64,000 nt of DNA, taken from positions 620,001 to 684,000 of the forward strand of contig NZ_CP056080.1 of the NCBI RefSeq assembly GCF_014217215.1, given 5' to 3'. This document shows positions 1 through 64,000 of the stretch, in pieces. Under the pieces are notes generated by a model that saw nothing but the letters and a program-made list of their open reading frames with translations, was not told where the DNA came from and did not search any database. Origin of the DNA: Rothia nasimurium (GTDB taxonomy: Bacteria > Actinomycetota > Actinomycetes > Actinomycetales > Micrococcaceae). Position numbers and translations under genes: made by a program. How positions within the stretch are numbered: the stretch's first letter is position 1; every line of letters starts with the position of its first letter.

Positions 1-977
1 GTTTTCTGACCTGGCTAGCTATCCTCCTCTGGCCGGGGCACCCGGTGACCGCCTGGCTGACCACCCGCCTGATCATTGCCCAGGCCGTTGCCTTCCCCAC
101 CTTGCTTGCGGTTGCCGGGGCGGGCGTCCTGATAGCGGCCCTGCTGGTAGCCCTGCGCTCTAGAACCAGCACAATCACCCGCTGCCTCGCCGGGCTGACG
201 GCGGTAGCCTGTGCCGTCTCTAGTCTGCTGGCTGTCGCCGACCCCTACGGGGCTGCGCGCTATAATGCGCGCGGGGTACCTGCTATTGGGTGCGTTAATA
301 TGCAGACCTACCGGGTCACTACCTACAACGCCCTCGATACCCTGACCGACCAGTCCCTGGCTCGGTTGCTGGCCGATGAGCCGGATTTCCTGGTGCTCCC
401 TGAAGTCTCACCCGATACACCCGCCCTTGCTGGCGGCGTTTCGGGCTACCAGCTGTTCGCCTCCACCAGCGGAAAGGCCCACATCGCCCCGACACTGACC
501 CTGGTGAGCGACCGGCTGGGCACCTACACCGCGCAGGAAGTGCCCATGACCTTCGGCGCCCTCATTCTGGCTCCTGAAAATGACGATAGTGGTCACCCCT
601 CACTGCTTGCGGTGCACACGGCCCCGCCCGTGCCCTCCTACATGCAGCAGTGGCGCGATGACCTAGCCACCATCGACCGCCTGGCCCGCGACGGGAGCCG
701 CCCTGTCCTGATTGCCGGCGACTTTAACGCGACTCTGCTCCACGGCGGCCTGGCCAGCTATGCGGGGGCGCGCTCACACCTGGGTGCGGATGCTGCCCTG
801 ACCACCCACCGGATTGAGGGCACCTGGCCGGTAGGCGGAGTGCTAGGAATGCGGGCCCCGATCGACCACATCATGGTGATGCAGGGGCCACCTGCTCACA
901 GCGAGGATATAACCTACCAGCAGGTAGGCGATTCTGACCATCTGGCAGTAAGCGCCACCACCAGCATCTGCCGGTAG
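1..977 (+). CDS. Endonuclease/exonuclease/phosphatase family protein, membrane-anchored (5' partial)
   Basis: The reading frame is open to the left edge (first full codon at base 3), so the start lies outside the window; an internal GTG at 45 is only the first visible candidate. The visible N-terminal part holds about two to three hydrophobic segments. It is followed by an EEP-type phosphoesterase domain with the family landmarks LPEVS (metal-binding Glu, codon 402-404), AGDFNA (717-731), PIDHI and DSDH near the C-terminus. Known relatives are Mg-dependent nucleases or phosphodiesterases. Because the domain follows membrane segments, it probably acts at the cell surface. The substrate cannot be told from sequence. 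About 150 bases separate it from the next gene. Confidence 0.8.
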   Translation, partial: FLTWLAILLWPGHPVTAWLTTRLIIAQAVAFPTLLAVAGAGVLIAALLVALRSRTSTITRCLAGLTAVACAVSSLLAVADPYGAARYNARGVPAIGCVNMQTYRVTTYNALDTLTDQSLARLLADEPDFLVLPEVSPDTPALAGGVSGYQLFASTSGKAHIAPTLTLVSDRLGTYTAQEVPMTFGALILAPENDDSGHPSLLAVHTAPPVPSYMQQWRDDLATIDRLARDGSRPVLIAGDFNATLLHGGLASYAGARSHLGADAALTTHRIEGTWPVGGVLGMRAPIDHIMVMQGPPAHSEDITYQQVGDSDHLAVSATTSICR

Positions 978-1130
978 AACCTTCGCGGGCTAGCCCCTAT
1001 CACAAACTGGAATATTTGCCGGTCTGCTCTGTGCCCCATAGACCTAAGGCTCCGGGGAAGGCAGGGGGTAAGCTGGATATGACTAACGATTGACAGACCC
1101 CCGCTATCGTACTCACCCAAGGAGCCCCGC

Positions 1131-2612
1131 GTGACTAAGCCCGGACGTCCGGACGCCGCCGAACTGCTCGCAGCCGCCGAGCAAGCCTATGCCACCTACC
1201 ACAAGCATGTGCGCACCGACCCCGACTACCCGGCCCTGCACCTGGCATCGCCCGTGGGCCGCCTCAATGACCCCAACGGGCTGATCTATCATGAAGGCAC
1301 CTACCACGCCTTCTACCAGTACTCCCCGGTGCACCCCACCCGCGCCGTCTTCTGGCGCTACGCCACCAGCGACGACCTCACCCACTGGCAGGACCGCGGC
1401 ACCGCCATCGCCCCCACCGACTGGTTCGATAAGAACGGCTGCTACTCGGGCTCGGGTTTCGTGGGCGAGGATGGCACCTTTGAGTTCTTCTACACCGGCA
1501 ATGTCAAGGACGCCGACGGCAACCGGGAGGCCTACCAGGTACTCTTTACCTCACCCGATCAGGGCAAGACCTTCACCAAGCAAGAGGTCTTTATCAACGG
1601 CCCCGAAGAGGGCTACACAGCCCACTACCGCGACCCCCATGTGATTGAACGCGAGGGCACCTTCTACGCCGTCATCGGTGCCCAGCGCGAGGACGAAACC
1701 GGGGCCGTGGTGCTCTACTCCTCACCTGACCGCCGCACCTGGACCTTCGACGGGGAACTCACCTTCTCAGACCCCGCCCTGGCCAACCTGGGCTACATGT
1801 ACGAGTGCCCCGGCCTGATTCAGCTGCGCGACGAGGAGACCGGAAAGCTCAAGGACGTGCTGATTTTCAGCCCCCAGGGCATGGAGGCCGACGGGGAGAA
1901 GTACAACAACATCTTCCAGACCGGCTACATCGTGGGCACCCTCACCGGCACCCACTTTGAGGTCACCACCCCCTTCACCGAGTTGGACGCCGGTACCGAG
2001 TTTTACGCCCCCCAGTGCTTCCACGGAGTAGGGCAGGACGGCTCCCACGCGGTGCTCCAGGGCTGGTTCGGCAATGCCGACCAGGATGACCAGCCCTCCT
2101 GGGACAACCACTGGGTGCACATGCAGACCTACCCCCGCCGTCTCACCCTGCGTGCTGGTCGTATCTACCAGAACCCCGTGGAGCAGCTTGATAGCGCCCT
2201 GGCGCCCGCCCCTGTTGTGCCCGCAGCTCATGGCGAGATCGCGGAACTGGCAGACGCCCGCGTCTGGCGCCTGTGCGGTGAGGTGGCGGTAGCCGAGCCC
2301 GTGCAGATTATCGTTGAGGACGCCGCGGGGCAGGCCCTGGTGCTGACCCTGAGCGAGGACGGCGCCCACCTGGACCGCACCGGCAGCCGCTACACCGTTG
2401 GCGGGGCAGAACGCCATCGAACCCTAGAGCACAGCGCTACCCGCACCTTCGACCTGCTGGTCGACGCCTCTGGAACTGAACTCTTCCTCGATGGGGGAGC
2501 CGCCGTTTTCTCATCCCGAACCTACTTCACCGGAGCTAAGCGCACCGTCCGCCTGGTAGCAGACGAGGCGGCCGTGCTGAGCCTCGAAGCTGCCCGGCTT
2601 GTAGAAGACTAG
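1131..2612 (+). CDS. Glycoside hydrolase family 32 beta-fructosidase / sucrose-6-phosphate hydrolase
   Basis: This 493-residue enzyme hydrolyses terminal beta-fructosides such as sucrose or sucrose-6-phosphate. The three GH32 acidic motifs are present: LNDPNG with the nucleophile Asp47, YRDPH with transition-state Asp168, and YECPG with acid/base Glu225. A C-terminal beta-sandwich region follows from about residue 360. There is no signal peptide, so it is cytoplasmic. The GTG start is set by AAGGAG just upstream. The neighbouring EIIA and LacI genes suggest a PTS-imported phosphorylated sugar, which favours a ScrB/SacA-like role. No EIIBC gene is visible, so the substrate is inferred. Confidence 0.9.
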   Translation: MTKPGRPDAAELLAAAEQAYATYHKHVRTDPDYPALHLASPVGRLNDPNGLIYHEGTYHAFYQYSPVHPTRAVFWRYATSDDLTHWQDRGTAIAPTDWFDKNGCYSGSGFVGEDGTFEFFYTGNVKDADGNREAYQVLFTSPDQGKTFTKQEVFINGPEEGYTAHYRDPHVIEREGTFYAVIGAQREDETGAVVLYSSPDRRTWTFDGELTFSDPALANLGYMYECPGLIQLRDEETGKLKDVLIFSPQGMEADGEKYNNIFQTGYIVGTLTGTHFEVTTPFTELDAGTEFYAPQCFHGVGQDGSHAVLQGWFGNADQDDQPSWDNHWVHMQTYPRRLTLRAGRIYQNPVEQLDSALAPAPVVPAAHGEIAELADARVWRLCGEVAVAEPVQIIVEDAAGQALVLTLSEDGAHLDRTGSRYTVGGAERHRTLEHSATRTFDLLVDASGTELFLDGGAAVFSSRTYFTGAKRTVRLVADEAAVLSLEAARLVED

Positions 2613-2622
2613 GGTAAATGGC

Positions 2623-2673
2623 GCCGGTGCCTTAGCGCACGGGGCGAAAAATTTTCCGTGACCTGGCACCGGC
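2623..2673 (+). repeat. Stem-loop between the GH32 and EIIA genes
   Basis: Perfect 9-bp arms GCCGGTGCC (2623-2631) and GGCACCGGC (2665-2673) enclose an inner CACGG/CCGTG stem and an AT-rich loop. No T-run follows, so it may be a rho-type or partial terminator after the GH32 gene, or an mRNA processing/stability structure. Confidence 0.5.
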
Positions 2674-2686
2674 AGGACACAGTAAG

Positions 2687-2701
2687 ACCTGTCTCACAGG
2701 T
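2687..2701. promoter_or_regulatory. LacI-type operator upstream of the EIIA gene
   Basis: The perfect palindrome ACCTGT-CTC-ACAGGT lies about 75 bases before the EIIA start codon and would overlap the -35 region of a promoter with TAGGCT (2714-2719) as -10. The same half-sites with a CTA centre sit in the promoter of the LacI-family gene at 5518-5530. LacI proteins bind palindromes of this type. Assignment to this particular repressor is an inference from the shared site. Confidence 0.65.
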
Positions 2702-2776
2702 TATCGACGGTGGTAGGCTGGTGGAGACGCCGCACACAGCGGCCCCACCACTCCCAACCACTATGAGGTGACAACC

Positions 2777-3343
2777 ATGGCAGGCTTCTTCAAAAAGCTC
2801 TTCGGCGGTAGCGACGACACTGCAGCGCAGACTCCCGCCCCCGCAGCTACTCCCGCGGCAGCACCGTCCGCCGCTGGCGCGTCCGCTCTGACCGCCCACA
2901 TGAACGGTACCGTTGTCGAGCTTGCCGGCGTGAGCGACCAGATGTTCGCCTCAGGCGCCCTGGGCCCCGGTGCCGCCATTGAGCCGACCGCAGGTGTGGT
3001 TGTGGCTCCTGCAGACGGCGAAGTAACCGTCGCCTTCCCCACCGGCCATGCCTTCGGCATCCGTACCGCAGACGGTTTGGAAATCCTGATTCACGTAGGC
3101 TTCGATACCGTGGAACTGGACGGCAAGTTCTTCGAACCCAAGGTCAAGAAGGGCGATACCGTCACCCGCGGCCAGGTGCTGGTGGAGTTCGACCTGGAGC
3201 AGGTCAAGGCTGCAGGCTACCCCGTAACCACCCCGTTGGTTATCACCAACGCCAAGAGCTCCGTTGCCGACCTGACAGTTGCCAATGCAGGAAGCGACGT
3301 AGCAGCCGGTGCTGACTTCATCACCGCAGCTCGCAAGGGCTAA
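2777..3343 (+). CDS. crr: PTS glucose/sucrose-type EIIA component (single domain)
   Basis: This 188-residue cytoplasmic phosphocarrier resembles E. coli EIIA(Glc). It takes phosphate from HPr and passes it to an EIIB domain. The active-site pair is visible as FPTGH (His91) and ILIHVGFDTVEL (His106, the phosphorylated residue). The N-terminus MAGFFKKLFGG resembles the amphipathic membrane-binding helix of EIIA(Glc), followed by an Ala/Pro-rich linker to about residue 40. ATG 2777 is preferred over GTG 2768 because TGAGGTG is correctly spaced before it. An operator palindrome lies upstream and a strong terminator downstream, so it is probably transcribed alone. Its EIIBC partner is outside the window. 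Confidence 0.88.
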   Translation: MAGFFKKLFGGSDDTAAQTPAPAATPAAAPSAAGASALTAHMNGTVVELAGVSDQMFASGALGPGAAIEPTAGVVVAPADGEVTVAFPTGHAFGIRTADGLEILIHVGFDTVELDGKFFEPKVKKGDTVTRGQVLVEFDLEQVKAAGYPVTTPLVITNAKSSVADLTVANAGSDVAAGADFITAARKG

Positions 3344-3361
3344 GAAACTTTAGCTTAAATG

Positions 3362-3406
3362 GCAGGCGCCTACTCCCAGCGCGGGAGTGGGTGCCTGTCT
3401 GTTTTT
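3362..3406 (+). terminator. Intrinsic terminator after the EIIA gene
   Basis: A 15-bp stem (CAGGCGCCTACTCCC with GGGAGTGGGTGCCTG, including two G-U pairs) is closed by a tetraloop and followed by TCTGTTTTT. Confidence 0.9.
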
Positions 3407-3526
3407 GTCTGCGGTGAAGCCAGGTGGGGATGCTTCCCGGTAGCCTTGGTTTTGTCCCTACTTTGCCTTCCTGCCCGTCCTGCTGATAAGGACGCGCGCG
3501 GAGCGGGTTGCTTTGCGCTACACCAG

Positions 3527-3642
3527 TACGGGGGTGCCCCTACATCTTGGCTCGTGACCCTCTTGCTCCTCGCCTGGAGGCTCGTCGCAATTCACGCCAG
3601 CCCCGAGCCAACGAGCTGCGATGCAGGGGCACCCCCTCCGTA
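3527..3642. repeat. Long imperfect inverted repeat, candidate structured RNA or MITE-like element
   Basis: The left arm (3527-3555: TACGGGGGTGCCCC, then CATC and TTGGCTCG) is mirrored by the right arm (3604-3642: CGAGCCAA, then GATGCAGGGGCACCCC and CCGTA). The mirror is close to perfect apart from 3-nt and 8-nt insertions in the right arm. The loop is about 50 nt. It lies between the EIIA terminator and the GNAT promoter. No T-run follows, so it is not a simple terminator. I see no reading frame worth calling in 3407-3660. Confidence 0.5.
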
Positions 3643-3675
3643 GAAGGCGCAAGGAAAACTCTCTCTAGAGCTTTC

Positions 3676-3703
3676 TTGACCGGGTAATCTTGAAAGGTAA
3701 CAC
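3676..3703 (+). promoter_or_regulatory. Putative promoter of the GNAT gene
   Basis: TTGACC (3676-3681) and TAACAC (3698-3703) are separated by 16 bp, and AGGAGG follows shortly before the ATG at 3722. The hexamers fit a housekeeping sigma factor only loosely. Confidence 0.45.
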
Positions 3704-3721
3704 CGTACCCAGGAGGATTCC

Positions 3722-4366
3722 ATGCCCGAGCAAACCTACGACTTTACCGTGCGTGAAGCGACCGAAGCTGACTACCCCGGCGTGATTGAGGCGCTGACCA
3801 ATGCCTTTGAGCACGACCCGGTCATGAACAAGGCTATGGGCGGGGACGGCCGCACCGAGACCGTCCGCGGGCTCTTTGAGTTTCAGCTACGCACCACCTA
3901 CGCCCCGAAGGGCACTATCGATATCGCCGTCACTGCCGATGGTAAGGTGCTGGGTGCTGCCCTCTGGCTCTCGCCGGAAGCCCAGAAAGGTAACCTGCTG
4001 GCCGACATTAAGGCCCTGCCCGACTATTACCGGGTGCTGGGGAAGGGGCTGGCCCGTGCCACCGTCACCGAGTTACGCCTGCTGGCGGCCCGCCCAAAAT
4101 TCGACCACTGGTACCTCTACACTATCGGTGTGCACGAGGACGCCCGCGGGCACGGCATCGGCTCCCACCTGCTGGATTACCGCCGCGAGCGCCTGGGCGA
4201 GGTGCCCGCCTACCTGGAGGCTTCTACCTACCGGTCAGCTTCTCTCTATGCCCGCCACGGGTTTGTTGAGCTTTTCCGGTTTAAGGGCGGCAAGCCTGCC
4301 CTGGGCATGTTGCACCCGGCTCCGGTGACCCAGGTGTCGCTTCATGACCACCACCGGAATAAGTAA
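3722..4366 (+). CDS. GNAT-family N-acetyltransferase
   Basis: The 214-residue protein has the acetyl-CoA-binding GNAT fold. Motif A is visible as IGVHEDARGHGIGSHLL (about residues 134-150; R-G-H-G-I-G pyrophosphate loop), followed by a motif-B-like YLEASTYRSASLYARHGFVEL segment. The ATG start has AGGAGG upstream. It is monocistronic, convergent with the LacI-type gene. The substrate is unknown; nothing in the sequence separates small-molecule from protein or antibiotic acetylation. Confidence 0.85.
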   Translation: MPEQTYDFTVREATEADYPGVIEALTNAFEHDPVMNKAMGGDGRTETVRGLFEFQLRTTYAPKGTIDIAVTADGKVLGAALWLSPEAQKGNLLADIKALPDYYRVLGKGLARATVTELRLLAARPKFDHWYLYTIGVHEDARGHGIGSHLLDYRRERLGEVPAYLEASTYRSASLYARHGFVELFRFKGGKPALGMLHPAPVTQVSLHDHHRNK

Positions 4367-4456
4367 TATTCTTTTTCCTTTGGTTCAGGGGCGTTCATGA
4401 GTGAGCTCTGTGTCAAAGAATAGAAATCGCGGAGAAGTCGGGCAGGGGACGTTAGC

Positions 4457-5467
4457 TTATGCCACCGCGTTCTCTGCCCAGAGCAGGGAGCGGGTGCTTG
4501 ATCCCTCATGAAGGCTCACCGGTAGTGTATCGCTGCCGGTGAGCTCTTTTTCTTCGCCGTTCATGGCGTGCATGAGCTGGGCGACGGCCCGCTGGGCCAT
4601 TGCGTCGATGGGCTGCACCACGGTGGTTAGCTCGGGCAGGAGAGCCCGGCTGGTTTCGGTGCCGTCAAAGCCGATGACCTGTAGGTCCTGGGGCACCTGC
4701 CGGCCGCTAGTGCGGGCATAGCCCAGCACCATGGCGGCGTAGACATCGTTTGAGGCGAAGACAGCATCAACCTGCGGGTGCTCGTCGAGGTAGGTGAAGA
4801 TGCGCTCGCGTTTGGTGGCCTGCGGGGTGGTGAAGCCCAGTTCGAGGATATGCGGGGTGTAGCCGGCTTCGGTGACCGCTAGCTGGTAGCCGCGCTGGCG
4901 GGCGTTGTCGAGGGAGACGGTTGAGGTGATGTGCAGGATATTCGTGGCCTCACCGTCAAGAAGTAGGTGGGTGGCCCGGTAGGCCCCGTCGAAGTTGTCG
5001 CAGCTGATGTTGGGGCCGCGGCCGGTGTGCTGGCGGTCGATGGTGATAAGGGGAGCGCCCAGATGGGGAAAGTTGGCAACAACCTGGGAGTGGGCGCCGG
5101 TGATAACGCCGTCGACCTGGTTGGCTATGAGCATATCGAGGTAGCGCTGCTCTGATTTGGGGTGGTCGTTGCTGTTGCAGAGAATGGTCTTGTAGCCGAT
5201 GTCGGCCAGGTGGGATTCGATGCGGTAGGCCATTTCCCCGTAGAAGGGGTTGGCGACGGAGGGGAAGACTAGGCCGATGAGCTGGCTTTTTTGCCCCTGG
5301 AGGGAGCGGGCGATGGCGTTGGGCCGGTAGCCGAGTTGCTGCATGGCGTCGAAGACTTTGACGCGGGTGGTTTCGGAGAGGTAGCCCCGGTTGTTGAGCA
5401 CACGGGAGACCGTGGTGGGGGAGACGCCTGCCAGCGCAGCGACATCGCCGAGTTTTGGTTTGGGCAC
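4457..5467 (-). CDS. LacI-family transcriptional repressor
   Basis: A 336-residue LacI/GalR regulator. The N-terminal helix-turn-helix (KLGDVAALAGVSPTTVSRVL, about residues 5-24) and hinge helix (GYRPNAIARSLQ) precede a periplasmic-binding-protein-like effector domain. The GTG start is preceded by GGAG, and the 13 bases GGAGCCCCGCGTG are identical to the GH32 leader. Its promoter has TATAAT (5509-5514, minus strand) with the palindrome CCTGTCTAACAGG just upstream in the spacer, which fits autorepression. The same palindrome before the EIIA gene makes it a likely sugar-responsive repressor (ScrR-like). The inducer is not identifiable. Confidence 0.88.
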   Translation of the reverse strand: MPKPKLGDVAALAGVSPTTVSRVLNNRGYLSETTRVKVFDAMQQLGYRPNAIARSLQGQKSQLIGLVFPSVANPFYGEMAYRIESHLADIGYKTILCNSNDHPKSEQRYLDMLIANQVDGVITGAHSQVVANFPHLGAPLITIDRQHTGRGPNISCDNFDGAYRATHLLLDGEATNILHITSTVSLDNARQRGYQLAVTEAGYTPHILELGFTTPQATKRERIFTYLDEHPQVDAVFASNDVYAAMVLGYARTSGRQVPQDLQVIGFDGTETSRALLPELTTVVQPIDAMAQRAVAQLMHAMNGEEKELTGSDTLPVSLHEGSSTRSLLWAENAVA

Positions 5468-5508
5468 GCGGGGCTCCGGTCTGTTGAGTTCGGCTCGGGT
5501 TGTTCTTA

Positions 5509-5514
5509 ATTATA
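5509..5514 (-). promoter_or_regulatory. -10 element of the LacI-type repressor gene
   Basis: On the minus strand this reads TATAAT, a perfect consensus -10, about 40 bases before the GTG start. No convincing -35 hexamer is visible 17 bp upstream. Confidence 0.55.
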
Positions 5515-5517
5515 AGT

Positions 5518-5530
5518 CCTGTCTAACAGG
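5518..5530. promoter_or_regulatory. Autoregulatory LacI-type operator
   Basis: CCTGT-CTA-ACAGG, with half-sites identical to the palindrome at 2688-2700, placed immediately upstream of the -10 box of the repressor gene where a bound repressor would block RNA polymerase. Confidence 0.65.
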
Positions 5531-5601
5531 CGCAGAGAAGTGTTGAGCTGTGTGACGGGGCGTTTTTGCGATGCTTCTTAGAACGGGGTAGCGCGGTGGG
5601 G

Positions 5602-6831
5602 CTAGTGGGGCAGGGGGAGGTAGCTAACAGTACTGCCTGCTACCGCACCAGCCGGCGGGACGAGGGCGAGGGCGTCGGCTGTGGCGAAGGAGGTGAGCAT
5701 GTGGGATTGGGTTTTGGGCAGGGGAGTGAGAGCTGCCTCGTGGGGCGAGGGGCTGAGGCTGGCAGGTAGCAGGCGCAGGTCGTGTTTGCGGTAGCCGGGT
5801 ACCTCATGGGTGAGGACGCCGGTGGGCAGCTCGTCTAGGGGGGCTGCGGTGGCGCCGGTGAGCCAGGGATTGAGGTAGGAGTAGAGGGCGGTGTAGGCCG
5901 CAAGGGGGTTGCCGGGCAGGCCCAGGACGAGCGGTGCTGCCAGGTTGCTGCTGGCCGGTAGGTGGGCGGCTAGGGCCGGGTGGCCGGGGCGGATGGCTAC
6001 CGATTCGAAGAGGTAGCTGGCCTGAAGGTCGTGGAGGGCTCGGCGTACCCAGTCGGCGGTGGAGGTTGAGGAGCCGCCGGTGATGAGGAGTAGGTCGGCG
6101 CGGGTTGTGGTGAGCCAGTCGGTGAGTTTGGCTTTGCTATCGGGTAGTCGGCAGGTACTGGTGACTGCCGCCCCGAGATCTTCGATGATGGAGGGGAAGG
6201 CCAGAGAATAGGCGTCACGCACCTGGCCGGGGCCGGGGAGACCTGCGGTAATAATTTCGTTGCCGGTGTAGGCGATAGCTACGGTGGGGCAGGCGGTTAC
6301 GGTCAGGGTATCGAGACCGAGGGTGGCAAGGGCGCCGAGATGCCGGGTATTAATGCAGGTGCCCGCAGCAAGTACGCTGCTGCCTGCGGGGAGCTCTTCG
6401 CCCGCCCGGCGGATGTCGGCCCCCGGGCTGGGGTAGCCCTGCCCACTAAAAAAGCGGGGATCGGGGCTGAGCGTGTTGCCTTCTCGCAGGCCGTGTTCCT
6501 GGCGGATGACAGCTTCAGTACCGGGGGGAAGCAGCCCGCCGGTCAGAATGGGGGTTGCCTGGCCGGGGGCGAGGGGGAGGGTTTTGCGGTGGATGTTCTC
6601 CCCGTCGGCAGCTGGCGGGTGGGTCAGTACCTGCCAGGGCGGGGCCCCGGCGGTGGCGTAGCCGTCCATAGCTGAGGAATCGTAGTGGGGAACGGGCAGC
6701 AGGGCACGGGCATCACGGGTTAGGGTTCTGCCGACGGCTTCAGCGAGGGGAATCTCTTCTTCGGTAAGGGTAAGGGCCTCCCCTGCCCGGTGCAGGAGCT
6801 GCCTGGCCTGGTGCCAGCTGGTGTGGTGCAC
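5602..6831 (-). CDS. moeA: Molybdopterin molybdotransferase MoeA (paralogue 1)
   Basis: MoeA inserts molybdate into adenylylated molybdopterin, the last common step of molybdenum cofactor synthesis. The 409-residue protein shows HYDSSAMDGYA (about residues 49-59), a central MoCF-binding region with ITGGSSTS, and GLPGNPLAAYTAL with a C-terminal domain IV. The GTG start follows AAGGAGG. It is the last gene of a leftward run moaA-moaD-mobA-moeA with gaps of 11-16 bases, so it is probably co-transcribed. A second moeA lies at 10708. Confidence 0.93.
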   Translation of the reverse strand: MHHTSWHQARQLLHRAGEALTLTEEEIPLAEAVGRTLTRDARALLPVPHYDSSAMDGYATAGAPPWQVLTHPPAADGENIHRKTLPLAPGQATPILTGGLLPPGTEAVIRQEHGLREGNTLSPDPRFFSGQGYPSPGADIRRAGEELPAGSSVLAAGTCINTRHLGALATLGLDTLTVTACPTVAIAYTGNEIITAGLPGPGQVRDAYSLAFPSIIEDLGAAVTSTCRLPDSKAKLTDWLTTTRADLLLITGGSSTSTADWVRRALHDLQASYLFESVAIRPGHPALAAHLPASSNLAAPLVLGLPGNPLAAYTALYSYLNPWLTGATAAPLDELPTGVLTHEVPGYRKHDLRLLPASLSPSPHEAALTPLPKTQSHMLTSFATADALALVPPAGAVAGSTVSYLPLPH

Positions 6832-6842
6832 GGTGGTCCTCC

Positions 6843-7457
6843 TTAGGGCTGGGGCGGTGCCTGGGTGTAGCCTGCGGAGCGGGCGGCCTCCCAGGTATCA
6901 ATATCGGCGGTCAGGTCGACAGGTAGCTCTAGCTCTGCAGGTTCAAGGGGGCTGAGAAAGCGGCGGACGGAGGCGTTGGCGGTATCCCCTGCAAAGGCAG
7001 GAGCAAGAGCCGCGGCCCGGTAGATGCCCAGCAGGGGTTGGGTGATGCCCTCAGAGACAGCCCAGTAGCCGGTGACCTCATCCGGTGCGGACGCCGCCGC
7101 CTGCAAAAGTAGGGGCACAGCGGCCCGGGCTCGGGGCAGGTCGCAGGAAAGCACCAGTATCCAGTGGTGGGAGAGTGCCGAAAAGTCAGGCTGGGTTGTT
7201 GCCAGGGTCGCAAGCCCGGCAGAAATACCGGCTGCTGGCCCGCTAAAAGCTGGTTCTTCCCGGGTCTGTAGGACGCCCGCGGGCAGGGGGAGCTCTGCCG
7301 GTCCGACGACCACGCGATACTCCGCACCCGTGCAGGCGGCGAGAACTCCGTCGAGCAGGGTGTGCTCACCGTTGGAGAGCAGGGCCTTGGGCACCCCGCC
7401 CAGGCGGGAGGAGCGTCCACCCGCTAGAATCAGGGCCGAGTAGCTGGGGGTGTTCAC
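6843..7457 (-). CDS. mobA: Molybdenum cofactor guanylyltransferase MobA-like
   Basis: The 204-residue nucleotidyltransferase has the MobA signature LILAGGRSSRLGGVPKALL (about residues 9-27), with the GTP-binding loop and Lys, plus the LVLSCDLPRA metal-binding region. MobA attaches GMP to Mo-molybdopterin to give the bis-MGD form used by NarG. The sequence alone does not exclude CTP specificity (MocA), but the nar genes nearby favour GTP. The GTG start is preceded by GGAGG. It sits 12 bases from moaD and 11 from moeA. Confidence 0.85.
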   Translation of the reverse strand: MNTPSYSALILAGGRSSRLGGVPKALLSNGEHTLLDGVLAACTGAEYRVVVGPAELPLPAGVLQTREEPAFSGPAAGISAGLATLATTQPDFSALSHHWILVLSCDLPRARAAVPLLLQAAASAPDEVTGYWAVSEGITQPLLGIYRAAALAPAFAGDTANASVRRFLSPLEPAELELPVDLTADIDTWEAARSAGYTQAPPQP

Positions 7458-7469
7458 CGGGTTTTCCTC

Positions 7470-7751
7470 CTAGCCACCGGCAAAGGGCGGAAGTACGTCC
7501 AGGCGCTTAGCCTGTGTCAGGAGTGCCGGGGCATCGAGCTGCTCGTCGGTGGCGGCAACCCCGTCGACGAGGAAGGTGCAGCGCGGCAGAATATCGGCCA
7601 GGGTCTGGCCCGAGGGAGTGCTACCGGTGAATTCTTCTGCCAGGTAGGTACGAATCCCGGCAAGAGTTGGGGCAGGTAGCTGGGCTGGATCGAGGGTGAG
7701 GCTGGGGCGGCCTGCTGCCGCCCGGGCTGCGGCGAAAAAGTTAATCTGCAT
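7470..7751 (-). CDS. moaD: Molybdopterin synthase sulfur-carrier subunit MoaD
   Basis: A 93-residue ubiquitin-fold protein that starts MQINFFAAARAAAG and ends in the diagnostic Gly-Gly (VLPPFAGG), the site of adenylylation and thiocarboxylation by MoeB. It supplies sulfur to precursor Z together with MoaE (13123). It lies 16 bases downstream of moaA in the same leftward unit. Confidence 0.9.
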   Translation of the reverse strand: MQINFFAAARAAAGRPSLTLDPAQLPAPTLAGIRTYLAEEFTGSTPSGQTLADILPRCTFLVDGVAATDEQLDAPALLTQAKRLDVLPPFAGG

Positions 7752-7767
7752 AGAAAGTCCTTGAATC

Positions 7768-8901
7768 TTAGCCGCCGATGGCGCTCATTGATCGAGTAGG
7801 TTGGGTGAAATCGGGGGTATCGAAGCCGACAGTGTCCTTGCCGTGGGCCTTGGGCTTGGCCCACATGGCTCCGCGCCAGATCTGGGCCAGTTCAGCATCG
7901 CTGGCCCCGCCGCGCAGGGCACCCATAAGGTCGGTCTCGGTCAGGGAGAAGAGGCAGGACCGCACCTTGCCGTCGGCGGTAATGCGGGTCCGGGTGCAGG
8001 CTGAGCAGAAGGGCTCGGTGACCGAGGCGATAATGCCCACCTGACCTAGGGGGTCTGCTGTACCGGCGTGACCGAGCGGGTAGACGTCCCAGAGCGCTGC
8101 GGGTGAGGCCCCGCGCGGACGCCCGTGGGGCAGCAGGTCGTAGTGGTCGGCTAGGCGCTGGCGAATCTGCTCGGCGGTGATGGTGCCTTCGCGCGTCCAG
8201 TTGTGGTCGGCGTCCAGGGGCATCTGCTCGATAAAACGGAGCTGGTAGCCCCCTTCCAGCGCCCAGGCAAGGAGCTCGTGGCCCTGGGTGTCGTTGACCC
8301 CGGCCATGAGGACAGCATTAATTTTGAGGGGGGTGAGCCCGGCTGCTGCTGCCGCCTCAATTCCTGTGAGCACGGAGGCCAGCTTGTCTCTGCGGGTGAG
8401 CTGGGCAAAGGTTTCGGGGCAGATGGTATCGAGGGAGACGTTCACCCGGTTGAGCCCGGCTGCTGCCAGGGCGTCCACTTTTTTCTCAAGCCCTATGCCG
8501 TTGGTGGTCAGGGCGATGGGCAGGTGGGGGTGGTCGGCGCGGACGGCTGCGATGATGTCGGTCAGATCGGCTCGTACCAGGGGCTCGCCGCCGGTGAAGC
8601 GTACCTCTTCTATCCCTAGATCCTGTACGCCCACCCGTACCAGGCGGACCACCTCATCGAGGGTGAGAAGCTGGCTGCCCGGGAGCCAGTTGAGCCCCTC
8701 GGCAGGCATGCAGTAGACGCAGCGCAGGTTGCACTTGTCCATGAGCGAGATGCGCAGGTCTGTGGCGGTTCTACCCCAGCGGTCAGCGAGAGGCCCGCTG
8801 GTGGGCGCCCCCTGCCGGGTGGCGGCAGCCAGACCACCGGTGACCACGGGAATCGTAGAACCCAGGGGAACCGGGGGAACGGGGGCGGAGGATTGGGGCA
8901 T
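7768..8901 (-). CDS. moaA: GTP 3',8-cyclase MoaA
   Basis: This radical-SAM enzyme converts GTP to 3',8-cyclo-GTP, the first step of molybdopterin synthesis. The N-terminal cluster motif CNLRCVYC (Cys59, 63 and 66 counted from the GTG at 8907) is visible, as is the C-terminal GTP-binding cluster CSACTRTRI...VRSC. The terminal Gly-Gly (SAIGG) needed for activity is present. The start is ambiguous between GTG 8907 and ATG 8901; ATG is chosen although the ribosome-binding site is weak. The N-terminal 45 residues are a low-complexity extension. It is divergent from modA. Confidence 0.93.
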   Translation of the reverse strand: MPQSSAPVPPVPLGSTIPVVTGGLAAATRQGAPTSGPLADRWGRTATDLRISLMDKCNLRCVYCMPAEGLNWLPGSQLLTLDEVVRLVRVGVQDLGIEEVRFTGGEPLVRADLTDIIAAVRADHPHLPIALTTNGIGLEKKVDALAAAGLNRVNVSLDTICPETFAQLTRRDKLASVLTGIEAAAAAGLTPLKINAVLMAGVNDTQGHELLAWALEGGYQLRFIEQMPLDADHNWTREGTITAEQIRQRLADHYDLLPHGRPRGASPAALWDVYPLGHAGTADPLGQVGIIASVTEPFCSACTRTRITADGKVRSCLFSLTETDLMGALRGGASDAELAQIWRGAMWAKPKAHGKDTVGFDTPDFTQPTRSMSAIGG

Positions 8902-8912
8902 ACCCACACTTT

Positions 8913-8933
8913 CACAAATCTTAATCAGTATTT
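8913..8933 (-). promoter_or_regulatory. Shared AT-rich motif before moaA (copy 1)
   Basis: On the minus strand this region begins AAATACTGATTAA and ends TTTGTG. The moaC promoter region (12100-12119) has the same 13-base core and the same TTTGTG end, and a related core occurs before narG. It lies in the moaA-modA divergent region. The function is unknown; a common regulator site or promoter element is inferred. Confidence 0.4.
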
Positions 8934-9043
8934 CAGATGTAATATTTAGCCTATCGAAACCGGGTGAAGAACACCACCTGGCTCTACACTAATCTATAGA
9001 AATAAACCAGCCCAGGCTACTGTTACCCGCGCCAGGAGGACTC

Positions 9044-9835
9044 GTGCGCCGCCCCATCCTAGCTATCCTGCCCCTCGTTCTTGCCCTTGCGGCCTGCGCC
9101 CCCGGCTCACCGGCGTCCGCCCCCGAGAGCAGCCAGGGGAGCATCGGTGCGGACGCCCCCGTGCAGGTCTTTGCGGCGGCCTCCCTGGGAGCTGTGGGCG
9201 ATGAACTCATCGCAGCCTACCGCCAAGAAAACCCGCAGGCCGACATCACCGCCACCTACGCGGGGTCATCCCAGCTAATAACCCAGATGACCGAAGGGGC
9301 CACCCCCGACCTGCTGATTACCGCCGATAGCACCACCATGACCCAGGCTATCGACACGGTTGAAGAACTGGCTGGTTCCACCCCTGAAACTATCGCCACC
9401 AACGCCCTGGTGCTGGCCACCGCCCCCGGCAACCCCGCCGCCGTCGATAGCGTGGATGACCTGGCTGCAAGCGGCGTAATGACCGCAATCTGCGCCCAGG
9501 AAGTACCCTGCGGACGCCTGGCCCACCAGGAGCTCAGCCGCCAGGGAATCACCCCTGTGACCTCCACCGAAGAAGCAAATGTCTCGGCGGTCGCCACCAA
9601 GGTGGCTACCGGCCAGGCAGATGCCGGCTTTATCTACTCCACCGACGCCACCGCCCTCTCGGCCACCGAAGATATCACCGTCATCGACCTGCCCGACCTA
9701 GAACGCAACGCCTACCCCCTTGCCCTGACCGCCACAGGCCAGGCCAAGGAAAGCGCCCAAGATTTCGCCAACTGGCTCGTCACCTCTGAAAAAGCTGCCC
9801 AGATTCTCACTGCCTACGGCTTCGAACCAGCCTAA
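9044..9835 (+). CDS. modA: Molybdate ABC transporter substrate-binding lipoprotein ModA
   Basis: The 263-residue precursor has a lipoprotein signal peptide with lipobox LAAC (Cys18). The mature domain is a type II periplasmic-binding fold with ModA landmarks VFAAASLGAVGDEL and YAGSSQLITQMTEGATPDLLITAD, where the Ser residues contact the oxyanion. It captures molybdate (or tungstate) outside the membrane and delivers it to ModB. The GTG start has GCCAGGAGGA upstream. It is the first gene of the rightward molybdenum unit, divergent from moaA, and modB follows after 9 bases. Confidence 0.92.
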   Translation: MRRPILAILPLVLALAACAPGSPASAPESSQGSIGADAPVQVFAAASLGAVGDELIAAYRQENPQADITATYAGSSQLITQMTEGATPDLLITADSTTMTQAIDTVEELAGSTPETIATNALVLATAPGNPAAVDSVDDLAASGVMTAICAQEVPCGRLAHQELSRQGITPVTSTEEANVSAVATKVATGQADAGFIYSTDATALSATEDITVIDLPDLERNAYPLALTATGQAKESAQDFANWLVTSEKAAQILTAYGFEPA

Positions 9836-9844
9836 ACTAGGACT

Positions 9845-10711
9845 ATGAGCACACCCGGCCCCGCACCCGCCCCGCCCCGGCCCGGCGGTAGCCCCTTTAC
9901 GTCCGTACCGGCCCACGCTGTGCTCCCCACCCTGCTCACCCTGGCCCTGATTGCCGGGCCCCTGCTGGCCCTTCTGGTGCGGACTCCCTGGGGGAGCCTA
10001 CCCCAGCTTCTGACGGAACCGGCTGCCCTGGGTGCGGTGAGGCTCTCGGTGCTCACAGCCCTGACGACTACCCTTATCTCGGCCCTGCTGGGCACCCCCA
10101 CCGCCCTGGTACTTGCCACGGTACTCGAAAGATCACGGGCCCGCCGCCTGACCTGGCCCCTCTACGGGCTGATTTATACCCCTATCATTTTCTCCCCGGT
10201 GGTCTCGGGTCTAGCCCTGCTCTTCTTCTGGGGTAGACGCGGACTGTTCGGATCCTGGCTCGATACCGCCGGTATCTCGGTGGCCTACACCCCGCTGGCT
10301 GTGGTGCTGGCTCAAACTTTTGTTGCCCTGCCCTTCTTCGTAGCTACCCTGGTCACCACCCTGCGGGCCCTGCCACCAGAGTATGCCGAAATCGCTCGGC
10401 TTGAGGGGGCCAGCCCCGCGGAGGTCACCACCCGGGTGCTGCTCCCGCTGGCCACCCCCGGCCTGCTGACGGCGGCCGTCCTGACCTTCGCCCGTGCCCT
10501 GGGCGAATACGGGGCAACCGTTACCTTCGCCGGAAATATCGAGGGCATCACCCGAACCATCCCCCTGGCCATTGAGCTGGCTCTGAGCTCCAACCGCATG
10601 GAGGCAGCCCTGGGCGCAGCCCTCATGCTTATTGCCCTCTACCTCAGCCTGCTCGCCGCCGGAGCCCTGGCCCTCTGGCTGGGACGACTGAAAGGAGGCC
10701 GCCCCTCATGA
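9845..10711 (+). CDS. modB: Molybdate ABC transporter permease ModB
   Basis: The 288-residue membrane protein has about six hydrophobic segments and the permease EAA loop (EYAEIARLEGASPAEVTTRVLLPLATPGL, about residues 180-208) that docks the ATPase. The C-terminal part with LGEYGATVTFAGN is typical of ModB/CysU permeases. The stop overlaps the following moeA start by four bases (ATGA). The expected ATPase gene modC is not next to it nor elsewhere in the window, so the pump must use an ATPase encoded elsewhere. Confidence 0.92.
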   Translation: MSTPGPAPAPPRPGGSPFTSVPAHAVLPTLLTLALIAGPLLALLVRTPWGSLPQLLTEPAALGAVRLSVLTALTTTLISALLGTPTALVLATVLERSRARRLTWPLYGLIYTPIIFSPVVSGLALLFFWGRRGLFGSWLDTAGISVAYTPLAVVLAQTFVALPFFVATLVTTLRALPPEYAEIARLEGASPAEVTTRVLLPLATPGLLTAAVLTFARALGEYGATVTFAGNIEGITRTIPLAIELALSSNRMEAALGAALMLIALYLSLLAAGALALWLGRLKGGRPS

Positions 10712-12060
10712 CGCTGCCTACAGAAACCCCTGCAGAAAGCCTTGCCCACCTGCTTCCCTCCGGCTCCCGCCTTCAGCCGCAGGTCTATGCTTCCTGTGTG
10801 CGCGACCTGGTGGCTGCCACCGTTACCCGCACCCCCTATAGCCTGCCCCTGGGGGAGGCTGCCGGGGCTCAGCTCGCTGAACCCCTCTACGCGCTAGCCC
10901 CCCAGCCCTCCTTCGCCAACTCCCAGATGGACGGTTACGCCCTCACCAGCGCTGCCGCCCGGGCAGCCCAGCGGGTTTTTCGGGTGGGACAGGACGTTCC
11001 TGCTGGGGCCACCGGGGAGGGGCTGCCGGTGAGCGATACCCTGGTTTACCCGGTTATGACGGGGGCTCCGCTGCCGGACGGCTACACCACCGTTATCCCC
11101 GTCGAGCGCACCAGCCCTGTGGCCGGAGAGACAGACGCTGCGGGCTTCGTAGCCGAGGGCGGGCAGGTTGAGGTTCCCCCGGCTGCCCCCGGTGCTTTCG
11201 TACGGGCTGTGGGTGAGGACGTTGCCGCAGGCCAGCTCCTAGCAGAGGACGGCAGTCGCCTGACCCCGGCCCTCATCGGCGCCCTGTCCGCCCAGGGAAT
11301 CGCGAGCGTGCCGGTCTACCGACCCCTTCGGGTGCTGGTGGTGACAGGTGGCGACGAGGTCGCTGGGGCGGGCCGGGCGCCTGCTACCGGGCAGATTTTT
11401 GACGCCAACGGCCCGGTGCTGGCGGCCCTGCTTCATCAGGACGGCTGCACCACCGACCACCTACCCATCGGGGACTCGGTAGAAGATTTCTGTACGGCCC
11501 TGCAAGGTGCCCTAGCCCATCGGGTGCCCGACCTCATCGTGACCAGCGGCGGTATCAGCCACGGTAAATACGAGGTGGTGCGTCTGGGGCTGGCGGCTCT
11601 GGCTACTGCTCCTGCCGGTGGGGAGCGGGTGAGGGCTAGCTGGTTTGGCCATATTGCCCAGCAGCCCGGCGGCCCCCAAGGGCTGGCCCTACTCGAGGCC
11701 CCCGACGGCAGGGTGCTGCCGGTACTCTGCCTTCCGGGCAACCCGGTGAGCACCCTCATTAGCTACCACCTGCTCCTGCGCCCTGCCCTGGCCCACCTGG
11801 CAGCAGAAGATGAGCCGGACGCCTACGGCCAGCTGGTGCTCGATGCCCCCATCGCGGCACCGGCTGGAAAAACCCAGTACCGCCGCGCCCGCCTCACTCG
11901 GCAGGCTCGGGCGGATGGGAGCGTCCTCACCCTGCTGACTCCGGACGCCGCAACCGGCTCTCACCTGCTCCTGCAGGCAGCCCGCGCCGATGCCCTGGTG
12001 GAACTGGAACCCGGGCGCACCTACCGCGGCGGTGAACCGGTGCGGTATATTGCCCTGTGA
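10708..12060 (+). CDS. moeA: Molybdopterin molybdotransferase MoeA (paralogue 2)
   Basis: A second, 450-residue MoeA with SFANSQMDGYAL (about residues 69-80), VTSGGISHGKYEVV and LPGNPVSTLISYHLLLRP. It is only distantly similar to the 409-residue copy at 5602-6831. Actinobacteria often carry several moeA genes, and here one copy is in each divergent arm. Its start is translationally coupled to modB. An 81-base gap containing the AT-rich motif separates it from moaC, which may mark a new promoter. Confidence 0.92.
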   Translation: MTLPTETPAESLAHLLPSGSRLQPQVYASCVRDLVAATVTRTPYSLPLGEAAGAQLAEPLYALAPQPSFANSQMDGYALTSAAARAAQRVFRVGQDVPAGATGEGLPVSDTLVYPVMTGAPLPDGYTTVIPVERTSPVAGETDAAGFVAEGGQVEVPPAAPGAFVRAVGEDVAAGQLLAEDGSRLTPALIGALSAQGIASVPVYRPLRVLVVTGGDEVAGAGRAPATGQIFDANGPVLAALLHQDGCTTDHLPIGDSVEDFCTALQGALAHRVPDLIVTSGGISHGKYEVVRLGLAALATAPAGGERVRASWFGHIAQQPGGPQGLALLEAPDGRVLPVLCLPGNPVSTLISYHLLLRPALAHLAAEDEPDAYGQLVLDAPIAAPAGKTQYRRARLTRQARADGSVLTLLTPDAATGSHLLLQAARADALVELEPGRTYRGGEPVRYIAL

Positions 12061-12099
12061 GGTGCAGATAGACACCCTTGCCAGCAAATCACGTATAGT

Positions 12100-12119
12100 A
12101 AATACTGATTAATTTTGTG
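12100..12119 (+). promoter_or_regulatory. Shared AT-rich motif before moaC (copy 2)
   Basis: The region begins AAATACTGATTAA and ends TTTGTG, almost identical to the copy upstream of moaA on the opposite strand. It lies about 25 bases before the moaC ATG. Its presence in two separate molybdenum cofactor promoter regions suggests a common control. Confidence 0.4.
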
Positions 12120-12141
12120 TTGAGAGGCTAAGCCAAGGACC

Positions 12142-12633
12142 ATGACCGCCCCCACCCCCAACGGAAACCTCACCCACGTGCGTGCCGACGGCAGCGCCCA
12201 CATGGTTGACGTCACCGAAAAGAACGAAACTACCCGCACTGCTATAGCCGAAGGCTACGTCATCACCCGGGCGGACGTCATCGACAAAATCTTCGACGCC
12301 GACCTGCCCAAGGGGGACGCCCTGCCCGTTGCCCGCGTCGCCGGCATCATGGCAGCCAAGAAAACCCCCGACATCATCCCGCTCTGCCACCCCCTACCCC
12401 TAGGCAAAATCACCATCGACTTCGAACGCCACCCCGACCGCGTCCGCATCGAAGCCCTGGTCAAAACCCGCGGCGTCACCGGCGTAGAAATGGAAGCCCT
12501 CAGCGCGGTCTCCGGCGCAGCCCTCACCGTCTACGACATGATCAAGGCCGTCGATAAGCAGGCCACTATCACCGGCCTACGCGTCTTGGAAAAAACCGGC
12601 GGAAAATCCGGCGACTGGAAGGTGGAGCAGTGA
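12142..12633 (+). CDS. moaC: Cyclic pyranopterin monophosphate synthase MoaC
   Basis: The 163-residue MoaC converts 3',8-cyclo-GTP to cPMP. Conserved blocks are visible: MVDVTEKNETTRTA near the N-terminus, IPLCHPLPL, and TGVEMEALSAVSGAALTVYDM, ending in the active-site Lys loop LEKTGGKSG. It is the first of three overlapping genes (moaC, moaB/mog and moaE). The start is ATG with AAGGAC upstream. Length is normal for the family. Confidence 0.95.
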   Translation: MTAPTPNGNLTHVRADGSAHMVDVTEKNETTRTAIAEGYVITRADVIDKIFDADLPKGDALPVARVAGIMAAKKTPDIIPLCHPLPLGKITIDFERHPDRVRIEALVKTRGVTGVEMEALSAVSGAALTVYDMIKAVDKQATITGLRVLEKTGGKSGDWKVEQ

Positions 12634-13133
12634 GCAGCAACTACACCCTGCCCGAGAACCGCACCGGCCTAGTGATCGTGGCCTCGACCCGGGCCGCCCG
12701 CGGAATCTACGAAGACAAATCTGGCCCCCTGGCCGTAGCCTGGCTGCGCGACCAAGGCTTCGACACCCCCGACGCGGTCGTCGTAGCGGACGCCGACGTC
12801 CCCGCCTACATCGACCGGCTAGTCGCTGCCGGTAACCTACCCACCTTCATCCTGACCAGCGGTGGAACCGGCCTCAACTCAGACGACACAACCGTCGAAG
12901 CCGTGCGCCCCCACCTCACCAAAGAAGTCCCCGGCATCATGCACGCCTTCTGGAATCAGGGCCTCAAAAATACCCCCGCCGCCGTCCTCTCCCGCGGAAT
13001 CGCCGGCGTCATCGGCACCAGCTTCATCATGACCCTGCCCGGCTCCACCGGAGGAGTCAAGGACGGCTGCGCCGTACTCGAACCCCTCGTCACCCACATC
13101 TGCCGCCAGCTAGAGGACTACCATGACCACTAA
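12630..13133 (+). CDS. mog: Molybdopterin adenylyltransferase MoaB/MogA
   Basis: The 167-residue protein adenylylates molybdopterin to prepare it for molybdate insertion by MoeA. The MoCF fold is shown by VIVASTRAARGIYEDKSGPLAVAWL, ILTSGGTGLNSDDTT and TLPGSTGGVKDG. The GTG start overlaps the moaC stop (GTGA). MoaB and MogA belong to the same family and cannot be separated by inspection. Confidence 0.9.
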   Translation: MSSNYTLPENRTGLVIVASTRAARGIYEDKSGPLAVAWLRDQGFDTPDAVVVADADVPAYIDRLVAAGNLPTFILTSGGTGLNSDDTTVEAVRPHLTKEVPGIMHAFWNQGLKNTPAAVLSRGIAGVIGTSFIMTLPGSTGGVKDGCAVLEPLVTHICRQLEDYHDH

Positions 13134-13644
13134 CCCCACAAGCCCTCACACCACCGGCCCCTCACCGGCCAACCCCTACGCCGGGCGTCCGCTCGAACCG
13201 GTAGATTCCACAGTTGTACACGCCTCCATCACCGAAGAGCCCCTCGAACCCCTCCTCGCTGCCGCCAAGCAGGCAACCATGACCCGCGACATGGGCGCCC
13301 TCGTCGTCTTCGACGGCATCGTACGCGACCACGATCACGGCCAGCCGGTAGCCGCCCTAGCCTACTCCGCCCACCCCCAGGCATCCGATTACCTGGAAGA
13401 AACCCTGAACTCGGTGGCACACGAAATCCCCGGCGTGCGCCTCTGGGCAGCCCACCGCATCGGCCCCATCCCCATCGGAGAATCAGCCCTCACCGTACTT
13501 GCCGCTGCCGCCCACCGCGGCACAGCCTTCACCGCCTGCTCCCTGGCCGCCGACCGCATCAAGGCTGAGGTGCCCATCTGGAAAGAGCAAGAACTCACCG
13601 ACGGCAGCGTGCAGTGGGTAGGAATCGATACGCCTACCGGCTAA
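13123..13644 (+). CDS. moaE: Molybdopterin synthase catalytic subunit MoaE
   Basis: The 173-residue MoaE transfers sulfur from MoaD thiocarboxylate to cPMP, making molybdopterin. Visible are MGALVVFDGIVRDHDHG (about residues 57-73), HRIGPIPIGE, and the active-site Lys region DRIKAEVPIWKEQ. About 40 N-terminal residues rich in Pro, Ser and Thr extend beyond the usual start; an ATG further in would shorten it, but this ATG overlaps mog in the way typical of the operon. Confidence 0.93.
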   Translation: MTTNPTSPHTTGPSPANPYAGRPLEPVDSTVVHASITEEPLEPLLAAAKQATMTRDMGALVVFDGIVRDHDHGQPVAALAYSAHPQASDYLEETLNSVAHEIPGVRLWAAHRIGPIPIGESALTVLAAAAHRGTAFTACSLAADRIKAEVPIWKEQELTDGSVQWVGIDTPTG

Positions 13645-13708
13645 GGCTTTCGAGTCGAAGGTATGAAATGGCAAGTGGGCCCAGCCCTACTCTAGAGAAA
13701 GACTTCCT

Positions 13709-14938
13709 ATGACCTCTGAACTAACCTCGCTGGCCTACCAGCTCTACGGGCGGCAGATGATCCTGCCGGAGCTGGGGCAGAAGGGGCAGGAAAAACTGAG
13801 CGCGGCAACGGTTGCGGTGCTGGGCGCTGGCGGGCTGGGCTCACCGGCCCTGCTCTACCTGGCAGGGGCCGGTGTTGGGCGCATTATCGTGATCGATGAT
13901 GACACGGTAGAAACCTCTAACCTGCACCGCCAGGTGGTTCACTCCTACGCCCGGGTCGGGGCTTCCAAGGCAGATTCAGCAGCCCAGACCCTGCGTGAAC
14001 TTAACCCTCTGGTTGCGGTCGAAACCATCAAGGAACGCCTGACCGACGCCAACGCTGAAAAACTGCTGGCCGGGGTAGATGTGCTGGTGGATGGCTCCGA
14101 CAACTTCCCCACCCGCTACACAGCCTCCCGCACCGCAGCAGCCCTGGGCATTCCCCACGTCTGGGGCGCAATCCTCGGCTTTGACGCCCAAATGAGCGTC
14201 TTTTGGGCAGGGCACGGGCCGGTCTACGAAGACCTCTACCCGGCTGAGCCGGAACCCGGCTCGGTGCCTAACTGTGCCACCGCCGGTGTCATCGGCGCGC
14301 TCGCCGGTGTAATCGGCACGGCCATGGCCATGGAAACTATCAAACTGCTGACCGGTATCGGCCAGCCTCTCATAGGTGAAGTGGGCTACTACACCGGCCT
14401 GACCGGCCGCTGGGAGTACATCCCCCTGGTCGCATCGTCCACCCGCGCCACTCCTGCATCTGCTTCCGGTGCGGACGCCAGTCATCAGGTATCGGGGGAG
14501 GGGCAGGCGGCTGCATCTGCCCGTCCTGCCGAGCCTGCCCGTCCTGTTGAATCAGTGCATCCACCTGCTACTGACTGGGAGCCTGCTACCGCCGAGCCTG
14601 ACCAGTACGGCATGGAAGTCACCTGGGCCGATATTGCGGGTTCCGCCTATTTTGAAGGGGTGCCCCTGATTGACGTGCGGGAGCCGCACGAGCACCGGGC
14701 ACTAGCCGTGCCGGGTAGTTTCAACCTGCCGCTTTCCCTGATTCGCCAAGCAGCCAGCGATACCAGTCTGCAACCTGCTATCGATACCGTGCTGCCCAGC
14801 CATCGGGGGCGGTACGCCCTCTACTGTGCAGCCGGGGTGCGCTCGCTTGAGGCTCTGAACCTGCTCACCGCCGCCGGTTTTAGTGACCTTTACAGTGTTG
14901 AAGGTGGCATTGACGCCTGGCTAAAAACGCAGAGCTAG
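13709..14938 (+). CDS. moeB: MoeB-type sulfur-carrier adenylyltransferase fused to a rhodanese domain
   Basis: The 409-residue fusion has an E1-like ThiF/MoeB domain (LGAGGLGSPALLYLAGAGVG, SNLHRQVVH and VDGSDNFPTRY) to about residue 245. A roughly 50-residue Ala/Pro/Ser/Glu linker follows. The C-terminal rhodanese domain has the active loop YCAAGVRS, whose Cys carries persulfide. It adenylylates the MoaD C-terminus and supplies sulfur; it may also serve ThiS or CysO-like carriers, because such MoeBR proteins are often shared. It lies 64 bases after moaE and 110 before narG. Confidence 0.9.
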   Translation: MTSELTSLAYQLYGRQMILPELGQKGQEKLSAATVAVLGAGGLGSPALLYLAGAGVGRIIVIDDDTVETSNLHRQVVHSYARVGASKADSAAQTLRELNPLVAVETIKERLTDANAEKLLAGVDVLVDGSDNFPTRYTASRTAAALGIPHVWGAILGFDAQMSVFWAGHGPVYEDLYPAEPEPGSVPNCATAGVIGALAGVIGTAMAMETIKLLTGIGQPLIGEVGYYTGLTGRWEYIPLVASSTRATPASASGADASHQVSGEGQAAASARPAEPARPVESVHPPATDWEPATAEPDQYGMEVTWADIAGSAYFEGVPLIDVREPHEHRALAVPGSFNLPLSLIRQAASDTSLQPAIDTVLPSHRGRYALYCAAGVRSLEALNLLTAAGFSDLYSVEGGIDAWLKTQS

Positions 14939-14997
14939 GGCTTCTGTCTGCCCCGACCCGCTAAATATATGTATGTACGTATGATGCTTAATTAGCG

Positions 14998-15017
14998 AAA
15001 ATTTTTATTCGGTATTT
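14998..15017 (-). promoter_or_regulatory. Related AT-rich motif before narG (copy 3)
   Basis: On the minus strand this region begins AAATACCGAATAA, matching 11 of 13 bases of the moaA and moaC core. It overlaps the region where the narG -35 box is expected. AT-richness of the region makes chance similarity possible. Confidence 0.3.
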
Positions 15018-15041
15018 ATTGCGCAATATTTTGGGTAAACT
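15017..15041 (+). promoter_or_regulatory. Putative narG promoter with palindromic operator
   Basis: A perfect 12-bp palindrome TATTGCGCAATA (15017-15028) precedes TAAACT (15036-15041), which ends 7 bases before the ATG at 15049. No ribosome-binding site is visible, so the narG mRNA may be leaderless. The palindrome would occupy the core promoter spacer and could be a repressor site. Flanking repeats CGCTAA (14959-14964) and TTAGCG (14992-14997) are also present. Confidence 0.45.
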
Positions 15042-15048
15042 GGTGCCC

Positions 15049-18000
15049 ATGACACAGCAGGCATCACACACACCTGGGCCCGACGGGCCGCTCACTGACA
15101 AGCTCATCAAATTTGGCAAATTCTTCACCAAGTGGGACGAAACCGACGACGGCCGCGCAGCCTTCCTCAAAGGCGGCCGCGCAGGCGACGTTTTCTACCG
15201 CAACCGCTGGAGCCATGACAAGGTTGTCCGCTCCACCCACGGCGTCAACTGCACCGGCTCATGCTCCTGGCAGGTCTTCGTCAAAGACGGCGTAATCACC
15301 TGGGAAGCCCAGGCCACCGACTATCCCACCGTCGGCCCCGACCGCCCCGAGTACGAACCGCGCGGCTGCCCCCGTGGCGCGGCTTTCTCCTGGTACACCT
15401 ACTCACCGACCCGCGTGAAGTACCCCTACATCCGCGGTGTACTGCTGGAAATGTACCGCGAAGCCCGCGCCCGTCTGGGAGACCCCGTCGAAGCCTGGGC
15501 CTCCATTGTCTCGGACCCCTCCAAGCGCCGTGCCTACACCGCCGCTCGCGGTAAGGGCGGCCTGGTGCGCGGCACCTGGGCAGAAGCCCTAGAAATGGTG
15601 GCCGCCGCCCAGATTCACACCATTAGGACCTACGGCCCCGACCGCAACATCGGCTTCTCACCCATTCCGGCTAAGTCCATGGTGTCCCACGCCTCCGGTG
15701 CCCGCTACATCGAGCTCATGGGCGGTGTAATGACCAGCTTCTACGACTGGTACGCCGACCTGCCCGTAGCTTCACCCCAGGTCTTTGGCGACCAGACCGA
15801 TGTACGCGAGTCCGGTGACTGGTGGGACGCCACCTACCTGATGATGTGGGGCTCCAACATTCCGGTGACCCGCACCCCCGATGCCCACTGGATGGCCGAG
15901 GTTCGCTACCGTGGCACCAAGGTTGTCTCTGTCTCCCCGGACTACGCCGATAACACCAAGTTCGCCGACGAATGGCTACCCGCCCAGCCCGGCACCGATG
16001 CCGCTCTGGCTATGGCCATGGGCCACGTCATTCTCAAAGAGAACTTTGTGGACCAGCGGGTGGAGTTCTTTGAGGACTACACCAGCACCTACACCGACTT
16101 CCCCTTCCTGGTCACTCTGGAAACCCGTGAAGACGGTAGCAAGGTGCCCGCCAAGTTCCTGACCGCCGCAGACCTGGCTGCTCACCGCGAGGTTGCCGAT
16201 GCCGCCTTCAAGACTGCCCTCTTCAACCGCGAAACCGGTGAAGTTGTTGTGCCCAACGGTTCCATGGGCTACCGCTACAACGCTGAGGACGAGGGTAAGT
16301 GGAACCTTGACCTACAGGGGGTTAGGCCTGCGCTCTCTATCCTGGATTTGCCCCAGGGTACCCTGACCAGTGCCGCTGAAATCAAGCTCCCCGCTTTCGA
16401 CGAGCCCTCAGGTCGAGGCAAGGTCGTGACCCGTGGCGTTCCCACCGTTATTGTGGAGGGCCACGAAGTCACCACCGTCTTTGACCTCATGCTGGCCCAG
16501 TACGGCGTGGGCCGCCCCTCCCTGCCCGGTCACTGGGCAGAGAGCTTTGAGGACGCGGACACCCAGTACACTCCCGCCTGGCAGGAGGCTATTACCTCCG
16601 TACCCGCCGAAGCCGTGATTCGCACCGCCCGCGAGTTCGCCCAGAACTCCATCGACTCGGGTGGCCGCACCATGATTATCATGGGTGCCGGTATCTGCCA
16701 GTGGTACCACGGCGACACCACCTACCGCGCGATTCTAGCCCTGCTCATGATGTGCGGTGCCGAGGGCCGTAACGGCGGTGGCTGGGCCCACTACGTGGGA
16801 CAGGAGAAAGCCCGTCCCATTACCGGGTGGGCACACATGGCTAACGCCCTGGACTGGTACCGCCCGCCCCGTACCCAGGCCGGCACCTCCTTCTGGTACA
16901 TGCACACCGACCAGTTCCGTCAGGACGGCTACTCCGCCGACTCGCTCCAGTCGCCGCTGGCTAAGGGCGAACTGGCCGGGGTGCACACCGCTGACCTGTT
17001 GGCTCGCGCCGTGCGCATGGGCTGGACCCCCTTCTACCCGCAGTTCCCCGAGAACTCCCTGGATCTGGCCGATAAGGGCGCAGAAGCAACGGAGGCCGGT
17101 ACCGCCGAGTCACCCGCTGACTACGTAGCCCAGCGCCTGAACTCCGGGGACCTGGAGTTCTCCGTTGAGGACGCTGACGCACCGGCTAACTGGCCCCGCA
17201 CCCTCATGCTCTGGCGTAATAACCTGCTGGGCTCATCGGCTAAGGGTGAGCAGTACTTCCTGCGCCACCTGCTGGGTAATGAGAACGCCAACATCAGCAA
17301 GGACGCCGAGAACCGCCCCGATGAGGTACGTTGGCAGGACGATGCACCGGTTGGCAAGCTGGATCTGCTGGTCACCACCGACTTCCGCATGACCTCATCG
17401 ACCCTGTCATCGGATGTCGTTTTCCCCGCCGCTACCTGGTACGAGAAACACGACATCTCCTCGACCGACATGCACCCCTACATTCACGCCTTCTCACCGG
17501 CTATTAACCCGCCCTGGGAAACCAAGACCGACCACCAGATCTTCAAGGAACTGGCCTACGTCTTCTCCAAGCTGGCTAAGAAGCACCTGGGCGTGCGCAA
17601 GGACCTGGTCTCTGTGCCCCTCCAGCACGATACCCCCGGCCAGATTGCCCAGCCCGGCGGTCACGCCCCCGACTGGAAGAACCAGAACATCCAGGGTATT
17701 CCGGGCAAGAACATGCCGGTCTTTGCCGTGGTGGAACGTGACTACCCGGCCCTCTACGACATGTACACCTCGGTCGGCCCCCTGCTTTCTAAGCTGGGAA
17801 CAACCACCAAGTTCGTGACCGTCGATGTGAATGACGAGCTGGCAACCCTAGCCCAAGAACACGGTGTCATGGGTAGCGGTAAGGGCGCGGGTCTTCCCGC
17901 CCTGGATACCGACGTCAAGCTGGCTGATACTATCTTGGCGCTTTCGGGTACCTCCAACGGCCCGGTTGCTCTCAAGGGCTTCAAGGCCCTGGAGAAGCGG

Positions 18001-18771
18001 GTGGGCAAAAAGATGCACCACCTGGCCGAGGGCAACGAAGAGAAGCGCATCCGCTTCCGCGACACCCAGGACCGCCCGGTTCCCGTCTTCACCTCACCCG
18101 AATGGTCAGGTTCAGAGACAGGTGGCCGCCGCTACGCCCCCTTCACCCTGAACATTGAGCAGCTCAAGCCCTTCCACACCCTGACCGGTCGTATGCACTT
18201 CTTCCTAGACCACGACTGGATGAGCGAGATGGGGGAGCAGCTCCCGGTCTACCGCCCGCCGCTGGATATGCACAACCTCTTCGGCGAGCCCGAACTGGGC
18301 GAAACCGGCGACCTCTCCGTTGCCGTTCGCTACGTCACCGTCCACAACAAGTGGGCTATCCACTCCTCCTACCACGACAACCTCTACATGCAGACGCTCT
18401 CACGCGGCGGCACCCACGCCTGGATGAGCCCGCAGGATGCAGCAAAGATTGGCGTGAAAGACCACGACTGGATTGAGTGCGAAAACACCAACGGTGTCTT
18501 TGTGGGACGCGCGGTGGTCTCCCACCGTATGCCCGAGGGTGTTGTCTACGTGCACCACGCCCAGGAGCGCCTGGTGAACGTGCCCAAGGCTGAACGCACC
18601 GGCAAGCGCGGGGGTATCCACAACTCGGTCACCCGCATCATGGTCAAACCCACCCACATTATCGGTGGCTATGCCCACCAGGCCTATGCCTTCAACTACC
18701 TGGGACCCACCGGTAACCAGCGAGATATTGTTTCCAGAATCCGCCGCCGCAAGCAGGAGGTAACCTACTAA
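15049..18771 (+). CDS. narG: Respiratory nitrate reductase alpha subunit NarG
   Basis: The 1240-residue catalytic subunit reduces nitrate to nitrite with quinol electrons, using Mo-bis-MGD and the FS0 cluster. Near the N-terminus STHGVNCTGSCSWQVFVKDG carries the His/Cys ligands of FS0. YDWYADLPVASPQ holds the Asp that ligates molybdenum. GRMHFFLDHDWM and GPTGNQRD are typical of the C-terminus. ATG 15049 is chosen over an upstream TTG at 15019, which would extend through the putative -10 box. It is the first gene of narGHJI, and narH overlaps its stop by one base. Confidence 0.96.
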   Translation: MTQQASHTPGPDGPLTDKLIKFGKFFTKWDETDDGRAAFLKGGRAGDVFYRNRWSHDKVVRSTHGVNCTGSCSWQVFVKDGVITWEAQATDYPTVGPDRPEYEPRGCPRGAAFSWYTYSPTRVKYPYIRGVLLEMYREARARLGDPVEAWASIVSDPSKRRAYTAARGKGGLVRGTWAEALEMVAAAQIHTIRTYGPDRNIGFSPIPAKSMVSHASGARYIELMGGVMTSFYDWYADLPVASPQVFGDQTDVRESGDWWDATYLMMWGSNIPVTRTPDAHWMAEVRYRGTKVVSVSPDYADNTKFADEWLPAQPGTDAALAMAMGHVILKENFVDQRVEFFEDYTSTYTDFPFLVTLETREDGSKVPAKFLTAADLAAHREVADAAFKTALFNRETGEVVVPNGSMGYRYNAEDEGKWNLDLQGVRPALSILDLPQGTLTSAAEIKLPAFDEPSGRGKVVTRGVPTVIVEGHEVTTVFDLMLAQYGVGRPSLPGHWAESFEDADTQYTPAWQEAITSVPAEAVIRTAREFAQNSIDSGGRTMIIMGAGICQWYHGDTTYRAILALLMMCGAEGRNGGGWAHYVGQEKARPITGWAHMANALDWYRPPRTQAGTSFWYMHTDQFRQDGYSADSLQSPLAKGELAGVHTADLLARAVRMGWTPFYPQFPENSLDLADKGAEATEAGTAESPADYVAQRLNSGDLEFSVEDADAPANWPRTLMLWRNNLLGSSAKGEQYFLRHLLGNENANISKDAENRPDEVRWQDDAPVGKLDLLVTTDFRMTSSTLSSDVVFPAATWYEKHDISSTDMHPYIHAFSPAINPPWETKTDHQIFKELAYVFSKLAKKHLGVRKDLVSVPLQHDTPGQIAQPGGHAPDWKNQNIQGIPGKNMPVFAVVERDYPALYDMYTSVGPLLSKLGTTTKFVTVDVNDELATLAQEHGVMGSGKGAGLPALDTDVKLADTILALSGTSNGPVALKGFKALEKRVGKKMHHLAEGNEEKRIRFRDTQDRPVPVFTSPEWSGSETGGRRYAPFTLNIEQLKPFHTLTGRMHFFLDHDWMSEMGEQLPVYRPPLDMHNLFGEPELGETGDLSVAVRYVTVHNKWAIHSSYHDNLYMQTLSRGGTHAWMSPQDAAKIGVKDHDWIECENTNGVFVGRAVVSHRMPEGVVYVHHAQERLVNVPKAERTGKRGGIHNSVTRIMVKPTHIIGGYAHQAYAFNYLGPTGNQRDIVSRIRRRKQEVTY

Positions 18772-20405
18772 TGCGCGTTATGGCCCAAGTATCAATGATT
18801 ATGGCGCTTGATAAGTGCCTGGGTTGCCACACCTGCTCCGTGACCTGCAAGCAGGCATGGACCAACAGGGCTGGCACCGAGTACGTGTGGTTCAACAACG
18901 TTGAAACCCGCCCCGGCCAGGGCTATCCCCGCCGCTACGAAGACCAGGAGAAGTGGAAGGGCGGCTGGGTGCTCAACAAGCGCGGCCGTCTGGAACTCAA
19001 GAGCGGTAACCGCTTCAAGAAGCTCTTTACCCTCTTCGCTTCGCCGGTCCAGCCCGAGCTTTCGGACTACTACGAGCCCTGGACCTACGACTACGAGAAC
19101 CTGACCAGCGCACCGCTGGGTGATGATTTCCCCACCGCCCGCCCCAAGTCGCTGATTACCGGTGAGGATACCTCCATCGAGTGGGGCCCCAACTGGGACG
19201 ATAACCTGGGCGGTGCCACCGAAAACGGCCACCTGGATCCCCTGGTGGAGAAGGTTCGCCAGCAGTCAGAAGAGAAGATTAAGTTCGAGTTTGAACGTAC
19301 CTTCATGTTCTACCTGCCCCGCATCTGCGAGCACTGCCTGAACCCCTCCTGCATGGCTTCCTGCCCCTCCGGCGCTATCTACAAGCGCGAAGAGGACGGC
19401 ATCGTGCTGGTGGATCAGAACCAGTGCCGCGGCTGGCGTCAGTGCATCACCGGCTGCCCCTACAAGAAGATTTACTTCAACCACAAGAGCGGTAAAGCCG
19501 AAAAATGTACCTTCTGCTACCCCCGCATCGAGCACGGTATCCCCACCGTCTGCGCCGAAACCTGCGTGGGCCGCATGCGCTACATTGGCATCTTCCTCTA
19601 CGACGCCGACCGCGTCACCGAAGCTGCCTCTGTACCCGATGAAAAGCAGCTCTACCAGGCCCAGCTCGACATCATGCTCGATCCCTTCGACCCCGAGGTG
19701 ATTCGCGAGGCAACCAAGCAGGGTATTCCTGACTCCTGGATTACGGCAGCCCAGAAGTCCCCGGTCTACAAGCTGGCCAAGGAATGGAAGATCGCTCTTC
19801 CGCTGCACCCCGAATACCGAACCATGCCCATGGTCTGGTACGTCCCGCCGCTCTCACCCATCATTGACCTGCTTCAGGAGCAGGGCCACGATGCCGAGAG
19901 CAAGGAAAACCTCTTTGGTGCCATTGACGCCCTGCGTATTCCCGTGGAATACCTAGCCGAGCTCTTCACCGCAGGGGACACCACCATCGTGGTCAACGTC
20001 CTCAAGAAGCTGGCCGCCATGCGCGCCTACATGCGTGACATCACCCTCGGTGGTGTCGGCAACGAGGACATCGCCCAGGCTGTTGGTATGACCGGTGCTG
20101 AAATGTACGAGATGTACCGCCTCATGGCCATCTCCAAGTACGAGGAACGCTACGTCATTCCTCCGGCCCACCTGGAAGATGCCCACAACCTGGAAGAAAT
20201 CGGTTGCTCCCTGGACACCGACGGCGGCCCCGGCATGCTCTACGACAGCGCCTTCACCGACCCCGGTGACCGACCTGTTCCCGTATCAGCCGGTAGCTAC
20301 GCCAACGCCCAGCGCGCCGACGGCAAGGTCGACATCTTCCTCTGGGACGGCAAAACCCGCCCCGACTCCCTCTTCCCCGATACCTCCGGTAGCAAGAAGG
20401 TCTAG
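18771..20405 (+). CDS. narH: Respiratory nitrate reductase beta subunit NarH
   Basis: The 544-residue iron-sulfur subunit passes electrons from NarI hemes to NarG. Four cluster-binding Cys groups are visible: CLGCHTCSVTCKQAW near the N-terminus, CEHCLNPSCMASC, CRGWRQCITGC (Trp replaces a Cys, the signature of the 3Fe-4S cluster in NarH) and CTFCYPR...CAETCVGR. The start overlaps the narG stop. Length is close to that of other actinobacterial NarH proteins. Confidence 0.97.
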   Translation: MRVMAQVSMIMALDKCLGCHTCSVTCKQAWTNRAGTEYVWFNNVETRPGQGYPRRYEDQEKWKGGWVLNKRGRLELKSGNRFKKLFTLFASPVQPELSDYYEPWTYDYENLTSAPLGDDFPTARPKSLITGEDTSIEWGPNWDDNLGGATENGHLDPLVEKVRQQSEEKIKFEFERTFMFYLPRICEHCLNPSCMASCPSGAIYKREEDGIVLVDQNQCRGWRQCITGCPYKKIYFNHKSGKAEKCTFCYPRIEHGIPTVCAETCVGRMRYIGIFLYDADRVTEAASVPDEKQLYQAQLDIMLDPFDPEVIREATKQGIPDSWITAAQKSPVYKLAKEWKIALPLHPEYRTMPMVWYVPPLSPIIDLLQEQGHDAESKENLFGAIDALRIPVEYLAELFTAGDTTIVVNVLKKLAAMRAYMRDITLGGVGNEDIAQAVGMTGAEMYEMYRLMAISKYEERYVIPPAHLEDAHNLEEIGCSLDTDGGPGMLYDSAFTDPGDRPVPVSAGSYANAQRADGKVDIFLWDGKTRPDSLFPDTSGSKKV

Positions 20406-20407
20406 GC

Positions 20408-21196
20408 GTGGCTGGTTTTTTCTCCAAGCTCCTCAAACGAACCCCGGCTGAGGTAGAACCCGAGCTACCGGCATCGGGCGACCCCTTCGACATGGACTGG
20501 GGGAGCGGCGCCCCCGAGGACGCCGTGATCTACCAGGTCACCTCCGTGCTCATGCGCTACCCCTCCGAAGAGACCCGGGCCCTGCTACCCGAACTCACCC
20601 AGCTTGCCGCTGAAACCGGCAACACCGACCTGATAGAAGGTGTTGCCGCCATCAGCCGCTGGTACGAAGAGCACAGCCTTGAAGAAATTCAGGCCGAGTA
20701 CGTGCAGGAATACGACCTCTCCCGCCGCCACGCCTTCCACCTGTCCTACTGGACCGAAGGCGACACCCGGCGGCGCGGTGAGGCCCTCACCCGATTCAAG
20801 CAGATGTACCGGGACTCCGGCATGGTCACCACCCTGCACGGGGAACTACCCGACTACCTGCCCATGGTGCTGGAGTTCACCGCCCTGGTGGACGCCCGCG
20901 CCGGCCGCGCTGCCCTGCAGGCCTACCGCCCCTCCCTGGAGCTGCTACGCCTGGCCCTACGGGATGACAACCTGCCCTACTACGAGCTCATCGAAGCGGT
21001 CTGCCAGACCCTGCCCGGAGTTTCCCCTGAAACCCAGGCAGACGTGCAGAAACTTGTCACAGCAGGCCCGCCCGCTGAAGCCGTCGGCCTAGCCCTGGCC
21101 CCCGGCGACCCCCGCCTGCTACCCCTTTTGCTGCCCCACGAACAGACACCCGGCGCCACCGTCGGCGCCGACCACAAGAACGGAGCCCACCTGTGA
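20408..21196 (+). CDS. narJ: Nitrate reductase molybdenum cofactor assembly chaperone NarJ
   Basis: A 262-residue NarJ/TorD-type chaperone that binds apo-NarG and holds it in the cytoplasm until its cofactors are inserted. The helical core (SVLMRYPSEETRALLPEL..., YVQEYDLSRRHAFHLSYWTEGDTRRRGEAL) matches the family. A GTG start lies 2 bases after narH, and the stop overlaps the narI start. The acidic N-terminal 35 residues and Pro/Gly-rich tail make it longer than the E. coli protein. Confidence 0.94.
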   Translation: MAGFFSKLLKRTPAEVEPELPASGDPFDMDWGSGAPEDAVIYQVTSVLMRYPSEETRALLPELTQLAAETGNTDLIEGVAAISRWYEEHSLEEIQAEYVQEYDLSRRHAFHLSYWTEGDTRRRGEALTRFKQMYRDSGMVTTLHGELPDYLPMVLEFTALVDARAGRAALQAYRPSLELLRLALRDDNLPYYELIEAVCQTLPGVSPETQADVQKLVTAGPPAEAVGLALAPGDPRLLPLLLPHEQTPGATVGADHKNGAHL

Positions 21197-21981
21197 CCAC
21201 CACAGTCAACGCCCTCGACTTCTTCCTCTGGGGCATCTTCCCCTACATCACCCTCGCCATCGTCATCGGCGGTACCATCTGGCGCTACAAGACCGACCAG
21301 TTCGGCTGGACCACCCGCTCATCGCAGATGTATGAGTCCAAGCTTCTACGCATCGCCTCACCCATGTTCCACTACGGTATCCTGGTTGTGCTCGTAGGCC
21401 ACATCGTCGGCCTCGTTATCCCCAAATCCTGGACCGACGCCGTTGGCATCTCGGAGCACTTCTACCACCTCAACGCACTGGTACTGGGCTCCATCGCAGC
21501 GGTCGCCACCCTCATCGGCCTCTTCGCCATGATCTACCGCCGCCGCACCAGCGCCACCGTCTTCCGGGCCACCACCTGGAACGACAAGATGATGTACGTG
21601 GCCCTCACCAGCGCCATCGTCCTCGGCTCGGTCGCCACCCTCTTCAACGCCATGGAAATCGAGGGAGAGCACAACTACCGCGAAACCGTCTCGGTTTGGT
21701 TCCGCTCCCTCTTCTACTTCCAACCCAACGTCGAAGCCATGGCCAGCGCCACCACCTCTTTCCACATCCACGTGGTCGTTGCCATGATCCTCTTCTGCCT
21801 CTGGCCCTTCACCCGCCTGGTCCATGCCTTCACCGCACCCCTGCACTACATCTTCCGGCCCTACATCGTCTACCGCTCGCGGGGCAAGCGTAACCACGCC
21901 CGCGGCTGGTCGCCGGTAGGCACCGCAGACTCCGTGAATAAGGACGCCCGCACGGTCGAGCGCCAGCACCACCACCACTAA
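21193..21981 (+). CDS. narI: Respiratory nitrate reductase gamma subunit NarI
   Basis: The 262-residue cytochrome b subunit anchors NarGH to the membrane and oxidises menaquinol. About five transmembrane helices are visible. Heme-ligand histidines lie in PMFHYGILVVLVGHIVGL and in FHIHVVVAMILFCLWPFTRLVHAF. The GTG start overlaps the narJ stop. The tail ends in four consecutive His residues. narK follows 10 bases later, so transport and reduction are probably co-expressed. Confidence 0.95.
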   Translation: MTTTVNALDFFLWGIFPYITLAIVIGGTIWRYKTDQFGWTTRSSQMYESKLLRIASPMFHYGILVVLVGHIVGLVIPKSWTDAVGISEHFYHLNALVLGSIAAVATLIGLFAMIYRRRTSATVFRATTWNDKMMYVALTSAIVLGSVATLFNAMEIEGEHNYRETVSVWFRSLFYFQPNVEAMASATTSFHIHVVVAMILFCLWPFTRLVHAFTAPLHYIFRPYIVYRSRGKRNHARGWSPVGTADSVNKDARTVERQHHHH

Positions 21982-21991
21982 GGAAAACACC

Positions 21992-23212
21992 ATGTCTACT
22001 ACGGCTGTTGCTGCGAAAGATCCGCAGCTTGCTGGCCAGTTTAAGTACGTCATTATGGCGGCCCTGGCCTCCATGATTGGCTTCTGGGGCTGGACCATGA
22101 TTGGCCCCCTGGCCAAGTACTACACCGAAACCTACGGTCTGACCGAGGGGCAGCGCTCCCTGCTGATCGCTACCCCGGTGATTGTTGGCTCCCTGGCCCG
22201 TATTCCGGTGGGTGCGCTGACCGACCGCTTCGGTGGCCGCATCATGTTCACCATCATGCTGACCCTGACCGGTTCAATGGTGCTCATTACCGGCCTGGTG
22301 GGGCAGATGGGTAACTTCTCCCTACTCCTGCTGGCAGCCTTCTTTCTGGGCATTGGCGGTTCTATCTTCGCGGTGGGCATTCCTTTCGCCGCGGCCTGGT
22401 TTGAACCCCACCGCAAGGGCCTAGCCACCGGTATTTTCGGCATGGGCATGGTCGGTACCGCCTGCGCTGCCTTCTTTAACCCCCGCATGCTGGCTGCCTT
22501 CGGCTACTTTCCCACCCACGTCATTATGAGCTGCGTAGCCCTGACCTACGCCGTCATCGTCTGGCTCTTCATCCGTGACTCACCCGTTATGAAGGCCCGC
22601 ACCCCCGAGCCGGTTCTACCCAAGATTCTGGCTGTGTCTAAGAAGCTGATCACCTGGCAGCTCTGCTTCATCTACGCTGTGGTCTTCGGTGCCTTCGTAG
22701 CTTTCTCAAACTTCCTCGCTACCTACATGCAGAACATCTACGGCTACGAGGCCGTTGCCGGCGGTACTTTTGCTGCCATGTTCGCGATCTGCGCCGTGCT
22801 GGCCCGCCCCTTCGGCGGGGTCGCAGCCGATAAGTTCGGCGGCAAGCTCACCACCCTCATCGTTTTCGTTGCTATGACCGTGCTGGCCATCTGCATCTCC
22901 TTTGAGCCTGAGAGCACCACCGTGAACGCCCTGATTCATGTGGTCATGGCCCTCTTTGTGGGCTTCGGTACCGGCACCATTTACGGCTGGCTGGGTAAGG
23001 TCGTTCGCCCGCAGGACACCGGCACCGTATCGGGCCTGGTCTCAGCAGCCGGTGGCCTGGGCGGCTACTTCCCGCCCCTGATCATGGGAGCTGCCTACAC
23101 CGCCTTCGGCAACTACTTCTGGGGTGTTCTGGCCCTGGGCGCCACCTGCGTCATCTCCATTGTGGTCTCCCTCTGGATGGCCTCAGATAAGAAGGCTGCC
23201 CGTCCCGCCTAA
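21992..23212 (+). CDS. narK: Nitrate/nitrite MFS transporter NarK
   Basis: This 406-residue, about 12-helix protein of the NarK/NNP family carries the nitrate signature segments GIGGSIFAVGIPFAAAWF (about residues 120-137) and GLVSAAGGLGGYFPPLIMG (about residues 346-364). It is likely to import nitrate and export nitrite. The ATG start follows AAGGAAAA. Its position directly after narI supports a role in supplying nitrate reductase. Direction of transport (symport or antiport) cannot be told. Confidence 0.93.
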   Translation: MSTTAVAAKDPQLAGQFKYVIMAALASMIGFWGWTMIGPLAKYYTETYGLTEGQRSLLIATPVIVGSLARIPVGALTDRFGGRIMFTIMLTLTGSMVLITGLVGQMGNFSLLLLAAFFLGIGGSIFAVGIPFAAAWFEPHRKGLATGIFGMGMVGTACAAFFNPRMLAAFGYFPTHVIMSCVALTYAVIVWLFIRDSPVMKARTPEPVLPKILAVSKKLITWQLCFIYAVVFGAFVAFSNFLATYMQNIYGYEAVAGGTFAAMFAICAVLARPFGGVAADKFGGKLTTLIVFVAMTVLAICISFEPESTTVNALIHVVMALFVGFGTGTIYGWLGKVVRPQDTGTVSGLVSAAGGLGGYFPPLIMGAAYTAFGNYFWGVLALGATCVISIVVSLWMASDKKAARPA

Positions 23213-23220
23213 TCTCATAC

Positions 23221-23238
23221 CCCCTCAGCTATGAGGGG
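23221..23238 (+). terminator. Short hairpin after narK
   Basis: CCCCTCA-GCTA-TGAGGGG, a perfect 7-bp stem 9 bases after the narK stop, without a T-run. It may act as a weak terminator together with the larger structure that follows. Confidence 0.4.
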
Positions 23239-23249
23239 ATGTACTCCGA

Positions 23250-23307
23250 GGACGCCCGCGCCCTGTTTTCCTGCCTTCGGGCAGGGAAGCGGGGCGCGGT
23301 TGCGTCC
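23250..23307. repeat. Compound GC-rich hairpin between narK and the gcv region
   Basis: Nested arms GGACGC/GCGTCC, CCGCGCCC/GGGGCGCGG and CCTGCC-TTCG-GGCAGG form one long imperfect stem of 58 nt capped by a stable UUCG tetraloop. No T-run follows. It may be a 3'-end stabiliser or rho-assisted terminator for the nar transcript. Confidence 0.5.
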
Positions 23308-23412
23308 GCCTTCTGATGCCGCCTGTATTGAGGCGCGAAAGCCGCTCATCTGGTGCTCGAGGTGTAAGGTGTGGCACAATAAGGGTTGATAAAACTATAA
23401 CGCCGTTACAAC

Positions 23413-23637
23413 TGGTGCGGGAGAGACCGTACACACCCGAGGTTGAGGGACCACGGGCACCGGCGCCGAAGGAGCAAACCCTCCCCGGGAAACTCTCAGG
23501 CACATGTACCGCTCAGTTAGGCAACTCTGGAGAGGGGCATCAAACCCCCACCGAAGGGGCAAAATTCGCGCCCGCTACCAAGCGTGATGGGTAGCTGCGA
23601 ACCAAAACTCTCAGGTTTTAACAGAGCGGGGAGGGCA
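23413..23637 (+). ncRNA. Tandem glycine riboswitch (gcvT motif, two aptamers)
   Basis: Two successive copies of the glycine aptamer core can be read: GCGGGAGAG ... GCCGAAGGAGCAA ... AAACTCTCAGG (about 23417-23500), then CTCTGGAGAGG ... CACCGAAGGGGCAA ... AAACTCTCAGG (about 23525-23615), closed by AGAGCGGGGAGGGC. This double arrangement, joined by a short linker, is characteristic of the family, and it directly precedes gcvP. Glycine binding normally switches on the cleavage genes. Downstream, CCACAGGG-CAC-CCCTGTGG (23641-23659) and the region around the GGAG ribosome-binding site (about 23681) form the likely expression platform. Confidence 0.95.
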
Positions 23638-23640
23638 CCA

Positions 23641-23659
23641 CCACAGGGCACCCCTGTGG
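23641..23659 (+). promoter_or_regulatory. Hairpin in the riboswitch expression platform
   Basis: A perfect 8-bp stem CCACAGGG/CCCTGTGG with loop CAC lies between the second glycine aptamer and gcvP. No T-run follows, so control is more likely at translation initiation than by termination. CTCT/AGAG pairing around GGAGAG (near 23671-23686) could hide the ribosome-binding site. Confidence 0.5.
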
Positions 23660-23690
23660 GCAGGTTTACCCTCTACCCCTGGAGAGTTTC

Positions 23691-26534
23691 ATGTCATTCA
23701 TCGACCGCCACCTTGGCTCCCGTTCAAACGACCAAGAAACCATGCTCTCGGTGCTGGGCTACGACAGCCTCGGCGCCCTCATCAACGAGGTCATCCCTTC
23801 CAATATTCGCCTAGAGGGCGACCTCAACCTGCCCGCCCCCCTGTCCGAGCTTGAGGCCCAGAACAAGATTGCCTCCTACGCCGCTCAGAACCAGGTCAAG
23901 CACCAGATGATTGGTGCAGGCTACTACGACGCCATCACCCCGGCCGTCATCCGCCGCAATATCCTCGAAAACCCGGGCTGGTACACCTCCTACACCCCCT
24001 ACCAGCCCGAAATCTCCCAGGGTCGTCTTGAAGCTCTGCTGAACTTCCAGAACACCGTTATGGAGCTGACCGGTCTGCCCATCGCCAACGCTTCCCTGCT
24101 CGATGAGGCAACCGCCGTTGCCGAGGCAGCTGTCATGATGTACCGCGCCAACCGCAAGGTTAAGAACGGCTTCTTCGCTCTCGATGCCCGCGCCCTGCCC
24201 CAGACCCTCTCGGTCGTCCGTGGCCGCGCCGAAGCCCTGGGTATTCCCTTCGTGATTACCGACTTTGCTGACGGCCTGCCCGAAGGTGACCTCTACGGCA
24301 TCATTATCTCCAACCCCGGTCATGACGGCGAAGTGCGCGACATCGAGCCGCTCATCAAGGCCGCCAAGGACCGCGGCGCCCTGGTCACCGTCATTGCCGA
24401 CCTGCTGGCCCAGACCCTGCTGACCGCCCCCGGCCACCAGGGGGCTGACATCGCTGTTGGCTCCTCCCAGCGCTTTGGCCTGCCCTTCTGGTACGGCGGC
24501 CCCCACGCGGCCTTTATGGCCGTTTCTAAGGGTATGGAACGCAACCTGCCCGGCCGCCTGGTCGGTGTCTCAAAGGACGCCTTCGGCAAGCCTGCCTACC
24601 GCCTGGCTCTACAGACCCGCGAGCAGCACATCCGCCGCGAAAAGGCCACCTCTAACATCTGTACCGCCCAGGCCCTGCTGGCTATTGCTGCCGGTGCCTA
24701 TGCGGTCTACCACGGCCCCGAGGGCCTGCGCGCCATTGCTAACAGCCTGCACGACAAGGCCGCCCGCATTGCTGCTGCCGGTACCGCAGCCGGCCTGAAG
24801 CTGGTCCACGAGACCTTCTTCGACACCGTCGCCTTTGAAGCTAAGGGCCGCGCCGACGAGCTGGTCGCCAAGGCCCTAGAGGCTGGCATCAACATCCGCC
24901 GCCTCTCAGCCGACCGTATCTCTATCTCGGTAGGCGAATCCCACACCGAGCAGGTACTCGAAGACCTGGTTACTGCCCTGGGCGGGGAACTGGGGGAGAC
25001 CGACGCCTACGAGCTACCGGAGGCCCTGCTGCGTACTGACGACTACATGACCCACCCGGTCTTCCACCTCTACCGCTCTGAGACCTCCATGATGCGCTAC
25101 CTGCGCTCCCTCTCAGACAAGGACCTGGCCCTGGACCGCACCATGATCCCCCTGGGCTCCTGCACCATGAAGCTCAACGCAGCAGCCGAGATGGAACCCA
25201 TCTCCTGGCCCGAGTTCGCCTCTATCCACCCCAATGTACCCGCCGACCAGGCTACCGGCTGGAAGGCCCTGATTGACGAGCTCTCTGCCTGGCTGGTTGA
25301 AATCACCGGTTACGATGCCATCTCCCTGCAGCCCAACTCCGGTGCGTCCGGCGAATACGCGGGCCTGCGCGCTATCCGCGCCTACCACGAGTCCAACGGC
25401 GACACCCAGCGCACCGTCGTCCTAATCCCCATGAGCGCCCACGGCACCAACGCCGCCTCTGCCGCCTTGGCGGGTCTGGCCGTTGCCGGTGTTGCAACCG
25501 CCCCCGACGGCTCCATCGACGTCGAGGACCTCAAGGCCAAGATCGAAAAGTACGGCGACACCATCGCTGGCATCATGATTACCTATCCCTCCACCCACGG
25601 TGTCTTTGAGGAGCAGGTCGTTGAGGTCTGCCAGCTGGTGCATGACGCCGGTGGCCAGGTCTACGTGGACGGCGCCAACCTCAATGCCCAGATGGGCCTG
25701 GCCCAGCCCGGCAAGTTCGGTGGCGACGTCTCCCACCTGAACCTGCACAAGACCTTCGCCATCCCCCACGGTGGTGGTGGCCCCGGCGTCGGCCCCGTTG
25801 CTGTTGGCGCCCACCTGGAGAAGTACCTGCCCGGCAACGGTTTTGAGGCGGACGCCGACGGCCAGCTGGCAGATGCGCCCCTGCCCATCTCCCAGGCCAT
25901 GTTCGGCTCAGCCGGTGTGCTGCCCATCTCCTGGATGTACATCGCCATGACCGGTGCCGAGGGCCTGCGCGCCTCTTCAGAGACCGCCATCCTCTCGGCC
26001 AACTACATCGCTAAGAAGCTGGGCTCTCTCTACCCCGTGCTGTACGCGGGTGAAACCGGCCTGGTGGCCCACGAGTGCATCCTGGATCTGCGCGAGCTGA
26101 CCGCGGCGTCCGGAATCACCGCCGAGGACGTCTGCAAGCGCCTCATGGACTACGGCTTCCACGCGCCCACCCTGGCCTTCCCCGTGCCCGGCACCCTCAT
26201 GGTCGAACCCACCGAATCAGAGTCCCTGGCTGAGCTGGACCGCTTCATCGAGGCAATGACCAACATCCACGCTGAAATTCAGGAAGTCATCGACGGCAAG
26301 GTCAGCGCCGAGGAATCCGTGCTCCGCAACGCCCCGCACACCGCCGAGGTCGTCACCGCCGACGAGTGGACCCGCCCCTACCCCCGCTCCCAGGCAGCCT
26401 ACCCCGTCCACGAGCTGCGCCTGAACAAGTACTTCACCCCCGTGGGCCGTATCGACGGAGCAGGCGGCGACCGCAACTTTGTCTGCGAATGCCCGCCCAT
26501 GGAAGCCTTCGACCTCGAAGTCCACAGCGCCTAA
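23691..26534 (+). CDS. gcvP: Glycine dehydrogenase (decarboxylating), P-protein
   Basis: The 947-residue P-protein decarboxylates glycine with pyridoxal phosphate and transfers the aminomethyl group to lipoylated GcvH. It is the single-chain form with both halves. The N-terminus has [22 protein letters not shown]. The PLP lysine (Lys687) is in [19 protein letters not shown]. The glycine-rich, C-terminal [11 protein letters not shown] is typical. It is under the tandem glycine riboswitch and followed 21 bases later by gcvT. gcvH is not in the window. Confidence 0.97.
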
Positions 26535-26555
26535 GGCAAGAAAGGTCTAACCCAT

Positions 26556-27674
26556 ATGTCACCCCAGAAAACTGCCCTCTACCAGGTCCACGCAGACCTG
26601 GGCGCCGCCTTCACCGACTTCGGCGGCTGGGACATGCCCCTCAAGTACACCAACGACGTTGAAGAGCACAAGGCCGTGCGCTCAGCTGCCGGTCTCTTCG
26701 ACCTCTCCCACATGGGCGAATTCCGCGTCACCGGCCCCGATGCCGGCGCCTTCCTGGACTACGCCCTGCTTTCCAACATGTCGATTCTCAAGGTGGGCAA
26801 GGCCAAGTACTCCCTGCTTCTGGCTGAGGACGGCGGCGTCATCGACGACCTGATTACCTACCGCCTGGGTGAGGAAGAGTTCCTGGTCATTCCCAACGCC
26901 GCCAACGTCACCGCCGACTACGAGGTCATGAGTGCCCGCACCGCAGGCTTCGACGTGCAGCTGGTGAACGAGACCGCCCAGACCTCCCTGGTTGCGGTTC
27001 AGGGCCCTACCTCAGAGGCCATCCTGCTCGACATGGATCCCTCCGATGCCGAGACCATCACCTCCATGGGCTACTACGCAGCTGCCCCCATCCGCTTTGG
27101 CGATATTGAGGCCCTGCTAGCCCGCACCGGCTACACCGGTGAGGACGGCTTCGAAATCTATGTCGCTAACGAGGACGCCGTCAAGCTCTGGGCTCTGGCA
27201 GCCGAGCGCGGCGAGAAGCACGGAGCTATACCCGCAGGCCTCGCGGCTCGCGACTCCCTGCGTCTTGAAGCCGGTATGCCCCTCTACGGCCACGAACTGG
27301 GCCGCGACATTACCCCCTTCGAGTCGGGAATGGGCAAGCTGGTCGAGATTGCCCTGACCAAGAAAGCCGCCAACTTCGTGGGTAAGGACGCCCTGGTCCA
27401 GCTCTCTGAGCAGACCCCGGCTCGTTCCCTGGTCGGCCTCAAGGCCCAGGGCAAGCGCCCCGGCCGGGCGGGCTCCAAGCTGGTAAACGAGAATGGCACC
27501 GAGATCGGTGAGATTACTTCGGGTATTCCTTCACCTACCCTGGGCTACCCCGTTGCTATGGCTCTGCTGGCCACCGAGCACGCTACCGCAGGTGCGACCG
27601 TCAACGTCGATATCCGTGGTAAGGTTGCTCCCTTCGACATCGTCGAGCTGCCTTTCTACAAACGCGAGAAGTAA
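26556..27674 (+). CDS. gcvT: Glycine cleavage system aminomethyltransferase (T-protein)
   Basis: The 372-residue T-protein transfers the methylene group from GcvH to tetrahydrofolate, releasing ammonia. Conserved blocks include FGGWDMPLKYTNDVEEHKAVR, GLFDLSHMGEFRV, ARTGYTGEDGFEIY and the folate-site SLRLEAGMPLYGHEL. It is co-transcribed with gcvP (21-base gap) and ends at a strong terminator, so it shares glycine control. An H-protein gene would normally be expected in such a cluster. Confidence 0.96.
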   Translation: MSPQKTALYQVHADLGAAFTDFGGWDMPLKYTNDVEEHKAVRSAAGLFDLSHMGEFRVTGPDAGAFLDYALLSNMSILKVGKAKYSLLLAEDGGVIDDLITYRLGEEEFLVIPNAANVTADYEVMSARTAGFDVQLVNETAQTSLVAVQGPTSEAILLDMDPSDAETITSMGYYAAAPIRFGDIEALLARTGYTGEDGFEIYVANEDAVKLWALAAERGEKHGAIPAGLAARDSLRLEAGMPLYGHELGRDITPFESGMGKLVEIALTKKAANFVGKDALVQLSEQTPARSLVGLKAQGKRPGRAGSKLVNENGTEIGEITSGIPSPTLGYPVAMALLATEHATAGATVNVDIRGKVAPFDIVELPFYKREK

Positions 27675-27696
27675 GCCGCTCAGCGCACCCCGTTTT

Positions 27697-27763
27697 AGAA
27701 CCCTGTGCTACTGCCACCCCGTCACAACCGGCCTTGGAGCGGTTGGTAGCACAGGGTTCTTTC
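27697..27763 (+). terminator. Intrinsic terminator after gcvT
   Basis: Fifteen-base arms AGAACCCTGTGCTAC and GTAGCACAGGGTTCT are perfectly complementary, with an internal AACCG/CGGTT stem, and are followed by TTCT. Confidence 0.88.
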
Positions 27764-27802
27764 TGACCTAGGACCCCTTGACACCCCGAAGGAATATCAC
27801 CT

Positions 27803-29320
27803 ATGGACCTCAACGACGCCCCCGACTACCTTTCTGATCCACCCCATTCAGAAGCGCAGACCAAAGCAGAAGCCCTGGACTATGACATCTCTGTCTTTGA
27901 GATGTTCTCCATCGGTATTGGCCCCTCCAGCTCCCACACCGTGGGCCCGATGCGAGCCACCAACCGGTTCATCGCCGAGCTGATTGACGCCGGCACACTC
28001 AAGGACGTCACCCGGGTCCATATCGACCTCTACGGCTCTCTGGCCGCTACCGGCGCCGGGCACGGTACCATGAGCGCAGCCATTAAGGGGCTGGCCGGTT
28101 TTGTGCCCGAAACCATCGATATCACCGCGGCCGAGGCCCTTATGGACCGCAACCAGGTAGACGGCACCCTGCCCCTGGCAGGCTACCCCTCAGCTGCCTT
28201 TGAGTCCGGTGCCCCCTGCCCCGGGGCAACCAAGGTGAGCGGGCCCGTCCTAACCTACAAGGAAGCCGATATCACCCTGCGTCCGCTTACGGTGCTGCCC
28301 CGCCACACCAACGGCATCAAAGTCACCGCCTACGCGGGGGAGAGCGTGTTGCTGGAGCGCACCTACTTCTCTATTGGTGGCGGCTTCATCGTTGAAGAAC
28401 ACGAAGAATCTTCAGGCTCCACCGGGCTCTCCAAAGCCCCCTACCCCTTTGGGTCGGGCGAAGAGCTGCTGGACATGGCCAATAGCGCGGGGCTTTCCAT
28501 CGCCCAGCTCAAGATGGAAAACGAGAAGACCGAGCGCAGCGAGAGCGAAGTGCGCGCCGGAATCCTGCATATTCGGCAGGTCATGAAGGAGTGCATCGGC
28601 TCGTCCCTAGAGCGTATCGGCTACTTACCCGGACCCCTCAAGGTACGCTGCCGTGCTGGACAGTGGCACCGCGACCTGCTGGCTGAAGACCCCAAGAAAT
28701 CCCCCGAGTTTGCTATCGACTGGGTCAACCTCATCGCCCTAGCCGTCAACGAAGAAAATGCCTTTGGCGGGCGTATCGTCACCGCCCCCACCAACGGGGC
28801 GTCCGGCATTATCCCGGCTGTGCTGCACTACGCCCTCAACTACGTGCCCTCGGTGCGCCACCGCGGCCAAAAGGTCATCGATGACGCCGTCGTTGACTTC
28901 TTTCTAGCCGCCGCCTCCATCGGGGCCCTCTACAAGAAGCGAGCCTCCATATCTGGTGCTGAGGTGGGGTGCCAGGGTGAGGTTGGTACCGCCTCGTCCA
29001 TGGCGGCAGCCGGTCTTGCCCAGGTTATGGGTGGCACCAACGAGCAGGTAGAAAACGCCGCCGAAATCGCCATGGAGCACAACCTCGGCCTGACCTGCGA
29101 CCCCGTCGGTGGCCTGGTGCAGATTCCTTGCATTGAGCGCAACGCTATGGCGGCATCCAACGCCGTTACCGCCGCCAAGATGGCCCTGCGCGGGGACGGC
29201 CAACACCGCGTTTCTCTGGATCAGGTCATCGAAACCATGCGCCAGACCGGCGAAGATATGTCGCACCGCTACAAGGAAACCTCTATGGGTGGTCTGGCCG
29301 TCAACGTGGTGGAGTGCTAG
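27803..29320 (+). CDS. sdaA: L-serine ammonia-lyase (iron-sulfur)
   Basis: The 505-residue single-chain enzyme deaminates L-serine to pyruvate. The N-terminal beta domain shows SIGIGPSSSHTVGPMRATNRF. The C-terminal alpha domain has GCQGEVGTASSMAAAGLAQVMGG and GLTCDPVGGLVQIPC, which supply Cys ligands of the catalytic 4Fe-4S cluster. It follows the gcvT terminator but its position suggests a linked pathway: glycine and one-carbon units interconvert with serine, and SdaA drains serine to pyruvate. The start ATG has GAAGGA upstream. Confidence 0.95.
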   Translation: MDLNDAPDYLSDPPHSEAQTKAEALDYDISVFEMFSIGIGPSSSHTVGPMRATNRFIAELIDAGTLKDVTRVHIDLYGSLAATGAGHGTMSAAIKGLAGFVPETIDITAAEALMDRNQVDGTLPLAGYPSAAFESGAPCPGATKVSGPVLTYKEADITLRPLTVLPRHTNGIKVTAYAGESVLLERTYFSIGGGFIVEEHEESSGSTGLSKAPYPFGSGEELLDMANSAGLSIAQLKMENEKTERSESEVRAGILHIRQVMKECIGSSLERIGYLPGPLKVRCRAGQWHRDLLAEDPKKSPEFAIDWVNLIALAVNEENAFGGRIVTAPTNGASGIIPAVLHYALNYVPSVRHRGQKVIDDAVVDFFLAAASIGALYKKRASISGAEVGCQGEVGTASSMAAAGLAQVMGGTNEQVENAAEIAMEHNLGLTCDPVGGLVQIPCIERNAMAASNAVTAAKMALRGDGQHRVSLDQVIETMRQTGEDMSHRYKETSMGGLAVNVVEC

Positions 29321-29358
29321 CCGGAGTTTGCAAAAGTCGCAGAGATTGGGTATAGACA

Positions 29359-29393
29359 GCGCAAATGTTTTGCTGTAGCATGATTATTTGCGC
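29359..29393 (+). terminator. Possible terminator hairpin after sdaA
   Basis: GCGCAAAT (29359-29366) and ATTTGCGC (29386-29393) enclose an inner TGCT-GT-AGCA hairpin, 38 bases after the sdaA stop. Only TTCCCT follows, so it is a weak candidate. Confidence 0.45.
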
Positions 29394-29544
29394 TTCCCTA
29401 ATCTTCTGTGCCTTCATATAGCGGTGGGCAGGTTGTAACAGGTTTTAAGTACGCCCCAGTACCCCGAACATCAATCTAGCCACTATCCCAGCACGGCACA
29501 GGTGCTATGACAGGCTAGTTTGCCTTTTCAACGGGTCCTTGAGT

Positions 29545-29588
29545 GTACCGCCCCTGGTGGGGGAGCGGGTACGAACAGACATGTCTGT
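29545..29588 (+). promoter_or_regulatory. Structured rpoB leader: hairpin and 14-bp palindrome
   Basis: In the 282-base sdaA-rpoB gap, a hairpin (GTACCGCCCC paired with GGGGAGCGGGTAC, 29545-29572) is followed by the perfect palindrome ACAGACATGTCTGT (29575-29588), immediately before the AAGGA ribosome-binding site at 29591. Either could affect translation start or be a protein-binding site. I could not pick a convincing promoter in the rest of the gap. Confidence 0.45.
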
Positions 29589-29602
29589 GGAAGGATCCAA
29601 TC

Positions 29603-32600
29603 TTGGTCGCCTCGAGCACCTCTAATACTGAAGCCGCTAACGGCGTAGGTTCGCAGCGCCGAATCTCATTCGCAAAAATTGCTGGGCCCCTGCAGGTTCC
29701 CAACCTGCTCGCGCTCCAGCTCGACAGCTTTGATCAGCTCGTCGGTAACGAACGCTGGGCAGCTAAAGCAGCTGTAGCAGCAGAAACCGGCGATACCTCC
29801 GTCAGCCAGACCTCAGGTCTTGCCGACATCTTCGAAGAAATCTCCCCGATCGAAGACTTCCAGGGCACCATGTCCCTGTCCTTCTCCGATCCCGAATTCG
29901 CCGACCCCAAGTACACCATGGAAGAGTGCAAGGATCGCGACGCGACCTACGCAGCTCCCCTGTACGTCAAGGCCGAATTCATGAACAACAACACGGGCGA
30001 AATTAAGCAGCAGACCGTGTTCATGGGTGACTTCCCCCTGATGACCGAATCCGGCACCTTCGTAATCAACGGCTCCGAGCGTGTCGTTGTTTCCCAGCTG
30101 GTTCGCTCACCCGGCGCCTACTTCGAAAAGACCGCCGACCGCACCTCCGATAAGGACATCTACACCGCGAAGATCATCCCTTCCCGCGGTGCCTGGTTCG
30201 AACTCGAAATCGACAAGCGCGACCAGGTCGGTGTCCGTCTGGACCGCCGCCGCAAGCAGTCCGTCACCACCCTGCTCAAGGCCCTGGGCTGGAGCGAAGC
30301 CAAGATCCTGGCTGAATTCGGTGAATTCGACTCCATCCGCGCCACCCTCGAGAAGGACACCGTCCAGACTCGTGAAGAGGCCCTGCTTGACATCTACCGC
30401 AAGCTGCGCCCGGGCGAACCCCCCACGGTTGACGCTGCCCAGAACCTGCTGGACAACATGTACTTCACCCCCCGCCGCTACGACCTGGCAAAGGTCGGCC
30501 GCTACAAGGTGAACCGTAAGCTGGGTATCGACACCCCCATCAACGACCCCTCAGCTTCTGTACTGTCCCAGGACGACATCGCAGCGATGATCCGTTACCT
30601 GGTTACCCTGCACGCAGGTGGCACCAGCATCAAGGGCGTCCGTGACGGCCAGGAAGTTGACATCCGCGTTGACGTTGACGACATCGACCACTTCGGCAAC
30701 CGCCGCATCCGCGCCGTGGGCGAACTGATTGAAAACCAGATTCGCACCGGTCTGTCCCGTATGGAGCGCGTTGTCCGCGAGCGTATGACCACCCAGGATG
30801 TCGAGGCTATCACCCCTCAGACCCTGATCAACATCCGCCCGGTCGTTGCCGCCATCAAGGAATTCTTCGGCACCTCCCAGCTCTCCCAGTTTATGGACCA
30901 GAACAACCCGCTGGCTGGTCTGACCCACAAACGTCGTCTCAACGCGCTGGGCCCCGGCGGTCTCTCCCGTGACCGCGCAGGCATGGAAGTGCGAGACGTG
31001 CACCCCTCCCACTACGGCCGTATGTGCCCCATCGAAACCCCTGAAGGCCCCAACATCGGTCTGATTGGCTCGCTGGCAACCTACGCCCGCATCAACCCCT
31101 TCGGTTTCATCGAGACCCCCTACCGTATCGTCAAGAACGGCAAGGTCACTGACGAGGTCAAGTACCTCACCGCCGATGACGAAAAGGGCAACACCATCGC
31201 TCAGGCCAACGCACCCCTGAACGCAGACATGACCTTCGCTGAAGAGCAGGTTCTCTGCCGTGCAGGCGACGGCTCAGGCGAAGCAGTGCTGGTAGACGCC
31301 GGTGAAATTGAGTTCATGGACGTCTCCCCCCGCCAGATGGTGTCTGTGGCAACCGCCCTGATTCCCTACCTGGAACACGACGACGCTAACCGAGCACTGA
31401 TGGGTGCTAACATGCAGCGTCAGGCTGTGCCCCTGCTCGAATCAGAGGCACCTGTCGTTGGTACCGGTATGGAACGCTACGCGGCTCTTGACTCCGGTGA
31501 CTCCGTTGTCGCTAAGAAGGCCGGTGTGGTCTCCGAGGTCTCCGCTGACCTGGTTGTCGTCCGCAACGACGATGGCACCACCACCTCCTACCCCATCCTC
31601 AAGTTCCAGCGCTCCAACCCCGGTAACTGCTACAACCACCGCGTTGTTGTTAAGGTGGGCGACCGCGTTGAAGAGCGCAGCCTGATTGCTGACGGTCCCT
31701 CAACCGACAAGGGCGAACTGGCACTCGGTAAGAACCTGCTCGTGGCCTACATGTCATGGGAAGGCTTCAACTTCGAGGACGGCATCATCCTGTCCCAGCG
31801 CATGATCTCCGACGATGTGCTCACCTCAATCCACATTGAAGAGCACGAAATCGACGCCCGCGACACCAAGCTGGGTGCCGAAGAGATCACCCGCGACATC
31901 CCCAACGTTTCCGAAGAGGTGCTCTCAGCTCTCGACGAGCGCGGTATCATCCACATCGGTGCCGAGGTTGAGGCCGGCGACATCCTGGTCGGTAAGGTAA
32001 CCCCCAAGGGTGAAACCGAACTGACCCCCGAAGAGCGCCTGCTGCGCGCCATCTTCGGTGAGAAGTCCCGCGAAGTCCGTGACACCTCACTCAAGGTTCC
32101 CCACGGCGAGTCCGGTACCGTTATCGGCGTCCGTATCTTCGACCGCGAAAACGACGACGAAGACCTGCCCAGCGGCGTCAACCAGCTGGTCCGCGTCTAC
32201 GTTGCCCAGAAGCGCAAGATCACCGTCGGTGATAAGCTGGCAGGTCGCCACGGTAACAAGGGTGTTATTACCAAGATCCTCCCCATCGAGGACATGCCCT
32301 TCATGGAAGACGGCACCCCCGTCGACATCATCCTCAACCCGCTGGGCGTTCCCGGTCGTATGAACATCGGTCAGGTACTCGAAGTTCACACCGGCTGGCT
32401 GGCCAAGCAGGGCTGGAAGATCGAGGGCAACCCCGCCTGGCTCGACAAGCTCCACAACTTCCCCAAGGAAACCGGCCCCACCAACGTCGCAACCCCCGTG
32501 TTCGACGGTGCCGGTGAAGAGGAACTGTTCGAGCTGCTAGACCACGCTAACCCCAACCGTGACGGTGACCGCCTGATCAACCGCTCAGGTAAGGCCCGCC

Positions 32601-33103
32601 TGCTCGATGGCCGCTCCGGCGAGCCCTTCCCCGAGCCGGTATCCGTTGGCTACCAGTACATCCTGAAGCTGCACCACCTTGTCGACGACAAGATTCACGC
32701 ACGCTCCACCGGTCCCTACTCCATGATTACCCAGCAGCCCCTGGGCGGTAAGGCCCAGTTCGGTGGCCAGCGCTTCGGTGAAATGGAAGTGTGGGCACTG
32801 GAAGCATACGGTGCCGCCTACACCCTGCAGGAAATCCTGACCGTCAAGTCTGACGATGTTCACGGCCGCGTGAAGGTCTACGAAGCCATCGTTAAGGGCG
32901 AGAACATCCCCGAACCCGGTGTGCCCGAGTCCTTCAAGGTCTTGATCAAGGAAATGCAGTCCCTCTGCCTGAACGTTGAGGTCCTCTCAACCGACGGTAA
33001 GACCATCGAAATGCGCGATGTAGAAGACGAAGGCTTCCGAGCAGCAGATGACCTGGGTATTGACCTGTCCCACGCAGAGCCCAGCTCTGTCGAAGAGGTC
33101 TAA
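29603..33103 (+). CDS. rpoB: DNA-directed RNA polymerase beta subunit
   Basis: The 1166-residue beta subunit forms the catalytic cleft with RpoC. A TTG start (AAGGATCCAATC-TTG) is chosen instead of an upstream in-frame codon at 29543, because the family begins with VASSTSN-like sequence. The rifampicin pocket [29 protein letters not shown] is at about residues 426-454. Asn447 (codon AAC, 30941-30943) stands where E. coli has Ser531 and most actinobacteria have Ser; Asn here is associated with natural rifampicin resistance in some bacteria. The rest of the pocket (Gln, Asp and His contacts) is normal. rpoC follows after 57 bases. Confidence 0.97.
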
Positions 33104-33160
33104 GACCCTCCCATCTGTTCGAACAAGACTTCAAAACACTAGGAAAGAGATAAGGACCAA

Positions 33161-37051
<3,891 letters not shown>

Positions 37052-37078
37052 ACCGGCTGCCATTTCCCTGGCATAGGT

Positions 37079-37114
37079 AAGGCCCTTCCCCGCGTATCTG
37101 CGGGGGAGGGCCTT
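37079..37114. terminator. Terminator between convergent rpoC and the aroE-like gene
   Basis: Perfect 15-bp arms AAGGCCCTTCCCCGC and GCGGGGGAGGGCCTT with a 6-base loop. The following bases are only weakly T-rich (CCTCGTAT). Because the genes converge here, it may serve both strands. Confidence 0.75.
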
Positions 37115-37149
37115 CCTCGTATATGGGTTCCGAGCCTGCGCCGTGTTGC

Positions 37150-38067
37150 CTAGGTGAACTGGTTGCCCTGGGCTTTGAGAAGCTGTTCGAAGTGGGGTAG
37201 GAGTTCTGCCCGATTGGGGCTGAGACCGGTGATGAGCTCGAAAGCATCGGCTGCCTGGCCGACAGCCATGAGCCCGCCGGGAAGTACACGGCAGCCTATA
37301 GAACGAGCCTTCTGTATGAGTGGGGTGTTTTGGGGCAGGTAGATGACGTCAAAGACCCAGAGGCTTGAGTGAAGGTAGTCCAGGGGTAGGGGAGTGCCGG
37401 GGTGGTGGTGCATACCGATGGGGGTGGCGTTGACTAGGCCGGTTGAGGTGGCAAGGACTTCAGCAAGCTCGGCTTCGCTGACGGCGCGGACGGTGGCACC
37501 CGGGTAGAGTGCGGCCAGCTGCTGGGCTTTAGTGGAGGACCTCTCAATATCGACATCAAATAGATTGAGCGTTCTAGTTCCTAAACTCAGCAGGGCATCT
37601 GCGGTGGCAGAGCCCGCCCCGCCGACACCCAGCTGGGTGACGGTTGCCAAATCCTCGGGAGCCGGGGCCAGCCCCTGGGTTAGGGCAGAAGCAAAGCCAC
37701 TCACATCGGTGTTGTGCCCGATGAGCCTACCTTCCCGCGCTACCACCGTATTGACAGCCCCCAGCCTGGCTGCGGCGTCCGACACCTCATCGAGGTACTC
37801 CAGAACGGCCTGCTTGTAGGGGAAAGTGATATTTAAAGCGTTGAAACCAAAGTCAAACCCCCAGTGCAGCAGATCTCCCACGGGCAGTACACCAGCTATT
37901 CGCGCCCCGGGACCCAGAGCATCAAGGTCGATAGGGCGGTAGAGATAGCGCACACCTGCCCGGTCTGCTGCGAACTCGTGCAGGGGCGGGGTAAGAGAGG
38001 CTGTGATACCGCTACCTAGCAGGCCGACCAGGTAAGACTCATTGGGGGTGCTCACTCGTACTGTCAT
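37150..38067 (-). CDS. Quinate/shikimate dehydrogenase (AroE/QsuD-like)
   Basis: The protein (305 residues from ATG 38067) belongs to the shikimate dehydrogenase family. The catalytic region shows ITASLTPPLHE, NALNITFPYKQAVL (Lys), GAVNTVVAREGRLIGHNTDVSGF (Asn/Asp substrate contacts) and the Rossmann loop GVGGAGSATADALL. It resembles the NAD-dependent quinate/shikimate dehydrogenases of Corynebacterium more than biosynthetic AroE, for example in YLYRPIDLD and the HNTDVSGF pattern; this comparison is from memory. An upstream ATG at 38118 would extend it by 17 residues, less typical for the family. It is single-gene, convergent with rpoC. Confidence 0.85.
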   Translation of the reverse strand: MTVRVSTPNESYLVGLLGSGITASLTPPLHEFAADRAGVRYLYRPIDLDALGPGARIAGVLPVGDLLHWGFDFGFNALNITFPYKQAVLEYLDEVSDAAARLGAVNTVVAREGRLIGHNTDVSGFASALTQGLAPAPEDLATVTQLGVGGAGSATADALLSLGTRTLNLFDVDIERSSTKAQQLAALYPGATVRAVSEAELAEVLATSTGLVNATPIGMHHHPGTPLPLDYLHSSLWVFDVIYLPQNTPLIQKARSIGCRVLPGGLMAVGQAADAFELITGLSPNRAELLPHFEQLLKAQGNQFT

Positions 38068-38210
38068 TCTCGTGGGGTTAAAGTTCTTCCGTTGTACCAC
38101 GAATCGCGGGGTAAACACAGCTAGCTAGTAGAGCCTCCGGTCGATAGGCTTATCTGAGCACACACGGGCGGGCTGAACCCGCCTATCTTTACGCACATCT
38201 TGAGGGTCGA

Positions 38211-40301
38211 ATGAAACTATCACTACATGTAGGGGTCAAGCTCGGCGTTTTTGGGGCTGCCCTATCGCTAGCTGCCGGAGCCTATCTGATCCCGTCCCAG
38301 GCCGACGTTGAGCTGACACCGGCGGGCGTCAATGCACAGAATCTGGCCCAGCTGGTGAACTCCACCCAGCCAACCGCTACTAACCCCTACCTGGTAGGGG
38401 CGGGCGTTGCCGATATCACCGGTGAGGTCGCCGAGGTGGCCTTCGTGGGTTACGGTACCGACGCCCAGAAGGGCTCGGGTATTCATACCCGCCAGTACGC
38501 CCGCGCCTTCGTGGTCATTGACCCTGCTAGCGGTTCCCGTAACCTGATTGTGGTGCTCGATGCTCTGAGCGCCTGGAATAGCATTCGTGCTGAACTGGTG
38601 AACCGTATTCAGGCGGAGCTCGGCCCCGAGTTCACCGAAGCGAACGTCATGATTACAGCCTCCCACAGCCACGCTACCCCCGGCGGCGTGAGCAAGGACG
38701 TGCTCTACAACTTGACAACCCTGGGCTTCAACGAACCCACCTTCAACAACCAGGTCAACGGGTCTATGCAGGCTATCCGCGAGGCCCTGGCCGACCTGGC
38801 TCCCGGCAACGTGACGGTCTCCAGCAGCCAGCTCACCGGTGTGGGCGTTAACCGCTCGGCGGTGGCCCTGGAGCAAGACCCGGCTAACCTCACCGACGAA
38901 CTCATCAACGGGGTAGACCCCACCAGCACCACCTTCCGTTTTGAGCACGACGGGGTGACCCGCGCCGTCCTGAACTGGTTCGCTATTCACCCCACTTCTC
39001 TGACCAACCAGAACACCCTGGTCTCATCAGATAACAAGGGCTATGCCCAGTACCTGCTCGAAACCGTAGACCACGGGGTCAATCTGAATGCGGGGGCTGA
39101 AGATGACGCTTTCATCGCGGCCTTTGCCAACAGCAACACCGGAGACGTCTCGCCCAACACCATGCTGCAGCCGGGCATGGGCCCCACCAACGATATGTTC
39201 ACCAACCTTGAGATTCAGGGAACCAAGCAGGCGGACGCCGTCCGCACCCAGCTAGCAAGCGCTGGTACTCCGGTGGGGCAGGGCCTGGACTCCCGTATCA
39301 CCTATGTGGACTTCTCCAAGGTGCAGGTGGACGCCCGGTGGACGGGCACCGGCTACGCGGGCTCTACCTGTAACGCCTCGCTGGGTGCTCCCTTTGCCGC
39401 TGGTAGCGTGGAAGATGGCCCCGGCGCAGCCGGCTTTAATGAGGGGGCTAACGCCAATAAGGTCTGGAGCGATTTCAACTGGCTGGCCTACAGCTCGTCT
39501 GCCAGCCTGAGTGCCTGCCAGTACCCCAAGGCTAACCTGCTGGCCGTCCACGAGAAGGTGCAGCAGAAGTTGCCGGTGCAGGTCATGCGCTTCGGTAACT
39601 ACTACCTGCTGGGTATGCCCGGTGAGCACAACGGCGCGGTCGGCGTGCAGTACCGTCAGGATATGGCTGCCCTGCTGGGCGTTGATGAGTCGCAGATTAT
39701 CGTGCAGGGCTACACCAACGCTTACAGCCACTATGTGACGACCCCGCAGGAATACGTTTCGCAGCAGTATGAGGGCGGGGCCACCGTTTTCGGTATCAAT
39801 ACCATGGGGGCCTTCCGTCAGACCCTCAACACCGTTGCAACTTCCCTGCGCGATGGCACCGAGCTTCCCCTGGGCGATAAGCCCACCGTGCGCACCCCCA
39901 TGAAGAGCGCTGTGGGCAAGGTCTGGTACGACCTGCCCGGCGTTGGCCACTACTACGGTAAGGTGCTCACCCAGCCTGCCAACACTGCCCGGGGTGCAAC
40001 CGTCAGCGCCCTCTTTGTGGGCGCCCACCCCAACAACGACCAGCAACTGAACTCCAGCTACCTTGAAGTGCAGCGTCTAGAGGGTAACCAGTGGGTGACC
40101 GTCGCCGGCGATAACGACCCGGCTACCCGCTTCCACTGGAAGCGGCACCTGGCAGCCCAGTCCCGCGTAACCATCGAATGGCAGATCCCTGCCGATGCGG
40201 TTCCCGGCACCTACCGGATTCTCTACCACGGGGATTCCAAGAACGGGGTTGGCACCATCACCCCCTTCACCGGGGCAACCCAGAACTTCACCGTCAGCTA
40301 G
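38211..40301 (+). CDS. Secreted neutral/alkaline ceramidase
   Basis: The 696-residue enzyme of the neutral ceramidase family hydrolyses ceramide to sphingosine and fatty acid. A signal peptide is visible (MKLSLHVG..., hydrophobic core about residues 10-26), so it is exported. Zinc-site histidines lie in TASHSHATPGG (His152, His154). The metal and substrate region FAIHPTSLTNQNTLVSSDNKGYA and the catalytic serine loop TGDVSPN (Ser314) match the family. A C-terminal beta-sandwich starts near residue 540. Bacteria do not usually make ceramide, so the probable substrate is host sphingolipid. It is alone between divergent and downstream terminator sequences. Confidence 0.9.
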   Translation: MKLSLHVGVKLGVFGAALSLAAGAYLIPSQADVELTPAGVNAQNLAQLVNSTQPTATNPYLVGAGVADITGEVAEVAFVGYGTDAQKGSGIHTRQYARAFVVIDPASGSRNLIVVLDALSAWNSIRAELVNRIQAELGPEFTEANVMITASHSHATPGGVSKDVLYNLTTLGFNEPTFNNQVNGSMQAIREALADLAPGNVTVSSSQLTGVGVNRSAVALEQDPANLTDELINGVDPTSTTFRFEHDGVTRAVLNWFAIHPTSLTNQNTLVSSDNKGYAQYLLETVDHGVNLNAGAEDDAFIAAFANSNTGDVSPNTMLQPGMGPTNDMFTNLEIQGTKQADAVRTQLASAGTPVGQGLDSRITYVDFSKVQVDARWTGTGYAGSTCNASLGAPFAAGSVEDGPGAAGFNEGANANKVWSDFNWLAYSSSASLSACQYPKANLLAVHEKVQQKLPVQVMRFGNYYLLGMPGEHNGAVGVQYRQDMAALLGVDESQIIVQGYTNAYSHYVTTPQEYVSQQYEGGATVFGINTMGAFRQTLNTVATSLRDGTELPLGDKPTVRTPMKSAVGKVWYDLPGVGHYYGKVLTQPANTARGATVSALFVGAHPNNDQQLNSSYLEVQRLEGNQWVTVAGDNDPATRFHWKRHLAAQSRVTIEWQIPADAVPGTYRILYHGDSKNGVGTITPFTGATQNFTVS

Positions 40302-40329
40302 GCGGGCAGGTTCCTTCAGGGTGCGGACG

Positions 40330-40365
40330 CCGCCCCCCTCCCCGGGCAGGGGAGGGGCGCCGACG
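40330..40365 (+). terminator. GC-rich hairpin after the ceramidase gene
   Basis: CGCCCCCCTCCCC and GGGGAGGGGCGCC form a strong stem with a short loop about 30 bases after the stop; TACTCTTTT follows after a gap. It is probably the ceramidase terminator. Confidence 0.6.
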
Positions 40366-40544
40366 TCCTTACTCTTTTAAAAGCCTTAAGTGCCAGACAT
40401 CACCCCGATTAAAGGGCTTAAAGCTGCCCCCAGAGCACACAGGGGGTAGATTAAGCCTTTCTAACCGGCTAGAGTAGTACCCGGAGTACTTAGCAGTAGC
40501 ATCTACTGCCCGCACAGACACGTTCTGAGCAGTACATAAGAACC

Positions 40545-40630
40545 AATGGCAGAATGGACACCGTCCTTTGGCCTTGTTCGCCCGGGCATCTCGCCCGAAC
40601 AGCGATCTTGAGGCCTAAATGCCATTTTTT
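40545..40630 (+). ncRNA. Structured element with terminal U-run upstream of rpsL
   Basis: Outer arms AATGGCA (40545-40551) and TGCCATT (40620-40626) enclose GGCCT/AGGCC (40570-40574 with 40611-40615) and an apical hairpin with TGTTCG/CGAACA or CGGGC/GCCCG. The last arm runs into TTTTTT (40625-40630). It could be an attenuator for the str operon, or the 3' end of a small RNA. The rest of the 445-base gap holds the ceramidase terminator and AT-rich sequence that probably contains the rpsL promoter. Confidence 0.5.
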
Positions 40631-40746
40631 GTTGTGTCTGGGCTCCTGCTAAGTCATAAAGATTTTCTTTTGCGCTTATCCCAAGTGACAGAAGGCAAGT
40701 AAACCGGTAGCCCCTAACGGGGCCGCCGATACCAAACGGAGAACAA

Positions 40747-41121
40747 GTGCCTACAATTCAGCAGTTGGTCCGTAAGGGCCGTGCACCCAAGGTCGTAAAG
40801 ACCAAGGCGCCCGCACTTAAGGGCAACCCCATGAAGCGTGGCGTATGCACCCGTGTATACACCACCACCCCGAAGAAGCCGAACTCAGCACTGCGTAAGG
40901 TCGCACGTGTTAAGCTCAACGGCGGCGTCGAGGTTACCGCATACATCCCCGGTGAGGGCCACAACCTTCAGGAACACTCCATCGTGCTCGTTCGCGGTGG
41001 TCGTGTGAAGGACCTCCCCGGTGTTCGTTACAAGATTGTACGTGGCGCACTGGATACCCAGGGCGTTAAGGGCCGCGGTCAGGCTCGTTCACGCTACGGC
41101 GCAAAGAAGGAGAAGAAGTAA
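40747..41121 (+). CDS. rpsL: 30S ribosomal protein S12
   Basis: The 124-residue S12 controls decoding accuracy at the A site. [13 protein letters not shown] contains the Lys linked to streptomycin sensitivity, unchanged, and [14 protein letters not shown] carries the Asp that is often methylthiolated. The GTG start follows AACGGAGAAC. It is the first gene of rpsL-rpsG-fusA; rpsG begins at the last base of its stop. Confidence 0.97.
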
Positions 41122-41591
41122 TGCCTCGTAAGGGTCCCGCTCCTAAGCGTCCCCTCGTAAACGATCCTGTTTACGGCTCACCGCTGGTTACCCAGCTCAT
41201 CAACAAGGTTCTGCTCGACGGCAAGAAGTCAACCGCTGAGCGCATCGTTTACGGTGCACTCGAAGGCGTTGCTCAGAAGACCGGCGCAGATCCCGTAGCA
41301 ACCCTCAAGAAGGCTATGGACAACGTCAAGCCTTCACTCGAGGTTCGCTCACGCCGCGTTGGCGGTGCGACCTACCAGGTCCCCGTCGAGGTTCGTGCAG
41401 GCCGTGCAACCGCACTGGCTCTTCGCTGGCTCGTTGGCTTCTCAAAGCTTCGCCGCGAGAAGACCATGACCGAGCGTCTCATGAACGAGATCCTGGATGC
41501 TTCCAACGGTCTCGGTGCAGCTGTGAAGCGTCGCGAAGACACTCACAAGATGGCAGAGTCCAACAAGGCCTTCGCACACTACCGCTGGTAA
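41121..41591 (+). CDS. rpsG: 30S ribosomal protein S7
   Basis: The 156-residue S7 nucleates assembly of the 30S head and contacts E-site t[14 protein letters not shown] and the [13 protein letters not shown] beta-hairpin are typical, as is the C-terminal AFAHYRW. ATG overlaps the rpsL stop. Length is standard. Confidence 0.97.
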
Positions 41592-41666
41592 TTTTTTCGT
41601 AGCCTGCCGCTATTTACAACAGTACATAGCGGCAGGCTATCGGAGTTTCTCACAAGGGAGAACAAA

Positions 41667-43781
41667 GTGGCACTAGACGTGCTTACAGACCTGGAAAAGG
41701 TCCGCAACATTGGTATTATGGCGCACATTGACGCCGGTAAGACCACCACAACCGAACGCATCCTCTTCTACACCGGTATTAACCACAAGATCGGTGAAAC
41801 CCACGACGGTGCGTCAACCATGGACTGGATGGCTCAGGAACAGGAACGCGGTATTACCATTACCTCCGCGGCTACCACCTGCTTCTGGAAGAACAACCAG
41901 ATCAACATCATCGACACCCCCGGCCACGTTGACTTCACTGTTGAGGTTGAGCGTTCACTGCGCGTCCTCGACGGCGCTGTAGCCGTGTTCGACGGTAAGG
42001 AAGGCGTTGAGCCTCAGTCTGAGACCGTTTGGCGTCAGGCTGACAAGTACGAAGTTCCCCGCATCTGCTTCGTCAACAAGATGGACAAGCTGGGCGCTGA
42101 CTTCTACTTCACCGTAGACACCATCGTCAAGCGTCTGGGTGCAACCCCCCTCGTTATGCAGCTGCCCATCGGCGCTGAAAACGACTTCATCGGCGTCGTT
42201 GACCTGCTCACCATGCAGGCCTACGTCTGGCCCGGCGATGCCAAGGGCGACGTTACCATGGGTGCTTCCTACGAAATCCAGGAAATCCCTGCTGATCTGC
42301 AGGAAAAGGCAGAGCAGTACCGTGCCGAGCTCGTTGAAAACGTTGCTGAAGCTTCCGAAGAACTCATGGAAAAGTACCTCGAAGAGGGCGAACTGACCAT
42401 CGAGGAAATCAAGGCAGGCGTCCGCGCCCTGACCGTTGCTAACGAAGCCTACCCCGTCTTCTGTGGCTCAGCATTCAAGAATCGCGGCGTACAGCCCATG
42501 CTCGACGCAGTTCTCGACTACCTGCCCTCACCGCTGGATGTCCCCCCGATGATTGGCCACCTGCCCTCTGACGAAGAGGTTGAAGTAACCCGCAAGCCCT
42601 CAGCTGACGAGCCCTTCGCAGCTCTGGCCTTCAAGGTTGCAGCTCACCCCTTCTACGGCCAGCTGACCTACATCCGCGTTTACTCCGGTAAGGCAGAACA
42701 GGGCCAGCAGGTTCTGAACGCCACCAAGGGTAAGAAGGAACGTATCGGCAAGCTCTTCCAGATGCACTCCAACAAGGAGAACCCTGTAGAAGAGATCCAG
42801 GCAGGTCACATCTACGCGGCAATCGGCCTGAAGGACACCACCACCGGTGACACCCTCTGCGACGTTGCTAACCCCGTAGTTCTGGAATCCATGACCTTCC
42901 CCGCTCCCGTGATCTTCGTGGCTATCGAGCCCAAGACCAAGGGTGACCAGGAGAAGATGTCAACCGCTATCCAGAAGCTGTCTGCTGAAGACCCCACCTT
43001 CACCGTTTCACTCAACGAAGAAACCGGCCAGACCGAAATCGGCGGCATGGGCGAGCTCATGCTCGACATCATCGTTGACCGTATGAAGCGCGAATTCAAG
43101 GTTGAGGCTAACGTTGGTAAGCCCCAGGTTGCTTACCGCGAAACCATCACCAAGAAGGTCGAGAAGGTCGACTACACCCACAAGAAGCAGACCGGTGGTT
43201 CCGGTCAGTTCGCGAAGGTTCAGGTCTCCTTCGAACCCATCGCCCTCGATGCTGAAGAGCTCTACGAGTTCGACAACGTCGTCACCGGTGGTCGTGTTCC
43301 CCGCGAATACATCCCCTCCGTTGACGCCGGTATCCAGGACGCAATGCAGCTCGGTATCCTCGCTGGCTACCCCGTTGTTGGTGTCAAGGCAACCCTGATT
43401 GACGGTGCTTACCACGACGTTGACTCGTCAGAAATGGCGTTCAAGATCGCTGGTTCAATGGTCTTCAAGGAAGGCGCCCGCCGCGCCGCTCCCGTCCTGC
43501 TGGAGCCCCTGATGGCTGTTGAAGTACGTACCCCCGAGGACTACATGGGCGACGTTATCGGCGACCTGAACTCACGTCGTGGTCAGATCCAGTCCATGGA
43601 AGATGCAGCAGGCGTTAAGATCGTTCACGCTCTTGTTCCGCTGTCAGAAATGTTCGGTTACATCGGTGACCTCCGTTCAAAGACCCAGGGTCGTGCAGTC
43701 TTCTCCATGGAGTTCGACAGCTACGCCGAGGTTCCCAAGAACGTTGCTGATGAAATCATCCAGAAGAGCCGCGGCGAGTAA
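41667..43781 (+). CDS. fusA: Translation elongation factor G
   Basis: The 704-residue GTPase drives translocation and, with RRF, ribosome recycling. The G motifs are [13 protein letters not shown] (about residues 19-31), DTPGHVDFT and [10 protein letters not shown]. Five-domain length is normal. The GTG start follows AAGGGAG. It is the last gene before a perfect terminator at 43792, 75 bases after rpsG. Confidence 0.97.
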
Positions 43782-43791
43782 TACTTGCCCG

Positions 43792-43827
43792 GGTGCGGCT
43801 CACCCCGTGTGAGCCGCACCGCTTTTC
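43792..43827 (+). terminator. Intrinsic terminator after fusA
   Basis: GGTGCGGCTCAC-CCCGT-GTGAGCCGCACC, a perfect 12-bp stem followed by GCTTTTC. tuf must therefore have its own promoter in 43828-43975, a region that also contains the small hairpins AACCCG-CATT-CGGGTT and CCGCC/GGCGG. Confidence 0.92.
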
Positions 43828-43975
43828 AAAAAAACCTAGTAAATGAACCCGCATTCGGGTTTCGCCCCACCGGTCTTATCCGCTATTGTGGTAGCTAGAC
43901 CGCCTTTTACGGCGGAGTGCGCCGGTGTGAAACCCGAGTGCAGGTTCTCAAATCTTCTCTATAGGAGGAATACTC

Positions 43976-45166
43976 TTGGCTAAGGCTAAGTTCGAGCGCT
44001 CCAAGCCTCACGTAAACGTCGGTACCATCGGTCACGTTGACCACGGTAAGACCACCCTGACCGCTGCAATCTCCAAGGTTCTGGCTGACAAGTACCCCGA
44101 CCTGAACGAGCAGCGCGACTTCGGTATGATCGACTCCGCTCCTGAAGAGCGCCAGCGCGGTATTACCATCAACATTGCTCACATCGAGTACCAGACCGAG
44201 AAGCGTCACTACGCACACGTTGACGCCCCCGGTCACGCTGACTACGTCAAGAACATGATCACCGGTGCTGCTCAGATGGACGGCGCAATCCTCGTTGTTG
44301 CTGCCACCGACGGCCCCATGGCTCAGACCCGCGAGCACGTTCTGCTGGCTCGCCAGGTTGGCGTTCCCACCCTGCTCGTTGCTCTGAACAAGTCAGACAT
44401 GGTTGAGGACGAGGAACTGCTCGACCTCGTTGAAATGGAAGTTCGCGAACTGCTCTCCTCACAGGAGTTCGACGGCGACAACGCTCCCGTTGTTCGCGTT
44501 TCCGCTCTGAAGGCTCTCGAAGGCGACCCCGAGTGGGTTGCTAAGGTTGAAGAGCTCATGGACGAGGTCGACAACTACATTCCCGACCCCGTACGTGAGA
44601 AGGACAAGCCCTTCCTCATGCCCATCGAAGACGTCTTCACCATCACCGGTCGCGGTACCGTTGTTACCGGCCGTGCAGAGCGCGGTACCCTCAAGATCAA
44701 CTCCGAAGTTGAAATCGTTGGTATCCGCCCCATCCAGAAGACCACCGTTACCGGTATCGAGATGTTCCACAAGCAGCTCGACGAAGCATGGGCAGGCGAG
44801 AACTGTGGTCTGCTGCTTCGCGGTCTGAAGCGCGACGACGTAGAGCGTGGTCAGGTTGTTGTTGAGCCCGGCTCAATCACCCCCCACACCCAGTTCGAGG
44901 CTAACGTCTACATCCTTTCCAAGGATGAAGGCGGCCGCCACAACCCCTTCTACTCGAACTACCGCCCCCAGTTCTACTTCCGCACCACCGACGTTACCGG
45001 TGTTATCACCCTTCCCGAGGGCACCGAAATGGTTATGCCCGGCGACAACACTGAGATGACCGTTGAGCTCATCCAGGAAATCGCAATGGAAGAGGGCCTC
45101 GGCTTCGCAATCCGCGAAGGTGGCCGCACCGTTGGTTCAGGTCGCGTAACCAAGATCATCAAGTAA
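43976..45166 (+). CDS. tuf: Translation elongation factor Tu
   Basis: The 396-residue GTPase brings aminoacyl-tRNA to the ribosome. [36 protein letters not shown] and LNKSD are the G motifs. The TTG start is fixed by AGGAGGAATACTC and the [21 protein letters not shown]-terminus. It is expressed on its own between two terminators. It is the only tuf in the window. Confidence 0.98.
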
Positions 45167-45212
45167 GTCTGACTTACCCTAAGATCTGCAACTACCCCTA
45201 GGGTAGAAGCGC

Positions 45213-45255
45213 AAGGGCTGGCCCCGCAGAGAAATCTGTGGGGCCAGCCCTTTTT
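45213..45255 (+). terminator. Intrinsic terminator after tuf
   Basis: AAGGGCTGGCCCCGCAGA and TCTGTGGGGCCAGCCCTT pair over 18 bases (one G-U), with a GAAA loop, followed by TTT. Confidence 0.93.
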
Positions 45256-45333
45256 GTGCTTGAGGGCAAATATTTTGGGGTGAAGGGGCACGCCCTTGCA
45301 CGGGCCTGGGCGGGCTCATGGTGGTAGGGTCGC

Positions 45334-45400
45334 CTGTGCTGTGCTGTGCTGTGCTGTGCTGTGCTGTGCTGTGCTGTGCTGTGCTGTGCTGTGCTGTGCT
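45334..45400. repeat. Pentanucleotide microsatellite, 13 copies of GTGCT
   Basis: Thirteen exact tandem copies of GTGCT (45336-45400) preceded by a partial unit. The array lies between the tuf terminator and the terminator of the convergent membrane-protein gene, so it is outside both transcripts. Such arrays change length by slippage. An 82-codon minus-strand frame through it (TAQHS repeats) has no other gene features. Confidence 0.95.
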
Positions 45401-45403
45401 GGC

Positions 45404-45439
45404 ATAAAAGTGGCCCGCCGGAACACATTCCGACGGGCC
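45404..45439 (-). terminator. Intrinsic terminator of the large membrane-protein gene
   Basis: On the minus strand GGCCCGTCGGAA-TGTG-TTCCGGCGGGCC (one mismatch in 12 bp) is followed by ACTTTTA, 20 bases beyond the stop codon. Confidence 0.85.
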
Positions 45440-45458
45440 GCGTCAACTATGAGGTAGG

Positions 45459-48400
45459 CTAGCTGCCCTTTGCCCAGGGGGCAACTGGGGGAGCGGACTG
45501 CTGCTCAGCAGGTTTCTGCGCCTGCTGCGGAATGTTTGTAGGTGCAGCTGTCTGTACCGCTTGCAGTTCGTGGTGTTGAGCTACAGAGGGCTGAGCTACT
45601 GTTCCAGCAAAAGGCTGGCTCTGAGTAGGTGCAGGAGTGGCCACCTCAGGCCCTGACACTGGAGGTGTTGTAAGAGCAAGGGGAGCTTCCGGGTCGTCGT
45701 CCTTACGTGCCAGTAGCCGCCAGATAACTATCCCGATGAGCAGGAAGCCTAGACCGAAGAGGGTAAAGATATTGATACCACCCAGTAGGTACAGCACCTG
45801 GTAAGTCATCAGAACCGTGACCAGAATAGGCTGGAGGGCTAGCCTAAAGACTGCTGAGGCTCCCAAAAGCACAAGGGAGACACAGACCATGAGTAGTCGG
45901 TCAGTTAGGGATAGCTGGCCAACATAGGTTTGCAGCGCTACAACCAGGAGCCCCTGGACGCTGAAGGCCGTCCAGAACAGCTCTTTCTTGGGTTTATGAT
46001 GCTCTGCAAAGAGGGGGACTTTGCTGAGCCACAACAGCATCGAAAGGCTCATGACAAAGGCCTGGCAACCGTAGAAGAAGGAATTATCCAGATCGTGTGC
46101 AATAAAAATCCGTAGCAGAGCGACATTGATTCCAACAATCAGGACAGTCGGTTGGTACTGTGTTTTGACCTGAAGGGCCCAGTACAGGGTAAGTACAAGT
46201 GCTGCAAGAACCGCAGGTGTAATATCCTCTGCGATAAAGGCAAGCGCGAGGATAAAGGAAGCATAAGCTGCACCGCTGAGAGCTATAGCCCTATTGTGGT
46301 GGTATCCCCATCTGCCGAGGTAACTCTGTTCGTGCGCTGGTAGTGGATTCGCAAGTTCGGGGAAGAAAACTGCACACAGTTTTGCGCCTACGCCAACTAC
46401 GACTCCGCTGACCAATAGTCCATACCCGTTCAGCATTCCCTGCGACGTTGTAAAGAGGGGGAGCATAACCAAGGTGAGGGCTTGCAGAGCTAGCGCTGAC
46501 TGGGCAACGGTTGTTTCCTCTGCCCTGGAGACCCGGAACCAGGCTATTAGGAGCGCTAGGAGGACTAAAGCAGAGAGCAGACGGTGCCCGTTTGTATCTG
46601 ATGAATGTAGGGTCCCTGCGAAGACGAAGGTAAGGACCAGTGCCATAGCGCTGAGGAAAAGTGCGGCAAATTTCTCGTAGTTCTTCTGCGACCCATCGGA
46701 GAAACCGTAGGCGAAAATCGATACTACCGCGAGAGTAGCAAATATGGCGCAGATGAGGAGAACCTGGGTATCCAGCGAATAGGTGTTCTCAGCGAAAAGA
46801 ATCAGGAAGCCGCCCCACGCCAGTAGAGCTCTGATCAAAATTCCACAGTGAATACGTGCTTTTGCCGTGACCGTCTTGAAGACTGACATGAGGCCAATCA
46901 TCATGCCGGCAAGGACCACAAGTTCGTGGCTGAGAGAGTACCGCATTGAGACCGAGATGAGCAGGGCTACTACCGATGAGTACAGCACGAAGATCAGCAG
47001 TTTCGGTGACTTATCGACAGCAACAGGAATGCTGACGATCTGAGGATTCACCTGTGCTTGAGCCGGTGGTTGGGCGCTGAGCTTCTGCCCGGGGGGAATA
47101 GAACTCTGATCGGTGCCCTCAAAGAAACGCAGATTCTGGGGAGAAAGAGGAACGCTTTCGAGATTCTGAACTGTCTGGTAGATGGCCGTTTTGGTGTAGT
47201 ACCCCAGGCCAATGACTACCAATAGGGAGCTGAGCACAACACCAAGAAATAGTGCCTCTGCGATGCTGCCAACTAGAGCGACCGAGTTATAGCTATCAGA
47301 GGAGGCAGAGCTGTTGTGCAGAACTGATAGGTGGCAGATTGGTGGAAGTAGTATCGCCATCCAGGCAGCACAGTGATAAGCCAATGAGAGGTGATTCGGT
47401 AGCCCGTCTTGGTCTACCGGTCGGGTCAGCACCGTGTATAGGTAGTTCACGGCACAGCCTAGGCCGATGATGTAGAAAGTGAGGGCTGGTGAAGTTCCCC
47501 AGCTTTTGGGGATGATCAGTATCGCTAGCGTGCTCAGTAGGAAAGGAGCCGCATAAGCAACTGCTCTGCGAACCCGGCCTGGGTAATATATTAGGAAGAC
47601 TGCCGCGGCTTGACCGATGAGCCCTGCAAGGATTCCGTGCCAGCTCATGGTCCAGAGCATGAGGAAAGCCTGGGCACAGGCTATCAATGGCAGATAGGGG
47701 CGCAGCCGTTCACCCCTTGAAAGAAGTACGAGGGCAACCGCATTGAGAGCAAGAAGAACAACCGTGATGATGATGGCGAAGAGATAGCCGCTCTCATAAG
47801 AATCGGGAACCAAAAGAGCAGGGAAGAAAGCGCCGAGCTCGAATACCGAATTAAGGTTGCCTAGCGAAACAAACAGAAGTAGCTGGGCTACACCGTAAGT
47901 AATAGTGGCGTCGAGGTGTTGCTTGTACTTGGGGAGTGGCACCTTAAGAAACAGAAGCAGGATTGCTGAAATCAGCAGTAACAGCGCTGGTAGGTAAAAA
48001 GCTTTAAAAACCAGGGGTGGGTTTTCGCTGGTGGAGCCGACTGCGGTGAAGAAGCAGGTAGCAAGGAAAGAATAGGTACGAGCTTCAATAAAGTGAAGTA
48101 ACGGAAAGTCAACGGTGAAGAAGATGAGCGAGTAGATTGTTCCTGCCGCAAAAATTACCCCGAGTTCCCAGAGCTCCAAATGCTGGTAGGTGACAAGCGC
48201 CGCGAGCATAGTGAGCGGAACGAAGACCCTGGAAGAGTCTCTAAAGCCGTCGTGAAGCTGCTGGGGGAGTCGATGGCTACTAGCTTTGGTAAAGAGCTCT
48301 AGGGCGCAGGCCAGCAGAAGAAGGCTGATGAAGTACCAAATCAGGCCGACCTGAAGCGTTTTAGAAACAGCTAGGACGTCGGAGATGATGAAAGCCAGCG

Positions 48401-48902
48401 CCAGGTACGACATAACTCTGGCCTGCATGAGAAGTAGTGCACCTATGACGGCTACCGTGCCTATGAGCGAGACAAGTAACCAGAGCGAAGCCCCTGAGAA
48501 AGTCCAGATGAGCCTGTAAGCTGCGATACCGCAAAACGGAATGAGAGCCAGGCCCGTTGAAGTAAAAGAGTAAGAGGCTAAACGCAACCTGGGCACCCAC
48601 TTATAGGTAGCTAGGCCGGCGGCATAGATAATGCCGGTGAAGAGGGCCAGAAGAGTAATCTGGAGCGGCGGAGTGCCTACAGAGTTAACAAGAAGGGCAG
48701 CTGCACTCAGAATGAGCAGGCTACCCAGGTACAGCGCAATATTGAGAAAGAGGTTCTCCAGAGCCCTTTTAGAGCGAACCGTGGTAAAGCGAGCAAGCCA
48801 GGAGGGGGCACTGGACGGGCCGGAACTGGGTAGCCCGGCATCGCTCTGCGGTGGCTGAGTATGGTTTTCGGGAGGGACATTTGGGGTAGTACTCATAGGC
48901 AT
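45459..48902 (-). CDS. Very large multi-pass membrane protein of unknown function
   Basis: An 1147-residue protein with a Pro/Ser-rich N-terminal tail (about 40 residues), then roughly 30 hydrophobic segments in close succession, a short hydrophilic interruption near residues 595-625 (PPGQKLSAQPPAQAQ), and a Pro/Gln/Ala-rich tail of about 75 residues. I recognise no catalytic motif. The early sequence (LASYSFTSTGLALIPFCGIAAYRL) recalls the actinobacterial SCO7613-type membrane proteins, but that is from memory. Its base composition is visibly less GC-biased than the ribosomal genes on both sides. No ribosome-binding site precedes either possible start (ATG 48902 or 48896). Confidence 0.8.
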   Translation of the reverse strand: MPMSTTPNVPPENHTQPPQSDAGLPSSGPSSAPSWLARFTTVRSKRALENLFLNIALYLGSLLILSAAALLVNSVGTPPLQITLLALFTGIIYAAGLATYKWVPRLRLASYSFTSTGLALIPFCGIAAYRLIWTFSGASLWLLVSLIGTVAVIGALLLMQARVMSYLALAFIISDVLAVSKTLQVGLIWYFISLLLLACALELFTKASSHRLPQQLHDGFRDSSRVFVPLTMLAALVTYQHLELWELGVIFAAGTIYSLIFFTVDFPLLHFIEARTYSFLATCFFTAVGSTSENPPLVFKAFYLPALLLLISAILLLFLKVPLPKYKQHLDATITYGVAQLLLFVSLGNLNSVFELGAFFPALLVPDSYESGYLFAIIITVVLLALNAVALVLLSRGERLRPYLPLIACAQAFLMLWTMSWHGILAGLIGQAAAVFLIYYPGRVRRAVAYAAPFLLSTLAILIIPKSWGTSPALTFYIIGLGCAVNYLYTVLTRPVDQDGLPNHLSLAYHCAAWMAILLPPICHLSVLHNSSASSDSYNSVALVGSIAEALFLGVVLSSLLVVIGLGYYTKTAIYQTVQNLESVPLSPQNLRFFEGTDQSSIPPGQKLSAQPPAQAQVNPQIVSIPVAVDKSPKLLIFVLYSSVVALLISVSMRYSLSHELVVLAGMMIGLMSVFKTVTAKARIHCGILIRALLAWGGFLILFAENTYSLDTQVLLICAIFATLAVVSIFAYGFSDGSQKNYEKFAALFLSAMALVLTFVFAGTLHSSDTNGHRLLSALVLLALLIAWFRVSRAEETTVAQSALALQALTLVMLPLFTTSQGMLNGYGLLVSGVVVGVGAKLCAVFFPELANPLPAHEQSYLGRWGYHHNRAIALSGAAYASFILALAFIAEDITPAVLAALVLTLYWALQVKTQYQPTVLIVGINVALLRIFIAHDLDNSFFYGCQAFVMSLSMLLWLSKVPLFAEHHKPKKELFWTAFSVQGLLVVALQTYVGQLSLTDRLLMVCVSLVLLGASAVFRLALQPILVTVLMTYQVLYLLGGINIFTLFGLGFLLIGIVIWRLLARKDDDPEAPLALTTPPVSGPEVATPAPTQSQPFAGTVAQPSVAQHHELQAVQTAAPTNIPQQAQKPAEQQSAPPVAPWAKGS

Positions 48903-48907
48903 ATGCT

Positions 48908-48921
48908 AGTCGCAAGCGACT
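48908..48921. promoter_or_regulatory. Palindrome at the membrane-protein gene start
   Basis: AGTCGC-AA-GCGACT lies 5 bases upstream of the ATG of the leftward gene and is followed on that strand's upstream side by AAAA. It could be an operator or a translation-blocking hairpin. Confidence 0.4.
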
Positions 48922-49363
48922 TTTGAACGGGAGACGAGCCAGCAAAATGTCCTGAAAAGTGGAAAAAGAAGCAACTTGTGGATAAATAATGTGTGCCTTG
49001 GCACTTCCTTCTACAAAATCTTGCTAAGAGTAGGTAACTCTGGCATGATTGAGTACGTTGTTCAAGCGTTTGCCCGCTGAAAGTAGCCACACATCGGTTC
49101 TGATAGGTGGTGAAGGCAAACCCAAATATGACCCAATCGATCAGTTCGAGGGAAAAGTGCGCTCCTTTTTGCCCTAGCAAAAAAGCGACACGCCCGAGTT
49201 CGGGGGTCGGTGCCTCGGTAGGGTGAGGAACCCGGCAAATGTCGGATTCAGCCTACGCAGAGGTGGCGCGAAAGAGACGAAGAATCATCTCTTTACCTCA
49301 AGCGCCAGATAAAGGAGCAACCGCTCCGTTACAGGGAAGTAGACAAGAAAGAGAGTCCGACAG
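48922..49363 (+). promoter_or_regulatory. S10 operon leader and divergent promoter region
   Basis: A 442-base gap without a credible gene. It must hold promoters for the leftward membrane protein and for rpsJ. The part nearest rpsJ contains potential hairpins, for example AAAGAGA and TCTCTTT (about 49270-49293). I could not assign exact promoters or a known ribosomal-protein leader family. Confidence 0.4.
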
Positions 49364-49672
49364 ATGGCGGGACAGAAAATCCGCATCCGTCTGAAGTCAT
49401 ACGACCACGAGGTCATTGATTCTTCAGCTCGGAAAATCGTTGAGACAGTTACGCGTGCAGGCGCGACGGTAGTAGGCCCCGTGCCGCTGCCCACCGAAAA
49501 GAACGTTTACTGTGTTATCCGTTCGCCTCACAAGTACAAGGACAGCCGCGAGCACTTCGAAATGCGCACGCACAAGCGTCTGATCGACGTCGTTGATCCG
49601 ACCCCCAAGGCTGTTGATGCCCTCATGCGTCTTGACCTTCCGGCAGACGTAAACATCGAAATCAAGCTGTAG
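49364..49672 (+). CDS. rpsJ: 30S ribosomal protein S10 / NusE
   Basis: The 102-residue S10 is part of the 30S head and, as NusE, of antitermination complexes. [21 protein letters not shown] and the long-loop [25 protein letters not shown] are family hallmarks. It is the first gene of the S10 operon, read through to rpsQ; rplC follows after 14 bases. Confidence 0.97.
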
Positions 49673-49686
49673 AGGATCGCATCTAA

Positions 49687-50343
49687 ATGACTAACAAGTT
49701 CGAGCGCCAGGTTAAGGGCCTGCTGGGCACCAAGCTTGGCATGACCCAGGTCTGGGACGAAAACGGCAAGTTCGTGCCCGTTACTGTCGTCAAGGCCGAT
49801 TCCAACGTTATTACCCAGCTGCGCAACGCTGAGACCGATGGCTACGAAGCTATCCAGATCGGTTTCGGTGCAATCGAAGCTCGCAAGGTAACCAAGCCCC
49901 TCGCCGGTCACTTCGAGAAGGCAGGCGTAACTCCTCGCCGTCACCTCGTTGAACTGCGTACCTCAGACGCCGCTGAATACTCACTCGGTCAGGAACTGAC
50001 CGTTGAGCTCTTCGAAGCAGGCCAGAAGGTCGACGTAGTTGGCAAGACCAAGGGTAAGGGCTTCGCCGGTGTTATGAAGCGTCACGGCTTCGCAGGTGTA
50101 GGTGCATCACACGGTGCCCACAAGAACCACCGTAAGCCCGGCTCAATCGGTGGCGCATCATACCCCGCACGCGTTTTCAAGGGTATGCGCATGGCAGGCC
50201 GTATGGGCGCTGCACGCCACACCACCATGAACCTCACTATTCAGGGTGTAGACGCCGAAAACAACGTTCTTCTGATCAAGGGTGCTATCCCCGGTCCTAA
50301 GGGCGGCGTTGTTCTGGTTCGCACCGCTGTGAAGGGAGCCTAA
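49687..50343 (+). CDS. rplC: 50S ribosomal protein L3
   Basis: The 218-residue L3 extends a loop towards the peptidyl transferase centre. [25 protein letters not shown] and [32 protein letters not shown] contain the long central loop. The start is ATG, 14 bases after rpsJ, in the standard S10 operon order. Confidence 0.97.
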
Positions 50344-50349
50344 TAAACC

Positions 50350-50973
50350 ATGGCTGTCAAGACCGTAAAGGTAGACCTGCCCGCTGATATCTTCGACGCT
50401 CAGGCATCTATTCCCCTGCTTCACCAGGTAGTAGTAGCCCAGCTCGCAGCAGCACGCCAGGGTACCCACAAGACCAAGAACCGCGGCGAAGTTTCCGGCG
50501 CAGGTCGCAAGCCTTTCAAGCAGAAGGGCACCGGCCGCGCACGTCAGGGCTCAATCCGTGCACCCCACATGACCGGTGGTGGCATCGTACACGGCCCGAC
50601 CCCGCGTAGCTACGCACAGCGTACCCCCAAGAAGATGATTGCAGCTGCACTGCGCGGCGCTCTCTCAGATCGCGCTCGTCACGACCGCGTTCACGTTGTC
50701 GAAGCTCTGGTAGAAGGCACCAAGCCCTCCACCAAGGCAGCAAAGGCAGCAATCGCAGAGATCACCAGCCGTAAGAACGCACTGGTTGTCATCGACCGCA
50801 AGGACGACCTGGTAGCACTGTCAGCACGCAACCTTGAGAACGTTCACGTCATCTACGCAGATCAGCTGAACACCTACGATGTTCTGATCTCAGACGACGT
50901 CATCTTCACCAAGGATGCCTACGACGTATTCGTCGCAGTTGCTTCCAAGGCTAAGAAAGAGGCTGCTAAGTAA
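50350..50973 (+). CDS. rplD: 50S ribosomal protein L4
   Basis: The 207-residue L4 lines the peptide exit tunnel with its loop [32 protein letters not shown] (macrolide-relevant KGTGRAR unchanged). It starts 6 bases after rplC; its stop overlaps the rplW start by one base. Autogenous control by L4 known from enterobacteria cannot be shown here. Confidence 0.97.
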
Positions 50974-51284
50974 TGTCTGTTACCACCTCAACTTTCAAGG
51001 ATCCCCGCGACGTGATCATCGCTCCCGTCGTGTCGGAAAAGAGCTACGGTCAGCTCGACGAAGGTAAGTACACCTTCCTCGTAGACCCCCGCTCCAACAA
51101 GCTGGAAATCAAGCAGGCCATCGAGACCATCTTCGATGTCAAGGTTGCTTCCATCAACACCGCTAACCGTCAGGGCAAGCGCAAGCGCACCCGTTTCGGT
51201 TGGGGTGCTCGTAAGAACACCAAGCGTGCGATTGTAACCCTCAAGGAAGGTTCAATCGACCTCTTCGGCGGTCCGGCTGCATAA
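50973..51284 (+). CDS. rplW: 50S ribosomal protein L23
   Basis: The 103-residue L23 sits at the tunnel exit and docks SRP and trigger factor. [27 protein letters not shown] and [12 protein letters not shown]-like sequence ([16 protein letters not shown]) identify it. ATG overlaps the rplD stop; a 39-base gap to rplB contains AGCGAAGGAAAG. Confidence 0.97.
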
Positions 51285-51323
51285 GCACCGGAGACCACTT
51301 TAGCGAAGGAAAGAAATATCTAA

Positions 51324-52160
51324 ATGGGTATTCGTAAGCACAAGCCGACGACCCCGGGTCGCCGCGGCTCGAGCGTCTCAGATTTCGCAGAAATCACCCG
51401 CTCAACCCCGGAAAAGTCCCTGGTTCGTCCGCTCCCCAAGAAGGGCGGCCGTAACAACACCGGTCGCATCACTACCCGTCACAAGGGTGGTGGCCACAAG
51501 CGCCAGTACCGTCTGATCGACTTCCGTCGTCACGACAAGGACGGCGTCGACGCACGCGTTGCACACATCGAGTACGATCCCAACCGTACCGCCCGCATCG
51601 CTCTGCTCCACTACGTTGATGGCACCAAGCGTTACATCATCGCCCCCAACAAGCTTGCTCAGGGCGACATCGTAGAGTCAGGTCCCTCTGCCGACATCAA
51701 GCCCGGCAACAACCTGCCCCTGCGCAACATCCCCGTTGGTACCGTGATTCACGCTGTTGAGCTCCGCCCCGGTGGCGGCGCTAAGATGGGCCGCTCCGCT
51801 GGCGCATCCATCCAGCTGGTCGCGAAGGAAGGCAAGTACGCCCAGCTGCGTCTGCCCTCCGGCGAAATCCGCAACGTGGACGTCCGCTGCCGCGCAACCG
51901 TCGGTTCCGTCGGTAACGCCGAACAGTCCAACATCAACTGGGGTAAGGCCGGCCGTAACCGCTGGAAGGGCATCCGCCCGACCGTCCGCGGTGTCGTCAT
52001 GAACCCCGTTGACCACCCCCACGGTGGTGGTGAAGGTAAGACCTCAGGTGGCCGTCACCCGGTTAATCCCAACGGTAAGCCCGAGGGTCGTACCCGTCGC
52101 CCCAACAAGGAAAGCGACAAGCTCATTGTTCGTCGCCGTCGTACTGGCAAGAAGCGCTAA
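51324..52160 (+). CDS. rplB: 50S ribosomal protein L2
   Basis: The 278-residue L2 is needed for subunit joining and peptidyl transfer. [23 protein letters not shown] and the C-terminal [25 protein letters not shown], with its conserved His, are diagnostic. rpsS follows after 12 bases. Confidence 0.98.
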
Positions 52161-52172
52161 GGAGCCTGAAAC

Positions 52173-52454
52173 ATGCCTCGTAGTTTGAAGAAGGGCCCTT
52201 TCGTTGATCAGCACCTTTTCGTAAAGGTTGCAGCTCAGAACGAGAAGGGCACCAAGAACGTTATCAAGACTTGGTCCCGCCGCTCGATGATTATCCCCGA
52301 CATGCTCGGTCACACCATCGCAGTGCACGACGGACGCAAGCACGTACCCGTGTTCATCACTGAGTCCATGGTTGGTCACAAGCTCGGCGAGTTTGCGCCC
52401 ACCCGTACTTTCCGTGGCCACGTTAAGGACGACCGCAAGGGTAAGCGTCGCTAA
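52173..52454 (+). CDS. rpsS: 30S ribosomal protein S19
   Basis: The 93-residue S19 binds 16S rRNA in the head and bridges to the 50S subunit. [15 protein letters not shown] and [28 protein letters not shown] are family landmarks. The gap of 65 bases to rplV contains CGAAAGAGAG as its ribosome-binding site and no other feature that I can support. Confidence 0.97.
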
Positions 52455-52519
52455 GCTACGGTTCACCCCGTACCTTAGAAACGTTTTCCTTTCGGCAATA
52501 GACGAAAGAGAGATAGGCA

Positions 52520-52885
52520 ATGGAAGCCAAGGCAACTGCGTCTTACGTACGCGTTACGCCTATGAAGGCACGCCGCGTCATCAACCTTATCCGTGGTAAG
52601 CAGGCGGAAGAGGCTCTGGCGATTCTGAAGTTCGCTCCTCAGGGGGCTTCAGAACCGGTATACAAGATCGTTGCATCAGCTGTTGCAAACGCTCGCCAGA
52701 AGGCTGCCCAGCAGGGCGTCCCCTTCAAGGAAGAAGAGCTGTTCATCAGCGAAGCATACGCGAACGAAGGTCCCACCATGAAGCGATTCCAGCCTCGTGC
52801 ACAGGGCCGTGCGTTCCGCATCAACAAGCGCACCAGCCACATCACCGTGGTAGTCGCTACCCCGGAGAAGGAGGAGGGCCGCTAA
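52520..52885 (+). CDS. rplV: 50S ribosomal protein L22
   Basis: The 121-residue L22 contributes a beta-hairpin to the exit tunnel. [22 protein letters not shown] and the hairpin [28 protein letters not shown] are present without the insertions or deletions known from macrolide-resistant strains. rpsC starts at the next base after its stop. Confidence 0.97.
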
Positions 52886-53683
52886 ATGGGTCAGAAAATT
52901 AACCCCAACGGTTTCCGACTTGGCATCACCACCAACCACGTCTCAAAGTGGTTCGCTGACTCCAACAAGGAAGGCGAACGCTACGCAGACTTCGTTCGTG
53001 AAGATGTAAAGATCCGCGAACTCCTGTCCAAGGGCATGGAGCGCGCAGGTATCGCCAAGGTCGAAATCGAGCGTACCCGTGACCGCGTCCGTGTGGACAT
53101 CCACACCGCACGTCCCGGTATCGTTATCGGCCGCCGCGGCACCGAAGCTGACCGCATCCGCGGTGAGCTCGAGAAGCTGACCGGCAAGCAGATTCAGCTG
53201 AACATCCTCGAGGTTGCTAACCCCGATCTGTCAGCTCAGCTGGTTGCACAGGGCATCGCAGAACAGCTCGCTTCACGCGTTGCTTTCCGCCGCGCCATGA
53301 AGAAGGCAATCCAGTCCGCACAGCGTGCAGGCGCAAAGGGTATCCGTATCCAGTGCTCCGGCCGTCTGGGAGGCGCTGAAATGTCACGTTCCGAGTTCTA
53401 CCGCGAAGGCCGTGTGCCCCTGCACACCCTGCGCGCGAACATCGACTACGGCTTCTTCGAAGCAAAGACCACCTTCGGCCGCATCGGCGTTAAGGTTTGG
53501 ATCTACAAGGGTGACCTCACCGACAACGAGCTTGCTGCACAGCAGGCCGCTGGTAACCGTCGTGGCAACGGCCGCGGTGGCGACCGTCGTCGCGCAGGTG
53601 GTCGTGGTCCCCGCCGCGAACGTCGTTCCGACAACGCTTCAGCACCCGCTGAGGCTAAGACTGCAGAAAACGGTGAGGCATAA
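52886..53683 (+). CDS. rpsC: 30S ribosomal protein S3
   Basis: The 265-residue S3 forms part of the mRNA entry site. [23 protein letters not shown] begins the protein, and the KH domain contains [21 protein letters not shown]. The last 50 residues are a low-complexity Arg/Gly-rich and then Ala/Glu-rich tail, as in many actinobacterial S3 proteins. rplP begins directly after the stop. Confidence 0.97.
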
Positions 53684-54100
53684 ATGCTAATTCCCCGTCG
53701 AGTAAAGTACCGCAAGCAGCATCACCCCAAGCGTTCAGGTATGGCTAAGGGTGGCACCGAGGTAGCGTTCGGCGAGTGGGGCATCCAGGCCCTGACTCCC
53801 GCATACGTCACCAACCGCCAGATTGAAGCTGCACGTATTGCAATGACCCGTCACATCAAGCGTGGCGGTAAGGTTTGGATCAACATTTATCCCGACCGTC
53901 CGCTGACCAAGAAGCCTGCTGAAACCCGTATGGGTTCCGGTAAGGGTTCACCCGAATGGTGGGTCGCAAACGTCAAGCCCGGCCGAGTCATGTTTGAACT
54001 CTCCGGCGTATCCGAAGAAGTGGCTCGTGAAGCTATGCGCCTCGCAATCCACAAGCTCCCGATGAAGGCACGCGTTGTGCGTCGCGAAGGTGGTGAATAG
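53684..54100 (+). CDS. rplP: 50S ribosomal protein L16
   Basis: The 138-residue L16 helps position A-site t[36 protein letters not shown] and [23 protein letters not shown] are characteristic. It is packed between rpsC and rpmC with gaps of 0 and 2 bases. Confidence 0.97.
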
Positions 54101-54102
54101 AA

Positions 54103-54336
54103 ATGGCAGTTGGATCAAAGGATCTGAGCATCGACAAGCTGGCAGAGCTCTCCAATGAGAATCTGGTAGAGAAGCTGCGTGAGTCGAAGGAGGAGCTGTT
54201 CAACCTCCGTTTCCAGGCAGCCACCGGTCAGCTTGAAAATCCCGGTCGTATCCGCTCGGTCAAGCGCGACATTGCACGTATTTACACCGTGCTGCGTGAA
54301 CGCGAGCTCGGTATTCGTCCCGCAACCGAAGGTTAA
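54103..54336 (+). CDS. rpmC: 50S ribosomal protein L29
   Basis: The 77-residue L29 lies beside L23 at the tunnel exit. The helical hairpin [49 protein letters not shown] is the family core. The ATG start lies 2 bases after rplP. Confidence 0.96.
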
Positions 54337-54341
54337 ATCAC

Positions 54342-54614
54342 ATGAGTGAAGTAAAGACTGAAGAGCGCGGCTACCGCAAGACTCGCCGCGGCTACGTAGT
54401 GTCCGACAAGATGGACAAGACCGTAGTCGTCGAGGTCGAGGACCGCGTAAAGCACGCCCTGTACGGCAAGGTTATGCGCCGTAGCTCCAAGATCAAGGCA
54501 CACGACGAGCAGAACACTGCTGGTATCGGTGACCTCGTTCTCCTGGCCGAGACTCGTCCGCTCTCCGCTTCCAAGCGCTGGCGCATCGTCGAGATCCTCG
54601 AAAAGGCTAAGTAA
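54342..54614 (+). CDS. rpsQ: 30S ribosomal protein S17
   Basis: The 90-residue S17 binds 16S rRNA helix 11 early in assembly. [45 protein letters not shown] is the OB-fold core. It is the last gene of the S10 operon, ended by the terminator at 54646. Confidence 0.97.
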
Positions 54615-54645
54615 ACACTCCGTTTACTCAAGCTACGAGCTAGCT

Positions 54646-54694
54646 AGAGCTCCCCTTCCCCTCATACCGAGGGGGAGGGGAGCTCTCTATTTTT
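54646..54694 (+). terminator. Intrinsic terminator after rpsQ (end of the S10 operon)
   Basis: AGAGCTCCCCTTCCCCTC and GAGGGGGAGGGGAGCTCT pair across 18 bp with a 5-base loop, followed by CTATTTTT. Confidence 0.93.
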
Positions 54695-55021
54695 AAGGGT
54701 GCTAGCTCACTGCCTAAGAGTGGTGCATCTCTCTAGGCTGGCAGCCCCTGCTGTGGTAAAGTTTTCATTCTGTGTGGTTCTCTATACCCACACAACCACG
54801 GTTCTTTTCGTGCCACAGCATAATGCCGCTCAAAGGCGGGGTTCGCCCGCTAACGCGGGTCTAGATGTTCGTCGGCATGATAGGAGCCCAGGCGTGTCCG
54901 CCAACTCTTTGACTCAATCAAGGGCTATAAGAGACCGGCGCGTCAACATCCCGTAGAAATGTTCCGCAAGGCTGGCTCACAAAATACCGTGTGTCGGAAC
55001 CGGCGAGACGACAGGAGAAAT
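54695..55021 (+). promoter_or_regulatory. spc operon promoter and leader region
   Basis: A 327-base gap between the S10 terminator and rplN. It holds hairpins TGTGTGG/CCACACA (54771-54794) and CCCGC-TAAC-GCGGG (54846-54859), and ends with GACAGGAGAAAT before the rplN ATG. Frames of up to 85 codons here have no recognisable product. A promoter must be present, but I cannot place it with confidence. Confidence 0.45.
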
Positions 55022-55393
55022 ATGATTCAGCAGGAGTCACGACTCAAGGTTGCTGACAACACCGGTGCGAAGGAAATCCTGACCATCCGTGTTCTCGGTG
55101 GCTCAAAGCGTCGTTACGCAGGCATTGGCGACATCATCGTCGCAACCGTCAAGGACGCAATCCCCGGCGGTACCGTAAAGAAGGGCGATGTTGTTAAGGC
55201 AGTAGTCGTCCGCACCAAGAAGGAAGTTCGTCGTCCCGACGGCTCCTACATCAAGTTCGACGAGAACTCAGCAGTAATTCTCAAGAACACCGATGGTGAC
55301 CCCCGTGGCACCCGTATCTTCGGACCTGTTGGCCGCGAACTGCGCGACAAGAAGTTCATGAAGATCATTTCACTTGCTCCGGAGGTGCTCTAA
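55022..55393 (+). CDS. rplN: 50S ribosomal protein L14
   Basis: The 123-residue L14 sits at the subunit interface, contacting 16S rRNA h14. [37 protein letters not shown] is the classical N-terminus, so ATG 55022 with GACAGGAG is chosen over an upstream ATG at 54959. It is the first gene of the spc operon; rplX follows after 3 bases. Confidence 0.97.
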
Positions 55394-55396
55394 CTC

Positions 55397-55732
55397 ATGG
55401 CTAAGATCAAGTCTGGCGACCTGGTACAGGTTATTTCAGGTGCAGATAAGGGTAAGCAGGGCAAGGTTCTGAAGGTATTCCCGAAGACCGAGCGCGTGCT
55501 GGTTGAAGGCGTTAAGATCGTCACCAAGCACAACAAGGCTAACCCCATGACCGGCGAAGCTGGCGGCATCGAAAAGGTTGAGGCACCGATTCACGTTTCA
55601 AACGTTGCAATCGTTGATCCCGAGACCAAGAAGCCGACCCGCGTTGGTTACCGCCTCGAGACCGTAGAGCGCAATGGCAAGGAACGCACCGTTCGCGTTC
55701 GCGTTGCCAAGAGCTCGGGTAAGGACATCTAA
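55397..55732 (+). CDS. rplX: 50S ribosomal protein L24
   Basis: The 111-residue L24 starts 50S assembly. The KOW motif is visible as [35 protein letters not shown]. Its stop overlaps the rplE start by one base (TAATG). Confidence 0.96.
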
Positions 55733-56292
55733 TGACCGAAGCAAAGATTACCCCTCGTTTCAAGACTAAGTTCAACGAAGTAGTCACCCCCGCCCTGCAG
55801 GAAGAGTTCAAGTACGAGAACGTCATGCAGGCACCGAAGATCGTTAAGGTCGTCGTTAACATGGGTGTTGGTGAAGCTGCTAAGGACGCGAAGCTCATGG
55901 ATGGTGCTATCCGCGACCTCACCGCTATTACCGGTCAGAAGCCGCTCGTTACCCGCGCGAAGAAGTCCATCGCACAGTTCAAGCTGCGTGAAGGTCAGCC
56001 CATCGGCGCACACGTTACCCTCCGTGGCGATCGCATGTGGGAGTTCCTCGACCGCCTCGTCACCCTGGCACTTCCCCGTATCCGCGACTTCCGCGGCCTC
56101 TCGGACCGCCAGTTCGACGGTAACGGTAACTACACCTTCGGTCTGACCGAACAGTCCATGTTCCACGAAATCGATCAGGACTCAATCGATCGCGTACGTG
56201 GTATGGACATCACCGTAGTAACCACCGCAAAGACCGACGATGAAGGCCGTGCGCTTCTGAAGGCACTCGGCTTCCCGTTCAAGACCCAGTAA
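55732..56292 (+). CDS. rplE: 50S ribosomal protein L5
   Basis: The 186-residue L5 binds 5S rRNA and contacts P-site t[55 protein letters not shown] is the conserved RNA-binding core. The following gap to rpsH is only 67 bases and does not contain rpsN, which sits here in many bacteria. Confidence 0.97.
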
Positions 56293-56359
56293 CGACTACG
56301 TTATAGGTCCGCACCGAATCACGGTGAGGAAACCATAACGAGGAAGGGCTCAGCCCACC

Positions 56360-56758
56360 ATGACTATGACAGATCCTGTCGCAGATATGCTGACCCGTTT
56401 GCGCAACGCAAACTCAGCACATCACGACACCGTGTCAATGCCTTACTCCAAGCTCAAGGCTCGCATCGCCGAGATCCTCAAGGCTGAAGGCTACATCGCT
56501 GATTTCAAGGAAGAGGAAGCAAAGGTCGGTAAGACCCTCACCCTCGAACTGAAGTTCGGCCCCTCACGTGAGCGCTCCATCGTAGGCGTTCGCCGCATTT
56601 CCAAGCCGGGTCTGCGTGTATACGCAAAGTCCACCAACCTGCCCCAGGTACACGGTGGCCTCGGCATCGCAATCCTGTCAACCTCTTCAGGTCTGCTCAC
56701 TGACAAGCAGGCTGCGAAGAAGGGTGTTGGCGGCGAAGTCGTCGCTTACATCTGGTAG
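56360..56758 (+). CDS. rpsH: 30S ribosomal protein S8
   Basis: The 132-residue S8 binds 16S rRNA helix 21 and in other bacteria represses the spc operon. [42 protein letters not shown] and [26 protein letters not shown] are diagnostic. It follows rplE directly because rpsN is missing from this position. Confidence 0.97.
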
Positions 56759-56782
56759 TCGGTAGAAGAGAAAGGAAGAAGA

Positions 56783-57319
56783 ATGTCACGTATTGGACGT
56801 CTCCCCATCTCGGTTCCTGCCGGCGTTGAGGTAAAGATCGACGGCAACGTAGTTGCTGTTAAGGGTGCAAAGGGCGAGCTGACCCACGAGGTTGCTGCTC
56901 CCATCACCGTTGCACTCGAAGACGGTGTTGTCACCGTTTCCCGCCCGAACGATGAGCGTGCATCACGTTCACTACACGGCCTGACCCGCACCCTGATTCA
57001 GAACATGATCATCGGTGTTACCGAGGGCTACTCCAAGAAGCTCGAAATCGTTGGTACCGGTTACCGCGTAACCGCTAAGGGTTCCGACCTCGAGTTCGCA
57101 CTTGGCTACTCACACCCCATCACCATCGAAGCACCCGAGGGTATCACCTTCGCTGTTGAGGGCGCTAACAAGCTGACCGTTTCCGGTATCAGCAAGCAGC
57201 AGGTAGGCCAGGTAGCCGCTAACATCCGCGGTCTGCGCAAGCCCGATCCCTACAAGGGTAAGGGTGTTCGCTACGAAGGCGAGCAGATCCGTCGCAAGGT
57301 CGGAAAGGCTGGTAAGTAA
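56783..57319 (+). CDS. rplF: 50S ribosomal protein L6
   Basis: The 178-residue L6 lies near the factor-binding site. [33 protein letters not shown] starts the first of two repeated domains, and [29 protein letters not shown] ends the second. GAAAGGAAGAAG precedes the ATG. rplR follows after 2 bases. Confidence 0.97.
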
Positions 57320-57321
57320 CA

Positions 57322-57681
57322 ATGGCTGTAAAGACTAAGTCAGCACAGCGCGCACGCCGTCACGCACGCGTCCGCAAGTACGTTTCAGGCACCGCAGCAC
57401 GCCCCCGCCTGTCCGTCACCCGCTCAGCTCGTCACATGTTCGTACAGGTTATCGACGATACCAAGGGCCTGACCCTGGCATCAGCTTCCACCATGGAAGC
57501 AGACCTGCGCACAGCAGAGCTGGACAAGACCGCTAAGGCAAAGCGCGTCGGCGAACTGGTCGCCGAGCGTGCCAAGGCAGCAGGCATCGAAGCAGTTGTC
57601 TTCGACCGCGGTGGTAACAAGTACCACGGCCGTGTCGCAGCAGTTGCAGAAGGCGCACGCGAAGGAGGTCTGGCACTCTAA
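57322..57681 (+). CDS. rplR: 50S ribosomal protein L18
   Basis: The 119-residue L18 binds 5S rRNA with L5. [47 protein letters not shown] and [24 protein letters not shown] identify it. Its stop overlaps the rpsE start. Confidence 0.97.
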
Positions 57682-58364
57682 TGAGCGAGCAGACTGTAAA
57701 CGAAAAGGAAACTCAGGTGACTGAAGCAACCGCAGAAGCTACCGCTGAAACCTCCGAGAAGCGCGAAGCCCGCCGTAACGAGCGCGGCGAACGCCGCGGC
57801 AACCGCGGTGACCGCCGCAACAACCGCGGCCGCGAAGAAGAGAAGGACAAGTTCATCGAGCGCGTTGTCACTATCAACCGCGTCTCCAAGGTCGTCAAGG
57901 GTGGTCGTCGCTTCAGCTTCACCGCACTCGTCGTTGTTGGTGACGGTAACGGTATGGTTGGCGTTGGCTACGGCAAGGCGAAGGAAGTTCCCGCAGCTAT
58001 CTCAAAGGGTGTAGAAGAAGCAAAGAAGAACTTCTTCCGCGTACCCCGCGTTGAAGGCCGCACCATTCCTCACCGCGTTCAGGGTGAAGCAGCAGCAGGC
58101 GTAGTTATGCTCCGCCCCGCTACCGCTGGTACCGGTGTTATCGCTGGTGGTCCCGTTCGTGCCGTACTTGAGGCAGCAGGCATCCACGATGTTCTGTCCA
58201 AGTCACTCGGTTCATCGAACCAGATCAACATTGTCCACGCGACCATCGAAGCACTGCGTCAGCTCGAAGAGCCCGTAGCAGTTGCTGCACGCCGTGGTCT
58301 TCCCCAGGACGAGGTTATCCCCGGCTTCCTGCGTGTCGCTCAGTCTGAAAAGGCAGGTGCGTAA
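57681..58364 (+). CDS. rpsE: 30S ribosomal protein S5
   Basis: The 227-residue S5 affects translation fidelity. After an N-terminal Arg/Glu/Asn-rich low-complexity extension of about 55 residues comes the double-stranded-RNA-binding domain ([42 protein letters not shown]) and the C-terminal domain. Such extensions are usual in actinobacteria. The stop overlaps the rpmD start. Confidence 0.97.
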
Positions 58365-58573
58365 TGACCGGTAAGCGTATTCAGCCCAGCGACGCAAAGC
58401 TGGAAATCACCCAGATCAAGTCCTACGTCGGCGAGAAGCAGAACATGCGCGACACCCTCCGTTCCCTGGGCCTCAAGCGCCCCGGTAACAAGGTTGTTCG
58501 CACTGCTGACCCCGTCACCTGCGGCATGATCAACACCGTAGCTCACCTGGTTCAGGTTGAGGAGGTCAAGTAA
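58364..58573 (+). CDS. rpmD: 50S ribosomal protein L30
   Basis: The 69-residue L30 shows [35 protein letters not shown], the family core. It is tightly packed between rpsE (1-base overlap) and rplO (2-base gap), the typical order. Confidence 0.96.
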
Positions 58574-58575
58574 AG

Positions 58576-59028
58576 ATGGCAAACAACGACGCTATCAAGA
58601 TTCACGATCTGCGCCCGGCTCCGGGTGCCCACAAGGCTAAGACCCGCGTAGGCCGCGGTGAAGGCTCAAAGGGTAAGACCGCAGGTCGCGGTACCAAGGG
58701 TACCAAGGCACGTTACCAGGTTCGCGCTGGCTTCGAAGGTGGTCAGCTTCCGCTGCACATGCGCCTTCCCAAGCTGCGCGGCTTCAAGAACCCCTTCCGC
58801 ACGGAGTACCAGGTTGTTAACCTGGACCGCATCGCGGAACTGTTCCCCGAGGGCGGCGACATCACCGTTGACGCTCTGGTAGCAGCTGGCGCAGTTCGCA
58901 AGAACGAACTGGTCAAGGTTCTGGGTACCGGCGAAATCTCAGCGGCCTACAACGTAACCGTTGACAAGGTTTCTGAGTCAGCTAAGGCCAAGATTGAGGC
59001 TGCTGGCGGTTCTGTAACCGTCAAGTAG
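58576..59028 (+). CDS. rplO: 50S ribosomal protein L15
   Basis: The 150-residue L15 is a late-assembly protein of the 50S subunit. [35 protein letters not shown], the Gly/Lys-rich N-terminus, and [21 protein letters not shown] are characteristic. It ends the spc unit at a strong terminator, so secY is transcribed separately or by read-through. Confidence 0.97.
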
Positions 59029-59071
59029 TTCCATGACGTACCGGGGGTAACCCCGGGGACGGCAAACTATT

Positions 59072-59116
59072 GCGGGGTGCCCCGCTCACTTCGGTGGGTG
59101 GGGCACCCCGCTTTTT
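59072..59116 (+). terminator. Intrinsic terminator after rplO
   Basis: GCGGGGTGCCCCGCTCAC-TTCG-GTGGGTGGGGCACCCCGC forms an 18-bp stem with two G-U pairs and a UUCG loop, followed by TTTTT. Confidence 0.95.
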
Positions 59117-59247
59117 CGTTCTGAGGACCTGCGCTACACACGAATGAGCATTAAGCGATAGACTGGAGAAGATTGTGTAATTGCTTCGATCGCTCGTTCA
59201 GTTAGGACGTTCGGGGCACCCCAAATTTTTCTTTCACAGGAGGACAT

Positions 59248-60558
59248 GTGCTGACCGCTTTCGGACGGGCATTCAAGACGCCCGACCTGCGCAATAAGCT
59301 GCTGTTCACCCTGGGTATTATCGTGATCTACCGTGTGGGCGTCTTCATCCCCGCCCCCGGTGTCTCCTATGGAAATGTGCAGCAGTGCCTGTCGACCGTT
59401 ACCGCAACCGGTGGCGTTTACGACATGATTAACCTCTTTAGCGGTGGCGCCCTGCTCCAGCTGTCGATTTTTGCCCTGGGCGTTATGCCTTACATTACCG
59501 CGAGCATTATTGTTCAGCTGCTTCGCGTGGTCATTCCCCGCTTCCAGCAGCTCCATGAGGAAGGCGCGCAGGGGCAGACCAAGCTGACCCAGTACACCCG
59601 TTACCTCACCATTCTGCTGGCCCTGCTGAACGCTACCACCATCGTCTCGTTGGCTCGTTCCGGTATGCTCCTGCAAGGTTGCACCCTGCCGATCATCCCC
59701 GATGACGGTATCTGGAACATTCTGCTGATTATTACCGCTTTGACCGCAGGTACCGGTGTGGTCATGTGGCTGGGTGAACAGATTACTGAAAAGGGCGTGG
59801 GCAATGGTATGTCCCTGCTAATTTTCACCTCAATCGCAGCGTCCTTCCCCTCCGCTTTTGGTTCCATTCTGCAGACCCAGGGCTGGGGCATCTTCTCCGC
59901 AGTTGTAGCGGTCGGCCTGCTGGTCATCGTAGCCGTTGTCTTTGTTGAACAGTCCCAGCGCCGCATCCCCGTTCAGTACGCCAAGCGAATGATTGGCCGC
60001 CGTACCATCGGCGGTACCACCACCTACATTCCTCTCAAAGTCAACATGGCCGGCGTTATCCCCATCATCTTCGCTTCCTCCATGCTGATGGTGCCCGGCC
60101 TCATCGCCCAGTTCAACACCCCCTCAGACGGCTCAGCCCCGCCTGAATGGGTCAACTGGATCAACACCTACCTGGTCATGGGCGATCACCCGCTCTACAT
60201 GACCCTCTACTTCCTGCTCATTCTGGGCTTCGCCTACTTCTACGTTTCCATCACCTTCAATACCGAAGAAGTTGCGGGCAACATGAAGAAGTACGGCGGT
60301 TTCATCCCCGGTATCCGCGCAGGACGTCCCACCCAGGAGTACCTGAGCTACGTGCTCAACCGTATTACCCTGCCCGGCGCCATCTACGTAGCAGTACTAG
60401 CGCTCCTGCCGCTGGTAGCCTTCGTCCTCTTCGGCGCCAACCAGAATTTCCCGCTCGGCGGTGCCTCACTGCTGATCGTTATTGGTGTCGGTCTTGATAC
60501 CGTCAAGCAAATCGACGCCCAGCTCCAACAACGCAACTACGAAGGACTACTACGATGA
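59248..60558 (+). CDS. secY: Protein translocase subunit SecY
   Basis: The 436-residue SecY forms the channel for protein export across the membrane with SecE and SecG. Ten hydrophobic segments can be followed. MLTAFGRAFKTPDLRNKLLFTLGIIVIYRVGVFIPAPGV is the plug-proximal N-terminus, and PIQYAKR-like sequence (RRIPVQYAKRMIGRR) marks the cytosolic loop contacting the ribosome and SecA. The GTG start follows CAGGAGGACAT. Its stop overlaps adk. Confidence 0.97.
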   Translation: MLTAFGRAFKTPDLRNKLLFTLGIIVIYRVGVFIPAPGVSYGNVQQCLSTVTATGGVYDMINLFSGGALLQLSIFALGVMPYITASIIVQLLRVVIPRFQQLHEEGAQGQTKLTQYTRYLTILLALLNATTIVSLARSGMLLQGCTLPIIPDDGIWNILLIITALTAGTGVVMWLGEQITEKGVGNGMSLLIFTSIAASFPSAFGSILQTQGWGIFSAVVAVGLLVIVAVVFVEQSQRRIPVQYAKRMIGRRTIGGTTTYIPLKVNMAGVIPIIFASSMLMVPGLIAQFNTPSDGSAPPEWVNWINTYLVMGDHPLYMTLYFLLILGFAYFYVSITFNTEEVAGNMKKYGGFIPGIRAGRPTQEYLSYVLNRITLPGAIYVAVLALLPLVAFVLFGANQNFPLGGASLLIVIGVGLDTVKQIDAQLQQRNYEGLLR

Positions 60559-61118
60559 ACCGTCTGCTCATCATTGGCCCTCCCGGCGCCGGCAAAGGCA
60601 CCCAGGCCGTCAAAATCGCTGAAAAGCTGAACATCCCCGCTATTTCCACCGGAGACATCTTCCGCAAGAACATCAAGGAAGAAACCGAGCTGGGCAAGGA
60701 AGCCAAGAGCTACATTGACTCGGGCAACCTGGTTCCCGACTCCGTGACCAACCGTATGGTCCGAGCCCGCCTGGCTGAAGACGACACCGCCAACGGCTTC
60801 CTGCTCGATGGCTACCCCCGCAACACCGCCCAGGTCGGTGAACTCGACACCATCCTCGCAGATATGGGTCAGGAAATTGGCCAGGTTCTGCTGCTCGTCG
60901 CTGACAACGACGAACTGGTCGAACGTCTGCTGGGCCGTGCCGCTAAGGAAGGCCGCTCAGACGACAACGAAGAGGTCATCCGCCACCGCCTCAAGGTCTA
61001 CGAAGAAGAAACCGCACCCCTCGTAGCTATCTACACTGAGCGTGGCCTCGTGACCGAAATCGACGGTCTCGGAGAGATCGACGAAGTCACCACCCGAATC
61101 ATGGACGCACTCAAGTAA
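60555..61118 (+). CDS. adk: Adenylate kinase
   Basis: The 187-residue enzyme interconverts AMP, ADP and ATP. The P-loop GPPGAGKGTQA (about residues 8-18), the AMP-site segment STGDIFRKNI and DGYPRNTAQ are visible. It is the short-LID form without the zinc finger (GRAAKEGRSDDNEEVIRHRL). ATG overlaps the secY stop by four bases. A terminator follows. Confidence 0.97.
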   Translation: MNRLLIIGPPGAGKGTQAVKIAEKLNIPAISTGDIFRKNIKEETELGKEAKSYIDSGNLVPDSVTNRMVRARLAEDDTANGFLLDGYPRNTAQVGELDTILADMGQEIGQVLLLVADNDELVERLLGRAAKEGRSDDNEEVIRHRLKVYEEETAPLVAIYTERGLVTEIDGLGEIDEVTTRIMDALK

Positions 61119-61130
61119 ACGTCCGCTGCA

Positions 61131-61166
61131 CCTGTGCCCCCGGTCATTGCGGGGGCACAGGCTTTT
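61131..61166 (+). terminator. Intrinsic terminator after adk
   Basis: CCTGTGCCCCCG and CGGGGGCACAGG pair perfectly over 12 bp with a 7-base loop, followed by CTTTTAA. Confidence 0.92.
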
Positions 61167-61227
61167 AAAGTACACTGGTGTATTTTGACTCCACTACGCC
61201 CCACAAACCTAGCCAGGAAAGAGCACT

Positions 61228-62061
61228 ATGCGCCGCATCGAATACAAAACAGACCGCCAGCTTGCTGAAATGGCCAGAGCAGGTGTGATCACCTCCCGTG
61301 CCCTGGACGCAGCGGTAGCAGCTGCCGCCCCCGGCGTCACCACCGCCGAACTCGATACGGTCTTCCGCGGCGTCCTCGCAGAACACGGCGCGGGCTCCAA
61401 CTTCCTGGGCTACTATGACTACCCAGCAACCATCTGTACCTCAGTCAACGACGAGGTCGTTCACGGAATCCCCGGACCCCGCGTCCTGCACGACGGAGAC
61501 ATGATCTCCATTGACGGCGGTGCTACCGTCCAGGACGCCCGTGGCACCACCTGGCACGGCGACTCAGCCCGTACTGCCCTCATTGGCGAGGTCTCAGACG
61601 CCCGCCGTGAGCTCTCAGAAATCACCCGAGCAGCACTCTGGCACGGCATCGCAGCCCTCGCCACCGCCAAAAAAATTGGTGAAGTCGGCTTCGCCATCGA
61701 AAACTTCGTTCGGGAAGAAACCGGCGACAAATACGGGATCATCGAAGACTTCGTGGGCCACGGCATCGGTACCTCCATGCACATGGCCCCCGACGTCCTC
61801 AACTACGCCGCCCGCGACCTCGGCCCCCGCGTCAAAAAGGGCATGGCCTTCGCCATCGAACCCATGCTCGTGACCGGTGGAATCGAAACGGTCACCCTCG
61901 ACGACGACTGGACCATCAAAACCGTCGATGGGGGAGACGCCTGCCAGTGGGAACACTCCGTCTGCGTGCACTCCGAAGGTATCTGGGTTCTCACCGCAGA
62001 GGACGGCGGCGCCTCCGAACTCTCCAAACTCAGCGTCACCGTCAAACCCATCCCTGCCTAA
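61228..62061 (+). CDS. map: Type I methionine aminopeptidase
   Basis: The 277-residue metalloprotease removes the initiator Met from new proteins. Metal ligands are seen in SIDGGATVQDARGTTWHGDSART (two Asp), GHGIGTSMHMAP (His), AFAIEPM (Glu) and CQWEHSV (Glu). It lacks the N-terminal zinc-finger or SH3 extension found in some actinobacterial paralogues. The ATG start follows CCAGGAAAGAG. rlmN follows after 54 bases and is probably co-transcribed. Confidence 0.96.
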   Translation: MRRIEYKTDRQLAEMARAGVITSRALDAAVAAAAPGVTTAELDTVFRGVLAEHGAGSNFLGYYDYPATICTSVNDEVVHGIPGPRVLHDGDMISIDGGATVQDARGTTWHGDSARTALIGEVSDARRELSEITRAALWHGIAALATAKKIGEVGFAIENFVREETGDKYGIIEDFVGHGIGTSMHMAPDVLNYAARDLGPRVKKGMAFAIEPMLVTGGIETVTLDDDWTIKTVDGGDACQWEHSVCVHSEGIWVLTAEDGGASELSKLSVTVKPIPA

Positions 62062-62115
62062 ACCGCGCAACCCAACCTCCAGCGTCCGCCCCGCATCGCA
62101 CCGAAAGCAGCAGCC

Positions 62116-63297
62116 ATGACCGAAACCACCAGCGTCCCCCTGGAAATCTCCAGCGCCCGCCCCGAACCCGGCCAGATCATCCTCAAAGCCCCCCGCCGCG
62201 GCAAACCCCCACGCCACATCGCAGACTTCGACATGGCCGGCCGTCGCGCTTTCCTCGAAGAACTTGGCTACAAGCCCTTCCGAGCCGCCCAGCTTTCCAA
62301 ACACTACTTCGAACGCCTCGTCAACGACCCGACCCAGATGACCGACCTGCCCGCAGCAGAACGCGAAAAAATGGTCGCCGACGCCATGCCCCAGCTGCTC
62401 ACCACCGTCCGCACCCTCGAAGCCGACGGCGGCGACACCCTCAAAGTCGTCCACCGCCTCTTCGACGGAGCCCTCGTCGAATCCGTCATCATGCGCTACG
62501 ACAACCGCGTCACCATGTGCATCTCATCCCAAGCAGGCTGCGGCATGAACTGCCCCTTCTGCGCCACCGGCCAGCAGGGACTCACCCGCAACCTCTCCAC
62601 CGCCGAAATCGTCGAACAGGTCATCGCAGGCGCCCGCTACCTCAAAGACATGAAAGGCCTCGAACAGGCCGAAGGCGGCTCCGAAGACACCCGCCCCCTG
62701 CGCGTCTCCAACATCGTCTTCATGGGCATGGGTGAAGCCCTCGCCAACTACAAAGCCACCATGGGCGCCGTCCACCGCCTCATCGACCCCGCCCCCGAAG
62801 GACTCGGCATCTCAGCCCGCGGCATCACCATGTCCACCGTCGGACTCGTCCCCGGCATCCGCAAATTCGAACTAGAAAAACTCCCCATCACCCTAGCCCT
62901 CTCCCTGCACGCTCCCGACGACGAACTGCGCGACGAACTCATCCCCATCAACCAGCGCTGGAAAGTCGACGAAACCCTCGACGCCGCCTACGACTACTAC
63001 CGCACCACCGGCCGCCGCATCTCCATCGAATACGCCCTCATCCGCGACATCAACGACCAAGGCTGGCGCGCCGACCTCCTCGGCAAAAAACTCGCCTCCC
63101 GCGGCCGCGGCTGGGTACACGTCAACCCCATCCCGCTCAACCCCACCCCCGGATCCAAATGGACAGCCTCCCGCAAGGGTGTCGAACAAAACTTCGTCGA
63201 ACGCCTACGCGCCCACGGCATCCCCACCACCGTACGCGACACCCGCGGAAGTGACATCGACGGTGCCTGCGGCCAGCTGGCAGCTAAGGAAGACTAA
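62116..63297 (+). CDS. rlmN: 23S rRNA (adenine-2503-C2)-methyltransferase RlmN
   Basis: The 393-residue radical-SAM enzyme methylates A2503 of 23S rRNA and A37 of some tRNAs. The cluster motif CGMNCPFC has Cys142, 146 and 149. [19 protein letters not shown] is in the N-terminal RNA-binding part, and the C-terminal [16 protein letters not shown] contains the catalytic Cys of the pair that forms the methyl adduct. In many actinobacteria rlmN sits elsewhere, next to frr; here it follows map. Confidence 0.96.
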
Positions 63298-63322
63298 ATG
63301 CTGACGCGCAGCAGATACGCAT

Positions 63323-63387
63323 AAGCCCCGGGTCTTAATGTGAAGCTCGCTATGTTTTGCGAAAACCATTAACATTCCGGGGCTTTT
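63323..63387 (+). terminator. Intrinsic terminator after rlmN
   Basis: AAGCCCCGG (63323-63331) and CCGGGGCTT (63377-63385) form the outer stem, with inner TTAATG/CATTAA pairing, and TTTT follows. infA must have its own promoter within about 63388-63535, where GTATATTAG is a possible -10. Confidence 0.8.
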
Positions 63388-63535
63388 GCCGTATATTAGT
63401 TTGTTGGTTGTCTGTGCCATGCGTTTAGTACGCAAGCGGAGCGGTACCCGAACCCGGGAGAACGCACCGAACACAGAAAAAACACTACCAAGAGCCCCCA
63501 AGACACCTTGGGAGCACGAAAGTAAAGCGGAGGAT

Positions 63536-63757
63536 ATGGCCAAGAAAGACGGCGTCATCGAGATTGAAGGTACCGTGGTCGAAGCACTGCCCAACGCATC
63601 ATTCCGCGTTGAGCTGGACAACGGACACAAAGTACTTGCACACATCTCAGGCAAGATGCGTCAGCACTACATTCGAATCCTGCCTGAGGACCGAGTAGTA
63701 GTCGAGCTCAGCCCCTACGACCTCTCACGCGGTCGTATCGTCTACCGCTACAAGTAA
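63536..63757 (+). CDS. infA: Translation initiation factor IF-1
   Basis: The 73-residue OB-fold protein occupies the 30S A site during initiation. [42 protein letters not shown] is the full conserved N-terminus, so ATG 63536 with GCGGAGGAT is preferred over an upstream in-frame start at 63386. It precedes rpmJ as in most actinobacteria. Confidence 0.98.
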
Positions 63758-63900
63758 ACACGAGCACCAAACGTCGCTAACCAGCGGCGTTTACGCCGTG
63801 TAAAAGGGGTAAACCGTTCTCCCACCGGTTAGCCGGACACAGAACCTCTTACCCCGCCCGTCCAAAAGCATTAGCTGAAACATCAACGCAAAGGAATGCG

Positions 63901-64000
63901 ATGAAGGTCAAGCCGAGCGTTAAGCCGATCTGCGACAAGTGCAAAGTGATCCGCCGTCACGGTGTGGTCATGGTGATCTGCGAAAACCCGCGCCACAAGC
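63901..64000 (+). CDS. rpmJ: 50S ribosomal protein L36 (3' partial)
   Basis: The first 33 codons lie in the window: [33 protein letters not shown]. This is the zinc-binding form (Cys11, Cys14, Cys27, His32), cut by the right edge a few codons from its expected end. CAAAGGAATGCG precedes the ATG. It follows infA by 143 bases. Confidence 0.95.

Follow-up and report, generated by a model that had tools for sequence, protein, structure and literature searches.

A conserved 23-bp dyad before moaA, moaC and narG of Rothia nasimurium is a candidate operator of NsrR

Do the promoters of moaA, moaC and narG in Rothia nasimurium share a control site, and if so which regulator would read it? Rothia reduce nitrate in the mouth and airways, and their output of nitrite and nitric oxide (NO) bears on the NO balance of the host. 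The window analysed here is a 64,000-nucleotide stretch of the genome (contig NZ_CP056080.1, positions 620,001 to 684,000), in which the original prediction had noted an AT-rich motif before the three genes.

The repeated 13-mer and the dyad

This observation was borne out. The exact 13-mer AAATACYGAWTAA occurs three times in the whole 2.53-Mb genome, once each before moaA, moaC and narG (Table 1). A search of the window with up to one mismatch returned the same three sites and no others, and 100 dinucleotide shuffles of the window gave a mean of 0.02 matches (maximum 1). Genome-wide, one mismatch adds three further matches, and with up to two mismatches the 13-mer is not enriched (75 matches vs 87 for the reversed control). 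The hexamer TTTGTG, described as following the motif at moaA and moaC, is present there after GA and after T, respectively; narG does not have it, and we rejected it as part of the motif since it lies outside the conserved element. The 13-mer forms the stronger half of a dyad of 23 bp that reads approximately AATTRGYAT-N5-ATRCYAATT, and each of the three dyads holds 11 letters of its 13-mer. The element is a shared control site, as had been proposed, most likely for a nitrogen-oxide regulator, and the 23-bp dyad is its conserved unit.

Table 1. Features of the moaA, moaC and narG promoters, in window coordinates
Feature	Position	Strand	Remarks
Exact 13-mer AAATACYGAWTAA	8921-8933	-	before moaA
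Exact 13-mer AAATACYGAWTAA	12100-12112	+	before moaC
Exact 13-mer AAATACYGAWTAA	15005-15017	-	before narG
moaA (GTP 3',8-cyclase)	7768..8901	-	TIGR02666, E 2.9e-105
NsrR-type dyad, moaA promoter	8923..8945		hmp-only matrix rank 2, score 12.9
Candidate -10 of moaA, TAGGCT	8948..8953	-	2 nt upstream of dyad; from sequence
NsrR-type dyad, moaC promoter	12088..12110		hmp-only matrix rank 1, score 16.3
Candidate -10 of moaC, TATAGT	12094..12099	+	within dyad; from sequence
moaC	12142..12633	+	TIGR00581, E 3.2e-59
Possible second, weaker dyad	14970..14992		37 bp upstream of narG dyad; four-gene matrix score 5.8
NsrR-type dyad, narG promoter	15007..15029		hmp-only matrix rank 4, score 9.0
Candidate -10 of narG, TAAACT	15036..15041	+	TANNNT-like hexamers there in relatives, by eye
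narG, first gene of narGHJIK	15049..18771	+	protein P0001

We scored the dyads with two matrices. The hmp-only matrix, 23 bp wide and symmetric, was built from sites learned unsupervised in 12 hmp promoters from other Rothia, out of 23 nsrR-hmp loci of the genus, and had no nar or moa input; its width and symmetry were chosen by us after the dyads had been seen. Left out were five near-duplicates, the locus of this genome, and five loci in which nsrR and hmp are far apart and no box is evident (L175, L188, L194, L196, L202). When these eleven were scored afterwards, the six close ones reached 25.0-28.3 and the other five 5.2-11.9. The four-gene matrix took in 17 hmp, 15 of 27 nirK, 21 nirB and 3 P450 promoters; the 8 of 27 nirK upstream regions in which no dyad was seen by eye and four near-duplicates were dropped. 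Because the four-gene matrix included the nirK, nirB and P450 promoters of this genome and was seeded with a pattern from already known sites, we take the hmp-only matrix as the independent test.

Using the hmp-only matrix, we found the three dyads among the four best of 63,978 window positions (Table 1); the narG dyad stands third in the four-gene-matrix table. The score of the moaC dyad was reached by 0 of 2000 shuffles and that of the moaA dyad by 8 of 2000 shuffles of its intergenic region. Taken alone, the narG dyad is weak in this genome, with 86 of 2000 shuffles reaching its score and 3 of 10 positions paired. Block-shuffled windows held 0.7 positions scoring at least 9 (maximum 3 in 20), against four observed. 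A CTAGKCTAAATAT-like block at the candidate -10 of moaA is common to several Rothia. An Rfam search of positions 8000-16000 (E up to 1) gave no Moco riboswitch and a single irrelevant sub-threshold match, and a Moco riboswitch in the leaders was rejected on this basis.

Conservation of the dyad in Rothia

The dyad is conserved in relatives. Among 26 Rothia narG loci, 25 have their best match to the hmp-only matrix in the narG promoter (26 of 27 narG matches were counted, a fragment from G031 being dropped), compared with 1 of 597 background windows that reach a score of 8. Full-length NarG relatives in Rothia genomes are 74-93% identical. In G015 the best match falls at the second, upstream dyad, a position that scores 11.9 there, 10.3 in L041 and 11.1 in L047 with this matrix. 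The sole miss is G022, the only one of the 26 genomes without an Rrf2 gene over the cut-off; in G031 (65% complete) no Rrf2 match exceeds it either. In L039 and L040, two loci of the R. endophytica type, the dyad has different letters and still stands at the moaA, moaC and narG promoters, where it takes the three highest-scoring positions in 23.7 kb.

At moaA and moaC the 13-mer itself is limited to a close clade. The moaC box was found in 11 of 30 Rothia loci (30 of 32 matches counted), nine of them identical, including that of this genome, and two with a different dyad scoring 14.4. Across the genus we observe 37 exact 13-mers, assigned by coordinates: 17 at narG, 9 at moaC, 3 at moaA (two placed by spacing only) and 1 at nirK, with G015:C107 unplaced. 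Six of the 37 lie elsewhere: three are within other genes (L126, L133, L137), one precedes a PTS gene (L125) and two have no assignment.

Could the likeness have arisen by chance in AT-rich intergenic DNA, or by recent copying between the three promoters? The promoters are AT-rich here and the narG dyad, taken by itself, is not extreme, yet this explanation is contradicted already because the dyad is conserved: other species keep it with different letters. The exact 13-mer counts, the block shuffles and the contrast between narG promoters and background windows likewise speak against it, and we regard it as hardly credible. On the two points by which the original prediction was to be judged, conservation in relatives and frequency elsewhere, the element proved conserved and not equally frequent in other DNA.

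NsrR as the candidate regulator

The dyad is linked to nsrR and hmp. In this genome (G000) nsrR (G000:C1:2142977-2143354, minus strand) lies directly upstream of hmp, which encodes flavohaemoglobin, and is the one Rrf2 gene over the cut-off (single match, E up to 0.001). A 23-bp dyad with the 11-1-11 arrangement and AA/TT ends stands just before hmp and scores 25.2 with the hmp-only matrix. The same matrix gives 17.3 for nirK and 20.7 for a P450 gene of this genome, and only 4.8 for nirB. The best 60 of 444 structure matches of the P450 are all P450s of other names, with no NO reductase named among them, and we therefore claim no function for it. Dyads were also observed at G000:291394, before a CAP/LGFP secreted protein, and in L285, L286, L291 and L297, where there is no clear NO link.

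The encoded protein belongs to the Rrf2 winged-helix family (PF02082, 96.2 bits vs a cut-off of 30) and scores 78.5 bits against the NCBIfam NsrR model, whose curated cut-off is 182. Its best match among solved structures is NsrR of Streptomyces coelicolor (residues 1-143, E 2.7e-33). Aligned with 5n07/7b0c over these residues, it keeps Asp8 and the three Cys described as cluster ligands of NsrR (PMC5411485). Among the DNA-backbone contacts of S. coelicolor NsrR, T29, H42, K45 and R60 are kept and T41, T48 and H52 are changed.

We found nsrR beside hmp in all 17 non-Rothia nsrR loci and, within Rothia, in 23 of 24 Rrf2 loci (six further Rrf2 loci are outside this count). In 16 of the 17 the best match is located 19-52 bp before hmp, with scores of 5.0-27.6, the exception being L343. 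Within Rothia, the best matches around nsrR-hmp are weak or displaced in G001, G005, G012, G013 and G033 (5.2-11.9); in G001 the nsrR frame is cut short, yet the narG promoter scores 9.9. The promoter of nsrR itself has no consistent box in 20 loci, and nsrR autoregulation was dropped on that ground. Single matches precede nsrR in L188 (11.9), L198 (10.0) and L196 (7.0); TTGGTT-N7-AACCAA before nsrR in L197 is a different box, since the 210 nt before the gene score no higher than -0.5.

A different regulator, ArnR-like or other, could act on the same dyad at hmp, nar, nirK and moa, with the linkage to nsrR being incidental. ArnR of Corynebacterium is NO-responsive and governs both narKGHJI and hmp (PMC12343034), the binding of NsrR to the dyad is a prediction here, and nsrR has no consistent box of its own. 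Against this, the dyad lies between nsrR and hmp in several genera, and narG boxes outside Rothia occur in 5 of 17 nsrR-positive vs 0 of 13 nsrR-negative genomes (Fisher p 0.052), in a sample of 30 that we chose from 67 non-Rothia narG records with narG-box carriers included, and in which 3 of the 13 negatives give faint matches (E 3.4e-5 to 1.4e-4). We saw no gene for a regulator within the syntenic moa-nar cluster, which is only bordered, beyond moeA2, by a LacI-family gene of sugar-regulator type. The window has no ArnR-type gene directly downstream of the nar operon, where gcvP follows narK, and the same order, with gcvP as the labelled gene behind narK, appears in 8 of the 10 Rothia loci read (L048 has another ORF in between; unlabelled ORFs were judged by eye). 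We consider a different regulator improbable.

An oxygen or nitrate switch, through a site for a CRP/FNR-type or NarL-type anaerobic activator, would fit the genes and the AT-rich half-sites, which suit anaerobic respiration, and the narG site is roughly where an activator could sit. At moaA, moaC, nirK and hmp, however, the site is found at the candidate -10 or downstream of it, where a repressor would bind. Among the matches listed, each of 35 genomes has one strong CRP-family match (66-70 bits) whether narG is present or not, further strong copies (56-64 bits) occur only in G000, G002, G006 and G020, and no CRP-family gene tracks narG; an FNR-like CRP activator was therefore dropped. Such a switch is very unlikely. 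Oxygen or molybdenum as the direct signal, suggested originally, also finds no support, because the same dyad precedes hmp and the gene for the copper enzyme NirK.

We conclude that the dyad is very probably an operator of NsrR, with NO lifting a joint repression of nitrate respiration, Moco synthesis, nitrite reductase and NO detoxification. Without NO, a dimer of NsrR ([4Fe-4S], Rrf2 family) would sit on the 23-bp dyad and block transcription, overlapping or abutting the candidate -10 at moaC, moaA, nirK and hmp and covering the -35/spacer region at narG. Once nitrite is reduced to NO, the cluster would be nitrosylated and NsrR would leave the DNA, turning on together narGHJIK, moaA and moaC (two Moco steps), nirK, the P450 gene and hmp. 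The circuit would be self-reinforcing, with NirK forming NO, and capped by Hmp, which removes it. More tentatively, it is possible that nitrate respiration in Rothia and some Kocuria is switched mainly by NO rather than by oxygen or nitrate acting via FNR or NarL, and that narGHJIK, cofactor supply, NirK and Hmp form one NsrR-gated positive-feedback circuit reached independently of corynebacterial ArnR. An NsrR regulon of the kind proposed would explain how nitrate respiration and Moco synthesis of Rothia are tied to NO, and would widen the role of actinobacterial NsrR from detoxification alone to the control of respiration; the 23-bp box could be used for annotation in Micrococcaceae.

Comparison with known NO-responsive systems

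The original prediction knew of no named actinobacterial site and suggested an unrecognised regulator, whereas a 23-bp operator has been defined for NsrR of the actinobacterium S. coelicolor (PMC4432287). The regulator is most likely of this recognised family with an enlarged regulon, of which we found no published account. Common to both systems are an Rrf2 repressor with Asp8 and three Cys, hmp as a target (PMC4432287, PMC9338935), and an operator of 11-1-11 inverted repeats with a 1-bp centre and the AA/TT ends that are needed in S. coelicolor. The S. coelicolor operator half ATCTACCAATT and the nirK site of G026 have TACCAATT in common, in register. The regulons differ: S. coelicolor NsrR, as described in PMC4432287 and PMC9338935, binds only at hmpA1, hmpA2 and nsrR, whereas in Rothia narG, moaA, moaC, nirK and the P450 gene carry the box. 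Autoregulation of nsrR is conserved in Streptomyces, in contrast to the Rothia nsrR without a consistent box.

In Neisseria, which belongs to another phylum, NsrR controls nirK/aniA, as proposed here, and one Moco gene of the gonococcus, mobA, is listed as NsrR-regulated, a likeness to the moa genes (PMC1274295, PMC3032703). The regulon as given in the passages cited from these papers does not name nitrate reductase or moaA/moaC, and FNR and NarQ-NarP act there as well. ArnR of Corynebacterium glutamicum is alike in action, being an NO-sensitive Fe-S repressor by which nitrate reductase and hmp are linked. Its sequence shows no significant homology to Rrf2 proteins, and its gene lies next to narKGHJI (PMC12343034), whereas the Rothia candidate belongs to the Rrf2 family and is encoded next to hmp.

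The motif shared by the moa and nar promoters

The 13 closest named relatives of narG are all from Rothia (13/13, 74-93% identity), which places the window in a Rothia genome. After moaA, its moa-nar cluster continues with modA, modB, moeA, moaC, mogA/moaB, moaE, moeB/Z, narG, narH (assigned by position), narJ, narI and narK. An AT-rich motif common to the moaA, moaC and narG promoters had been noted, and we find the 13-mer AAATACYGAWTAA exactly at all three. These are the only window matches at ≤1 mismatch (shuffles give 0.02) and the only exact matches in the full 2.53-Mb genome. The TTTGTG proposed as the motif's companion is not conserved. The motif also recurs in related genomes: the looser AAATACYRAWTAA has 37 exact matches in 21 of 35 genomes of the genus vs 8 for the reversed control. 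By position, 17 of the 37 were placed at narG, 9 at moaC, 3 at moaA and 1 at nirK, with 1 unplaced and 6 elsewhere. The nirK match (genome G034) lies directly before the gene, which encodes a copper nitrite reductase anchored in the membrane (its TIGR02376 match, at E 8.1e-45, is under the model's own cut-off).

Features of the moa-nar cluster and dyad matches (window positions unless a Rothia locus is named)
Feature	Position	Strand	Remark
moaA	7768-8901	-	first of cluster
moaC	starts 12142		
narG	starts 15049		
13-mer near moaA	8921-8933	-	
13-mer near moaC	12100-12112	+	
13-mer near narG	15005-15017	-	
Second narG dyad	14970-14992		weaker; 37 bp upstream of main box
Box-like match	7743-7765		between moaA 3′ end and next gene
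Second narG dyad, L041 and L047	9922		
Box before narK, L051	16991		score 13.2
P450 gene, L281	5237-6403	-	
Box before P450 gene, L281	6427		

Aligned narG and nirK promoters reveal the 13-mer as one half of an inverted repeat, a 23-bp dyad exemplified by AATTGCAT-TATCC-ATGCAAATT (nirK of G003) and TTTGGTAT-TTTTA-ATACCTATT (narG of G026). Dyad symmetry reached p ≤0.05 against letter shuffles in 5/19 nirK and 10/18 narG sites. Taken singly, the narG, moaA and moaC sites of our genome fall short of p 0.05, and the case therefore does not rest on symmetry.

A candidate NsrR and an independent matrix

The genome has one Rrf2 gene, directly upstream of the flavohaemoglobin gene hmp. The best solved relative of its product is S. 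coelicolor NsrR (5n07/7b0c, E 2.7e-33), an NO-sensing [4Fe-4S] repressor; alignment to it shows that Asp8 and the three cluster cysteines, cluster ligands according to the available text of PMC5411485, are kept. The candidate falls under the NCBIfam NsrR model cut-off, and some DNA-contact residues are changed from those of S. coelicolor NsrR. Among the matches listed in a genus-wide search, dyad-pattern matches lie 3′ of the Rrf2 gene in at least six genomes; in the three of these that we read (G002, G006 and G008) the match is just before hmp. Among the Rothia hmp promoters read, 18 of 23 carry the dyad, including our own (AACTAGTAT-TCTGT-ATGCTAGAT), and in G001, G005, G012, G013 and G033 the best hmp-region matches are weak or displaced (5.2-11.9). 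No consistent box was found in nsrR promoters. Other dyads precede nsrR and are possibly another regulator's site: TTGGTT-N7-AACCAA in G007 (L197), of which G006 (L195) has a variant, and AAGGTT-N8-AACCTT in members of the close clade. The reading frame of nsrR in G001 (L202) ends early, yet the narG box there scores 9.9. The nirK match of G001 is also split into several fragments, which may reflect either decay of the system in this genome or assembly errors.

We ran a width-23 palindromic Gibbs sampler on just 12 hmp promoters, all from Rothia genomes other than ours; it recovered the dyad at 289 bits in 2/25 runs (next best 214). Across the 63,978 positions of the window, this hmp-only matrix ranks moaC first (16.3), moaA second (12.9) and narG fourth (9.0); the third-ranking match (9.2), the box-like match of the table, is probably chance. 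Four positions score ≥9 vs 0.7 in block-shuffled windows (maximum 3). Dinucleotide shuffles of the intergenic regions reached the observed score in 8/2000 cases for moaA, 0/2000 for moaC and 86/2000 for narG, making narG the weakest site alone in our genome, but not across the genus.

Conservation and further candidate targets

Equal frequency of the motif in other DNA is not what we observe: only 1/597 background windows reaches score 8, and when about 6,690 positions are scored per locus, the top one lies in the narG promoter in 25/26 Rothia loci. The sole miss, G022, is also the sole one of the 26 genomes lacking an Rrf2 match over the cut-off, and it has a faint GTATTT-like remnant. Scores ≥8 were found at moaA in 7/12 named loci and at moaC in 11/30 loci. 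In R. endophytica and a relative (L039 and L040), moaA and moaC lack the 13-mer even at one mismatch, yet sites at moaA, moaC and narG again take the top three ranks when 23.7 kb is scanned. The second narG dyad is stronger in L041, L047 and G015 (10.3-11.9 with the hmp-only matrix), and in G015 it is the best match of the locus; narG may have tandem boxes. In one Rothia locus a box just before narK suggests a separate NsrR control of this transporter.

By eye, 8/27 nirK regions lack the dyad. A box also precedes a P450 gene beside nirK (20.7 in our genome; strong in the three genomes read, G000 (our own), G003 and G006), whose closest solved relatives carry other P450 names. Boxes precede nirB in G006 and G017; our own nirB is weak (4.8). 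Near-perfect dyads (L284, L287, L288, L289, L290) precede a flavodoxin-like gene and a small cupin gene in the R. mucilaginosa-type G012 and in G005, and precede cydA (cytochrome bd) in G012 only.

Beyond Rothia, our chosen sample comprised 30 named genomes with narG, Kocuria and Arthrobacter among them; 17 encode a strong NsrR (E ≤3.5e-27), with hmp beside nsrR in 17/17. In 16/17, the top-scoring box of the nsrR locus (about 3.4 kb) stands 19-52 bp before hmp (scores 5.0 to 27.6; near-perfect in L333, AACTAGCATTTTCAATGCTAGTT). narG boxes ≥8 occur in 5/17 strong-NsrR genomes (three Kocuria) vs 0/13 of the others (Fisher p 0.052 in this author-chosen sample). Since narG lacks a box of score 8 in 12/17 NsrR-positive genomes, control of narG by NsrR does not hold across the family as a whole.

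Promoter geometry and comparison with known systems

Candidate −10 hexamers, picked by eye, lie inside the dyad at moaC and hmp, overlap its edge at nirK and end 2 nt before it at moaA; the narG dyad covers the −35/spacer region and stops 6 nt short of the −10. Judged from sequence, this placement is repressor geometry. By analogy with established NsrR behaviour (available text of PMC4432287 and PMC9338935), the cluster form would repress and NO would release repression. Because NirK turns nitrite into NO, the loop would reinforce itself, and Hmp would cap it.

NsrR is already known, as are the architecture of its operator and hmp and nirK as targets (available text of PMC1274295 and PMC4432287); moaA and narG are absent from the main text of the 2005 reconstruction. 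Among the open-access papers listed for NsrR with Rothia, with moaA, narG and Moco, and with Arthrobacter, Kocuria, narGHJI and moaC, no title or abstract opening reports such NsrR control. A similar logic has been argued, in the available text of PMC12343034, for ArnR, the NO-sensitive Fe-S repressor of nar and hmp in Corynebacterium.
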